NCBI GenBank assembly: GCA_945910005.1
Contig: OX246743.1
Location: 37,937,461-38,001,460 of the forward strand
From: Isoperla grammatica
Taxonomy: Eukaryota > Arthropoda > Insecta > Plecoptera > Perlodidae
Length of the DNA stretch: 64,000 bases
Direction of reading: 5' to 3'
The notes below the pieces were generated by a model. The model was not told where the DNA came from and did not search any database. It saw nothing but the letters and a program-made list of their open reading frames with translations. The position numbers and the translations under genes are program-made. Below, piece after piece: positions 1-64,000 of the stretch (its first letter is position 1; every line of letters begins with the position of its first letter).

Positions 1-1080
1 AATAAGAATAAAATTCTGAAACATTTATCATACACGCATACCAAACCATATTATCGTGGTGTTTGTATTTTGTCGTTGCGGTGCCTACTTCTTGAACTCT
101 GTCTAAAACACTGTATTTTACATGGTTTTAATACTTCTACCTATTATCCCTTTGTCCAGTACTTAACATTTAGGTACACTTGGGATTGACTTGAGGTTAC
201 ACACTATATCGTAGACTTCGAACACCGCAGTGCCCGAAGTCTACGATAGAGTGCGTATAAACTGAGGCATAGACGAGACTATAATTTTGGATGTGTGGAT
301 TCGATTAATTCACATGCAGACCATCTGGACTGAGAAATTTTGCCATATTTTCCTTTAGTCAAAGAACATTTTTTAAAGTTGAGTTCTTTTCCATCTCTCA
401 AAATTCCACATTAATCTTGATTCATCAGATTAGAAGGTCAATCTTTACAGAAGGTGCATTCATAAATAATTTTGAACTTCAAACATTTTCACCATGTGCA
501 GTAGCACTGCATGCGCGCTATTTAGTATCATGCAGGCGCGTGCAGGTGCCCTTGTGACCCTGTTGGAACGGGCGGGATATCTTAGAACAAGTGTCCCTTC
601 TCTTGAAAATTTAATTTTGCTAAAAAATAGCTTGTACGGAATAATTAATCGATGCTGAACTTGGTTACTGTTTATTTGTGATTTAGTGTATGTAGAATAG
701 TCCAGGTTCAATATGTGTAGATACTCCAGTGGTGTAGAATAGTTCTTTGACTCTTTATTCATTGTGGTTCAATGTTTTCAGTGTTGCAATGGTTACAGAA
801 TAGTTCTGTTGAATATGCATTCATTGGATTGTAGGAGTGCAGCTTTTTCGTGCTTTTTAGTTGCAAAACTACAAGTGCAGTTTTTTACTGTGTTTATTAA
901 AGCTCATTCGGGTGCTGTATGTTCAAGTGCTTATTGTGTACAGCTTTCAAGTGCATTGTCCTAGTGTGCTTAAACCATCTTCTGCTACCCCGGTACTTGT
1001 ATGTTCCAGTGCAGGTGTTTAAGTGCAGGTAGGTGTTCAAGTGCAGGTGCTCTAGTGCGTTAAGAAGGTCCTGCAGTTAC
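1..1080. other. Intron flank, no exon seen
   Basis: This stretch lies downstream (minus-strand sense) of gene B exon 3 and should be intron. It contains a hairpin near 204-251 and, from about 840 to 1060, a loose series of degenerate copies of an AAGTGCAGGT-like motif. No open frame here has splice sites or recognisable protein content, and the catalytic-domain exons expected for gene B are not in it. Confidence 0.5.
204..251. repeat. Short inverted repeat (hairpin)
   Basis: Two arms of about 17 bases (204-220 and 235-251), identical except for one position, flank a 14-base spacer. No family relative is seen in the window. It may be the core of a small foldback element or simply a local hairpin. 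Confidence 0.55.
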
Positions 1081-1773
1081 CCCTGTATCCTGCCCCGTCC
1101 TGCGGACTCCCCGCCGATCCTGCAGACGGCCTCAGGACGATGTCTGGTCGTGGTGTACTCGAACCGGGCCGCGATCCTCCACCACCACCGAAATGTGGCC
1201 GATTCTGGTTGAAATCAACCGGCCGGGTCGGGAAGTTCGGCTGGTTCTGGTTGTAGTCAGGTTTGTGTACTTGTGTGACCGTCCCTACGCCTACCGGTTT
1301 GATCACAGTCACTGGCCGAAGTGGTTTACCAGGGTTCACGTTTGATATTACAATCGTCGTCCCGGGTTTGTGTTGACCATTGTAATTCGGTTTGTTTTGA
1401 TTGTAATCTGGTTTATTTTGATTGAAATCAGTTGGTTTGTTTTGATTGAAGTCTTGTGGTTTGTTTTGATTAAAGTCTTGTGGTTTGTTTTGATTAAAGT
1501 CTGGTTTGTTTTGATTGAAGTCGGGTTTGTTTTGATCGAAGTCGGGTCTGTTGACAGTATGTCCGGGCCGTACGAAAGTGAACGTGGGTTTTTTGTTCGG
1601 GTCGTTTTGTGTTGGCCTGAGGAAGGTGTATTTGACGGGCTTCGAAGTTCCCCATGTTTGTGGTGATGGTTTGGCGCCGTTGCCCGGGTAGGTGTAGAAC
1701 AGTGGCGGACGACTCGCCGCGGCGTCGTGGTTGCCGCCCGAGGCTAGGTGGTGGGTTTCAATGTACTCCAGAG
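1081..1773 (-). CDS. Gene B exon 3: Pro/Asn/Gln-rich repeat linker of a secreted clip-type serine protease (homologue)
   Basis: Internal exon of 693 bases (231 codons), phase 1 at both ends. It starts after a CTCACAG acceptor (AG at 1774-1775) and ends before a GTAACT donor at 1080. It joins the knot exon at 7615-7797 in frame. The protein starts LEYIETHH and then carries an array of short units such as DFNQNKP, DFNQNKPQ and DYNQNKP at about 1375-1550. A Val/Pro-rich stretch, a GGGGGSRPGS linker and a Ser/Pro-rich end follow. No enzyme domain is present. Such low-complexity extracellular spacers often separate a clip domain from a protease domain in arthropod proteases, so the catalytic domain is expected left of base 1 (inference). 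Base composition is clearly more GC-rich than the surroundings. The 5' edge of the exon, with its acceptor, has been tandemly copied upstream (1780-2445). Confidence 0.8.
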
Positions 1774-2445
1774 CTGTGAGTGGGCGAGTATAGGGGTGGC
1801 TGGTTAGTAACACTTACACATGGTATAGTTTAGTACAGTTAGTGCATATATTCTAGGCAGTGGCGTAACAGTGGCGGGTGGTTGCCGCCCGAGGCTAGGT
1901 GGTGGGTTTCAATGTACTCCAGAGCTGTGAGTGGGCGAGTATAGGGGTGGCTGGTTAGTAACACTTACACATGGTGTGGTTTCGAACACAGTTAGTGCAT
2001 ATATTCTAGGCAGTGGCATAACAGTGGCGGGTGGTTGCCGCCCGAGGCTAGATGCATGGTGGGTTTCAATGTACTCCAGAGCTGTGAGTGGGCGAGTATA
2101 GGGGTGGCTGGTTAGTAACACTTGCACATGGTATGGTTTAGTACACTGTTAGTGCATATATTCTAGGCAGTGGCGGGTGGTTGCCGCCCGAGGCTAGATG
2201 CATGGTGGGTTTCAATGTACTCCAGAGCTGTGAGTGGGCGAGTATAGGGGTGACTGGTTAGTAACACGTACACATGGTATGGTTTAGATCACAGTTAGTG
2301 CATATATTCTAGGCAGTGGCGGGTGGTTGCCGCCCGAGGCTAGGTGGTGGGTTTCAATGTACTCCAGAGCTGTGAGTGGGCGAGTATAGGGGTGGCTGGT
2401 TAGTAACACTTACACATGGTATGGTTTAATACTGTTAGTGCATAT
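1706..2445 (-). repeat. Tandem array (about 150 bp x 5) of an exon 5' edge and its splice acceptor
   Basis: Five copies of a unit containing the CTCACAG acceptor and the first roughly 45-50 coding bases of gene B exon 3. The shared landmark TGTACTCCAGAG starts at 1762 (genuine exon), 1913, 2070, 2216 and 2358, giving spacings of 151, 157, 146 and 142 bases. The four extra copies lie in the intron just upstream of the true acceptor in the minus-strand sense. Because the unit lengths are not multiples of three, the copies do not extend the reading frame. Splicing to the nearest decoy reads about 27 residues and then a stop. Confidence 0.88.
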
Positions 2446-3880
2446 ATCCAAGGTTCTTCCATTCACTCCTATACTTCCATACTTTTTATTTTAATTATAA
2501 CATAAGGCGCCTTACGTAAGAAGGCGGCAGATTATATCAATGTGGGTAACACCCAAGATTCTAATTCGGGAGGTCGTTGCCGGTTTGATACGGTCACCAG
2601 CAATTCTGACTGAAGGTTTTTTTCGGAGGTTTTTTCTCATTCATAAGGAAAATGCTGCTTTTAAAGGAAACTGAACTCCTGCTGAAGGATATACTGAATA
2701 GTATGTTTCTCTCTTGGTATTGTTAATTGCATGTAATAAATTAATCATGTTCATAATATACATAATTGTGTGCATGAAATTAATAATATCGTTAATTTAA
2801 TTATATTTTAAAAGTTATAGATAATTATTTACAATTAATGATCAATATATTTTGTGTTTTATTTTGTAGATACTTAAATTACTAGCAGGGAGTATTTTCA
2901 CTTTAAAAAAAATGTTAGCATCATAATGTATCGGCATTGTCCTTGAAATACTGCCAAGTGGTGCCAATGTAGGTATTAGGGCCAGTACTTGGGTAAAATA
3001 CCCTCCCTATCTCCGCGGAATGTCTAGATCTAGGTCTAGTTTAATATCGTGCAGATAAGGCGGGTTTTCTTATCGCGTCCAAGCTGGTTTAGGTCAATCT
3101 CAATCGTGTCGTGATGGCATTTGTTCATTAAGTAGTAAACGTATATGGAGAAATTCAGGCACAGCTTGTATGGTTGGTTACGCTAATTTAAAAGAATATT
3201 ACGAATTCCGAACTAGAAATCTTGTAACAGATTCAAATTCCTGAGCTGTTCTCAATGTTGGCGTTTTAAATGAAACGTGTACAAGATGTGGTGGTAGGTG
3301 TTAAGACCACAGCAAGTTGTTAAGAAAAACTATTGGAAATGGGTTTCAAAATGATGCATACTCAGATTTTATTAGATGTATAGATTATCAGTATAGCATG
3401 AATTAAAATATGTGAAACTAAAAAAAATATTTATAAGAATTGAGAAACAATTAGCATATTTGTGTTCATGCGCAATACTTGAGCAATGAAATGATAAATT
3501 TTAATTTATAATTTTGATTTAATATGATTATTATAGTACTTCAAGTAGATGAATATCGCAAAAATTACAGTTTGTTCGATTTTCGAGATGTAAAGGGTTA
3601 ACAAAAACTATTTTCCTGATATTTTTTAATAATGTTTTTTTGTTGGTTAAAATTTATGTTTTTACTAAACATTTCTGTATATATGAAAGAACAAAACATG
3701 AAATAAATGGCAATTTTAAAATCCAAGATTATCAACTGAACCAAATACCTGTTACAAACAAATACCGCGTTCGGGTAGTCTAGTCCACATGTTAAAATTA
3801 CTTAAATTCGCAACAATATTTACCTCCAGCAGATGAGCAATTATGTGTTATCGCCAGCGTGGTGACGCCGCTAGACCATA
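2446..3880. other. Gene B intron 2 segment
   Basis: AT-rich intronic sequence. A degenerate SINE-1 fragment lies at 2545-2640; nothing else here can be assigned to a gene or known element. Confidence 0.5.
2545..2640 (+). mobile_element. SINE-1 fragment (tRNA-derived), degenerate
   Basis: It matches the middle of the better copy at 9052-9311: CTAATTCGGGAGGTCG, a mutated B box (CCGGTTTGATAC) and the following CTGACTGAAGG plus T-rich stretch. The A-box half is missing or unrecognisable. Confidence 0.6.
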
Positions 3881-4014
3881 GATGACAATGTTAAATGGCG
3901 TAATAGTCAGTAATCATATTTTGTTTGGTGAAAGCTTGGAGACAAAGGCAAGCGTTATAACTCTCACTGTAACAACTCCTACTATGCAACAATGTCACGA
4001 TAGTATCAACAGAG

Positions 4015-4870
4015 TTCCGGCAGGTGATGGGTTCGAACAATTTCAATGTTGTGTTTCAGATAAATATCTACTTGCAAAAAATGTTTGAAAAATTATGGAC
4101 TAGTTGTCAATCAACTATATTAGAGCATTTTGTATTTGGTGGTGACGAGTCAAATAATTTCAATGTAATGTTTCAGATAAATATCTAGTTGCAAAACAAA
4201 TTGAAAAATTATGGACCAATTGTCAATAAACTATATCAGAGCATTTTTCATTGGGTGGTGACGAGTCAAAGAATTTCAATGTTATATTTCAGGTAAATAT
4301 ATATTTGCAAAAAAAATGAAAAATTATGAACCAATTGTCAATAAACTATATAAGAGCATTTTTTATTGGATGGTGACGAGTCAAAGAATTTCAATGTTAT
4401 GATTCAGGTAATAATCTAGTTGCAAAAAAAATCGAAGAATTATGGACTTAATGTCAATAAACTATATTAGTGCATTTTTTATTGGGCATGGTGACTAGTC
4501 CAAGAATTTCAATGTTATGTTTCAGGTAATTATTATCCAGTTGCAAATAATAAATGAAAAAATCTGAAATGTACAGGAATTCATAGTCTTCCCCTACCCC
4601 TATGGGCGCCCGTTGTTGCAAATGATTTGTTTTCTATATGGGAAATAACATGCATGAGGCAACAACGGGCGCCACTAGGAGTAGGGGGACGACTATGGAT
4701 ACGGACCTGCACACTAAACTATATTAGAGAATTTTTCATTGGGTGATGATGAGTTGGAAGAATTTCAATGTTAAGTTTCAGTTGATTATCTGTTTGGAAA
4801 TAAAACAAGAAAAATTGTGGACTGATTGTCTGCACATTAAACTGTATCATATCATTTCTTAGTGGGTGGC
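4015..4870 (+). repeat. Degenerate tandem repeat, about 115 bp unit
   Basis: Six or so diverged copies carry a shared core with GAAAAATTATGGAC, AAACTATATTAGAGCATTTT, GGTGGTGACGAGTC and TTTCAATGTTATGTTTCAG. Core starts near 4088, 4203, 4318 and 4432 give a spacing of about 115 bases. A foldback element (about 4569-4711) splits one copy. The array lies inside gene B intron 2. Confidence 0.75.
4569..4711. mobile_element. Foldback MITE-1, copy 1
   Basis: Palindromic element whose arms read ATTCATAGTC...CCCCTACCCCTA...GGGCGCCCGTTGTTGC and back. The centre holds a TTTCTATATGGGAAATAACATGCATG-like segment. The same family occurs at 7145-7281 and 22049-22202. It is inserted into the 115-bp tandem repeat, so it is younger than that array. 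Confidence 0.75.
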
Positions 4871-6059
4871 TTTCCTAACTCAGTAAGTAAAAGGATTTGC
4901 ATTGATGTCTTGAGAAAGCTACAAGATATTGAAAAAAACAAGTACCTAAAATCTGTTTTTCCCCGTACATTTTATCTACAAGACCTGTATTTTCCGTTCC
5001 GAGCGGTTTTCGAACTGAGTTGGATGACATTGTTGCTACACCACCTACGCTGCTGGCATTCCCCATGAGTACATGAGAACATCAGTTCTGATAATGTCGC
5101 GTTATCTGTAGTATAGGCCCTATCTATTGCACCGGTACAAATAAAAAAATAATGATACAAAAATATGTACAAATGAATACATGAAGTATACAAAGTTTAA
5201 GTCCAAGCGTACTTTTTTTGGAGATAACGTACTAAGTGTTCTTATCAACAAATTAATCTGAGTATTGAATTATTGCAACAAGTGTTCTAAGCTTTGTTTG
5301 GTGCAAGTTCTCAGAAAGTATTGCAATAGCGGAAGTACTGATAAGTGATAATTGATGATCAGTGTCAATAATAAGTAAGTATGGGAAAACTAACAGGGGA
5401 TACAGAAAAATGTAACCAAAATGAGCAATGAGCATACATTAAATACAAAATCATGTTAGCCATATGTTGTTTATGAAGTTATTGTGCTTTACGGCACATA
5501 TTTTAGCACAGTGCTTAAGTGTCCTTCTGACTTATCGAAAAACATAAGGAAAAACCTTCAGTCAGCACTACCGCTGACCAGAATCGAACCGGCATCTTTA
5601 CGAGTATTGCGTGTCAGCATTGAGCTACTGTCGTATTCCATGATCTCACCATAATCGTATCATTTTTTTAATTTGAACCTAATTTTCGTACTTGATAACT
5701 TCTTTCTATCTATATTTTGTCTTCTCTTAAAGTAGCCCCAACGAAAGGTTTCGCATACCGATCTCAGGTCATTGCCTATTGCCCCTTTCAACCGCGCCAA
5801 TTGAGAAAGAAAATCAACAGATACCTGGCGTTCTTTCACACATTCGTAAATACATGGTTCGGCTTAGTCGAGTACACAGGCGGTTTGGTCACACCCACAG
5901 ATAGGTAACCAACGGAAGGTCTTAAATTATCACCAATGGACCTGCTTAGATTAGATGGTAGGAATTTGTGAAGTAGAAAATTAAGTTGTCACCTTGGACT
6001 TGGCTGTGTCGTAAGCATCAGAATACTTTCGTTGGGACAACTTTATTCTAAATAAAAAG
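4871..6059. other. Gene B intron 2 segment
   Basis: Intronic AT-rich DNA. A degenerate minus-strand SINE-1 fragment sits at about 5543-5636 (GAATCGAACCGGC is its reversed B box). No exon with acceptable splice sites was seen. Confidence 0.45.
5543..5636 (-). mobile_element. SINE-1 fragment, degenerate
   Basis: Reverse-strand relative of the tRNA-derived SINE. The reversed B box GAATCGAACCGGC, the reversed AAAACCTTCAGTCAG segment and a weak A-box counterpart (GAGCTAC) are visible. Confidence 0.55.
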
Positions 6060-6358
6060 AAAGAAAGAAATTCACATTAAGAGTCGTAACTCAGTAACGA
6101 AACTGATTTTCAGTGGGGGACTTTAATTTAAAGCGTCTAAACCAACCCTGCAGGCTTCGAACATCATCGACGAGTGAGCGATAACCAATCAAAGATCGAT
6201 ATTTCAAATACGAAACATATGAATCAGTGATTGGACAGTGCGAACACCTGCGGACAAATGTCAGAATCAACAAGGCTGATTCAAAACAACCTTGAATTTA
6301 TTGAGTGCTTCGTTGCTAGGACGGCTCCAAAGTCACCGTTTACTTATTACTAAGCCAC
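6060..6358 (-). mobile_element. SINE-2-like retroposon copy
   Basis: About 300 bp, closely matching 19733-20060 (opposite strand) and 50735-50998. Shared landmarks are AACTGATTTTCAGTGGGGG, GCGATAACCAATCAAAG, GTGCGAACACCTGCGGACA and GAGTGCTTCGTTGCTAGGA. An A-rich simple tail (AAAGAAAGAAAG) at its left end places the 3' end there. It has no coding capacity. Confidence 0.72.
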
Positions 6359-6399
6359 GAGGTAATGGAACTGAATCCTTAATAAATTTAAAAAACTTC

Positions 6400-6475
6400 T
6401 GCCTGAAGTGGGATTTGAACCCAAGACCTTTGGAATGAGGGATGCTAACCACTGAACCAACGAGCAGCGAACAGC
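6400..6475 (-). repeat. tRNA-like fragment
   Basis: The reverse complement contains a B-box-like GGTTCAAATCCC and an A-box-like TGGTTCAGTGG, about 50 bases apart. It is probably a degenerate tRNA-derived retroposon head rather than a functional tRNA, because I cannot pair an acceptor stem. Confidence 0.4.
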
Positions 6476-7144
6476 AACGTACAGTGTGTTTGAAACCACC
6501 ATCACATGTTCTCAGTGTACATCCACGTTCATAACAAATGCACTATGGCCTTGTTTACACGTGACGGACAATAAAGAAGCTTGTGAAAGTGTCCCGTGCT
6601 TTGATTACAAAATTAGGCGACACTTCAAATGGAAAGTTTGTTTGCGTTCTGTCATTATCCTCTACAATACCTCACTTGATCGTAATTCAGTATTTATTGT
6701 TTTGAATTTGATAATTTCTTGGTTGCAAGTAGTTGGGCAGATGAATTGATTCTAAGGATGAAAGTAAGTAAGAATAGCTTTATCGCCGAAAGTCTGTGAT
6801 TCTACAATCATGTTATTTGATGGTCTTCTTGGTCGATGAATCGTTCGCCGGTTTCGATTTTGTGTCTGATACTTTTGATAACGACTGTATTTTCGAGACG
6901 TTGATGGGTGATACATAAAGATGTACATGTACGTGCAGTTCATTATCTTTCTTATCTCCTTTCTGACTTTCCCTAAATCGTTCATAAAAATGTCGACTTA
7001 CACAGCCTAGACAAATTCCTACCTCTTCAACATCTCGAATTGTGAGACTGTACGTTATGTGTATGTTGATGTAGGTGTTATACCTAGACTGATATGAGCC
7101 TACAAATAACTATATACTAAGTCCTACAGTAAGTTTGACAGACG

Positions 7145-7281
7145 TAGGTCCGTATTCATAGTCGTCCCCTACACCTTGGGGCGCCCGTCGTTGCCAGATT
7201 ACAAATAAATGCATGAAACTTACCATAAAGAAAACAAATCCTTAGGGGTAGGGGACGACTATGAATTCCAGTCTAAGTGAT
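7145..7281. mobile_element. Foldback MITE-1, copy 2
   Basis: Palindromic arms with ATTCATAGTCGTCCCCTAC and its reverse GTAGGGGACGACTATGAATT, enclosing a short AT-rich centre. Same family as 4569-4711 and 22049-22202. Confidence 0.75.
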
Positions 7282-7284
7282 TAG

Positions 7285-7611
7285 TAATAACGACTTAATA
7301 TTAAGTACTCATAATTAAATACTAATATATAAATAAAAATTACTGATAACCAAGTAATATATCCTACAGTAAGTGCTGATAATGGAGTAGGGCCTGTAAA
7401 TAACTCAGTGCTAGTAAGTAATAACTAAGTACTAATTACTAAGTACTATGTCCTGAAGTGCTTAACTAAGTAATTAACTACTAATTGCCAAGTGTTAATA
7501 AGGGAAGTACCAATAACAAAGTAAAGTAATAACTCAGTACTAATAAGTAATAACTAAGTACTACTAACTAAGTACTAATAACTAAGTACTAATAACTAAG
7601 TGCTAATGACT
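7285..7611 (+). repeat. Degenerate AAGTACTAATAACT tandem repeat
   Basis: The interval is filled with variants of AAGTACTAATAACT and AGTAATAACT, with a self-complementary AGTACT core. It runs right up to the donor site of gene B exon 2 (GT at 7613-7614). The intron 2 donor is therefore embedded in the edge of a microsatellite-like tract. Confidence 0.75.
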
Positions 7612-7614
7612 CAC

Positions 7615-7797
7615 TGGCGTTCTCCAGCGCGCCCACTTGGTGGTTGTCATCTATCTCTTCATCGTTCTTGTCGACGCAGCAGCTCCATATGAGACCCCCG
7701 GAGCAGAGGTCTAGAGGTCGACCCCCGGCTAGTACGCAAGAGATGCTCAGGCCGCAGTCGAACCTCGCCCCGCTATGCCAGCACGTCTGCGGTATCA
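7615..7797 (-). CDS. Gene B exon 2: clip-like six-cysteine disulfide-knot exon
   Basis: Internal exon of exactly 61 codons, phase 1 at both ends, between a TCTCCTCCAG acceptor (AG at 7798-7799) and a GTGAGT donor. Codons at 7676-7783 encode six Cys spaced C-x8-C-x5-C-x10-C-x7-CC. They include CVLAGGRPLDLCSGG and an LIWSCCV end. This arrangement, with a Gly-Gly before the fourth Cys and a terminal Cys pair, is that of clip or clip-like knot domains at the N-terminus of arthropod chymotrypsin-fold proteases (family knowledge). It joins exon 1 (15066-15795) through a split codon and exon 3 (1081-1773) in the same way. The following residues (KNDEEIDDNHQ) are acidic linker. I cannot assign an orthologue. 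The short length (36 residues from first to last Cys) is at the low end for clip domains. Confidence 0.85.
7676..7783 (-). other. Six-Cys clip-like knot domain
   Basis: Protein domain inside gene B exon 2. In clip domains the six Cys pair 1-5, 2-4 and 3-6; that pairing is assumed here from the family, not shown by the sequence. Confidence 0.7.
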
Positions 7798-7944
7798 CTG
7801 GAGGAGAAAACACTTGTTAAGTAAAATCGGAGACTTCATTTTAAGTGCACGAGATAATTCTCAAAGGAGACTAATTTTACCAGAGAACTTGCCCGTGTAA
7901 CACTTACACGCGCGATAGGTCTTCAGTTCTCTAATCAAGCGTAA

Positions 7945-8395
7945 ATTTCAATAGAGAACCCTGGACCTTGTCTACGTTGACATATCAAATACCCGTGACG
8001 TGCAAGCGACCGCTATTGCAGTGAGTGTTGAATCATGGCAACGCTGCAGCGCACAGCATCAATAGAGAACCCTGGACCTTGCCACGTTGCCATATCAAAT
8101 ACCCGTGACGTGCAAGCGACCGCTATTGCAGTGGGTGTTGAATCATGGCAACACTGCAGCGCACAGCATCAATAGAGAACCCTGGACCTTGCCACGTTGC
8201 CATATCAAATACCCGCGACGTGCGAGCGACCGCTACTGCAGTGAGTGTTGAATCATGGCAACACTGCAGCGCACAGCATCAATAGAGAACCCTGGACCTT
8301 GCCACGTTGCCATATCAAATACCCGCGACGTGCGAGCGACCGCTACTGCAGTAAGTGTTGGATCATGGCAACGCCGCAGTGCACAGGGGTTTCAA
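7945..8395 (+). repeat. 110-bp tandem repeat, four copies, CpG-rich
   Basis: Near-identical units with landmarks ATCATGGCAAC, ATAGAGAACCCTGGACCTTG and CGTGACGTGCAAGCGACCGC. The landmark AATCATGGCA lies at 8031, 8141, 8251 and 8361 (G at its start in the last), so the period is exactly 110. The array begins about 150 bp upstream of gene B exon 2 in the minus sense and is much richer in CpG than its surroundings. Confidence 0.9.
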
Positions 8396-8514
8396 ATTGG
8401 GGGTGGCTATCCGACGGACCTCACTTATTCCGTATCAATGGAGAGCGGCAAACTTCGGCTTGCACATAAAATGAAGTCTTCGATCTTCGTCGTGCATTTC
8501 ACCTTTTTTCTCGT

Positions 8515-8752
8515 AGGAGTCCCTGTTATAGGGTACACTCCAGCTTTACCTGAGGTGACCTTGACTAACTAGGTATATAACGGTGTTTGGATAGCTGGAA
8601 AGGAATATCCGAGGGTTGATAGTATGAATCAGTCCCAGTTTACGCTGAAGAAAACCTCGAAAAAACTTCACCCAGGACTACCGATGGCCGGAATCGAACC
8701 GGCGACCTCCCGAATGAGAGTCCCGCGTTTTATCGCTGAGCCACTTCTATCG
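8515..8752 (-). mobile_element. SINE-1 copy (tRNA-derived)
   Basis: Full-length-looking reverse-strand copy. The complement has A box TGGCTCAGCGA, B box GGTTCGATTCC, then TAGTCCTGGGTGAAG and the shared CTATCCAAACACC ... TAGTTAGTC ... CAGGTAAAGCTGG ... ACTCCTAC end. It matches 9052-9311 throughout. Confidence 0.82.
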
Positions 8753-8854
8753 ATGTCACTTTGTTCATAGTTAGAGGGTTCGAATATTATTTGGTGTTTA
8801 AACATGACGTGCTCGACAGCTATGATCGTATAACGTCGCGGGGTGTTTGGAGGA

Positions 8855-9048
8855 AAGTGACAACTAGGACGTAAAGGGGTACAGGGAGGACGAGGACTAC
8901 CTTTCGTCTGGCTTCTCCGCCTCAACCTGTCCAGCTAGGGTGACCCTACAAGAAGCACACGCTTCCATCGGCATAGCTCTCGGGATCAACAGAGCACGCC
9001 AACCTGCCCACCACGATAAGGTAGCTTAGCAGTCCCTGGGCAGGAAAG
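8855..9048 (-). mobile_element. Retroposon family 3 copy, lacking tail
   Basis: Contains CTGGCTTCTCCGCC, CTAGGGTGACCCTAC, AAGCACACGCTTCC, ACCACGATAAGGTAGC and AGTCCCTGGGCAGG. These are shared with 48300-48640, 52298-52542, 23272-23505 and 63341-63622. The tail end with ATCA repeats is missing here. It directly abuts the SINE-1 copy at 9052. Confidence 0.72.
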
Positions 9049-9051
9049 CCG

Positions 9052-9311
9052 ATAGAGGTGGCTCAGCGGTAAGACGCGAGACTCTAATTCGGTAGGTCGC
9101 CGGTTCGATTCTTGCCACCGGCAGTCCTGACTGAAGGTTTTTTCCGAGGTTTTCCTCAGTCGTAAAGGCGAATGCTGGGATTGAGTCATACCATCAGCCC
9201 TCGGACAATCCTTCCCAACTATCCAAACACCTTAATAACCTAGTTAGTCACCTGAAGAGGGGCACATCAGGTAAAAGCTGGTGTGCACCCTAGAACGGGT
9301 ATTCCTACAAA
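9052..9311 (+). mobile_element. SINE-1 copy (tRNA-derived), best example
   Basis: The tRNA-related head has an A box TGGCTCAGCGG at 9059-9069 and a B box GGTTCGATTC at 9102-9111, the internal RNA polymerase III promoter pattern. The body continues through CTGACTGAAGG, CCGAGGTTTTCCTCAG, CTATCCAAACACC and GGTAAAAGCTGG. It ends TATTCCTAC followed by an A-run. Relatives are at 8515-8752, 18050-18175 and 22402-22597. Confidence 0.85.
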
Positions 9312-10895
9312 AAAAAATTATTAATATTATGGGCAGGAAAGAGTGTTCCTCACAAAATGATTGTTATATTATTGTTTAACGACGTACTCAGCATCTACGT
9401 CATATGACATGGGCGGATCTGTCACACGTCACCGGGGTCACTAATTATATGGGAAGTCCTAATATTGTATTAACTTAAAAACAACATTTGGGTTTTTGAT
9501 ATCGATTTTGTATGTTTGATGCCGACGTTAGAAAATTTTCTGTCAATAGTGAGATTTTGCACCGATTCCCATTCTTTTATTGGAAATGGTGTTGAACGTA
9601 GACCTACGAAATCTCTCTCTCTCAATTTTTCAAATAGGTATAGTAAAAACACGTAACCTTGCGTATACTGGGACTACCATATTAAACATATAATGGTTTC
9701 TAGCTATGGCCACGAGTATTTACAAAAATCTTCATCGACATCCGTCAAACTGTATTTATTTCCCTTATGTTATCCGTTTTACCATCTCGTATAATTAAAA
9801 AAAAAACTATTCTATACCTTTGACGTTAATTCAGAAACAATGTGGGGTAAACGTAAAGGTAAATCATTATATTTATTTTTTATTACCTTGTTAGTTAATT
9901 AAATCGATTTTTATATCTTTGGTAAATAACAATTACTTTCATTTTCACTCCCTCTACGAATTGTTTGTTTCTTTGCGTGACTGTCAACTGTCATTATAGT
10001 TGTTCCCAAGGTGGTAAGTGAATGATATAGACAAGGCTGAAAGACACCACAATTTTCGGTATCGGGATTGCAATCGCAATCCGGATATCGTGAAAGAGTT
10101 AACTTACATGGTTCTTATGGCGCTGTTCGCAGCTAAATCGTGATGTCATAATGATTGTTACAAAGAGCATGTACGATTGCGATTCCGATCCTGATTACGA
10201 TCACGATACCGGTTCAGTGGGATTCGACACCGTATACCGTAGTTACCTATGAAATGGACATTCGTCTCAATAGGGAACATATATATATATATATATTTTA
10301 AATTTCAGTTTTTGTAATGAAAGTTATCTGATTGCCAATTTGTTCAGGTCTTATAGAAGATGGCCGGGTATGTTTCGAATTAAAAAGACATGAATTTAAG
10401 ATAAACATAACAAATTACCAAACTAATCAATAAAAAATAAAAAATACACACCTTAACAAAATGTTTCATTTCTCTACAATTTGCTCAAAATATATCTCCA
10501 TGGCAACACACTCAAACATAACGCCAATATGGTCGCCATGCGCATTGTTTCATGCAAATCGCAATTAGGTATTATCAGGGCCGCAACTAGGGGTAATCCT
10601 TGTGGTCGAGCTAAAATGTATATTAAATATGTATACATAACAGACAGTCAGTGGAAAGAAAATAATCATAATAAAAGCCAAACAAAACTAATACTAATAA
10701 CACATTATAATTGTAGTTAAAAATAGAAACGATAATTAATGAAAAAAAGTTTCAATTAAAAAAAATCACACTACAAGAATTTAAAAAAAGCGGGGCTGTG
10801 CGCCCCGGACCCGCATTGACGGGAAGCCTCCCCCCCAGACCCTCCATTGTCCTTTGCCCAATCATACCCGGGTGATGTTTATACCCTAGTTACAG
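9312..10895. other. Gene B intron 1 segment
   Basis: AT-rich intron. It holds a possible foldback element at about 10045-10230, a (TA)n run at 10281-10300 and, at 10786-10880, a short GC-rich piece (CGGGGCTGTGCGCCCCG) that folds on itself. No exon seen. Confidence 0.45.
10045..10230. mobile_element. Possible foldback element with CGGTATCG ends
   Basis: The left side reads TTCGGTATCGGGATTGCAA and the right side reads GATCACGATACCGG. They are imperfect inverted repeats rich in GATT/AATC permutations around a unique centre. The boundaries are vague and no target duplication could be fixed. Confidence 0.4.
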
Positions 10896-11164
10896 CCCTG
10901 GGTCCGGATTCACAAAAGGTCCTAAGTCTCTTTTAGGTCGTATCTCTAAGACCGGCCTAACTTTGAACATCTTGTAAAACAAGACCTAGGTCACTTGAAA
11001 AGTTACTAATTCCTGGTGAGTACAAGGAGATAATGATCATTCCAACAATATGTTTTTAAATCTGTTTTAAGATGTTTTCCTGGTTTTATAAGAGGTTCAA
11101 AATTAGGCCGGTCTTAGAGATAAGACCAAAATAATATTTAGAACCTCTTGTGAATCCAGGCCCT
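10896..11164. mobile_element. MITE-2 copy 1
   Basis: Terminal inverted repeats: left GGTCCGGATTCACAAAAGG, right CCTCTTGTGAATCCAGGCCC. Sub-terminal inverted AGACCGGCCTAA/TTAGGCCGGTCT supports a foldback structure about 268 bp long. A related but larger composite copy lies at 46143-46681. Confidence 0.75.
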
Positions 11165-12816
11165 GGATATCATGCACACATGCATTCCATAAGTCTCCAC
11201 ATGATTCTCATGTTCACGTTGTCATGTTGGAGAAAGGTCTGCAGGTGTCGGAGTGGCGGATTATGTGTGTCAGTCGGTATAGGAGTGTCCTGTTAGGCTG
11301 TTAGGCTGTTGGGGTGACTCATTCACACTGAGACTTTCCCTAACGGTTATAGAAGTGAGCGCGATCGTGTCTGACCATTACTTGTGATTTCTTTGTCGTC
11401 CTTACTTTCTTCGTGAAGTGTTGTTTATTACTTGTGAGCTTTTACACCGATCTTGTTGTTATGTATTTGTTAAGATATGCCGATATTACAGTGTACGAAC
11501 TTCCCCTGATAAAATGTTAAATCGTTATTATCTACGATCACTTATTGCCAATTTTCAAATACGTAATCAAGAAATATACTTGGTCCAGTCTTACAATGTC
11601 TCAGTAACGATTTATTCGTCAAATTGCTTTTTTCTCCATGGCAACGTCCAATCAAAATTCTTGATATTCTCCAAGTAGCTTAGTGGCTAAAAATAACCTT
11701 CCTATTTGTAAGACAGGCCCTTATTCTATTAGTATAAGAAATATACTTATTCTACTATTATCATCAAGAGTGGAAAACGAATACTGTTGTATCAAACAGA
11801 ATGCTTTGAATGAACCATTTTATAAACAAAATCTTTACAAAGTTTCAAAAATGATTTATTACTTAATAACCTATCAAAAGATGAAAACATCCCCATGAAT
11901 CATTTTTAACTCTCCAGACAATTTATTGATTTCTGCTGGGCGTTTTTCTTTCTTATACCACAGATGAAAACTATTTTAATGTTCACGTAAAATTGTGTGA
12001 TATTTATTCCACATTGTGTACCTCACAAACAGGAATGTTACAAAATAACTAATCGGAACCGAAAATGAAATATGCTCAAATTATAAGTATATGTCATTTT
12101 GTAGTTTATATCATAATTACTTACAGCAAATATGTTAATTAATGTAAAATAAGTGTTCAATAGACTCCACTCATTACAATAAAGTAAGTTTTAAGGATTT
12201 TCTCACTATATTCTTAAACATTCCAATTTAAAACGACGTGTTTGTGAAATTATAGGTGGCAAGACGCTATTTACTGCTTTAGCAAGTGATACAAATTAAT
12301 TTTATTATAATGTGTTTAGATGAAATAAAATAAGGCAATTATTTATGAAATAGTTAAGATTTCCTCCTTTCTGAACACAATAGTTTCATAATTGTTTTAA
12401 CATAATATTAAGTCCCATTTAATTTAAGCTCATTATTGTGACATTTTAAATATGCATACATATATATGTTAACTCATATACCTACTTATGAAGAAGACTT
12501 ATTTATAGTTATTTAATTGAAGGTTTAACATAATAGTAGATATTATCGGTAATTTTCCATTACGTTACACATTTACAAAGACATATTATAACATTCATTT
12601 TAATTCCTTGTGATCTAATATTGCAACGTTTAAATACCACGTAAAGTTCATCCACCTGATCAATGCTATCCAAGGTTATGTGAGTTGTTACCTAACCGCG
12701 CAGTGGTGCCCTAACCTTCCTTATTACGACACTGACCTAGGCCTAGTTGACCTAGGGCTAGGCGTTGTTATTGGACTGGCGCTCACAGAAGCAGGTTCAC
12801 ACACTGCGTCGGACTA
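11165..12816. other. Gene B intron 1 segment
   Basis: AT-rich intron containing the MITE-3 copy at 11580-11723; otherwise nothing recognisable. Confidence 0.45.
11580..11723. mobile_element. MITE-3 copy, diverged
   Basis: It begins GTCCAGTCTTACAATGTCTC and ends TTTGTAAGACAGGCCC. The interior has TTATTCGTC, CTCCATGGCAAC and CCAATCAAAA, as in the copies at 17753-18040 and 46351-46660. Confidence 0.7.
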
Positions 12817-13176
12817 GACTAGAGCAACAAGTTGACTTATGGAAATGTGTCTTAGTGTTCACATCAAACTAATGACAAGGCTAACGACCAGCGCTTATGA
12901 CTAAGACACCAAAACACTAGTCCCGATATTTCCCGTTAATCTACAATTTTCTCCAAACTAACATTGAGCCTTCTAGAAGACTTTGAAACACTTTGAGTCT
13001 AGAGCAACAAGTTGACTTATGGAAATGTGTCTTAGTGTTCACATCAAACTAATGACAAGGCTAACGACCAGCGTTTACGACTAAGGCGCCAAAACTTTAG
13101 TCCCGATATTTTCCGTTAATCTGTAATTTTCTCCAAACTAACATTGAGCCTTCTAGACGAATTTGAAACACTTTGT
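12817..13176 (+). repeat. 180-bp tandem duplication
   Basis: Two head-to-tail copies with landmark AGAGCAACAAGTTGACTTAT at 12821 and 13001, differing at only a few positions (for example GCGCTTATGAC versus GCGTTTACGAC). It is a local intronic duplication of no recognised family. Confidence 0.9.
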
Positions 13177-15065
13177 GCAATGTTTGTTGAAATCATGGTT
13201 AACAATGTAATAAGATTATTTAATCGGAGATAAACAAGTTTGGTTAATTCGGACCTGAGTGAATATTACCATAAACTTATCGCCAGCTTACATTCAATAT
13301 AGTGCGTGGAGCGTGGATAATGCGTTGTTATTGGTGTATTTTGTGTAGCTGTATTTAAAGCTTTGGTTTTTAATTTTTATAATGAGTATATAGACTACAG
13401 AGTTTTGAAACAAATATAAAATAATATCTTATACTCAACTCTCTACGAATCAAAAAATAAGAACCTACTTACTATTAATCATTTCTTCCACCCCCCCCCC
13501 TTTTTTTTTAGCTATTCTTTCTTCACTGCCAATCACAACATGTGCTGCCGCAATGTAAACAACGCACCGATGTACCACTTTACTACTTCAGCACTGGCAA
13601 TCCAAATAACGAACATAGAATATAGAATGTTGAATGATTTACGTTCATCGTTAACATTAAAACATTAAATGTTTACCAATCAAAGAAATATACAACAACG
13701 GAGTTGCCTAGCAACATGATTGTTTGTCTCCAAGATGACTCTGTGATATCAGTTTCACAGCCCCCTCAATCGTAACCGTAACTGATGCCATTGAACAACG
13801 AGGCCAATGATATTCAACAGCTATAGTAGGTGTTACATTTCATTGGACGAGGCAAACGAACTACTTGTCTATGCGCACTTATAGTGTGAACTCGGCTTTA
13901 GCAAACTATGTGAACCTGTCGTAATACTCGCACCATGTGTATTGGGTGTGACGTCTAATTACTGCAAGTTATCGAGGAAACGCATAAGATAAGATATGTT
14001 GCGTGTAGCATGTCATTATGAAACTTGTTGACAATATTAACTATAACAATGTTATGTCAAGTTATAAGCTCAAATATTGCGTTCGAAAACTATTGTTGAA
14101 GATTGTAAAATCAAAATTAAAATAGGTGCTTGATTGGGATTCGTTTGCTGTTTTGAAACTGAAGTATGTGCTGCTGATACAAAAGAGCAACAAAGATTGT
14201 TTGACATTGAAAGCGAAACATATTTCAATCTAATCGAAAACATCTAAAAATTGTTTGGATACAATCATGATAAAAGAGAAAGTTGTGAACAATTATAAAA
14301 TTAGCATACGGTGTCTATTCCTGAAACATCCTACCGCCCATCCTACTCTTCCTTACTTTGTGTTTGTACCCATGACGAGTACCCACTAAAACGAGTTACC
14401 GAATTCTTCCCCGTCTCCCTTTCATCCCAAGATCACAAATTACCAGCGAACCACCAAAAGTTTTATCATCTAAATTTCAATTTTTGCCATTGCAAAAAAA
14501 AGTCAGATCAATTTTACTTGTCCCGAAACTACCTAACAAATGCCTTCGTTATAGGTAAGTGATTGGTGAGTGTGTAAGATATGTTATTCATAGGTTGCAC
14601 GTACGCCACGTCTTTGCGCGTGGCGGCCACATTTGTGATCAAACTTTGACATTGCCACGGTAAAACAATTGAAGGCTGTTGTGGTAGAACTAATAAATTC
14701 TTAGTTCTTTAAAATCCAGCCGGTTTTTGATATACAATTAGTATGTGTGGTAATTTCTCATTTTTGTATTAATTTTGTTCACTTTTTGAATACTAAATTA
14801 GGCTTATTTATTAAATTTGAATAGTATTTGCCAATTATAGGATTGGTCCTCATCAACTGTGTCGCAATCATGGCCGCTGTGACGTCACGTGGGAACTAAG
14901 TTATGAATAGTGCAGTGAGTGTTTTGTTTTTTATGTTTATGAACGTGCCTACTATTCGTGTTGTGTTTTTTATTTAAAATTCACCCGATCTAAAAGAGTC
15001 TTCAATCGTCTAAGAGTCTCAAAGCCAGTAATAACGGGACAGGGATGAGATCTGTGTGTACTCAC
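13177..15065. other. Gene B intron 1, 5' part
   Basis: AT-rich intron. Notable small items are a C10T10 junction at 13491-13510, a GC-rich hairpin CGCCACG/CGTGGCG near 14606-14627, and the composite CRE/E-box at 14880-14891. No further exon was found. Confidence 0.45.
14880..14891. promoter_or_regulatory. Overlapping CRE (TGACGTCA) and E-box (CACGTG)
   Basis: The palindrome TGACGTCA (14880-14887) overlaps CACGTG (14886-14891) by two bases. CREB/ATF-type bZIP and bHLH factors bind these motifs in animals (established). Location inside intron 1, about 180 bp past the gene B exon 1 donor, would suit an intronic control element (inference). Chance occurrence cannot be excluded. Confidence 0.35.
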
Positions 15066-15795
15066 TGTTAGCAAGCATCGTAGCCAACCCCTTCTGAATC
15101 CCTCTGGGGTCATCCTCTGTCGTATTGGGCGAGAGCATATTCATGAGTAGCATCTCTTGCTGTCCGCTATTGAGCGCGATATGTGGTGCAGCAGGGAGCA
15201 ATCTTCGATTCGGCCTCTTCGTCGTCGAAAAATCCGAAGACAACCTCGTACCGTAGTCACTCCGCGTACCGTGCACATAGGTCGGCGACGCAAACACATT
15301 AGTAGGCTCATAATTCGAGTTAGGTCGATCGTATCTCGAAATCGGAATATGATTCTGTAGATTACCGACAAAATTCGCCGAGAAATAATTCTTATAAGAC
15401 GATGGATAATTCGACATCGACATTGCTCGACCTTCGATATCTACATTATTTCGATCTCTCGTTTCGTCTTTGATGTTCTGTACATATCCAATCAACTTTT
15501 GAGTTTCACGATCATTGTTGTTAAAGTTTTCGTTGTTTTCCGGTACAGTCGCACCAAAAGCGCTGCGATGCTCGCGCTCGCCGGCGACCTCACGTTGACC
15601 TTGATTACTTTCACTCGGGTCAAATGACCTGGTATCTGGGTTATGTGTTCTTTGTCTGGGGACGAGTGCACTTGCACTCGCAACTGTTGCATCTCCCGGG
15701 AACTGAATCCCTTCGCATAATGTGCAGCACAGCACAACAATACATATCGTCAACGTAGGCCATTGTCTGGGCATATGCATAGTGGTAACACTCAT
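15066..15795 (-). CDS. Gene B exon 1: signal peptide and N-terminal region of a secreted protease-like protein
   Basis: First coding exon. I chose the ATG at 15795. Two further in-frame ATGs (at 15780 and 15774) would also leave the signal peptide intact. The hydrophobic core is TLTICIVVLCCTLCEG, with probable cleavage before IQFPG. About 215 hydrophilic residues follow, rich in Asn, Ser, Arg and Asp, without Cys, and with one N-glycosylation sequon (NTT) near the end. The exon ends MLAN plus one base before a GTGAGT donor (phase 1) and joins the knot exon in frame. No enzymatic motif is present; the region resembles the long disordered prodomains that precede knot domains in large arthropod clip-type proteases. 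Four CACGTG motifs lie 190-280 bp upstream. Confidence 0.8.
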
Positions 15796-16920
15796 GCTCG
15801 TTATAATAAAAACAAACAAGTCTTTAACATGTTTTTGTGGCGACTTTTTGCACGGGAATTATATTCATCTCAGTTAATCCACATCATTATGAAAAGTCTT
15901 CTCTTTTTAACTTTCTCTTCTTTTTTAAAAAATTCTTTCTCCACGAATTTTGTTTTATTTCAAATCGGCGATCGTGTTCCTTGAGTCACGTGGTACGTTG
16001 AAGACTCCGCACGTGTTCAGTCCACGTGTATCGGATTATTGGATGCCCTAATCTAGGCAACATCAACTCACACGTGCGAGTTGAGTTATCTAGGTTTCAA
16101 GTCAAAGGTTTCAACTCTCTCAACACGAGGACTAAGAAACGAACTGGTATGCAAAGGAAACACACACTTGTTGCTTGCGATGGTTTTCCTGTCTACTTTC
16201 CAACAATTCCGTCGTCAACGTGAAAACGATTGCATTATCCACACACAGGTCTTTACTCATTCACTAAGGATGTTGTGAAAATTACGCACGACTATTCTTT
16301 GCTGTTTTATTGTCACGTAATTAGTGTAGTTTTGTTCACTTGTGGGTTTCACTTATTTTCATTCAATCAACGAAACAAAATTATTTCAAGGTGTAATCGA
16401 ACAGGTGTTAATTTTTTCGGCAATTAAATGATATTAAAAAAAAAACTTTACGTAATTTTGTCTCGATATTTGCTGTTACACTATAAATCCAGTGGCACTA
16501 CGAGTCTTCAGATCCATGTATGTATCCCGTATTTTTCTTCGCAGCACCTCGATATTTTGGAAAAAAACTCACTGACATAGGCGCGTACGTTTGGTGGTAA
16601 ATTTTTATCACTTGGAGAAAAAAAATCACACAACACGATACACTTTTTTAAACTTGTAAGAAATTTTAAATTTAAAACAAAATTAATAGTAACTAGACAC
16701 TATAATCTTTGGCACGGGTTACGTTATTTTGTCGATGGTCTCGTGTCAATCCCCCATATTGAAGGGCGGCTAGAACAGAAACCTCTAGACGGTGAGTTGG
16801 GTAGGCCTACTGTGGCGGTGGTTTCGGTGAGACTGAGGAAAGTCGCCCGGGGAACTAGTTCAACGATCAGTGGACGCTCGCTCGTTCTCCTTTCCCGCAG
16901 ACGTTTTACTCTCTCCGACC
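15796..16920. other. Gene B 5' flank
   Basis: Likely 5' UTR and promoter of gene B on the minus strand, including the E-box cluster. No TATA element could be assigned with confidence. Confidence 0.4.
15987..16076 (-). promoter_or_regulatory. Cluster of four CACGTG E-boxes
   Basis: Exact CACGTG hexamers lie at 15987-15992, 16010-16015, 16023-16028 and 16071-16076, about 190-280 bp upstream of the gene B start codon. The motif is the classic site for bHLH and bHLH-PAS factors. Four in 90 bp of AT-rich DNA suggests a promoter-proximal element, but function is inferred only from density and position. Confidence 0.45.
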
Positions 16921-16927
16921 CCCCACC

Positions 16928-17216
16928 CCACTCAACACTCAACACTAGACACTCAACACTCAACACTAGACACTCAACACTGGACACTCAACAGTCAACA
17001 CTAGACACTCAACACTGGACACTCAACAGTCAACACTAGACACTCAACACTGGACACTCAACACTCAACACTCAACACTCGACACTAGACACTCAACACT
17101 GGACACTCAATTCTCAACACTCAACACTCAACACTCAACATTCAATACTCAACACTAGACACTGAACACTCAACACTAGACACTCGACATTCAACACTCA
17201 ACACTCAACACTTGAC
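16928..17216 (+). repeat. Minisatellite of CACTCAACA/CACTAGACA units
   Basis: About 290 bases of short units (mostly 7-10 bases) such as ACTCAACACT, AGACACTCAA and GGACACTCAA, in irregular order. An open frame runs across it on both strands only because the units lack stops. Confidence 0.9.
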
Positions 17217-17752
17217 TTGTGTGATGCACACAAGTGATTGACGTCTAGATAGTGATTTCAACAACCTCATAGATGTTGACACTGTCCGTTGTATTATCAT
17301 GATCAGGGTGCGAATTGACGGCTTGGCAGAGGGCGGAATGCCCTAATAGTATCTGCGCGGGCAGGAAGGGGTCTGGGGCGAAGCCCCAGCCGCCGGAGGT
17401 AAAAAACCTAAAAAATGTCCTGACTTAGAACTAACAGGACATCTAAACCCGTTTTTTTGGCATTATAACCGAAGAAAAACGTTTTAATTACATTTCAATC
17501 GTAGTCCACGCGTTTAAGAGCTCATATAACTACTTTGTATCTTTCATTATATACAATCACTTAATATATGTATAATGATGAGTGCAATGTAAATAACAGT
17601 TCGCGTCTTAAAATGCTCTCGAGACAGTAAGATGGCTAGTTTCTAACATCCAAGTCCTAGTTTCTTAAGTGTGTGACAGTTGGCAATATCCACTACGATA
17701 TAAAATAACGATTTGAAACATGGACAATATCAAAATGGGCAAAGAACGTCCA
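17217..17752. other. Upstream flank between minisatellite and MITE-3
   Basis: Contains a GC-rich self-complementary piece at about 17366-17398 (GGGGCGAAGCCCC followed by GCCGCCGG), similar in style to 10786-10880. No gene is seen. Confidence 0.4.
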
Positions 17753-18040
17753 AGGGCCGGTCTCACAATCACTTAATAGGAAAGTTATTTGTAGAATTAA
17801 ACTATTTTGAGGATTTAAAGAGTTTTGATTGGTCGTTGCCATGGAGATAACAAGCTATTCGACGAATAATAGTTATTTGGACAATGTAAGACTGGACCTT
17901 AGACTTAGGTCCAGTCTTACAATGTCTCAATAACTACTTATTCGTCCAATAGCTATGGGCACTAATAACCACATCGTTGTGTGCCCTTAAACACTAACTA
18001 ACTAACTCGTCGAATAGCTTGTTGTCTCCATGGCATCCAA
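17753..18040. mobile_element. Compound MITE-3 (two copies head to head, one interrupted)
   Basis: A complete unit (about 17753-17903, ends GGGCCGGTCTCACAATC and GTAAGACTGGACC) is followed directly by an inverted partial copy starting GGTCCAGTCTTACAATG. That second copy is interrupted after TTATTCGTC by about 50 unrelated bases and resumes with TCGTCGAATAGCTTGTTG near 18007. Confidence 0.65.
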
Positions 18041-18049
18041 GCATTCACA

Positions 18050-18175
18050 TTGTGACTGAGGAAAACCTGGTAGCAATTTTTCAGTCCGGATTGCCGGTGA
18101 CCAGTATCGAACCGTTGACCTCCCGAATACGGGTCCCATGCACGTGTGAGCCACCTGTATCGGTCTTGAACGAAA
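18050..18175 (-). mobile_element. SINE-1 fragment
   Basis: The reverse complement carries an A-box-like TGGCTCACACG and a B-box-like GGTTCGATACTGG with the following AAAACC and CAG segment. It is truncated relative to 9052-9311. Confidence 0.65.
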
Positions 18176-18179
18176 GTGG

Positions 18180-19025
18180 TGTGGGCGCCAGACTACCAAA
18201 CCTAGTGTCAGGTGTTATAGTCTTTGATCCCATTAGCCTGCGCGAGGCGAGGCGAAGCGAGGCGACTACCGGAGAAAGTATCACCACACATAGAACGCCT
18301 CCAAGGACAACTCTCAATGTTTATGTCCTCATTGTTGCTCGTTTAGTTGGATGCATTGTTCGACAAGACTATGTAATTAACACAAGGGGACGTGAATGTT
18401 ATGGATAGACTCTTGGGGCAAATAAGAAGGCAAAGGAGAAGAATAGGCAAAATAATAAGAATATGCCTATTTTGTTAAAAATTTCTTATCCATCTTATTG
18501 ATGTCGAATCAAGGGCAAAACGCATGCAAACACATTAAAATTTAAACCAAATATAGCTATTGTTGCGTATTGTCTCGTCTACTTTAATTCAAGAAATTTG
18601 ATACAAATTTGGACTGTCTAAAAAAGACACACGATTGGGAAAGGCAATGCAAAAAAAGAGGTAATTTAATTTGTGTTAGTATTTTCCGTATTTGATGGTC
18701 GAAATATACATATTCCAATTTTTTTTTGTATGTGTTCTATTTCTAAAATAGTTTTGTTTTTGCTGTTGCGTTTGTGTTATTTTGATCGCTATTTTATTTT
18801 TAATTTTCGTATGTGTTCTATTATTGTTTCATTGTATATTATAAGTGAATCGGATAAACATTAAATACATTAAGAAATACAATTTGAGTACGAGGATAAG
18901 AGAGCACGAGAACTGCAACAGCAACGCTTTGGGACAAATGCCTTGGAGATCCGCAATGGACTGCTATAAAACACCACACTGACTCAGAATCTGCTATTTC
19001 CGAAGGGAAACACTGTTTCTTGCTT
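18180..19025. other. Intergenic or intronic AT-rich DNA
   Basis: A short GAGGCGAGGCGAAGCGAGG run at about 18243-18263; otherwise no signal. Confidence 0.4.
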
Positions 19026-19033
19026 CTTATGTG

Positions 19034-19366
19034 TAGAGATACGTCTTTTTAGCAAAGATTTTCTCTAAATTTAGCATTTTGTAGCATTTATATTTTTCTT
19101 TCCGTCAAAACCTTGTATATCAGGGGGTTTCTTGCACTTCTAATGAAAACCTATGTGCAGGTATAGGCTACTAGTTACAATCAATTCAGTTGTAACTTTT
19201 AACTTCTTAAGGGGTTAAAATGCAATTCTTTACTAAATCTCAACAGGAATGGGAACACCTTATTTTTTGTAAAATTAGCATTTTGTAGCGTTTTCAAAAA
19301 TAAAACCAATAAATAAATGACTAATTTAGCATCTAAAACCTAAAACGCTAAAATAACGTATCTCTA
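19034..19366. mobile_element. hAT-type MITE with 8-bp target duplication
   Basis: 333-bp element with terminal inverted repeats TAGAGATACGTCTTTTTAGC and (complement of the right end) TAGAGATACGTTATTTTAGC, 17 of 20 matching. It is flanked by exact 8-bp direct repeats CTTATGTG (19026-19033 and 19367-19374). An 8-bp duplication and a TAGAG-type terminus are hallmarks of hAT transposons. The element has no transposase, so it is non-autonomous. Confidence 0.85.
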
Positions 19367-19379
19367 CTTATGTGTACTG

Positions 19380-19465
19380 ATCACGGAGGTGGTGGGAATC
19401 TATCCCGGAACTTCCCGCTTGACTGTCCCCTTCGTCACCACTGAGCCACCTATTCAGATCACGCT
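19380..19465 (-). repeat. tRNA-like retroposon fragment
   Basis: The complement has A box TGGCTCAGTGG and, about 35 bases on, a weak B box in GGGATAGATTCCC. It begins just after the hAT MITE. It is probably another tRNA-headed SINE remnant, distinct from SINE-1 in its middle. Confidence 0.45.
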
Positions 19466-19732
19466 AATACGACAACATTGCGTTGCGTGCGACATTGCTC
19501 GCATAACATTTGCCCATATGCGTAACAATAAATAGGAATAATTAATTCATTACGATTTGACAATAATAAGGTACAATTATCATTGACTTTTACTTTTCAA
19601 ACGACTCAATAATGCTTCCGTGGTTATTGTCATTGATGTAACATACTTGATGAAGGGAGATTTGACTTTTGGTAATGTTGGATCGGGATTTTACAATTTA
19701 TAAGTGCATGAATGAGAAATCCAACATTACTT

Positions 19733-20060
19733 CTTGGCTTAGGAATAAGTAAACGGTGACTTTGGAGCCGTCCTATAGCAACGAAGCACTCAAAAAATTC
19801 GAAGTTGTTCTGAATCGGCCTTGTCGATTCTGACATTTGTCCGCAGGTGTTCGCACTGTTCAATCACTGATTCATATGTTTCGTATTTGAAATATCGATC
19901 CTTGATTGGTTATCGCTCACTCGTCGATGGTGTTCGAAGCCTACAGGGTTGGTTTAGTCACTTTAAATTAAAGTCCTCCACTGCAAATCCAGTTTCGTTA
20001 CTGAGTGGGTAGACTCTAAATGTGAATTTATTTATTTATTTATTCATTTTATTTATTTGA
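19733..20060 (+). mobile_element. SINE-2-like retroposon copy with (TTTA)n tail
   Basis: Opposite-strand relative of 6060-6358, sharing ACGAAGCACTC, TGTCCGCAGGTGTTCGCAC, GATTGGTTATCGCTCACTC and TAAAGTCC. It ends in TTTATTTATTTATTTATTC, a simple tail that marks its 3' end and supports a reverse-transcribed origin. Confidence 0.75.
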
Positions 20061-22048
20061 GTGTATCAATTTTGGAACAAACGAAGACCACGGTGTCTAT
20101 AAGTATAACCTTCTTAATTTATTTTTATTTAAATTTATTTTTAAATATAAGCAAACATAAATTGTATAGTAATCATGTTTTGAAGGAATAATAAAGAATA
20201 TAGGACCTATTTGCGGGGCAAGTGGAAGTTAAGATATATTGATGGCAGGCTAATATTGAAATACAGCAACAGCTGACTATGCTTTGTAATTGATGTGATT
20301 GTACAATGAAAAGAATCGCAAAAGTTGTTCTAAACCAATCCAGGGTACATCAAATACCCCAACCCGAAGTAGGAATCAAACTCTTCTGCACCTTCTGCAT
20401 TAGAAATAGTAATAAACTCACAAGACCAACATGCTACACATGATTGTGTACGCTATTTAAAAAATATATATTCGTTTTTTTATCAAATTTTCTCACAGAC
20501 ACTGTAGCACACGGGTGACCTCCGATTAGAAACCTCTGATCTAGAACTATCCCATGGCAACAAGCGAAAACACGTACATTGTTCCTTCTAAAGAAAAGTT
20601 AGTGGAGCTCATAATAAAAAGTCAATATAATAAACAAACAAGGTAGGTAGAGATTTCTTTGTACGCGCTCGTATTTCCTCTGTGTGACAAAGGACGGGAC
20701 GAGATCAAGTGTTCTCGATGTTAAAGGGGCGTGACGTTGACCCGGAGGACATTTCCATGAAAAACGTCTTCTCTTTCTTTTCTTTGTCGCGTTTTATACA
20801 CTCAGACCACTTTCAGTAACTAACTAACGGCAACTCTCGCTGAATGTCGCAGTCACATCAAGTCACGTGACCAACGAATTTCTGTGTCGGCATCGGCGTC
20901 GACGTGGCTTTGTCATGTCATGATTATATCCGTTGCTCTTCTGCTCCATATTTCATCTATTATTTATAAACATTATTGTATTTGTAACTTTCCATCTTAT
21001 TGTAACTGAGTGTACGTAGACTTAACTGAACTTAGTTACTTCATTTATTTATAATAGATCAACTTGTATTGGACGGTTATCTCGTATTCAGTCTTGTAAA
21101 TAATAGTTATGTGTACAAATAAAATTGTTAAGAAGGAAGGGGTTCGGGATTAAAAACGAGATGATTATTATTTCTTCATTTTTGTTATTTTACAGGGGTA
21201 TACTAATTTTTCAGAAAGTGAAAGCGATAGTGGCCCCAGCTATGTTCCAGAATATACCCAAAGTGTTACCTGCAGTTTATAAAAAGTTCTTCGCATAATC
21301 AAATTTCAGGTTTTTCAATGCAGTGTGAGTTATAGTATTGAAGGTTTGCACTTTACAAAAAAAATTGTTTTAAAATAATATTAATAATAATGAGGTATAC
21401 AAAGACTATTCCTCATTAGATGTCACATCATAATTGGGGCAAAACGTAAGAGGAAGTGCACTTAAAACATATACGAGAAGACTTTAGTCATTAGCTCAGA
21501 CAATAACAACATAGGGGAGACTTTAATAATCTAGATCCGGTGGTCATCATAACCTAACCCAGCCCAATGTTTTACAACTTGTAGACAGCCGTACACGAAC
21601 CACCTTCCTTACTACGCACCGTTAACTTCGAAAGGTAATCGAATTGTTGGTTTGTAACAATAACGCCCTCCCTATGTCTTGTCCATGGTGCTAATCCCAT
21701 TGTCTACGCACAAAGCAACACTTTTCAAACTCTATTGTTCTATAAATGTGAAATTATACTGCGCTGTGCCACCCAAAGCACAAGACGTGCATGCATAAAC
21801 AATAAAGCCATATAATCTAAACAATAAATTGTGTTAGTTTTCCCGCAAATTTATTAAATAATGAAAGAAACTAGTTTTTTTGCAAACAATTCGAAATGGT
21901 TTCATTACGGATTTCTATGAAAATTATCGTTTTAAGATAGCATTGTTTGACTTGTTTTGTTTGTATTTATTTGAAAATTAAATTCATGTCATAAAGAGAA
22001 TCTATTTTTGAAAGATACCTTGAACAATAACATCAACTTGAACTACAG
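20061..22048. other. AT-rich spacer with a GC-richer island
   Basis: 20690-20930 is clearly richer in CpG than its surroundings and includes the palindrome GTCACGTGAC (20862-20871). It could be a promoter or enhancer for gene B, but no transcript start can be assigned. The remainder shows no recognisable feature. Confidence 0.35.
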
Positions 22049-22202
22049 TTAGGTTGGAATTCATAGTCGGCCCCTACACCTAGGGGCGCCCATTGTTACC
22101 AAGGTAACAATTGTTTGCATGTTATTTCCCATAAACAAAACAAATCCATAGCAACAATGGGTGCCCCTAGGTGAAGGGGCCGACTATGAATTCCAACCTA
22201 AG
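22049..22202. mobile_element. Foldback MITE-1, copy 3 (best)
   Basis: The most symmetrical copy: arms of about 48 bases start TTAGGTTGGAATTCATAGTC and close with the reverse complement. The loop contains GTTATTTCCCATAAACAAAAC. Defines the family ends used for copies 1 and 2. Confidence 0.82.
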
Positions 22203-22401
22203 TGTCAAATGTATTAAGAATCAAGAGAAACTGCAATTGCTACTTGATTATTTTTAGAACGAATATATTATTTTCTTACGAAACTGGTTTCTATGACTGA
22301 TTGAAAAACACTGTTTTCACTCAAAGCTTTTCATACTGTTTATAATAACAGCACAGAATACTACTGGCATAAATAAGAGAACTATTCTGTGACCCTTTAT
22401 A

Positions 22402-22597
22402 AACCGGTAGAGGTGGCTCAGCGGTAAGACGCGAGACTTATTCAGGAGGTCGCCGGTTCGATACCCGCCTGAGGTTTTCCTCAGCACAAGGCAAATTCTA
22501 GGGTGAGCTTTACTAACAGCCATCGGTAATTTCTTCCCAACTATCCAAACATTCTAACATAAAAACGTAGTTGATCAGTTACCTGAAGAGGGATTCC
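22402..22597 (+). mobile_element. SINE-1 copy, internally deleted
   Basis: The head TAGAGGTGGCTCAGCGGTAA and B box GGTTCGATACC are intact. The middle is shortened, and the end CTATCCAAACATTC ... TCAGTTACCTGAAGAGG matches 9052-9311. Confidence 0.75.
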
Positions 22598-22599
22598 TT

Positions 22600-23270
22600 C
22601 ATATTAATAGATTTTAATTTTTTATGAACTAGAAAATTAAATACTAATTTCCAACAAAACATTGTTTATAGTTAGAAAATGTTGTCAGTGTTGACAACCG
22701 TAAATAAAATAATTTCACTTTCACTTAGTCTTCACGTGAATGTATTTAAATACAAAAACATAAAACGAAAGAAAAGAGTTTGAAAAGGATATCCTGCACA
22801 CAAAAGGAAATGATAATTTTCAAAAACTGTCCGACGAAAAAAAAATGTTAAATAAAGTTACAGCCCTTATTTTCATGCATGTAAATTATGGGTAGAAAGA
22901 TGTAATTGCCGGTTCCACCCACGCATAGAACGAACCTCGCCCACTAGCGCTGATGACCTAGGTGTGGCAGTGATTGCAACTACACCGCAGTGCATCCGCT
23001 TGTCAACATAACGTGAACCAAGGCAGTGTCTGCCTGATAGAAAGTAGAAGTCAAATTACAGACTTGCTTCAACCGGACCTGAGCTTAATTGGCCTCAACT
23101 GCGATATTCTTCATTGTTCAACAGTGTCAACATGTTTCTAAGAAGAGAAAAACCGATGACTGCATGACAGTGGAGACGTTTTACTTTCTGTGTATTGATT
23201 TGTCAATCATTCTGCGTTTCGTATTATTTAATTTTTTGTTTATAATCATCAAAATTATCTTATACAGAAA
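22600..23270. other. AT-rich spacer
   Basis: No gene or repeat could be assigned. Confidence 0.4.
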
Positions 23271-23271
23271 A

Positions 23272-23505
23272 TCCTAGCCAGATAGGTCGAGGAGGAGAAG
23301 TCAGATGAAATGCAGTCCACACCCTCCCCACTCCCTTTTGTTCCCCCTTTCCATTTTCCTCTCCACCCTCCTACTTGCCCCTTTCCACCAAAATGCCCCC
23401 ATTTCATTTTCATATTTCACCCACTCATCGTCTCGATTAGCCAAGTTGCAAAAGTATGAGACGTTAAGCCCAAATATCAATCAATCAATCAATATAGAAA
23501 ATACA
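23272..23505 (+). mobile_element. Retroposon family 3 copy with (ATCA)n tail
   Basis: 5'-truncated copy from CTAGCCAGATAGGTCGAGG through ATGAAATGCAGTCCACACC, a C/T-rich middle, and CGATTAGCCAAGTTGCAAAA. It ends in ATCAATCAATCAATC. Variable 5' truncation with a constant simple-repeat tail is typical of LINE-type retroposition. Confidence 0.78.
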
Positions 23506-23692
23506 TATATATAATTATTTTTTTGACGTAGACTTGAAGTATAGATTATAATAATGCACCCTCACTAACCGCAATAATCTCTTTACCCGTAGTCATAAGA
23601 TAAAACAAAAATATCCCTCAAATTGTAAATGAAAACTTATGATGATTTAGAAACGATGGACAGATAAAGCTACCAGTATATGATCTATAATT

Positions 23693-25975
23693 AATAGACC
23701 ATGGGCCAGCTAATAGAAACCCCCCCCCCCCCCCCCCCGGTGCGGAAGGTTTGAAAGTGGTTTTGTATACCTCTTAATATTACATTTTGATTTTCACTTG
23801 TTAGCCAACACAACTTTGGTGGAACAGCCAACCAGGGGTGTCCAAAGATTTTGGTCTAAATAGTACAAATATTAATTGTGAGTCTTGTAGTAACAAAGTA
23901 GTTAGTTTTACGTGAGTTTATAACTATGTATATTATTGTCTTATTTATAAAAATTGTTTGAGACCCAATTGGCCATTATCTTCGGAGATATCACCCTGTG
24001 TCTTTTTGGACATCATGAAATTCTTTAGTCACAAATGTCGTTTGCGACCACTCTAATGAAAGGTCTTGATGAGTACTTTACGAATAAGTAATTTATTTTA
24101 CATGTCAATGATACATTTTCAGGGGTAATCACGCTTTAAACGTCAAAATCCATCTTCGATCGCTATTTTTTGCACTATTAGCTAATAAAGGTGAGAAGTT
24201 TCCATTTTTTTTCTTTGTAGCTTTGAAATATATGTTAGTGTATTAACATTGTTTGTAATATGTGATTTCCATAGAATAATATCCATTTTAGGTTATTGTT
24301 TTAATTTTTAATTTATTTTTTTTTTTAAATTTATTAACGTCGTTAAAAAGTAAACACGTTTATTTAAGGATTGTGCAGCTTTTATAATACAAATGCATGT
24401 CACTTACTTGGTGGAACAGTCAAAAGTCACAAAATAACAAACATACTTACATAAACGCTCAAGAAACGCAATTAATATTTATGTATATACATTTGAGATG
24501 CCACATTTTGACACCCCTGGTGGGTGCATCCGCTAAAACCGTGTTGTATATTGAGTAAAAATGCGAAGACAATCTATTCAAGTACTCAAACCCGCTTCCA
24601 TCATCTTCCACAATGTGGGTAATATGGGAGGTCATACACTGGCAAAACTATATATACTATCTACTCTAAGTAAACCAAAAAATGTATCTGGAAAGTTTTG
24701 TGCACCCCTTAAATGGAAAAATGTATTTAATTAAGTATTTTGAATGTTAAAGAATATATACGTCCAGAATTGTTAATTTACTGTCCAGAATCGCAATTAA
24801 CATCAATATTGCTCTTTATTTCGCCATGTTTGGATACCCCTGGTGGGTGCATCCACCAAAACTATGTTGGCTAACAAGCTAAAATCGAAAGACAGTGTAC
24901 CAAAGTATCCAAAAACAGTTCTAAACTTTCCGGCATATGGGGAACGGGGGGTTACAAATGGGGTAAACCCTATACATGTTATGCTCAAAGTAAACAAATA
25001 AAATGTATAAATTATTAAATTCAATGTATTATATATTGTGTTGTGCGACCATTTAAATGGGAAAATGTATAATTAACAATTTCAATGTGTTAAAGGTTAC
25101 TTAATTCCAAAAATGTTCATTTTATTGTCAAAATCACAATTATCATTAATATTGCTCACTATTTCGACATTTTGGATAGCCCTGGTAAGTGCACTCACAA
25201 AAAACCATCTTGGCTAACAAGTAAAAATCAAAAGGTCATGTATCAAAGTATACAAAAACACTTTCAGACCGTCCAATATTGGAGGGGTGGGGGGTTACAG
25301 ATGGGGCAAACATGATACATTTTAACCTAAAAAATTCACATAAAATGTATATAGAATGTTTTTCTCACCCCTGAAAAATAAAAAATTCATGTTATCAAGC
25401 ATTTTAGATGCGTGAGGTTATATACTTACAACTATTTTGATTTATTCTCAAGAATTGCATATAATATTAATATCGATTTGTACCGTGGCACATTTGGACA
25501 TCCCTGGTAGATGCACCCGCCAAAACCATGTTGGCTAACAAGTAAAAATCAAAAGTACATATATAATAGTAATCGAAACCACTTTTAGACCTTCCATTAT
25601 TTGAGGGGTGGGGCGTTACAGAGCGGCCAAACTATATAAATGTTTTGCTCGAAATAAAAACAAAACATGAATAGATAACTAGTTTGTGTAACCCTGAAAA
25701 TCAACCAATTGTATTATTTAGTAGCTTACGTATAAAAGAGTACATCCTTACAAAAATAGTTAATTCTTTGAACTGGCAACATACCTCAATTAATATTTTT
25801 ATGGTTTTCACAGTACCACATTTGGACACCCCTGGTGGGTGCACCCACCAAAACCATGATGGCTAACAAGTGAAAATCGAAAGTCAATATATCAAAGTAC
25901 TCAAAACCACTTTCAGACCTTCCGCACCGGGGGGGGGGGGGGGGAGGGGGGGTTATAGCTGGCCCAAGGTCTATA
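23693..25975. mobile_element. 2.3-kb inverted-repeat element filled with a 330-bp satellite
   Basis: Ends: left AATAGACCATGGGCCAGCTA, right TAGCTGGCCCAAGGTCTATA, inverted. Arms extend about 155-160 bases inwards (23693-23855 and 25818-25975). They include a long C/G run, GGTGCGGAAGG and CCAGGGGTGTCCAAA. Between the arms, 24508-25975 holds five direct copies of a roughly 330-bp unit. No transposase frame is present. The target duplication could not be fixed. Confidence 0.7.
24508..25975 (+). repeat. 330-bp tandem repeat, about five copies
   Basis: The landmark around CCCTGGTGGGTGCA lies near 24508, 24830, 25171, 25491 and 25821 (spacings about 320-341). Each unit continues AAAACCATGTTGGCTAACAA, a G-rich stretch ending GGGGTTACA and an AT-rich half. 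The last unit is the right terminal arm of the surrounding element. Confidence 0.82.
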
Positions 25976-27509
25976 ACACGCAGTGGCTGTGTCCAATGAA
26001 TCTTAGTTCATATTTTAAAATTATTATTTTTGTTGTGAATCTTATGAATCTTAGTTCATATTTTAAAATTATTATTTTTGTTGTTTCCCGAGGTACTCAA
26101 CCGAATTGCGTCACCGAATCAGATCCCTACAGTCACATATCGCCGGGGTCATCATAAGAGAAAACAAAATACATATGGGGGGGGGGGGGGGGGAAGTAGG
26201 CGTTTAGGTCACAAGGTGATATACCGAGAATATTCGGTTGAGAAGAGGCACAGAAGAAAAGTTGGAAACGTGAGCAATTGACTATGATGAGCTAATTAAA
26301 GAATGATCAAGGGTATTCACGGTAACCTTCTTTGCGGATTATACAATTTTGGCAAGTGTAATTATAATATATGATTTATTTTTATTTGTTATTTAATATC
26401 CAATTGAATAATAGTGAAAAAAGAAAAAACAGCTTATTATACTAAAATCTTTCAGGTGGAACCGAAGAACGGAGGGAAAATTGCCAGTCTTAGTTTTTTA
26501 ACATTTCACTTAAACATTACATAACGATAATAGTCCTATATTTATTTAAATGTAACTACCATAATTTCATTAATTTATGACAATAATTACAATACAATAC
26601 AAATTAGAGTAATGAAAATACGCATGTCTTGCTTCGTGACTTCTTTGTGCACAATCTGTGCTAATGTTTATTGTCCTCGGTCGTTCGTAAAACACTTTCA
26701 TACATAATCAAATTAGTGAGGCGTGAATTGAACAAATAAAATAAACATTAACCCAGTTGTGTCGTCGTGATTTTATATAGATGCAATTTAATAAATGCGA
26801 GAGTTGCTTGGAATGTGTTGAAAATCTCGTGTCACAGCGTCTTGTTTGTATTTAAATCGAGATAAATCTCTTTATTTTTAATGTTACTTTCATCTTTAAA
26901 ATTCTTTATCTTCTTTGATACAGCTGTTGAGTTCTGGCCTATCCTAACACTAAACTAGGTACTCAAATGACTGCATCTGTCAACATAACCTTCATTAATT
27001 AAGGGGCTATGTGTATAAGTACATCGTTAAACACAAAATAGTAGTTAAGGCTGTATGCTCTCCAACCCGAACGCAAATTAGAAATAATGATGCCATACCC
27101 TAGAGAAATAGTGCTCTATTTTATAGATTATGCTAGTGTTCAATTATGTAAATATATATATATTTGTTTCCATGAGAATTTATAATTTTGAAAATGTGTT
27201 TTACAGACACATAACAACAATTTGAATGAATTATATTTTAATTTAAGTAAACAATACACTTTCCATTGAACTTACCAATACCTATAAATAATAGAACACT
27301 AATGTGAGAATTATGACTTCCAACTAAATATTTAGTTTAGATGTTCGCTAACTTGTTTCATCATGACTAAGACTACCACTAAGTATTGAAAAAAGTTATC
27401 TTGTACACCTTAATATTTTGATGGAAGTGTTGACCAATTCTCTAAGAAAAACATATCTTTTGATATCTTATGATAATATTAACTTTTTGGAAATTTTATG
27501 TCTACTTAC
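25976..27509. other. Gene A downstream flank
   Basis: A direct duplication of about 40 bases (ATGAATCTTAGTTCATATTT at 25997 and about 26044) and a 17-G run (26177-26193) are present. No exon that could continue gene A was recognised. Confidence 0.4.
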
Positions 27510-27737
27510 AGAGCTCTTCAAAGAATCGCGTCCTGTTCACTCGCTTGGGTGGTACCAGGTACCGTCCGCCCTCGGTGCCGTTCAGCTGGTACCGGACACC
27601 ACCACTGCCTGGTGAGGTGTCAAGAAGGCTCTGCACTACTTGGTTGATATCCTCCATGGACACCTGACTTAGATGGCCGTTGTGGGTCTCAGCCAGCTGA
27701 TCGTACGCCAGGGAGAGGCCGTCGCCATTGGAGTCCC
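27510..27737 (-). CDS. Gene A exon 2: acidic segment with a DSNGDG loop
   Basis: Internal exon of exactly 76 codons, phase 1 at both ends, between a GTCTTGCAG acceptor and a GTAAGT donor (GT at 27508-27509). It joins exon 1 (34510-34660) so that the split codon becomes Gly, giving LLG then DSNGDGLSLAYDQLAE. DSNGDG resembles a calcium-binding EF-hand or dockerin-like loop start. The next 40 residues look helical (SMEDINQVVQSLLD), but a second loop is not seen. The C-terminal part (RYQLNGTEGGRYLVPPKR) has one NGT sequon and a basic stretch. It is clearly coding by frame, splice sites and GC content, but I cannot name the family. Its phase-1 donor could splice to gene B exon 2. Confidence 0.78.
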
Positions 27738-27829
27738 CTGCAAGACAATGTGCTCGTTACGAGGTACATAGAAGATGAAAGAATTAAAATTAATACAAAC
27801 TATACATACAAAAAAAAAAAATTAAAATT

Positions 27830-28050
27830 AAATCCATCAATATCCGTCCAGGTACTAACTATAGAAACGGGCGGGGGGGTAGCAGGTTCCCACCGTCACT
27901 TGGGCCTCGGGTCTACCTAAATACAAACTATACAAACAAACAAAAAATCAAAATTAAATCCATCAATATCTGTCCCTGTACTAACTATAGAAACAAGTAG
28001 GGGGGGGGGTAGTAGGTTCCCACTGTCACTTGGGCCTCGGATCTACCTAA
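27830..28050 (+). repeat. About 123-bp tandem duplication
   Basis: Two copies share AAATCCATCAATATC, GTACTAACTATAGAAAC, a G-run, and GGTTCCCAC ... TCACTTGGGCCTCGG. It sits just upstream (minus sense) of gene A exon 2. A pyrimidine-rich CTT/CTC tract continues to about 28150. Confidence 0.8.
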
Positions 28051-28812
28051 GCCAGCTAGCCTTTTTCTTCCTTTTTTCTTCCTTTGTCCCGCTGACATCT
28101 CTTCTTCAATATCTTCGTCTTCTTCCTCTTCTTCTCCTCCCTTGCAATCTTCCTCCGGACTCTACCAAAATAATGATTACCCTAAATATAAAACTAATTA
28201 AATAAGTGTTGCTCGTAATTATTCTGTTTCGCTCGCCTCATCAAGATGCAAATATTTTAAATAATCCGTGCCGAGCACGAATTGTCACTGGATTAGTTTC
28301 CTACGGAGATTTTTGTTTATTTACGCTTCTATATTGCAATCGTTCAATACAAGACGGCGAGGAATTCTAGATGGTGATAAAGGACAATTACAAAAAACAA
28401 TACTTATGCCGGTAGTATTTTTAGACAGGTTGCACCATATAAAACAATGCAGTGACAAACATACAATCCAACAAACAATAATAGTAGTATAATCAAAAAA
28501 ACGGTACAATTCATGGTGTTATTGGTTTTTTTCTGGGTTCAGTACTTATTTTTTAATGAATTTTCAGAGTCGAGGGATACGTTTTTGAGTCCGATAGTAG
28601 CTGTGCCGTAAGCTCGCTTTGCGCGCCCCAACAGCATGAATCACGACGCAAGGCAACCTTCTTATACATAACATTATTGTTGTTCTGAGGTAATACTCAT
28701 TCCTGCTACCCCTATACAGTCCCCCCCCTCCCCCCCCCCAAATAGACACATGAGATACAGTTCGGCAGTCTTAACCGAGGGGTCGCGAAGTGATGACGTG
28801 ATTTGGACATAT
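28051..28812. other. Gene A intron 1 segment
   Basis: A CTTCTTC-rich tract and C8TC10 run (28721-28740); nothing gene-like on either strand. Confidence 0.4.
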
Positions 28813-28858
28813 CGTCACACGGAATCACACGGATCAGTGTATAGTAATAATATAGTAA
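28813..28858 (+). repeat. Left part of a 190-bp tandem repeat split by the LTR element
   Basis: GTCACACGGAATCACACGG and GATCAGTGTATAGTAATAAT match 31606-31660. The rest of this repeat copy resumes at 31468, after the LTR element. Confidence 0.75.
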
Positions 28859-29261
28859 TGTAACATATATGGAAGGCGGATAGGGTTGGATCTAGGAAGC
28901 TTGGTAAAAAGAAGAAGTGGTTTTAGAAAAGAAAGATTGTTGGGTATTGTTGAGAGATGTTACTATGGTTGAGAAAAATAACAAGATGGAAAAGCAGTAT
29001 GCTGTATGGTAAAATGAGATAAAAACAAGATAAAAAAACTTAGTGTTGTTTAAAAAGGTGACAGTGAAGGACTGGTTTTGTGTGTGTGACGCCCACGACG
29101 GCTGCTTCGGGACGTCGAAACAGGCCTGTTTCGAAGTGCGACGGTTGTTCGTGAGGTAAACATCAAGCCATCAAACGAGTAAGTAATGTAATATCGACTG
29201 AGCTAGTTATATAAAATAATAATTTGTCTACTTGAGATACCGGGCTAGACAGTATTTGACA
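28859..29261 (+). mobile_element. 5' LTR
   Basis: 403-bp repeat starting TGTAACATATATGG and ending AGTATTTGACA (TG...CA ends). It appears identical by eye to 31065-31467. It contains CGAAACAGGCCTGTTTCG, an internal palindrome. Confidence 0.93.
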
Positions 29262-29264
29262 ATT

Positions 29265-29282
29265 TGGCGCTCCAACGTGTAG
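29265..29282 (+). other. Candidate primer-binding site
   Basis: TGGCGCTCCAACGTG starts 3 bases after the 5' LTR, in the position and with the TGG start expected of a tRNA primer site. The matching tRNA was not identified. Confidence 0.6.
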
Positions 29283-29504
29283 GGCTCGGTCTACTACAAC
29301 GACCGAGATGGTAGATGTCTGTCCATAGGTTTAGATCAATATTAGGCTAGAGAAGTTTGTCTAGGGAATGTGTTAACAAATTTTAGTTAAATCAGTAAGA
29401 TCAGATTCGAGATTGTCCATAGGTTGATACGTATGATTGTGTGAATGTATGAATAGACTAGTGGAGGTTCAAGAAAATTTGGAGTAGCAAAGAGTGGTTA
29501 AAGT

Positions 29505-30323
29505 ATGGAGAGGGAGCTTGATGATATTGAAGGAAGTGAATATGAGGGGTTAAGAGTGGAGAGGGAGCTTGACGATATTGAAGGGAGCTTGATGATGGAT
29601 GGACCAGATGAGGATGGGGATCTCAAGAGCATGATAAGGAATTTAATGAGGATGCAAGTAGGTGTGACAGCCAAGATCACAGAGATGAAGAAAGGGCAAG
29701 ATGAACAAGCTAGGGCTTTGGAAGAGATGAAGAAAGGGCAGGACGAACAAGCTAGGGCTTTGGAAGAGATGCAGAGGGATATGGTTAAACAGGTAGATAT
29801 GGAGAAGATGATGGGAGACATGACCGCGGAAATGAAAACGATATTTTTGGTAAAGCAGGTGGATGTAGGAGATGTAAAGAAAGAAAAAGATTTGAGAAGC
29901 GTAGGAGAGGTAGGAAGTGGAAAAATAGATGTTGTGAAAGAGATTGTTGAAGAGCAAGTAGGCTGGTTGGATAATAAGGAAGATGTGGAGATAGTTGAGA
30001 AGCAAGGTGACAAGTTTGATGATAAGCAAGATGTGGAGAAAGTTGAGGAGCAAGATGAGATGAGGTTTGATAAGAAAGACGTGGTTGTTACAGAGCAACA
30101 TATAGATAAAGTGGTGGATAAATATGTGGAGATAGATGAGGAGTACAAGGATGCTGTGGTTGGTGAGGAAAATAATGATTTGACTGTAGGGCAGACAGAT
30201 GGTTGGGTCAATAATGAGAGGGAGTGGGTTTGTTATGAGAAAGAATGGATGATGGTAGGAAGAGACTGGAGTAAGTTTAGAGGTGGAACTGTTGAAACTC
30301 TCGTAAAGGTAGGCCTATGGTAA
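29505..30323 (+). CDS. LTR-element ORF: charged coiled-coil, gag-like N-terminal remnant
   Basis: 272-residue open frame from ATG at 29505. The first part repeats a short segment (VERELDDIEGS twice). Next come heptad-like helices with a 15-residue direct duplication (EMKKGQDEQARALEE twice), then a Lys/Glu/Asp/Val-rich tail. Insect gypsy-group Gag proteins often begin with such a charged coiled coil (family knowledge), but no CCHC zinc knuckle or capsid motif is visible. It may help package the element using helper proteins, or be a decayed remnant. The antisense open frames over this interval are shadows. Confidence 0.6.
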   Translation: MERELDDIEGSEYEGLRVERELDDIEGSLMMDGPDEDGDLKSMIRNLMRMQVGVTAKITEMKKGQDEQARALEEMKKGQDEQARALEEMQRDMVKQVDMEKMMGDMTAEMKTIFLVKQVDVGDVKKEKDLRSVGEVGSGKIDVVKEIVEEQVGWLDNKEDVEIVEKQGDKFDDKQDVEKVEEQDEMRFDKKDVVVTEQHIDKVVDKYVEIDEEYKDAVVGEENNDLTVGQTDGWVNNEREWVCYEKEWMMVGRDWSKFRGGTVETLVKVGLW

Positions 30324-30568
30324 AAAAAAAATTTCGGGGATGTTAATTTGAAACCGTACAAAATGTTTATGGAATAAACTTGTTCTGTATGTGTTGGTGG
30401 ATTTCATGTTGGTAGTAATGTGGTTAAATGTTTGTTTCGTTGCTGTATTGTGGTCGGCCGACATTTTGTCTTGGGTTCGATGTTCTTTTGGTTGCCATAG
30501 GTATGTTTTTTTTCCATTTTTGTGGAACGAAATTCAAATTGCGACAAAAAATTAAAAAAACATGGGGG

Positions 30569-30660
30569 GTAATTGTCGTAATAGCGTTGTCGTAATAGCG
30601 TTGTCGTAATAGTGTTGTCGTAATAGCGTTGTCATAATAGGGTTGTCATAATGTTGTCGA
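30569..30660 (+). repeat. 15-bp tandem repeat inside LTR element
   Basis: About six copies of GTTGTCGTAATAGCG with small changes, ending GTTGTCATAATGTTGTCG. It lies in the non-coding 3' half of the element. Confidence 0.85.
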
Positions 30661-31045
30661 GAAGTTGATGATACCAGTGGTATAAATAATTTAAAAAAAA
30701 AAAAAAAGATTTTTTTTTATTCACTGAGTGGTGGTTTTTTTTTTGTCAAAAGGAATGTGGTGGGTCACATTGCCTGTGATACATTATCTGCAATATGCAG
30801 AAGAAAAAAAAAAAAAGAATTTTTTAAATTCACTGGGTGGATTTTTTTTGTCTAAAGGATTGTTGCATAATATAGTAAGTCAGACATTGTTGGGAATTAC
30901 AGAGTGGCATTGTTGAGGTATTGTCAAACTTTGACCATAGTTGGAGTGTTGATGAGGTGGTCAGTATGAATGGAGGATATATTCGTTTAGGGGATGGTCA
31001 TTTGGGGTATAATTATTTCTATATTTATCGTTAAAATGACAAATA

Positions 31046-31060
31046 TAAGAAATAGGGGGG
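31046..31060 (+). other. Polypurine tract
   Basis: AAGAAATAGGGGGG immediately precedes TAAT and the 3' LTR, the expected place for plus-strand priming. Confidence 0.7.
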
Positions 31061-31064
31061 TAAT

Positions 31065-31467
31065 TGTAACATATATGGAAGGCGGATAGGGTTGGATCTA
31101 GGAAGCTTGGTAAAAAGAAGAAGTGGTTTTAGAAAAGAAAGATTGTTGGGTATTGTTGAGAGATGTTACTATGGTTGAGAAAAATAACAAGATGGAAAAG
31201 CAGTATGCTGTATGGTAAAATGAGATAAAAACAAGATAAAAAAACTTAGTGTTGTTTAAAAAGGTGACAGTGAAGGACTGGTTTTGTGTGTGTGACGCCC
31301 ACGACGGCTGCTTCGGGACGTCGAAACAGGCCTGTTTCGAAGTGCGACGGTTGTTCGTGAGGTAAACATCAAGCCATCAAACGAGTAAGTAATGTAATAT
31401 CGACTGAGCTAGTTATATAAAATAATAATTTGTCTACTTGAGATACCGGGCTAGACAGTATTTGACA
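31065..31467 (+). mobile_element. 3' LTR
   Basis: 403 bp, same length and apparently the same sequence as 28859-29261. Followed by the target-site copy GTAA. Confidence 0.93.
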
Positions 31468-31790
31468 GTAATATATTATACCTTATAATATAATAATACA
31501 GTGTATAGTAAGTAGTAATAACGTTCTTATATATACTATTGCGTATTGCGTGTGTTGTGACGGGATAATCAAGACCAAGTGATACCATAAGTTAAACAAG
31601 TTCATTGTCACACGGAATCACGCGGATCAGTGTATACTGTATAGTAATAATATAGTAATATATTATACCTTATAATATAATATAATAATACAGTGTATAG
31701 TAAGTAGTAATCATGTTCTTATATATACTATTGCGTGTGTTGTTACGGCATAGGCCAAGTGATACTATAAGTTTTGATTTGTCTATAGTG
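31468..31790 (+). repeat. Tandem repeat of about 190 bp that received the LTR element
   Basis: Copy 1 is 28813-28858 plus 31468-31600; copy 2 is about 31606-31780. Both run from TCACACGGAATCAC through GTAATATATTATACC, CAGTGTATAGTAAGTAGTAA and TTATATATACTATTGCG to CCAAGTGATAC. Reading across the LTR element restores continuity, which confirms the insertion point. Confidence 0.82.
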
Positions 31791-32329
31791 TTATAAAAAT
31801 TAACATGTTTGCGTATAAAAAACAGTGTCGGACACACATTACCGTTGGCAAGTGCTGTAATAACTAATTGTAGTGAATCATGTGTACTAAAGGTGATCGT
31901 CCACGAGGCGCCTCCCCCCCCCCCCCCCACGAGAGGTGCGACATCGTATAGTCACGTACGCCACTGCAAGACCCGCTGCAGAATCCTGAACGGTGAGTAC
32001 AAACATCATTTATAGTTACGTGTATATAATAAGGCTAATCATTAACATTATACTTGGTTCATCTTCAATGCATTACCTGGTAGATCACTTTTCTTGTGTG
32101 CTCCGAACAGCTGCGCCCTCGCACGTACGCCATATTGCCAACGTGATTGTGTTGTCAAATCGATGCAACTTCAAAATGATAATTTAATATGAACGAAGAC
32201 ACTATTTGTATTGAAAATCACTGGAGCTTACAGATAAATCATGAAGTAACAATTATGTATTATGCACATGATCAATATTGCAAAGGAATACAGGAAGAAG
32301 TAAGTACGAAACGCGAATCTGCGATACGC
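31791..32329. other. Gene A intron 1 segment
   Basis: A C15 run at 31914-31928 and otherwise unassigned sequence. A GTGAGT at about 31992 looks like a donor but has no coding frame before it. Confidence 0.4.
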
Positions 32330-34290
32330 CACAATTACCAAATATATATTTCAAACTGCGTGCCAGCCAACAGTTTTTGAGTAATTTACCCAGGTTCGTA
32401 CCTTCGTTAGGGAAATAAAACACCATTAACCAAATGCGCATCATTTTTTTTAACTAAACCCTGAAATGTTTCGCAACACATATAGTACATTATTAATCTC
32501 CCATGCATTACCTTTCTAACTATATATTTTAAACTGCGTGACACCGCACAGTTTTTGAGTAATTGACCCAGGTTCGTACCTCCGTGTGGGAAAATAATAC
32601 CCCATTAACCAAATGCACATCATTTTTTTGGAATAAATCCTGATATGTTTCGCGCCACCTACATTAAATTATAATTCGGCAATGTAAAACCTATACACAC
32701 ATGTTTTCCAATCTGCGTGACACCCAACAGTTTTTGACTAATTGACCCAGGTTCGTACCTCCGTGCGGGAAATAATACCTCATTCACCAAATGCACATCA
32801 TTTTTTCTAAACCCTGATATTTCGCGCCGTCTACAGTAAATTATAATTCTACAATATATAACCTATACACACATGTTTTCCAATCTGCGTGCCACCCAAC
32901 AGTTTTTGTGTAATTCACCCCGGTTCGTACCTCCGTTAGGGAAATAATACCACATTAACCAAATGCGCATCATTTTTTAACTAAACCCTGAAATGTTTCG
33001 CAACACATATAGTACATTATTAATCTCCAATGCATTACCTATCTAAATATGTATTTTAAACTGCGTTACACCCCACAGGTTTTGAGTAATTGACCCCGGT
33101 TCGTACCTCCGTGCGAAAAATAATACCCTTCAACCAAATACGCATCATGTTTTTTAATTAAACCCTGATATGTTTCGCGCCACCTATAGTTAATTACTAA
33201 TCTGCAATATATATATATATATATATATCCTATACACACATGTTTTTCGAACTGCGTGACACCCCACAGTTTTTGAGTAATTGATCCCGGCTCGTACCTC
33301 CGTTAGGGAAATAATACAACATTAACCAAATGAGCATCATTTTTTAATTAAACCCTGAAATGTTTCGCGACACATATAGTGCATCTCCAATGCATTATCT
33401 ATCTAAATATGTATTTTAGACTGAGTGACACCCCACAGTTTTTGAGTAATTAACCCAGGTTCGTACCTCCGTGCGGTAAATAGTACCCCATTAACCATGC
33501 AAATGCGCATCATTTTTTTAACTAAACCCTGATATGTTTCGCGCCGTCCTCAGTAAATTGTAATTCTGCAATATATAACTTATACACACATGTTTTCCAA
33601 ACTGCGTGACACCCCACAGTTTTTGACTAATTGGCCCAGGTTCGTACCTCCGTGCGGGAAATAATACCGCATTAACCAAATGCGCATCATTTTTTAATTA
33701 AACCCTAATATGTTTCGCGCCACCTACAGTAAATTATCAATCAGCGATATATGTCCTATACACCAAGCTTTTTCAAACGGCGTGACCTCCCACAGTTTCT
33801 GAGGTAATTGACCCCGGTTCGTACCTCCGTGCGGAAAATAATACCCATCAACCAAATACGCATCATTTTTTTAATTAAACCCTGATATGTTTCGCGCCAC
33901 CTATAGTTAATTACTAATCTGCAATATATATCCTATACACACATGTTTTCAATCTGCGTGACACCCCACAGTTTTTGACTAATTGACCCAGGTTCGTACC
34001 TCCGTGCGGGAAATAATACCGCATTAACCAAATGCGCATCATTTTTTAACTAAACCCTGATATGTTTCGCGCCAACTACAATAAAATATAATTCTGCAAT
34101 ATATAACCTATACACACATGCTTTCTAATCTGCGTGACATCCCACAGTGATTGACCCAGGTTTGTACCTTCGTTAGGTAAATAATACCCCATTAACCAAA
34201 TACGCATACTTTTTTAATTAAACCCCGATATGTTTCGCGCCACCTACAGTAAATTATTAATGTGCAATGTATTACCTATAATGTTATTAG
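32330..34290 (+). repeat. 176-bp satellite, about 11 copies in two subtypes
   Basis: The landmark CAGGTTCGTACCTCCGT (or a close variant) lies near 32393, 32571, 32750, 32922, 33098, 33289, 33458, 33639, 33816, 33991 and 34159, mean spacing about 177. Subtype A has CGTTAGGGAAATAATAC and GAAATGTTTCGCAACAC. Subtype B has CGTGCGGGAAATAATACC and GATATGTTTCGCGCCAC. The order is A B B A B A B B B B, and the last copy is a mosaic. One B copy carries a (TA)n expansion at 33208-33228. It lies in gene A intron 1. Confidence 0.9.
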
Positions 34291-34363
34291 CATGGAAAAT
34301 TATTTTATTTCAACTTTGCGAACCGTGGTCCTCGTTTACGTGCATTTGTCGAGTAATATATGT

Positions 34364-34403
34364 TGGGAAGGGGGGTAGGGGGGAAGGGGGGGGGGTTGGG
34401 TTA
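34364..34403 (+). repeat. G-rich tract
   Basis: GGGAAGGGGGGTAGGGGGG followed by a longer G run. It has at least four G-runs and could form a G-quadruplex on the plus strand. It lies about 110 bp inside intron 1 from the gene A exon 1 donor. Confidence 0.6.
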
Positions 34404-34509
34404 CAAATAAAAATTTGCAAAATAACGGTTCGTAAAAGTACTATTCGGTGTAGTCCCTAGTCTGTAAATATTGAACAAAATAAAAATAAAATATTAAAAA
34501 AGTACTGAC

Positions 34510-34660
34510 CCAGAAGAATGCTGGTTATGTGGTTGAGGGCTGCGTCTTGTGCGTTGGACAGCATGTTGTCCTCGAGGGCGTGGAGAAGGGCTGTCATGGA
34601 AACCAGCATCACAGTCAGAGAGATGAAGAGCGGTCGGGTTCCGTGAAGGCATTTTGACAT
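34510..34660 (-). CDS. Gene A exon 1: signal peptide exon
   Basis: Starts at ATG 34660, which lies 6 bases after a TGTCTGTTTCAG acceptor (exon begins 34666), so at least one upstream non-coding exon is implied. It ends CTTCTGG before GTCAGT (GT at 34508-34509), phase 1. The protein has a short basic start, a hydrophobic core (LFISLTVMLVSMTALLHA) with likely cleavage after HA, then LEDNMLSNAQDAALNHITS. It joins exon 2 in frame, giving a secreted product. No catalytic motif is seen in the two exons. The product could be a small secreted protein of its own or an alternative N-terminus for the gene B protease. Confidence 0.75.
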
Positions 34661-34666
34661 TCTCTT

Positions 34667-37600
34667 CTGAAACAGACAATGCTTTTATTTTACTGGCAAT
34701 TTACATTGATCTCGTTAAAGAGGGAATATACTGTCTATTACTACTCCAAAACAGTAAGCAAAACAATATAATGACCAACTAAAAATATGTGATTTTACAT
34801 CACTTTGTATTATTATTTGGGTTTATTTGATTAATGATAGGAATTATCGTGGAAGCACATAGTGATAACATTACAACTATTAAACTTCGCTCGTGTGTGG
34901 AAAAACTGTATAAATGAAAGCCAGGCCTACCCTTAATGGTTGCTTTAGTTGAGTCCTTCCTTAAAGTTTATCCTCGGCTAGCATATGTCATGTATTATAA
35001 ATGACGGATATTTTACTAATTTTATTAATATTGACATTAAAAAAATAAAGTTTTATTGCCCAATGCTCTCTTTTCAAGTTTGTTGCTGTGCTATATTTTT
35101 GTTCAGGGGAGATTACTATTGTTTCATTGTAAATTGTATCGTATTATTTATTTTCCTCCTTTGTAATGTCATATTACTGAATACGATATTTTTGAAAACC
35201 AATTTTATTTTTGAATACCAAAAACATTGATAAACAACATATTTTAGGCTATAATCAACAGTATATAATAGTATACATAATATGTATTTTACTTGTAGAG
35301 CTAGGGTAGAACAGGACGGAAATCGGCATTTTATTATTTATTTGGCAAATACGATTTTTAAACTTATTCATTATTTAATTTTGTTCCTGATTTTCGGTCT
35401 AAAACTGTCTGGGTCACATATCTACATTGTTTATATCACCGTCACATTTTTGTTTACGGTCTTGCAGCAGAAAGGAAAAACAGATTCTGAAAACACTGCT
35501 TACAAACACTGGAGAGACTAACGCAAGAGTAAGCGACGAACTTTAGTCGGTGAGATGAAGGCTGGAGTAGAAGACGAGCGGCGTTTCGCTCTATTTTAGT
35601 TTGATGCAGCCTTCAGTGTTTTAACTATCAGCTGTTGTATCTCCGTGCATAGGCGTAAAGATTTGCACGAGTTTGAGCTAGTTTTTATTGCAATGCGTGA
35701 GTTGATCCAACGGGCCGTGAAGAAGACATTAACAAGTTTGGCTAATTGATGTGATCGTTTAAAAATTAATTATAATATTAACACAATTATAATGGATTAA
35801 CAATTATAAGTACGAGTTTATTGGTCGTAGACAAAACACCAATGAAATAAGTTTTTATTATAGTAATGCTTTGAATAATGCACAAAAAGTGCTCCACTAG
35901 CAATAATGGCGGAACGGATGGTTATTAGCGTGTTAAATTTAATAATTATTCCTTAAATGCAGCAGTCATTAAAAAATTTGGTGCCATATTTAATAATTAT
36001 TTGAAACATCATATTTTGTTTTGGGATAAGTTTGTCTTATATTGGTGATAATTTTGTTATATTTCATTTTAAATTGTGCTCTCATTCAAAATGCCATTTA
36101 TCCAAGAGCAAAATGTAAATAAATGCTAGACATGTCATAATAATGATAACAAGAAATGTACTAGTAATTAAAACAGTATTTTTTTCAAAATCTAACATAA
36201 CGCTACTTAAAATTAACGTAATCCTCCGTAATTGATACGTTATTTACAGGGCAAATCATGAGTATGAATTGAAATGTCCTTAACTGAATTAATAGCACCA
36301 TTTGACTAAAATAGTGCGAACTGAAAAACGTTCAGCCATACATCTTTTGGGTTTCAGCAATTATTTATATTTTAGCGCTTTATTCTAACAAGAAAATACA
36401 AATTAATGATTTCTGTTGTTAAAAGTATCGCGTGTGTTTCGTTCGAGGTAGTCATCTAATGGTAGATCGTCTTGAAATGTTTGTTTATGAAATTATACGG
36501 CTTAATTGCGTTTAAGTAATAAATGAGACAACAGAGTATGAATATAATGTGACGACACGAACTTTAATTCAAGTATCCAATCGTTGTTTCTTGCTAGTTG
36601 CGAGAACTGATGCTTGTAATTGAAATAACTGTTCAAAACTTTTACTATTCATAAAATATTGGACACAAATAAACAAGATATCGATTATAGTTTATATTTT
36701 TAAATGGTTGTTAAAATGTGAACTGAACATCCAAAATATCACCATTTATTGGTATAAGAGTTTGATAGAGATATTATCTGGACATTTTATTGGTAAAAAG
36801 AAAAGGTACCGTCGTTTCATTTTGTGGCGTCACTTAAACAACTCCTGATTCAATCTTTAAAAGCTACACATAGTTAGTGAAACGGCCAAACACTTTTTCT
36901 TAATGAGATTTTTCTTTGGTTTTAATTACAGAGTATGTACCTTGCTGTTCGTTTCTATTGCCCAGTAACTCTCACCTTCTTTGATGTGCCTATTTTAAAA
37001 AGTAAAGCTTACACATGGCGATGGTTCACATAAAATGAGTTCGGGTGTCAGGGGTTCGATCTTGTAATCGGAAATCCTTACAGAAGAGTATTTCCCACCG
37101 ATTTCTTCAGATTTATAATACGAATATACTGTAGGTTTGAATTCTAGACTTTGGGCATTCGTTCACAACAATCCAAATATTCTTAATAGTTAACATTGGT
37201 GATAGTTTTTTATATTGAATTTAATTTCTAATTTTCTCTAGTGTTGAAGAGAGTAACATTAAAATTACATATCTTCTTACACAGAAAATGCTACTGTTGG
37301 CTAATATTTCTTCATCAAATCCTTTTTCTGAGTGGTATAGTTGGGGATAAAAGTCGTTAGACTGTCTGTAAGATTATATCTTATCTTTCCCTTTATGACT
37401 AATGAAATGTCTTCAGTAAGAATTGCTGATAGTGGGACCCGAACCCAAGATCTTTAAAATTAGAAAATACACCTATATCGATCAGGTTTATAACTTGCGT
37501 TAAACATTGTTACACAATTGATCAGAACACAATTTAACCACCCAAACGTTTACGAACAAATTGTTTGATTTTCCATCTGTATAAATAAATTTAACAAAGG

Positions 37601-38665
37601 TTTTCTGATTGCCTTTAGATTGTTTACTCTTTCAGATTGTAGACGCGTGCACATAATAGTTTTAACACTTCATATACTACATACACATCAGCCTAAATTT
37701 GTAGAGCATGCATTCCTTAATAATCGAAACATTTTTCCTTTCATGCTCAACTCGCAACGCGTGCGGGACCACATTTCGTTGTTCATCTTTATGTTAATCA
37801 GAGCAGAGATACCATTGTGCGGGGTCCCCGTTAGTTAACGAGTGTCGTGTGGTTAGGAAAGTGATTGCAAGTGGTGGGGGGGGGGGGGGGGGGGAGGGGG
37901 AGGAGGGGGAGATTATCCAGGTTGACGAAAAGGTGTGATATTTTGGAGACTTTGTGCATCTATTTATGAAAGCGAACTTCGCGTAAGGAAAAGTGGAAAG
38001 TAGACCAGTGTTTACTGGGTCAAAATGAAGTGGAACACAACTTGTTCAACGACAAATAGATAGAGATAATCTTAACAGATTTGTGATTCGGATACACGTT
38101 TGGTTTGACTGTCATGGCTTTTAGTTTTAGTATGTGTAATGGGAAAAAAGTGAAAACTAGTATTAATTTGAGCGCGGTGTCATTTGTTAGTACGTTTTAA
38201 ATGTTTGATGTTGATAATTTAATTGTTTAACACTACTACGGATTTCACTACTAATTTATTAGTGGCAATTTGTAATTTAATGGTTTAGTAGAAAGCTAAT
38301 TAGTTTTTATCGGTGATTTTAATTGAGAGCTTTCATATAGGCAATCGAAGGTTTATGTTAGTGGTTTTTGTTTTATATTTTGAATATTAAATATCCGTGT
38401 ATTTGATGTGTAGCCATAACTTGATACGCACATCAAATTGTCACATGTAAAAGTGAAATATGTCTCTGTTATATGAATTACAACTGGACAGTGTCGATTT
38501 CGTTTGTCTGCTAAACCGTTCCTACGATCCAGGTTCGAGTCGTGACTCGCGCATTTATCACCCACTTGTGTCACACAACTAGATCTATAGCTAATAGAAT
38601 TATTCATCATAACCAAAAATACAAACTATGCCCGTGTAAACATAATTTGTGTGGTGATACCAGAA
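34667..38665. other. Gene A 5' flank or 5' UTR intron
   Basis: AT-rich, without a coding exon. A 19-G run lies at 37876-37894 within a longer G/A tract, and weak tRNA-like B boxes occur near 37045 and 37435. Upstream non-coding exon(s) of gene A should lie in this or the following spacer but could not be placed. Confidence 0.4.
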
Positions 38666-38667
38666 CT

Positions 38668-39053
38668 TCTAACAGAAAATATGTTACGAAGGACTAGCTC
38701 AAATTAAAAAACTGTGATGCCTTGGTATATGCTTGTAAATAGCCAGGTGACAGTATTCACTGTTAAAGGCTGGTCCACACATATTTTTAAGCATAAGATT
38801 TAAGGTTTAACGCGTAGTCGTAAAGTTGGATCATAGGAAACACGTACTGGCGTTCACACAAAGTTTTAGTTTTAAGACATTGTTTTCATTGTTGTTTTTA
38901 AAACAACGTCTTAAAACCTTAAATCTTATGCTTAAAAAATCTGTGTGGACCAGCCGTAACAGAAAATATGTTACGCAGGACTAGCTCAAAGTAAATACCT
39001 GTGATGCCTTGGTATGTGCTTGTAAATAGCCAGGAGACAGTATTCACTGTTAA
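38668..39053 (+). repeat. Tandem duplication of about 97 bp split by a MITE
   Basis: Two copies share AACAGAAAATATGTTACG, AGGACTAGCTCAAA, TGTGATGCCTTGGTAT and TAGCCAGG ... CAGTATTCACTGTTAAA (38668-38766 and 38957-39053). The MITE at 38767-38956 sits exactly between them. Confidence 0.8.
38767..38956. mobile_element. PIF/Harbinger-like MITE with TAA target duplication
   Basis: 190 bp with long inverted arms: (A/C)GGCTGGTCCACACA at each end and TTAAGCATAAGATTTAAGG matched by CCTTAAATCTTATGCTTAA. TAA flanks both sides (38764-38766 and 38957-38959). A TWA duplication is typical of PIF/Harbinger elements (family knowledge). No transposase is present. Confidence 0.75.
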
Positions 39054-42000
39054 ACCTCATACCGTTTACTGACATTGATTATGAGAAAGTAAGTATACAC
39101 CTGTGTTATGCGAGTCAAATGCCGCGGTACTAGTTTTATTTTAACAATAAAATAGTAAGTATTTTTACTCGCTACAGCTGTGCATATCTCAACTTTCTCG
39201 TGCTCAGAATGACTATCACATATTGCAGTAAAATCTAACTGTATGTTTTATTAGATAAATACTTCATCCAAAATTTAGATCTTTTTTTAGAATATTTCCG
39301 ATATAATATTAAAAAGTAACGTGTTTGTTATTTTAGGCCGATTAAACATATTTTTCAATCAGTGCATCGGAAAATCAAAATATTCGTGTTTGTTGTTTAT
39401 GTGATGAATTGATGGTTCTATTTATCCTTTCTGATATCGATCGAGATGTGATTGCGAGTTGGATAACGGACGGCAAGGTCATCAAATAAGTTCTGAGTGA
39501 CCTGAGTAATTAAAATTATTTGCTGGACAATCAATTACTTAAAGCAGAATCATTCTTAACCGTTATTTCTTCGGTCATTCATACTGGTTATTAAAATCAG
39601 TGAAAGCGACGACCATTATCATTTCTTTGAATAGAACCGGTTTCTGAAGAGATGCCTAATTATTTGCAATGACATCCATCTTAAATTACTTGAGAGTCTC
39701 TATTAACTTTCAGGTTCAAGGACGATAGAGATTACTTCAAAAGTAATGAGCTTGTTTGCAACAAATTTGCAAACAAATTCATTCCGTATCATTGTGTATA
39801 AGAATGGACTTTGTCTACTTGTTCACTGATTGATGCTAACACGGTCCTTTCAAAAAATGTGGTTGAGTGTCGTTTGGAGTAGGCTCGATTACAATACAGA
39901 TAGGAAGTAAGAATCACATTTTGTGGAATACCGGTACCTAACTAAAAAACAGCATTGTGAAGAATGTGAATCTACTATAAAAACTTCCTCAATAAGAAAT
40001 CCACACCTTTGAAGGAAATAACCTCAAAATGGGGCCAAGTGAATTTCGAAATATCTTCAACCAAGACGACTCGACTTTTTTATATTATTTTTTGGTATCC
40101 TTTTAATTAACAGCACAACTCTTACAATGGCTTGTAAAAAAAAAACTTGTATTGGAAATTGGATGCCTAAGTCTGAACAACTATTGGATTTTTGTGTTAT
40201 ACTCTTGGAATCATAAAAATGTGATATTATAGGATACATAATGGAAATTTAGAATCAAAACAAAAATGGAAATGCAATTCACCGTTGCTACGTCTAATCC
40301 ACACTAGTTGTAAGAAATTATTCTCAAAATCGGATCATCAAAGAAAATTCGGCTTGAAATTTTGTTTTCACATTTTGTTTAAATGATGGTTTTGAGGTGT
40401 TGTATAACCACTCATTAGATTGAGCTCAACTTGAAAGTGAAGCCAATAGCAAATCTTGCTAAATAAATGTTTTTATTTTTATCATTACACGGCATAATAT
40501 TGAAATTTAAGACAATGTTCAATGGACCAATTAAAAGAAATTAAATTCCTCACATTCCTCAGAATGACATTTTAATATTGCATTAGATTTTAATTTCTGA
40601 GGTAGAGTTTATCCAAATAATCCAAGCAATATACATTGAACAAGTTTATACCCAGATATATTATTTTATTACATAAATTGGAACGTTATTCAGTTAAAAC
40701 AGACAAATCTTGAAATTTCCATACGTGCTAATACCAGCTATAGTGATGGTTGTTAACACAAACTTTGAAAGTACTGTTATGTGTCTTCAATATTGCTTCC
40801 CACTCACACTCATTAATGAAGCGCACACAAAACCGTTACATTTTGCATAACATTTGCATAGGTACATTGTAACGGTCGGTAGGCTTTGTCCAACATTGGC
40901 GTGCTCCAAACTATTACATAGCAAGGAAGCGTAGCATTTACAATCTGGCATTGTTTATGTTACTAACAACTAATATTTGCAATATAAATTGAAACAATGG
41001 TGAACAATAGTAATAAAGTATCTATTGTTTTAAATTAAACAATTATAAATTGGAGGAAATTAAAGACAAAGGGTACTCAAAACGCTGCTTTATTTTAAAT
41101 TATCTGTTTGTGTGAGGGTGTACCCCTGTACTGGTACAAACAAGTTGACGTATAATACTAATAGGTTTTACTTGATGTGTGTATAAAACAACTGTTCCAT
41201 GTCGAATGTTAAGCATATTGCATTTAACAAACGAGAATAAGTAGTGTCTTTGCATATCTTTGTTTTCACAAAAGACTAGTGTTTTGTTTTGCATCAACAT
41301 TTAAAATGTTAAAGTAAGGCTACTTTGTAAGACAGGTCTACAAAATGATTTTCAATTGGCAAGAACAAGTCTTGGTATGAGTTTTTTCAAAATAACTCAA
41401 TCTTTGGAACCAATAAACATTCTACAATAACACAATATAATCATACTAATATCATACGGTGTTAAAATTATAAAAATCATTATTTCACTTTTATTCATAT
41501 CTAAGAAGCTTCATTTTAAACAGTATATGTGAGAGTAGTAATAATTAATATTCAAAAAATGTATATAAATTAACCTACGTAAAATTTATACCTGCAAGTA
41601 GCATTTATTATGAACCTATTCCCAAAAAACGCACTTTATAGCACGTTCAGTCAAAAAATTGTTTATTGATTAAGAAAAGCATAACTCCATACATTATTAT
41701 TCATATTTTCTATAGTGCGAGGGTAGGGCGGGTGGAGGGGGAGCGGGGGGGGGGGAGGGGGGGGGGTTGAACAGTTACACATTAATGGCACTCATTTGTT
41801 CAAACTACTTACACGCTACCCTAATAGGTATAAAAATAAAAACTAGGTTAAAGCTACTAATTATTACTTACTTATTGCTTCTGTAAATACTGCGCGATAA
41901 GTCGCTGTAAGTCACACACGTAGCCACACTCTGACCTAATAATCGCCTTTCATTTCTCGACACGTGATGATGCGTCTCACTACGTCACAGATGACGTCAC

Positions 42001-42989
42001 TAAATTCTATGCAACCGAAAGCGTTGAGTAGATATTATAATAACATACAATTAAAAACTGCACTTCCACCGCGTCTTAACTTTCTATATCTATACAAATC
42101 TTGAACGACGAGTAACACTTTTAGACACTCGCATTTTTGTTGATCGAATCTTTTTCTGACTGTTTTCTAGATTGTCCAAAAAATTAAAACGCAAATGTTA
42201 TTTTTTATCTTCACCAAAATTCCGAAGTTAAATGCGTCAAACACGCGTGCGTGAATTTTTGAGAACACGAACACTGAAAACAGTTTTAATTAATTTGAAT
42301 GTGGAATATATAATTCGATTCGTTCTGTAGTGGTTGCTGATCGGTTGGTGGTTTGTGAGCAACTGGCGGTTAAAGATGTCACATTCTGGTCTATTCTGAG
42401 ATCGACGACCAATTCAGCCGCGACGAATTGGAAAGCTTGTGTTAACCATAAAGATACCCGGAGGCAATTTCATTGATTGGATGATCTTTACCTAGAGTCG
42501 ACGCCGCTTTATGGACGAGAAGTTAACGGGGCTGCGAATGGATTGATGATGGTAGATGTGAACGCATGTTCATGGTTGGTGTCAATTATTAACATTTACT
42601 TGATTTTTCGTTCCACAACAACGAAAATTGATTTTTATCATCATTTATAGTAATAGGCCTACATATACATAATACATGTTAAACTTAAGAAAATAACAAA
42701 AGGAAGACTCCTAGATAAAAAATAATAGATGATGAAATTTGGACCTTCGAAACCCTTTTCCAAAAATTAGAAACCTATATTTTTTGGGGAATTTTTAAAC
42801 AATGACGTTTGTTGAGTATTACCAAATACCTTACTACAATAATACGGGACACTGGCCTAAATTTGCTGCGACACGTAGGTAGTGCTGCTCTCAAGCGGCA
42901 GGAGGAGATCCTAACATGATAAGAATATTGTTACGAAGATACGTAACAAATACCGATGGGTAGACTATTATAATATTTGAAGTTACGTT
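39054..42989. other. Intergenic AT-rich spacer
   Basis: Mostly featureless. 41711-41768 is a G-rich tract. 41961-41999 contains CACGTG (41961-41966) and the CRE palindrome TGACGTCA (41992-41999), and 42320-42560 is somewhat GC-richer. These could belong to the distal promoter region of gene A, but no exon was identified. Confidence 0.35.
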
Positions 42990-45560
42990 GCTCTTATAAT
43001 GAAGTCAATCCCTAAGAAAGGATTTTTAAAAATTCCGACCCTAAGGGGGTTAAAAAGGGGGTGGAAGGTTTTCATTAGACTACCTATATCTCAACAACTA
43101 AACGTGCTATAGATCTGAAAATTGGTACATAGGTTCTCCATTGTAAACAAAAAAAAGTAGTTTTACCATTTTTCGAAAATCCAGTTAAAAGGGGTGAAAA
43201 CGGGGGTTGAAGTTTTTATGAGCATATCTATAACTCTAATACCAAAGATGACATATGCGTGAAAATTTGTATTTAGATTCTTCTTTTAATATAAAGAATC
43301 ACGTGTTTCACCATTTTTCGAAAATCCAATTGCGGGGATGAAAACGGGGGGTGATTTTACAGCCCAAAAACCGAACATGTTACAGACGAAAAAATTGATA
43401 GTTATATTCTCCTCCAAAAATAAACGAACACAGTTTTACCATATTTACGAAAATTCAGTGAACGGGGGTGAATAGAGGGGTGATTTTTAGATCATGAGAC
43501 ACCTATATCTCAAAAACCGAAGATGTTACAGACGTGACAATCGGTAGTTAGATTCTCCAATAAAGATAAAGAAATATGTGTTGTACCATTTTTCTAAAAT
43601 CCACTCAAAATGGTTGAAAAGGAGCGATAGAATGAGGGGGTGATTTTTTTTTCTCAAAAACCCGAAGATGTTCCAGACGTAAAAATTGGTATAAAGATTC
43701 TCCTTTAAAAAAAAAGAAAAACATGTTTGACTTTCTTTCGAAAATCCAATAATGGGTGGCGAAAAAGGGGGTTGTTTAAAAAATGAGGATACCTGTATCT
43801 CATTAACCAAGGATGTAACGACTGTGAAAATTGGTATTTAAGAAACTTAAAAACAATTAGAAATATGTCTTAGCATTATACAAAAATCCAGTTATCGAGG
43901 GTGAGAATTGCGAGGGTGAATTTTTTTATGAGGGTATCTATACATCTCAAAATGCGGAAATGGTAAATGTTATATACATAATGATGTTTTTATTTTTTAA
44001 ATATCTTTAAAAAAAACTTAATACGTGCTTTACTTTTTCCATAACATTCCAGGGGGTGAATTTTTTTTTTTTTTTTATCTAAAAACGCAATATTTTACAG
44101 ACGTGAATTTATGTATTTGGATTCTACTTAAGAAATAAGTAGATAGGGGTTTTACCATTTTCCTCAAACCAAGGTAAGGCGGGTGAAAGAAGCCCAGGGG
44201 GGTGGGGGTGGTTTTCTAAATCTTAAAAACCGAAGTTGCTACAGGCGTGATAATTTATATTTTTATTCTTCTTTAATAATGAAGTCAATCCCTAAGAAAG
44301 GATTTTTAAAAATTCCGACCCTAAGGGGGTTAAAAAGGGGGTGAAAGGTTTTCATTAGACTACCTATATCTCAACAACTAAACGTGCTATAGATCTGAAA
44401 ATTGGTACATAGGTTCTCCATTGTAAATAATAATAAACATGTTCCGTTTGTGACTTTTAAAGAAATAACCCCCTGTTTTCACCCCATTAATTGGATTTGC
44501 TAACAATATTAAAAAACTTATTTCTTTGTGATACAAGAAAATAATATCCATACCAATTTTCAAGTCTGTTACGTTTACCATAATCGGTTATTAGATATAG
44601 CAATTTAAGAAAAAAAACACCCCCGCTTCTTACGTAAGGGGGTTACCTGGATTTTCAGAGAATGGTATAACATGTGTTTCTTTGTTTTTAAATTTGAATT
44701 TTAATAACAATATTCAAGGAGTAACTGTATCGGTTTTTTTAGTTAAAGCTGTATCTTTATTTTTAAAAACATACCCCCTTTTTCCCCACCCTTTATTGGT
44801 TTTTTGAAAAATGGTTTAATATGTGTTTTTTTAGTTTTGAAGAAGAATCTAGGTATCAATTTTCACGTCTCAAATATCTTCGGTTTTAGAGATTAAGAAT
44901 TCACCCCCTCTACTTCACCATCCCTTTTCATCCTCCTTAACAGGATTTTAAGAAAGTGGTAATGTATTTTGTATTCCTTTATGTTTGAAGGAGAATCGAA
45001 CCATCTATTTTCACTTCTGTAACACCTTCGTTTTTTGAGATATTTGTGTTCTAATTTACCCCCTCTTTTCACCCCCGTTAACTGGATTTTCGGGAAATGG
45101 TGAAACACGTGTTTATTTATTTTTAAAGCAGAATCTTACACTCAATTTTCACATCTGTAACATGTTCAGTTTTGGAGATTTTAAAACACCCCCAGTTTTC
45201 ACCCCTTAACTGGATTTTCGGAAAATGGCAAAACAAGTGTTTCTTATTTTGTAAAAAGGAACCTAAATATCAATGTTCATGTTTGTAGCATCTATGGTTT
45301 TGAGACATAGGTATCGTCATAAAAAAATTCAACCCCCTGTTTTCACTCCCATTCATATGATTTTCTAAAACCGGTAAAACATGTATTTCATTATTTTTAA
45401 TGAAGAATCTAAGTACCAATTTTGACGTCTGTAATACTTTCTGTTGTTGAAATATAAGTATTATAAAAAATGACTTGAACCCCCTTTTTCATCCCCTTAT
45501 GGACAGAATTTTCAAAAAACCTTCGTTAATGGGTGGGTTTGTCATAATAGCTACGTACCT
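42990..45560. repeat. Large mirror-like cluster of a degenerate repeat
   Basis: From 42990 to about 44430, roughly 120-bp units run in one orientation: AAAATCCA...GGGGGTGA, then ATCTC, ACCGAAGATGTTACAGACGTGAAAATTGGTA and TTAGATTCTCC. From about 44440 to 45560 the same units run in the opposite orientation (TGGATTTTC, CACCCCC, CCAATTTTCA). A stretch of about 155 bp (42998-43148) recurs almost unchanged at 44272-44427. The cluster resembles an inverted-repeat mobile element or a rearranged satellite. Confidence 0.7.
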
Positions 45561-45604
45561 ACCAAATTTCACGTTCCTAGGTTGAACGGTTTGAGCTGTG
45601 CGTT

Positions 45605-45700
45605 GATGAGTCAGTCAGTCACTCACTCACTCACTCACTCACTCACTCACTCACTCAGTAAGACACTTGCTTTTATACATATATATATATATATAAATTT
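45605..45700 (+). repeat. (TCAC)n and (TA)n microsatellites
   Basis: GTCAGTCAGTCACTCACTCA continues to about 45656 as (TCAC)n, followed by a (TA)n run at 45678-45696. It lies at the edge of the large mirror cluster and may be its simple-repeat terminus. Confidence 0.85.
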
Positions 45701-46142
45701 ATGTAATGTCACACCATTTCCCCCTCCCCAACCCTATACCATCGCTTTTTCATCATTCACCCCCCTAAAAGCGTCGCGTAATAACATAAACGGCCCCTGT
45801 AATGTTCGTTTTACACACATTGTTTCGCACATCTTTTACTTAAATACTAAGATTTAGTTTAGATTAATTTGTTCATAATTATAAATGGCAATCATAACTT
45901 AGTCTATTACATATGTTTGCAGTACAATGATGCGTAATTGCTAGCTTTACTAGCAGGTTTTAAAGTGCGAAAATAACATTGAATCAAGCGGCCATCATCG
46001 AAATATCTCCTCAAGCCGTTAGTAGCGCTAGTGTTGCGTGTCGCCGCCTTCTTGTATGTTAAATATGGACAGTGTCCAGTATTGTATTACACAATTACAA
46101 GACAAAACACATCACAAACGTGTTCATTGCTATTATTATGTC
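45701..46142. other. Intergenic spacer
   Basis: No recognisable feature. Confidence 0.4.
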
Positions 46143-46350
46143 AGGGCCCAGATTCACAAAGGTGCCCAAGTGCTAAGACGTCCTAGTTTAGGCAAATCTT
46201 AGTAATATAAACCACGCATATGTCGTTTTGCAATGTGATAAAGATAAAATATAGTAAAATATCAACAATTTAACTAATATTATTTGTGAATGTGTAGTAA
46301 TACCCAGAGATGATTTATCTTGATCTGTCTAGCTAGGATTTGCCTATTTT

Positions 46351-46494
46351 AGGGCCGGTCTTACAATCTCCTAATAATTTGTAGCAATTAAGCTATTCGG
46401 AGGATTTCAAAGGTTTTGATTGGTGGTTGCCATGGAGAAAACAAGCTATTCGACGAATAAGTAGTTATTGGGACATTGTAAGACTGGACCTTAG
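46351..46494. mobile_element. MITE-3 copy (first of tandem pair)
   Basis: Ends GGGCCGGTCTTACAATCTCC and CATTGTAAGACTGGACC; interior GCTATTCGGAGGATTTCAAA, GTTGCCATGGAGA and TATTCGACGAATAA. Confidence 0.8.
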
Positions 46495-46507
46495 GACAAC
46501 TTAGAGT

Positions 46508-46660
46508 TAGGGCTGGTCTTACAATCTCCTAATGAGAAAGTTATTTATAGCAAATTAAGCTATTTGGAGGATTTCAAGGGTTTTGATTGGTGGTTGCCTT
46601 GGAGACAACAAGCTATTCGACGAATAAATAGTTATTAGGACATTGTAAGACTAGACCTGA
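46508..46660. mobile_element. MITE-3 copy (second of tandem pair)
   Basis: Same structure as its neighbour, with ends GGGCTGGTCTTACAATCTCC and GTAAGACTAGACCTG. A fragment of the same family (CTTGTTTTCTCCATGGCAA) lies at about 46690-46735. Confidence 0.8.
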
Positions 46661-46735
46661 CATCTTTGTGAATCCATTCCCAGCATTGTAATGTCCAGAT
46701 ATCCTTCTAGTAACTTGTTTTCTCCATGGCAATGA

Positions 46736-48289
46736 AGTGCTTTTTAATGGTGCTTTATTAGTTACGCATGGCATTGTTTGCTATTTCTACATTAATTTAT
46801 TGTAATACTGGTAATAAATCAATTTAAATATGGGTATAATGAAAGTGAAATAGGTATGAATTCAATTATTGAAGCTCAATATGTATAATGATATAAAATT
46901 GTGTTCTTGTGAGAATCTTTTTGTAGTCCTCCAATATGTCCAAATAATTTCTCACCGTACATACTCATATATAAACGATTTTATCAATTGCATAATATTG
47001 TACACGCTTGCCTTCACATAATTGTAGACACAACGACATCGAGTCGTCATTTAGCGTCCTTTGTATTTGTATTTTTTGGTTTCTTTTGATTTATGTTTAT
47101 TTCATTCGTAACCTTTTCAAGTTAGAAGATATTTGACGTTCTGTTTTTCAAAAACTTTTGCACAATGAGATGGTGGGTGCGGAGGGGGGGGGGGGGTGGT
47201 AGCCGTGGAGAAGGTGGAAGAGCGAAGTTCAATCATGCTGTTACGATCACCTAACACAGACAGAAAAGTAAACATTCCATCGACATCCGTTGTCTCGAGT
47301 TGGCTTCGAGTAATTGTTTTCGAAAGTGAACGATTTGAAGATCTTGCGCTGACGTAATATGGAAATTAAACGTTACTTGGATCATTGACAGGTCTTAACT
47401 TTTACTATTAGATCATTTCTAGATTCAATTCGTTAAACGGTATCCTTAAAAAAAAGTAAAATGGGAATATTATGTACAGTAAGCCTCAATATGTATAAAA
47501 CACTGTCTTAAAACACGACGCTTCGGAAGGTTTTACTATTTAAACGTTATACAAAGAAAATAGTCCGATGTTTTATTATATTTTAAAGATATAACTCATT
47601 GTTGGCCATAATCATCAGTAATCCGTTTTGTATTGCATTGTAAATTTTGCAACTTCTTTTATTCTAAGATATTTGAAATCTCTATACATTTACACTTTCA
47701 ATACCTGTATGCATACGAGAACCATATCTAATTTGGACTACAACACGAACAATATGCCTAATTTACAACAAGTGTACGGAGATAAAAATACAATGGTGCA
47801 AATAATTGAAATGTACATTTAATGAAAATATGATCAATTATAACATATTACAAAAATACTGACAATTAACAAACCATAAATTATTGACCTTACAAAATAG
47901 GCGAGTTGAAGTACAAATCATGTATATTATATATTATTAACTCCTTTTCTGACAATCGCCACCAGATTTATCTGCACCAATGCCCGTATATGGATAGTGT
48001 TGATATAACTTCAATTATCATTTAGCAACCTTCCCTTAATAAACACATCAGATAAAGCTAAAGGTAAGACGATGCACTCTTGAGATGAAATCAACTTTAC
48101 AATCCACCCCGCATTCCACACTAGAGGCATCTCGCGGTCAGGAACTTAACCCAGTTTAAAATAAAAACAAAACAAATTGTTGCAACCGGTAGGAGAAAGG
48201 CTTCGGCTTCGATCACCGGTGTAGACCTATACTCGGTCTGCAGTCTTGTCTCGGCAAACCCATATCATAAAGTTGCAATATTATTTATT
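46736..48289. other. Intergenic AT-rich spacer
   Basis: A G13 run at 47184-47196; no gene or known element recognised. Confidence 0.4.
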
Positions 48290-48299
48290 ACAAAGTTTT

Positions 48300-48640
48300 A
48301 GGTTTAATTGATTGATTGATATTCAGGCTTAACGTTTTATATTTTTGCAACTTGGCTAATCGAGACGATGAGTGGGTGAAATTTGTAGATGAAATAGGGT
48401 GCTGTTTGAAGGAAAGTGGCAAGCGGGAGGGCGGGGAGGAAAGAAAAAGGGAAAGAAAAGGGAGTGGGGAGGATGTGGACTGCATTTCGTCTGACTTCTC
48501 CTATTCGACCTGTCCGGCTAGGGTAACCCTACCAGAAGCATACGCTTCCGCCGGCAATGCTCCAGGAATAATCGAAGCACGCAAACCTGCCCACGACGAT
48601 AAGGTAGCAGTCCCTGGGCAGGTTTTAGGTTTAAATCTAA
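48300..48640 (-). mobile_element. Retroposon family 3 copy with tail
   Basis: On the plus strand it starts with the reversed tail TTGATTGATTGAT. GCAACTTGGCTAATCGAGAC and a G/A-rich middle follow. It then runs through GACTGCATTTCGTCTGACTT, AAGCATACGCTTCCGCCGGC and ACGATAAGGTAGCAGTCCCT. This is the longest copy in the window. The open frame over it is a by-product. Confidence 0.8.
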
Positions 48641-49956
48641 GTCCGTAAGTAAGTAAATTTTACAGTTAATAAAAATAAAATAAATAAATTTGTATTTATG
48701 GTTTACCCGCTTAGTTATAAGAACTGATTTTCAGTGGGGGGGGGGGGGGGGGGGGGCATCACACCATTTGCTATGCTTCGTTTCTATTACAGCTCCAAAT
48801 TACCCTTTTATATTACATACGGTTAGATTCCAGTAAATTTTCGAATTTAATCTTGTCCTTCAATTCGTGTGTTTTTTGTATTGGTTCGTATTCCTGACTC
48901 ACTAATCACCCATAATTTAATATAGAGGGATCTGGTAGTCTCGCAAAAAATAATATAAACAGTTTTAGTTTTTCTAGTGGATCTATCTAGAAATACCATG
49001 ACACACTGCACAGTGGGAAACGTATTTGTTAAGTTTTGCGCTGCTCCGCATTAAGGAGTGTCTTTACTTATTATATTTTATAATAAAAAGCTCTAAAAAG
49101 AAAATATAATTTGTAAAACAATTCCATAACAACCAGAGGCTTCCCCTAACTACAAGGGACATCTCTTCTTTGAACCTACATTAGGAAGTTCCTATTGTTA
49201 TATTTAAAGATAAAACTTCCCATTCCAAAAAATATAATAAATCTTGTATAAAAAAATAAAATTCTCTTATAAGGAATATGTGTTTCTTATTGAAAGTAAC
49301 ATGTATAAAACAATTCTAAAGCAACCGGGGCTGCAATCACCGGATATCTAGATGACATCTCTGCATGGATGATCTCTTATGGTAATTGTTGAGGGACCAC
49401 GCACAACTGCAATCCCACCACTTCCTCGTTTTCTTCCAAGCCAGGGAAACAAAACACAACCGGATAGTTTTCGATTACAATTACATAGAAACGAGATCTG
49501 ATGTTTTTGTGTGTGTAGCTCACGGAAGCCGCGCGAAATAGTCCGTGACGGTCAATGCTGAGGTCTTGGCCTTGGACAGCCCTCGAGTCTCGAGTGAGCC
49601 GCTCAACTCAGCTCAGCTCAGTCATGTAATGTAGGTCAGTCAGCTATGCTTACTTTCTCTGATAATAAATACCTTCGTCGAGGATCCGATCGATTGGTGT
49701 GATTGTGTTGGGTTGGGTTGCTGTGGCCCGGTCAGGTGATAAGACGAACTTTGCGTGGCATTGGTATTTCGGTTCGTGTCTTTAAAACGATTGTGTGCAA
49801 ATTCACAAGACAAGATTGTCAGGGTCTACGGATAACGAAAACAAAAATATATGCGAAATTTATCACGATTGTATAAAATGTGGCGATATATGATGATATT
49901 ATTGTATTATAACAATTTTAATTAAAAGATGGAAACATAGTAGAACAGGTAAAACG
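48641..49956. other. Intergenic spacer with a GC-richer segment
   Basis: 48705-48756 is a truncated SINE-2 fragment (AACTGATTTTCAGT) whose G5 has become 21 G. 49510-49760 is GC-richer, with CTCGAGTCTCGAG and CTCAGCTCAGCTCAG. On the minus strand its edge has a donor-like AAAGTAAGC (near 49650). It could be a non-coding first exon of gene A, but this is weak. Confidence 0.35.
48705..48756 (-). mobile_element. SINE-2 fragment ending in a 21-G run
   Basis: AGAACTGATTTTCAGT matches the 3' part of SINE-2. Other copies continue GGGGGACTTT; here 48736-48756 is 21 consecutive G and the match stops. Confidence 0.65.
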
Positions 49957-50208
49957 TTATATAAAACCTAGTAGTTGGACTATACACTGTTCCTTATCAA
50001 GATCAAACAATTAAAAAGCGCAATATTTCGAGCCCTAATCAGAGCTCTTCGACAGGCGAAATCACACTAACTCGCAACCTGACAGCTGACCAAAGTGTGA
50101 TTTCGCCTGTCGAAGAGCTCTGATTAGGGCTCGAAATATTGCGGTTTATAATTGTTTGATCTTGACAAGGAACAGTGTATAGTCCAACTACTAGGTTTTA
50201 TATATAAC
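49957..50208. mobile_element. Long foldback element with a hammerhead-like core
   Basis: Two arms of about 112-115 bases (49957-50068 and 50094-50208), nearly perfect inverted repeats, around a 25-base loop. In the right arm 50107-50136 reads CTGTCGAA, GAGCTC, TGATTA, GGGCTC, GAAA. This is the layout of a hammerhead ribozyme (CUGANGA, stem II, GAAA) with A6 changed to U. Similar CTGA-stem-GAAA motifs occur in the terminal repeats of Penelope-like retroelements (family knowledge). No reverse transcriptase is nearby. Confidence 0.7.
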
Positions 50209-50231
50209 AATTTTGTTGTTAATGATGATAT

Positions 50232-50310
50232 TTGGGCTTGACGTCTCCTATTTTTGCAACTTGGCTAATCGAGACAATGAGTGGGTGAAGATGATGGTAT
50301 TTGGGCTTAA
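50232..50310 (-). mobile_element. Retroposon family 3 tail fragment
   Basis: ATTTGGGCTTGACGTCTCC, GCAACTTGGCTAATCGAGAC and GAGTGGGTGAA match the tail-proximal part of 48300-48640. ATTTGGGCTTAAC recurs at about 50310. Confidence 0.65.
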
Positions 50311-50639
50311 CAAGAACAATTTCGATTTTAAAAGTTGTAACAGATCACGTTCTGCTGTTCTGTTGCTGCAGACTGTTAACTTTAAGAAGCAGAGTGAATT
50401 TATGTGATCGCTTGCTATTTAAGTATGAGAACCTGGCCCTTGGTAGATTTTAGCCTGACGCAAGAAGACTTTTGATAAAAAATACATTCCTGGATCTAAT
50501 GTTAGTTTCCACCTTTGAGCCAACTGACGTTCTAAATTCACTTTGCTTCGTTAAAATCTAATTTGACTTCAGTCTGTAACTGTTTAATTTCATAATTCAA
50601 CTTGTTAATGTCACAAGATGAAGAACGTATGCTCCGCTC
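50311..50639. other. Intergenic spacer
   Basis: Nothing recognised. Confidence 0.4.
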
Positions 50640-51173
50640 CAAGAATATTCTTACTTGTGAATATATTGAGTTATGTATGAATATGGAACAAATAATCTAA
50701 ACTGAAACAAAAATACCATAAATAAATACATAAATTCACATTTAGAGTCCACCCACTCAGTAATGAAACTGATTTGCAGTGGGGGACTTTAATTTAAAGC
50801 GACTAAACCAACCCTGTGGGCTCCGAAAACCATCGGCGAATGAGCGATAACCAATCAAAGAAAGATCGATATTTCAAATATGAAACATATGAATCAGTGA
50901 TTGGACAGTGCGAACACCTGCGGACAAATGTCAGAATCAACAAGGCTGATTCAGAACAACTTTGAATTTATTGAGTGCTTCGTTGCTAGGAAGTCTTAGT
51001 AATGTCACACACAGTAGCGATTTGCAAAATAACCTGAGTACATTCATTTAATTTGATTCTTTCTAATTAATCTTAAATACACTAACTTTTTTCAAGAATA
51101 TTCTCACATGTGAATATATTGAGTAATGTATGAATTTGGAACAAACAATCTAAACCGAAATGGAAATACCTTA
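50640..51173 (+). repeat. 81-bp direct repeats flanking a SINE-2 copy
   Basis: AAGAATATTC, GTGAATATATTGAGT, TATGAAT, GGAACAAA and AATCTAAAC occur in the same order at 50640-50720 and 51093-51173. Between them lie the SINE-2 copy (50735-50998) and about 95 further bases. Confidence 0.75.
50735..50998 (-). mobile_element. SINE-2-like retroposon copy
   Basis: A tail AAATAAATACATAAATTC at the left, then ACTGATTTGCAGTGGGGGAC, GCGATAACCAATCAAAG and GTGCGAACACCTGCGGACA, ending GTGCTTCGTTGCTAGGA. Slightly shorter at the 5' end than 6060-6358. Confidence 0.75.
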
Positions 51174-52297
51174 TAGTGAGTCGTCACACACACAAAAAAA
51201 GCCATGCAATATTTTATGAAACCTCATATTTGGTTGTAATAATGTGCTTCGAGATTACTTTCTTCTCTGGAATGAACTACATCCTTGATGTTGCTTCACC
51301 TAAAGAAAGCTCCCGCATTAATAACATAAAGATGACTCTAGTAGGAAAACCCATTGCGTACAGGCGGCTGTGGGAGTGAAGTAAGAGAGGGTCGTGACAA
51401 CGAGTTGCCAATGTAAGGTATGAACCAACCATCAATAGTGTGAAAGTCAGACGATGAAACTGTATCCGTGATAAACGCCCACGTGTGTTATACTGTATGT
51501 ACACGTGTTGCAATACACTTGGCCCAAACCAAAGCCTTAATACACTCTCTGATATATAAGTGAAGGGTAGAAATCTTCTTTGCCTCAAAATCTCAAATTC
51601 TTTTTCTTTTCCTTTTTATATATTTTTTCGTATCTTTTACCTAGTTCGTAAGTTTATGGTCGTATAAATCTAACAATGATGAGCTGATGTGAAGAAATTT
51701 AAAATTTTGAAATGTAATTCGCTGGAAATGTTATTTCACCTACATGTTATATATCCCTTGGTTCGTCCCCTTCTCTTACAATAGACAAAATCGAATAAGT
51801 GATATGTGTAACTAGTCTATAACCTGTAATAGAATCAAGAAATCCCCCCCCCCCCCCCCCCCTCCCCAAATTTAGCAAATTTCATTTCAAGGAACGGGAG
51901 AAATTTACATGTGTGTGTTTTATCGCAATATTTACACTAAACACATAAATCATTAACTCAACTGGTTTTGATGTGGTCTGCCGACCATTTACAATGAACA
52001 ATGTCAAAAACTTATAATGTAACACTTTACAGAACAATAGTTGAATTTCACAACTCTGATATGGAGATATAAGTGGATTCGTTAGATAATCCCACTTTCA
52101 TTGTAACTTAACTTGAAACTGTCTGAAGAAACACGATAGTCGTCAAGTTGAGTATTTCCTGTTGGCCATGCAACGAGGACAATCGAGAAGGGAGAGAAAA
52201 AGAGCAACAGAAAGATAGATAATGAAAACGAATCTTATCGCTAGCATAATTTACAAAAAATCGTTTCAACTTATGAACACGTTGACCATTCCTAAGA
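51174..52297. other. Intergenic spacer
   Basis: A C19 run at 51844-51862. Open frames at 51176-51588 on both strands have no codon or splice support. Confidence 0.4.
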
Positions 52298-52542
52298 CTG
52301 CTACCTTATCGTGGTGGGTAAAGATTTGTGTGCTTTGGTGATATCCCGAGAGCTATGACGGCGGAAGCGTATGCTTCCATGGTAGGGCCACTCTAGCCGG
52401 ACAGGTCGAGGTGGAGAAGCCAGACGAAAGACCATTTTCCTCCTGTTTACGTCCTACTTGTCCCTTTCCTCCAAACATGGACTTCATATCACCTAGTTGT
52501 CGAGTTCGTCGTTAAACACAAATAATCAATCAATCAAACAAT
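52298..52542 (+). mobile_element. Retroposon family 3 copy with tail
   Basis: GACTGCTACCTTATCGTGGT, GGCGGAAGCGTATGCTTCC, GCCGGACAGGTCGAGGTGG, then a shortened middle and the tail AATCAATCAATCAAAC. Confidence 0.78.
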
Positions 52543-55500
52543 GACCGCGTGGAGTTATGATGAGTTAGTCAACTTATGACTAAATATCCCGTGATAGCGA
52601 ATGAAAGAAACGTTAACTGAGACTAGGATTCGAACCTAGAACCTCTCACTCATCTACAGGTGTTTTTGCTGTCGAGCTTTACCAAGAGATGTTACAAACC
52701 AATTCACAGATTCATAACATGAACGAAAACCAGAACAGTTGCATTCAGCACGCTCTCGCGGTGAGACAAAGTACTAGAATGCGTTATGAGTGTGAAGCAG
52801 CTAGTTTGCATTTCACCGCTTTTCTATTCTTTGTGTCGTCAATGATAAGTCCACGCAACTTCATAATTGTGTTATTACACACGCAGGGAGTTTTGTATAA
52901 AGGATTGTCTCAGTTCTGTTCTCTCAGCATTGAACAATAAAAACAAACACAATAGTATCCTAAAATAAATACACTCAGGTTGTATAATATAACAATTTAT
53001 TTTCTCTCTAAATAATTTATCTACATAAATATTTGGTGATGGTTAAAACATAATATAATATGGATGATTTGAGATCAGATCAAAATGTCTATATGCAAAG
53101 CTTTTGTTTATGTTTTCGAATATAAAATATATTTTCTCGCAACTCATTAAACATTGCAAATACTCTCGACTATCAGTCGTTTATCTTGAAACACTGAATA
53201 TCCAAAGGTGATTTGCTTGAACTAAGATAACCATAAGTTAAAGCTTTAAATTAGAATCAAGAAATAAGTACATTCTATATAAAAAAGAAAGATTACCAGT
53301 AATATTAAAACTTGAACGTTCGTCACACGGGAAAGTTAGAAAAGTAAAAAGAGAAAAAGTTATTCTATAGAAGTGTAGACGTGTCGCTTACAGAACTGTG
53401 CACAACTTGCTATCACACTTGGAAGTTGAAGAATGGAAAGAACGAGTACTCTCTAAACCCGCACTCTATCCGATGAGAGATAGGTGGAAAGTAAAGAGTT
53501 GATCAAGATTTCATGAGGTGTATTTGCAGATTGTCGACTGACAGAAAGAAGTATTATATAACATTTCATTGACAAGGTGGCTGTGACTGTAGATTAGCTA
53601 CCTCACGCTGCAAGATCTATAGTTGCTATCAATCGCCGTAAAAGTGCATTTTAGTTCCGTAGAAACGTCAGCAGGTATCGCCACGCGCGTTCATTTCATT
53701 TTTCCTCATAACTTTTCGAATCCTGTGTGACGACAACGAAAAGCTATTTTTCTCTCCGCTCTTCCCTCTTACTCTTTCCCTTCTCCGTCTAACGGACGCT
53801 AAGTGAAACGAATGTATTTTGATAACATCACAAGAATGCTACACAATACTGAAAAAGTGGAAACTCTGAGAAGAGTGTAAAGTAAATGATAATCGTGATT
53901 TTATGTGAACGAAAGATTATGTGATAAACGTTTCTTATATTTACAACTGTTGTTAGGACTATTTTCTTGTAACTCCTCCAACGCCAAAATAACATCTCTT
54001 TTAGTTCTCACAATACCACATTGAACTCAATTCCACGTGTTCAATTATGTGTCGAGTTCTGGCGATATGTCTAAACCACTTCATTTCACACTATTTTGAT
54101 ATTGGCCGTAGTTTTTGCTCTTAGTAAACGCATGTGTCATCTCATAAGAAAAAGATGTATCATATAATATAACCTTACAGAAACCGAGGAAAATAAGGGC
54201 ATTTAGTGATATCGTTTTAAAGGAGAACCTTATCAATATCTCATAAATAAATGCTGTTTTAATATAAGGATTATTTTAGCCATAAGTGTATCTTATCGTA
54301 TGAATGGTACCAGCAAAAAGAGGTATAATATTCATTTATAATAATTGTAATGCTTTTTATAATAATATTGGTAAACGTTTGATGCACTTGGTAATTAACA
54401 AAGTTGTTTGATTATTGTTATTTTGTGTAACACCATGCAAGGATGTCGGTTAGAGTATAGTAAAGATATTGTATGTTAAATTTAATCGTTGTAAATGCTG
54501 TGATTGATAACTTGGTGAAAATTATTATAAATGTGATTTTCACGTTAAATATGATGCTCTGTAACAGCTGTTCCTTAGTTACAGTTGCTCGTTATGAAGA
54601 ATAAGTCAGTGTAAAGATTGAACTGATTTATTATATAAATGTATAGCTTGCAGGAATCCAGTGTTATAAATGCACCTATGCCTTGAAACCCCACGAACCC
54701 ACGAACAAGGCTTAAAATATATAATTTCGAACCGTAGGCTACAAATAATGACAACTAAGCTAATTGAAATCATCATTTCTCGAACATCAGATATATTTTA
54801 CGTTCATAAATACACATGCAAAGTAAATATTATGAAATACGTTCGAATAAATTATATAATACAAGTTTTCTGATGTCCTGGAAGCGATTATACAATCTGT
54901 GTTGTTGATACTATTTGTTTTTTTCCTATTTTTGTATAAAATCTATATTCAACAAGTATTGATTACGTTTATAACCATAAACAAAACACAAATGTATGAT
55001 TCATTAATTTCCCATATTTAGAAGAAGGTGTATGTATTATATATTTCCCGTGAATAAAGATTGCGATTCGATAAAACGCATGCCCATCACTTTCTTCCCG
55101 TTTGAATTATTATTAAATTGATCAAGCCATATGTTTATTGTTGTCTTAATGCCCATAACGTTTCATTGTGTTGTATGTCTCTGGTTCTTGTATAGTCGTT
55201 ACCACTATTATGGATTTGTCATTGACAATAATATATCAATAAAAATACCGGTTGAAGAAAGTAAACGACTAACTTATTTGAAAACGAATCGTTTTTTCAC
55301 GACCACGTGACTGCCAATTTTAATATCAATTTCAGTATCCTCATTTTATTGGCATTGCCGGTTTATTTTCTTTAGAAATTAAATGACAATTTAAATTAAT
55401 ATTGAGAATATTACAAGATCTGAGACTGAATACATACATAATATGAATATATTTCATTATTTTATATTATTTTGTGGCAGTTATTGTGCCGGTATATTTT

Positions 55501-57689
55501 GTTATGCCTACGCACTTTATGAGTTTTTATCTATATTACTGGTCTAAGGTTTTTATTGGCTATCTTGTCTTAAGCGGTACGTTAAATTAAAATCATAGAT
55601 TTTAAGTAAGTAGCATTATTTCATGTGATTGCCTTCCAAAGAAGAGTTGTCAGATGCTAACATTTTAACAGACATAGTATAAGATACTGATTGAGACATT
55701 TATAAGAATAAATAATGTGATACATATTCATTATTGTATTGAGAACAGTGTATTATGTGTCATTCATTAAACACTACAGTTTGGTTATGAATATACTGTG
55801 AATTTCGTATTAATCCATTCTCAATGATTTTTAATACAATTGGATTTGGAGATACTAAGATCATATTTTCTAATAGATTCACATTATGCTTTGCAGATTT
55901 GACACTGTAAAATATATATTTAACATAACAATAAATACTGACAGTTTGAATAATTCTAAACGTTCAGTTTTTATAGCATCCTGGGGAACATAATCACACA
56001 GGTAGGACACGTTGATAAAGATATAAAATCATATAATTTAGCTCGAAAAGGGTAAAATAACATATATACCTGGAAATATTTCTGGATTTTTCGTGGAACA
56101 AATATATATGCAAATAATTGTCGGCTAAAATGTATTGTTCATCCGAAGCAAAATATTTGTTGATTTTCTGGGTATCTTCTTTCGACAATATGATGCATTT
56201 TCCATGTATCTGCTGTGATTCACTTTTATAGTTGTCGTATTACGTTGTTAAACGGAACAGTATGTAAGTACAGTCAAGACTGATAAACGTGGTACAATGT
56301 CCAAACAACACATATTAATTTTATGGTGCATATCCGAGCTGGTACTGATCACTTCCACAGTTAAACACGTCATTATGCAGGCTCACACGTTTGTTTCAAG
56401 AATGAGAACAGAGTAGCACAAAAAAAAGATCGTTTTATTAAAAATATGCTATCTTTCTATCTATGATTGAATGTTTTTGTATAAATAGAAACACGTACAG
56501 AATGGTGTAGATATATTTCGTTTAAATTATGAATACATGGAAGGGTAGATAAATATATTTCTGCGTAAGTTAGCAAGGTCCAGCCTTGTAAGCGAAATAA
56601 AGTAACTCTTTTGGAATCTCCACAGCTGCAGTTGCAAAGCCTGAAATATCATCCGGACAGTTGAGCGTCCCACTTGTGAATAAGTTATTGCGTATACAGC
56701 GCTGTCATACCATTTTCCAACCCCAACATTTATACGGGCCTATGAAGGCAGTGTTAATACCGACATTTAGAGTAGAGGGATTTTTTAGCATTGGGGTCGA
56801 ACAGGGTGCTTTACATGCAGATGAGGAAGGGGTGTTTGACTCTCAATTTGATGTTGGCGTTACGGTTGTGTGTCACCCTACCCTGCGAATACCCTATTGC
56901 TGTAGGTTATAATTGCTTTAAAATTCTCAAAAGACTAAACCGAAATATTCTCTGTCCTAATATAAATATGTACGGTTTCAGATGTTCTTATTTCAATGTG
57001 AAATGTCAGTTGCAACAGCACATAAATAAGAACATTTGAAAAACTGCAATATCAATTGGAACATAGAAACATCATACCACAAAGAATATAGTGACAATTT
57101 TACGATATTTTAAAGCATTTTAAGTTTTAACATAAAAAAATGGAGGGTAGGTTCACTTATTCTCTTACTGCGTACATATTTACATCACGAAGTGTATTGT
57201 GCAGTGAAGGAATACATATATCTCCTCATAATGCCAATATTCTTTGAGAGTCAGCCAATAATACATTTCTCATCTACAAGTTATTTACGTTTTTGGAGTT
57301 GGGTAATAACTCAATAATGTACCCCCAGAATGTCCCGCATAACAGTATCTTCATGCGCAGTTATGAATGTTGGCATTAGAGGGACAAAATGGTCGTGATT
57401 TACATTGCCAGAATGGATGAAGAAGCCTTCAGGTCAGATATTGTTTATTACAGATTCAGTCATTGCTTTAAATTGCGTGATGCCTTTCGTGGATATAATG
57501 CATATCCATTAATTATGCGTTTTTTCTTTGTAATTAAGTTATCAAACTGTTTCCTATCAGTACGATACTTATGCCTAGATTTAACAGTTCATAAATTGAC
57601 AATTAAGGAAAGATTCGAGAATCCGAATAAGTGCATTATTGGAGACCATTACGTAGAGACTTTGACGTAGCCCCTTCCATTATTCACTG
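52543..57689. other. Intergenic AT-rich spacer, 3' of gene C
   Basis: Over 5 kb without a recognised gene. A tRNA-like T arm (CTAGGATTCGAACCTAG) lies at 52624-52640 within a minus-strand pseudo-tRNA of about 70 bases that lacks a pairing acceptor stem. Nothing else stands out. Confidence 0.4.
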
Positions 57690-57695
57690 TTTATT
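57690..57695 (-). terminator. Candidate poly(A) signal of gene C
   Basis: AATAAA on the minus strand (in the context CAATAAACAG), about 70 bases past the end of the 75-bp array. If used, the gene C 3' UTR contains the whole 4.8-kb array. Confidence 0.4.
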
Positions 57696-57763
57696 GTTTA
57701 TGGTGTCCATAGCAATGTGTGCCTTGCATTGGAAATGGGATAAAGAAAACAGACAACACTGAA

Positions 57764-60700
57764 TTGATCCACATCGTAGTGTCTGGTATCTGGTGGTAGA
57801 TGCCAGGCTGGTGGTTCTATTCCCTGTCTACGTAGGCCTTGATCCACATCGTAGTGTCTGGTATCTGGTGGTAGATGCCAGGCCGGTGGTTCTATTCCCT
57901 GTCTACGTAGGCCTTGATCCACATCGTAGTGTCTGGTATCTGGTGGTAGATGCCAGGCCGGTGGTTCTATTCCCTGTCTACGTAGGCCTTGATCCACATC
58001 GTAGTGTCTGGTATCTGGTGGTAGATGCCAGGCTGGTGGTTCTATTCCCTGTCTACGTAGGCCTTGATCCACATCGTAGTGTCTGGTATCTGGTGGTAGA
58101 TGCCAGGCTGGTGGTTCTATTCCCTGTCTACGTAGGCCTTGATCCACATCGTAGTGTCTGGTATCTGGTGGTAGATGCCAGGCCGGTGGTTCTATTCCCT
58201 GTCTACGTAGGCCTTGATCCACATCGTAGTGTCTGGTATCTGGTGGTAGATGCCAGGCTGGTGGTTCTATTCCCTGTCTACGTAGGCCTTGATCCACATC
58301 GTAGTGTCTGGTATCTGGTGGTAGATGCCAGGCTGGTGGTTCTATTCCCTGTCTACGTAGGCCTTGATCCACATCGTAGTGTCTGGTATCTGGTGGTAGA
58401 TGCCAGGCTGGTGGTGCTATTCCCTGTCTACGTAGGCCTTGATCCACATCGTAGTGTCTGGTATCTGGTGGTAGATGCCAGGCTGGTGGTTCTATTCCCT
58501 GTCTACGTAGGCCTTGATCCACATCGTAGTGTCTGGTATCTGGTGGTAGATGCCAGGCTGGTGGTTCTATTCCCTGTCTACGTAGGCCTTGATCCACATC
58601 GTAGTGTCTGGTGGTAGATGTCAGGCTGGTGGTTCTATTCCCTGTCTACGTAGGCCTTGATCCACATCGTAGTGTCTGGTATCTGCTGGTAGATGCCAGG
58701 CTGGTGGTTCTATTCCCTGTCTACGTAGGCCTTGATCCACATCGTAGTGTCAGGTATCTGGTGGTAGATGCCAGGCTGGTGGTTCTATTCCCTGTCTACG
58801 TAGGCCTTGATCCACATCGTAGTGTCTGGTATCTGGTGGTAGATGCCAGGCTGGTGGTTCTATTCCCTGTCTACGTAGGCCTTGATCCACATCGTAGTGT
58901 CTGGTATCTGGTGGTAGATGCCAGGCCGGTGGTTCTATTCCCTGTCTACGTAGGCCTTGATCCACATCGTAGTGTCTGGTATCTGGTGGTAGATGCCAGG
59001 CTGGTGGTTCTATTCCCTGTCTACGTAGGCCTTGATCCACATCGTAGTGTCTGGTATCTGGTGGTAGATGCCAGGCTGGTGGTTCTATTCCCTGTCTACG
59101 TAGGCCTTGATCCACATCGTAGTGTCTGGTATCTGGTGGTAGATGCCAGGCTGGTGGTGCTATTCCCTGTCTACGTAGGCCTTGATCCACATCGTAGTGT
59201 CTGGTATCTGGTGGTAGATGCCAGGCTGGTGGTTCTATTCCCTGTCTACGTAGGCCTTGATCCACATCGTAGTGTCTGGTATCTGGTGGTAGATGCCAGG
59301 CTGGTGGTTCTATTCCCTGTCTACGTAGGCCTTGATCCACATCGTAGTGTCTGGTGGTAGATGTCAGGCTGGTGGTTCTATTCCCTGTCTACGTAGGCCT
59401 TGATCCACATCGTAGTGTCTGGTATCTGCTGGTAGATGCCAGGCTGGTGGTTCTATTCCCTGTCTACGTAGGCCTTGATCCACATCGTAGTGTCAGGTAT
59501 CTGGTGGTAGATGCCAGGCTGGTGGTTCTATTCCCTGTCTACGTAGGCCTTGATCCACATCGTAGTGTCAGGTATCTGGTGGTAGATGCCAGGCTGGTGG
59601 TTCTATTCCCTGTCTACGTAGGCCTTGATCCACATCGTAGTGTCTGGTATCTGGTGGTAGATGCCAGGCTGGTGGTTCTATTCCCTGTCTACGTAGGCCT
59701 TGATCCACATCGTAGTGTCTGGTATCTGGTGGTAGATGCCAGGCTGGTGGTTCTATTCCCTGTCTACGTAGGCCTTGATCCACATCGTAGTGTCTGGTAT
59801 CTGGTGGTAGATGCCAGGCCGGTGGTTCTATTCCCTGTCTACGTAGGCCTTGATCCACATCGTAGTGTCTGGTATCTGGTGGTAGATGCCAGGCTGGTGG
59901 TTCTATTCCCTGTCTACGTAGGCCTTGATCCACATCGTAGTGTCTGGTATCTGGTGGTAGATGCCAGGCTGGTGGTTCTATTCCCTGTCTACTTAGGCCT
60001 TGATCCACATCGTAGTGTCTGGTATCTGGTGGTAGATGCCAGGCTGGTGGTGCTATTCCCTGTCTACGTAGGCCTTGATCCACATCGTAGTGTCTGGTAT
60101 CTGGTGGTAGATGCCAGGCTGGTGGTTCTATTCCCTGTCTACGTAGGCCTTGATCCACATCGTAGTGTCTGGTATCTGGTGGTAGATGCCAGGCTGGTGG
60201 TTCTATTCCCTGTCTACGTAGGCCTTGATCCACATCGTAGTGTCTGGTGGTAGATGTCAGGCTGGTGGTTCTATTCCCTGTCTACGTAGGCCTTGATCCA
60301 CATCGTAGTGTCTGGTATCTGCTGGTAGATGCCAGGCTGGTGGTTCTATTCCCTGTCTACGTAGGCCTTGATCCACATCGTAGTGTCAGGTATCTGGTGG
60401 TAGATGCCAGGCTGGTGGTTCTATTCCCTGTCTACGTAGGCCTTGATCCACATCGTAGTGTCAGGTATCTGGTGGTAGATGCCAGGCTGGTGGTTCTATT
60501 CCCTGTCTACGTAGGCCTTGATCCACATCGTAGTGTCTGGTATCTGGTGGTAGATGCCAGGCAGGTGGTTCTATTCCCTGTCTACGTAGGCCTTGATCCA
60601 CATCGTAGTGTCTGGTATCTGGTGGTAGATGCCAGGCTGGTGGTTCTATTCCCTGTCTACGTAGGCCTTGATCCACATCGTAGTGTCTGGTATCTGGTGG

Positions 60701-62573
60701 TAGATGCCAGGCTGGTGGTTCTATTCCCTGTCTACGTAGGCCTTGATCCACATCGTAGTGTCTGGTATCTGGTGGTAGATGCCAGGCTGGTGGTTCTATT
60801 CCCTGTCTACGTAGGCCTTGATCCACATCGTAGTGTCTGGTATCTGGTGGTAGATGCCAGGCTAATGGTTCTATTCCCTGTCTACGTAGGCCTTGATCCA
60901 CATCGTAGTGTCTGGTATCTGGTGGTAGATGCCAGGTTGGTGGTTCTATTCCCTTTCCACGTAGGCCTTGATCCACATCGTAGTGTCTGGTATCTAGTGG
61001 TAGATAGGCAGGTGGTTCTATTCCCTGTCTACGTAGGCCTTGATCCACATCGTAGTGTCTGGTATCTGGTGGTAGATGCCAGGCTGGTGGTTCTATTCCC
61101 TGTCTACGTAGGCCTTGATCCACATCGTAGTGTCTGGTATCTGGTGGTAGATGCCAGGCTGGTGGTTCTATTCCCTGTCTACGTAGGCCTTGATCCACAT
61201 CGTAGTGTCTGGTATCTGGTGGTAGATGCCAGGCTGGTGGTTCTATTCCCTGTCTACGTAGGCCTTGATCCACATCGTAGTGTCTGGTATCTGGTGGTAG
61301 ATGCCAGGCTGGTGGTTCTATTCCCTGTCTACGTAGGCCTTGATCCACATCGTAGTGTCTGGTATCTGGTGGTAGATGCCAGGCTGGTGGTTCTATTCCC
61401 TGTCTACGTAGGCCTTGATCCACATCGTAGTGTCTGGTATCTGGTGGTAGATGCCAGGCTGGTGGTTCTATTCCCTGTCTACGTAGGCCTTGATCCACAT
61501 CGTAGTGTCTGATATCTGGTGGTAGATGCCAGGCTGGTGGTTCTATTCCCTGTCTACGTAGGCCTTGATCCACATCGTAGTGTCTGGTATCTGGTGGTAG
61601 ATGCCAGGCTGGTGGTTCTATTCCCTGTCTACGTAGGCCTTGATCCACATCGTAGTGTCTGGTGGTAGATGCCAGGCTGGTGGTTCTATTCCCTGTCTAC
61701 GTAGGCCTTGATCCACATCGTAGTGTCTGGTATCTGGTGGTAGATGCCAGGCTGGTGGTTCTATTCCCTGTCTACGTAGGCCTTGATCCACATCGTAGTG
61801 TCTGGTATCTGGTGGTAGATGCCAGGCTGGTGGTTCTATTCCCTGTCTACGTAGGACTTGATCCACATCGTAGTGTCTGGTATCTGGTGTACATATATCA
61901 GGCTGGTGGTTCTATTCCCTGTCTACGTAGGCCTTGATCCACATCGTAGTGTCAGGTATCTGGTGGTAGATGCCAGGCTGGTGGTTCTATTCCCTGTCTA
62001 CGTAGGCCTTGATCCACATCGTAGTGTCAGGTATCTGGTGGTAGATGCCAGGCTGGTGGTTCTATTCCCTGTCTACGTAGGCCTTGATCCACATCGTAGT
62101 GTCTGGTATCTGGTGGTAGATGCCAGGCTGGTGGTTCTATTCCCTGTCTACGTAGGCCTTGATCCACATCGTAGTGTCTGGTGTCTGGTGGTAGATACCA
62201 GGCTGTTGGTTCTATTCCCTGTCTACGTAGGCCTTGATCCACATCGTAGTGTCTGGTATCTGGTGGTAGATGCCAGGCTGGTGGTTCTATTCCCTGTCTA
62301 CGTAGGCCTTGATCCACATCGTAGTGTCTGGTATCTGGTGGTAGATGCCAGGCTGGTGGTTCTATTCCCTGTCTACGTAGGCCTTGATCCACATCGTAGT
62401 GTCTGGTATCTGTTGGTGGATGTCAGGCTGGTGGTTCTATTCCCTGTCTACGTAGGCCTTGATCCACATCGTAGTGTCTGGTATCTGGTGGTAGATGCCA
62501 GGCTGGTGGTTCTATTCCCTGTCTACGTAGGCCTTGATCCACATCGTAGTGTCAGGTATCTGGTGGTAGATGC
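57764..62573 (-). repeat. 75-bp minisatellite (about 64 copies) derived from a serine-protease terminal exon
   Basis: Head-to-tail units of exactly 75 bases, nearly identical. Read on the minus strand each unit is the last 22 codons of gene C (QPGIYHQIPDTTMWIKAYVD, then RE), the stop TAG and AACCAC. The right-most unit is the functional end of the gene C exon. Variant units of 68 bases (loss of TATCTGG) occur near 58607, 59350, 60243 and 61658, and one 3-base-shorter unit near 61003. Shared variant orders show 743- and 893-base higher-order blocks. Long open frames on both strands across the array are artefacts of a repeat length divisible by three. Confidence 0.97.
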
Positions 62574-62673
62574 CAGGTTGATGATCGACTGCGCAACCGA
62601 AGCCGGCGCTTGTGATGCCTGCTAGGGTCCATCGGCCGTCCTGGTACACGATAAGGGGACCGCCACTGTCGCC
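62512..62673 (-). CDS. Gene C terminal exon: C-terminus of a chymotrypsin-fold serine protease
   Basis: 54 codons including stop, after a TTTCTCACCAG acceptor (AG at 62674-62675), phase 0. It encodes GDSGGPLIVYQDGRW, then LAGITSAGFGCAVD, QPGIYHQI and MWIKAYVDRE-stop. GDSGGP contains catalytic Ser195 and the oxyanion hole. TSAGFGC and QPGIY correspond to the 214-220 and 225-228 walls of the S1 pocket, with Gly216 and Gly226 kept, so the pocket should be open. Residue 189, which sets specificity, and the catalytic His and Asp are in exons beyond the right edge. Unusual points: position 215 is Ala instead of the usual Trp, and the Cys after GGPL (C201) is absent, so the C136-C201 bridge is missing. 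The helix at the end is the standard family terminus. The final 22 codons and stop are the source of the adjacent 75-bp array. Confidence 0.95.
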   Translation of the reverse strand, partial: GDSGGPLIVYQDGRWTLAGITSAGFGCAVDHQPGIYHQIPDTTMWIKAYVDRE

Positions 62674-63340
62674 CTGGTGAGAAACAACACACACTGTAGT
62701 TATCGACAATAAACAGAGACTGCGTGCATTCTGGTGGCAACAAAATGAACTAATACAGAGGTGTTGGTTGACTGACACTAACATGGCGAAGCCAATGGTA
62801 GAGCTAAAGTGCTTTATCTTGACAGTTTTAGTGATCAAATGACAGAAACAAAGTGAATTTAGAATTTGAGGTACTTAGTTCAAAGATGGAGATTGGAATC
62901 GTTTGGTAAAGAAAAGTAAAACAAATTTCATATTTAATAGATTTTCGAGAATTAAATAAAATTGTTTTTACTCTGTAAAAAGCTTTAGTTATACAAATAT
63001 CGGCTTTGAATTCGTTTTTCTATGACGAAAACAAAGGGAGTTACGAGTGTAGTAATGTTAACAAAGTATCTTCTACTCTTACAATGGAATTTGAAGGTGT
63101 ATCGGCTTGAGTTCTCTCACATTTAAATCATAATTAATTACAGATGTATTTATAAAAGTCACCTCGCATATTCAGTTATAAATAACATCCTACTGGAAGT
63201 ATTGCAACAGAAAGTATATTATACGGAACGGAAGGAAGAGTAAGGGGTTGGTAAATTTGGAAAACATTTACGACCTCGAATATTATCAGTGTCTTCAACT
63301 CTATATTGAACAAACTTTAGTAAAACAATGAGAATCCTGT
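62674..63340. other. Gene C last intron
   Basis: AT-rich intron sequence upstream (minus sense) of the terminal exon; no second protease exon is visible before the window ends. Confidence 0.5.
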
Positions 63341-63622
63341 TATCGTGGTGGGCAGGTTTGCGTGCTATGGTGATCCAGTGATCTATGCCGGCGGAAGCGT
63401 ATGCTTCTGGTAGGGCCAACCTAGCCAGACAGGTCGAGGTGGAGAAGCCAGACGAAATGCAATCCACATCGTCCCCACTCAATTTTCCACCCCTTCCTCT
63501 TGCCTTCCCGCCCTCCTACTTGTCCCTTTCCTCCAAATAGCCTCGTATTTCATATTTTCATCTTCATATTTCACCCACTCATCTTCTCGATTAGCCAAGT
63601 TGCAAAAATATGAGACGTTAAG
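63341..63622 (+). mobile_element. Retroposon family 3 copy, interrupted by a MITE
   Basis: ATCGTGGTGGGCAGGTTTGC, GGCGGAAGCGTATGCTTC, CAGACAGGTCGAGGTGGAG, GACGAAATGCAATCCACATC, a C/T-rich middle and CGATTAGCCAAGTTGCAAAA. It stops at GACGTTAAG, where a MITE is inserted; the expected continuation (GTTAAGCC) resumes at 63993. Confidence 0.82.
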
Positions 63623-63992
63623 AGCGAAGGGTAGTTTCTACGTCAAAAACCGCAGAAAATGTTCATTATTAAATTATATCTCAAGATTACAACAAGAAAT
63701 CGAAAATCTAAATCAGCAGGGCACTGTGCTTTGGTAAGCCATACAGACTGAATAAAATATTATAACCATTAGCGTAGTATTTTGACTATAATTTGATCAT
63801 TAGTAATAAAATTATATATTTATAAAAAACATACTAATGATTATATAAGTCACAACTTAGAGCATTCATTGTGTAGGGCTTACTAAACCACAGTGCGCTG
63901 TTCATTCAGATTTTCGATTTCGAAGCCCATTCTTGTGATATAATTTAAAAATGATTTTTTTTGCGGTTTTTGACGTAGAAGTATCCTTCCCT
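63623..63992. mobile_element. Foldback MITE with 6-bp target duplication
   Basis: 370 bp with imperfect inverted arms over most of the length. The ends share TTCTACGTCAAAAACCGCA, and sub-terminal GAAATCGAAAATCT pairs with AGATTTTCGATTTC. It is flanked by GTTAAG (63617-63622 and 63993-63998) and inserted in a family 3 retroposon. No open frame. Confidence 0.85.
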
Positions 63993-64000
63993 GTTAAGCC

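What the first reader, a model, noticed from the sequence alone, without database searches (positions are those of the whole stretch)
57764..62573. A protease stop codon and last 22 codons amplified about 64 times
The 75-bp unit is not random satellite DNA. It is the 3' coding edge of gene C (QPGIYHQI to the stop) plus six bases. The unit length equals 25 codons, so the array is invisible to frame changes, yet each copy keeps the TAG in the coding frame. The functional exon is the right-most copy. I know of no described array built from the terminal codons of an S1 protease.
Basis: partly seen in the sequence, partly recalled or inferred. Interest (0 to 1): 0.85.

Follow-up and report, generated by a model that had tools for sequence, protein, structure and literature searches.

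The report
Exon-end minisatellite beside a protease gene
The last 22 codons and stop of an insect serine-protease gene stand about 64 times in a row just downstream of the gene; the array is real, but similar arrays sit at the edges of other exons in this genome, and it is most likely a neutral by-product of repeat growth in GC-rich DNA.

Summary
The array is real: 64.6 head-to-tail copies of a 75-bp unit at 57764-62577, 97% alike, with no match elsewhere in the 874-Mb assembly. The unit is the 3' end of the last exon of a conserved insect S1 protease gene (22 codons, TAG, 6 bases). The intact exon is the right-most, gene-side copy. An AATAAA lies 69 bases beyond the array and none inside it, so the array probably sits in the 3' UTR (inferred).

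The special meaning given to it is not supported. Copies show no coding constraint, five of 64 spacings shift the frame, and keeping TAG is what chance allows. It is not unique: the same gene has arrays at two more exons (127 and 152 bp), another S1 gene has an array of its own terminal codons plus stop (139 bp), and LDL-receptor-type exons carry them. At 16 other S1 loci, 12 of 26 arrays overlap an S1 exon against 3.5 expected at random, but about 9 expected when GC is matched, so GC accounts for most of the excess.

Best reading: minisatellites born in the GC-rich exons of an AT-rich genome, with one intact exon left at one end. The recurrence is the interesting part.

The parts
62512..62673 (-). 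Last coding exon of gene C (S1 protease; begins GDSGGPL, ends YVDRE), the intact gene-side copy; stop TAG at 62509-62511
   Evidence: Pfam Trypsin E 1.5e-8; PDB matches; alignment to P0004 residues 321-371
57764..62577 (-). Tandem array, 64.6 copies of a 75-bp unit = last 22 codons + TAG + AACCAC; its right-most copy is the end of the functional exon
   Evidence: TRF, unit dissection, whole-genome searches
57690..57695 (-). AATAAA in gene sense, 69 bases beyond the array: possible poly(A) signal, which would place the array in the 3' UTR
   Evidence: motif scan of 57000-62700: AATAAA only at 57695 and 57449, none in the array; its use is inferred
57164..57763 (.). Flank on the far side of the array, one match in the assembly (itself); no dispersed repeat seen at the array edge
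   Evidence: own-genome search, which skips very common words

Best explanation
It is a minisatellite born from a short tandem duplication across the 3' edge of the last, GC-rich exon of an S1 protease gene. The duplication kept one complete exon at the gene end; every further copy fell downstream of the stop codon, where it cost nothing, and the array then grew by slippage and by unequal exchange of blocks of 10-12 units. Shown: sequence origin, single-locus occurrence, homogeneity, block patterns, lack of coding constraint in the copies, and similar anatomy at other exons. Inferred: that the array is transcribed as 3' UTR, that birth was by slippage or unequal exchange at short similar stretches (CATCAACC in the exon resembles CACCAGCC at the unit junction), and that it has no function.
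For: The unit matches only here, next to a flank with no other match. The 58 units of 75 bp differ from consensus by 0.76%, and shared variants recur at lags 10, 12 and 22 units. Of 16 distinct coding substitutions 4 are synonymous, against 21.6% expected. The same gene carries a 152-bp and a 127-bp array on the 3' side of two other exons. Units of the 21 arrays at least 95% alike have mean GC 0.556 against 0.383 for the collapsed loci. At 16 S1 loci 12 of 26 arrays overlap an S1 exon, 3.54 expected at random but 9.02 with GC matched, P 0.11; two other ways of collapsing arrays give 9 vs 8.02 and 12 vs 9.85. Of 14 orthologs read, 11 end 6-10 residues after the WI tryptophan, as here with 8.
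Against: The far end of the array stops inside the unit (ATGTGGATCAA then TTCAG), so the pre-array flank and the founding junction cannot be read. A small excess over GC remains in each version of the test, none significant, and GC and exon are confounded in these loci. One well-preserved array is AT-rich and has no S1 exon hit (L035 5269-6975, GC 0.35, 96%), against a strict GC rule. Exons with arrays are not significantly richer in GC than exons without (0.574 vs 0.545, P 0.23). Three orthologs (P0019, P0028, P0026) run 14-21 residues past the tryptophan. No reads, transcripts or population data were available.
Confidence: 0.8

Rival explanations
1. The array is kept by selection, as a long repeated 3' UTR that sets transcript stability or as a reserve of terminal codons.
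For: Likely 3' UTR position between stop and AATAAA; TAG kept in 64 of 64 segments.
Against: 19 distinct substitutions over 75 positions would hit the three TAG bases 0.76 times on average (my arithmetic), so keeping TAG is uninformative. The synonymous share, 4 of 16, is near the 21.6% expected. Frame-shifting 68-bp units persist, and one 68-bp type occurs three times. Periods of the S1-exon arrays are divisible by three in 3 of 16; among all arrays at least 90% alike it is 12 of 31.
Confidence: 0.07
2. An exon-specific copying process, for instance repair of breaks at transcribed or open exon edges, seeds arrays at exon boundaries beyond what GC content predicts.
For: 12 of 26 arrays at 16 S1 loci overlap an S1 exon against 3.54 by random placement, P 0.0005. 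14 of 53 exon pieces have an array on or within 60 bp. Two arrays without an S1 hit also look exonic: L027 5102-6001 (by eye) and L042 4876-5092 (LDLa hit at C6:21194831).
Against: GC-matched expectation 9.02, P 0.11, and 8 of 13 vs 6.16, P 0.18, for arrays at least 95% alike; two other collapsings give P 0.40 and 0.20 for all arrays. Arrays less than 95% alike show no significant excess (4 of 13 vs 2.06, P 0.14), nor do gene C's two upstream pieces alone (2 of 4 vs 0.88, P 0.21). Some loci are paralogs sharing arrays. Loci were hand-picked from one hit list.
Confidence: 0.2
3. Assembly artefact: one or a few copies expanded by mis-assembly.
For: Reads are not available here; tandem arrays are known trouble spots (recalled).
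Against: Copies carry distinct variants in ordered blocks; the array lies inside a 48-Mb contig, and 4.8 kb is within the span of long reads (recalled; the read type of this assembly is unknown). Similar arrays recur at other loci.
Confidence: 0.04
4. The gene captured a pre-existing 75-bp satellite as its 3' end.
For: None found.
Against: S1 homology runs through PGIYHQIPDTTMWIKAYV in solved and insect relatives, so the coding sequence is older; the unit matched nowhere else.
Confidence: 0.01

Closest known systems
GC-rich minisatellites / VNTRs in genes (human catalogue, PMC8096271; passages read)
   Same: Kilobase-scale tandem array in or beside a gene; that paper reports VNTRs enriched, relative to other tandem repeats, in UTRs, coding exons and CpG islands.
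   Different: Here the unit is itself an exon edge and one exon copy stays functional; copy-number variation was not tested.
[quoted passage not shown] passages read; the original not seen)
   Same: A unique segment becomes a tandem unit, later grown by slippage, conversion or unequal exchange.
   Different: The junction here shows only an imperfect short similarity, found by eye, and the far edge is cut, so the model fits but is not proven.
CEL last-exon VNTR in humans (search listing and abstract starts only)
   Same: Tandem repeat in the last exon of an enzyme gene.
   Different: The CEL repeat is part of the protein (recalled); here only the gene-side copy can be translated as the protease's end.

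Membership tests
Minisatellite / VNTR | Head-to-tail array of a unit of roughly 10-100 bp at one locus, 0.5-20 kb long (definition recalled) | tested here: met
   75 bp x 64.6, 4.8 kb, one locus
Minisatellite / VNTR | Copy number varies between individuals | not testable with these tools
   one assembly only
Satellite DNA family | Same unit in arrays at several loci, often heterochromatic (recalled) | tested here: not met
   65 of 65 matches at this locus
Transposon-derived tandem repeat | Unit or flank related to a dispersed element | tested here: not met
   unit matches one locus, left flank one match; the search skips very common words
Tandemly duplicated / mutually exclusive exons | Each copy is a whole exon with acceptor and donor sites (recalled) | tested here: not met
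   unit holds only the exon's last 66 coding bases and stop, no splice acceptor of that exon (read by eye)
S1 protease gene (peptidase family S1) | GDSGGP motif and homologous C-terminal segment | tested here: met

The most novel reading that the evidence does not exclude
This insect lineage has a process that turns exon edges into tandem arrays more often than base composition explains, at splice junctions and at stop codons alike, and purifying selection leaves the arrays hanging off one side of an intact exon. Introns and 3' UTRs then grow by copying coding sequence.
Probability: 0.2. Interest if true: 0.7.

Novelty: new member of a known kind. Interest (0 to 1): 0.42.

Why it matters
As a single array it is a minisatellite with an easily read origin. 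As a class, exon-edge arrays would give oriented starting points for repeat birth: the unique exon part marks the ancestral copy, the exon edge marks the phase, and coding constraint on one copy alone shows which one is spared. A genome with many of them would make it possible to test directly how minisatellites start and whether they prefer GC-rich DNA. They may also mislead gene predictors, because several of the arrays hold partial exons with intact-looking splice sites.

Tried and rejected
Protein search with a minus-strand array ORF found nothing at E <= 0.001 among 469 candidates, so I take the long open frames through the array (up to 423 aa) as a by-product of a unit length divisible by three. 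A first substitution count was wrong because 68-bp units were read out of register; it was redone on the 58 units of 75 bp, leaving out the six of other length. The claim that exon arrays always straddle one exon edge was weakened on re-check: with arrays collapsed to their first unit, 15 of 16 run past one end of the exon hit and one is flush, none internal, 4.13 expected internal; collapsed to the last unit, 1 of 13 is internal (4.16 expected); with the leftover part copy kept, 3 of 15 are internal (2.61 expected), one of them this very array, which by eye is one-sided. I therefore do not lean on the P of 0.004. Near-integer copy numbers as a sign of clean duplication: 17 of 28 arrays, but several arrays are cut by the ends of fetched pieces, so not relied on. 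A third gene family was wanted; the P450 and kinase searches did not complete. A stick-insect centromere paper was read in passages (PMC11691646: 12 of 18 places shown); nothing there bore on exon-edge arrays, and the species of this assembly was not established. Paper searches in whose listed rows (titles and abstract starts) I saw no report of exon-edge arrays; each lists only the best rows. A C. elegans paper linking intronic minisatellites to splicing (PMC4039745) was seen in listings only.

Full report
What is there. The array runs from 57764 to 62577, period 75, 64.6 copies, 97% matches. Read on the minus strand, the unit is the last 22 codons of an S1 protease exon, TAG, and AACCAC. Of 64 spacings, 58 are 75 bp, four 68, one 76 and one 72; GAATAG is present in 64 of 64 segments. 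The 58 units of 75 bp differ from their consensus by 0.76% on average. Shared variants recur at lags of 10, 12 and 22 units (5 of 41, 6 of 38 and 6 of 30 informative pairs), a sign of block duplication.

The gene. The exon 62512-62673(-) carries GDSGGP and matches Pfam Trypsin (E 1.5e-8) and 340 distinct PDB sequences, of which 60 were listed, enteropeptidase first. The window's assembly is held (874 Mb, 603 contigs; window = C13:37937461-38001460). Searching it with the Bacillus rossius relative P0007 gave further exons upstream on the same strand. Against P0004 the gene shows six coding pieces in order, 57-90% identical; a first exon was not looked for. A hand-joined query gave 2645 relatives, 120 listed, across insects and crustaceans, best P0004 (unnamed) at 77% and Bacillus rossius and Schistocerca at 74%. 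I infer an insect near the polyneopteran orders; the species was not established. Of 14 relatives whose sequences I read, 11 end 6-10 residues after the tryptophan of the WI motif (8 here), and P0019, P0028 and P0026 run 14-21 residues. The TAG is in a usual place.

Position in the transcript. In gene sense, AATAAA occurs only at 57695 and 57449 between 62700 and 57000, none in the array. The nearer one begins 69 bases beyond the array. I infer that the array lies in the 3' UTR; no transcript was seen.

Uniqueness of the unit. A 401-bp array query gave 19 matches and a 75-bp query 65, all in this array. The 600 bases beyond the array match only themselves. So no older satellite and no transposon was seen at the edge, within the limits of a search that skips very common words.

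No coding constraint on the copies. Nineteen distinct substitutions occur in the 58 units of 75 bp: 4 synonymous, 12 non-synonymous, 3 in the six bases after the stop. Chance predicts 21.6% synonymous among coding changes. With 19 changes over 75 positions, 0.76 would fall in TAG, so finding none says little. Five spacings shift the frame.

The same thing elsewhere. The first protease search already showed regularly spaced partial hits. In gene C itself a 152-bp array (5.9 copies, 99%) at C13:38003447-38004340 repeats an exon's 3' part with its donor site. Arrays of mainly 127 bp, from C13:38007169 to 38008639 in two adjoining fetched pieces, repeat the end of the AAHC exon with a GTACGA donor (donor judged by eye). 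At C9:1370104-1371024 a 151-bp unit holds an acceptor and the GDSGGP region; a 162-bp array at C9:1372601-1373500 holds LCLGVDQGGKDTCQ, which I take by eye for the exon before it. LDL-receptor class A exons show it too: 113 bp x7.8 at C13:16675641-16676526 and 113 bp x3.0 at C12:45778083-45778419, each unit with the exon's 3' part and a GTAAG donor, and a 90-bp array in L042 that overlaps an LDLa hit. The two further 5-kb stretches of LDLa genes that I fetched had no array of 50 bp or longer (L056, L057).

How unusual is it. I fetched 20 stretches: three of gene C and 17 at other S1 hits, picked by hand from the 100 rows. Leaving out gene C and L027, whose repeats I had seen before picking, 16 loci remain. 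With every array cut to one unit, 12 of 26 arrays overlap an S1 exon; random placement gives 3.54 (P 0.0005). For arrays at least 95% alike it is 8 of 13 against 1.51; for the rest 4 of 13 against 2.06, P 0.14. Gene C's two upstream pieces alone give 2 of 4 against 0.88, P 0.21. In ten random 5-kb stretches there were 5 arrays of period 50 or more, one of them at least 95% alike. Placed on sequence of equal GC, 9.02 of 26 and 6.16 of 13 are expected, P 0.11 and 0.18. Cutting to the first unit breaks the phase when the copy number is not whole, so I repeated the test with the last unit kept (9 of 26; 3.39 at random, 8.02 GC-matched, P 0.40) and with the leftover part kept (12 of 26; 4.20 and 9.85, P 0.20). 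The excess over random placement holds in each, and GC takes up most of it in each. Units of the 21 arrays at least 95% alike have mean GC 0.556, collapsed loci 0.383. Against a strict rule: one 134-bp array at 96% has GC 0.35 and no exon hit (L035), and exons with arrays are not significantly richer in GC than those without (14 of 53 pieces with, L027 left out; 0.574 vs 0.545, P 0.23). GC and exon are confounded here, so a smaller exon effect is not excluded. Some loci are paralogs that share arrays (L035, L036, L043; L041 with L043).

Anatomy. By eye, this array, the 152-bp array, the C16, C9 (151 bp) and both 113-bp arrays hang off one side of an otherwise intact exon. By script the result depends on how arrays are collapsed: 0 of 16, 1 of 13 or 3 of 15 are internal to the exon hit, against 4.13, 4.16 and 2.61 expected. 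Among the 16, eight were classed 3' and eight 5' of the exon, L036 changing side between versions. Selection against arrays inside exons is thus plausible, not shown. Periods divisible by three: 3 of 16 S1-exon arrays, 12 of 31 arrays at least 90% alike.

Mechanism. [quoted passage not shown] Here the exon has CATCAACC and the unit junction CACCAGCC, a possible imperfect founding repeat; the far edge is cut inside the unit, so this remains inference. A human survey reports VNTRs enriched, relative to other tandem repeats, in UTRs, coding exons and CpG islands (PMC8096271, passages), which agrees with a GC-driven view.

Verdict. It is most likely a minisatellite born at the end of a GC-rich exon, one of a series found in this genome. 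The recurrence deserves a whole-genome count, which I could not run.

Noticed in passing
window 1727-2447: 146-bp array (about 4.9 copies, 94%) overlapping the 5' side, in gene sense, of ORF 1052-1813(-): possibly another exon-edge array in this window.
   Followed up: partly
window 1389-1552: 21-bp repeat, 7.4 copies, in frame inside the same ORF (DFNQNKP repeats).
   Followed up: no
window 7595-7870 (-) and 7948-8386: An S1-protease-relative hit (P0077 residues 51-91) ends 78 bases from a 110-bp x4 array.
   Followed up: no
window 28892-29170 (-) and 31098-31376 (-): Two identical 92-aa open frames (WLDVYLTNNRRTSK...) 2.2 kb apart, probably a recent duplication.
   Followed up: no
L034 3948-5394 (C1), L040 4272-8001 (C1): Long S1-exon arrays: 145 bp x10 and 124 bp x30, the latter running off the fetched stretch.
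   Followed up: partly
L035 5269-6975: 134-bp array, 12.7 copies, 96% alike but AT-rich (GC 0.35) and without an S1 hit: a counter-example to a strict GC rule.
   Followed up: no
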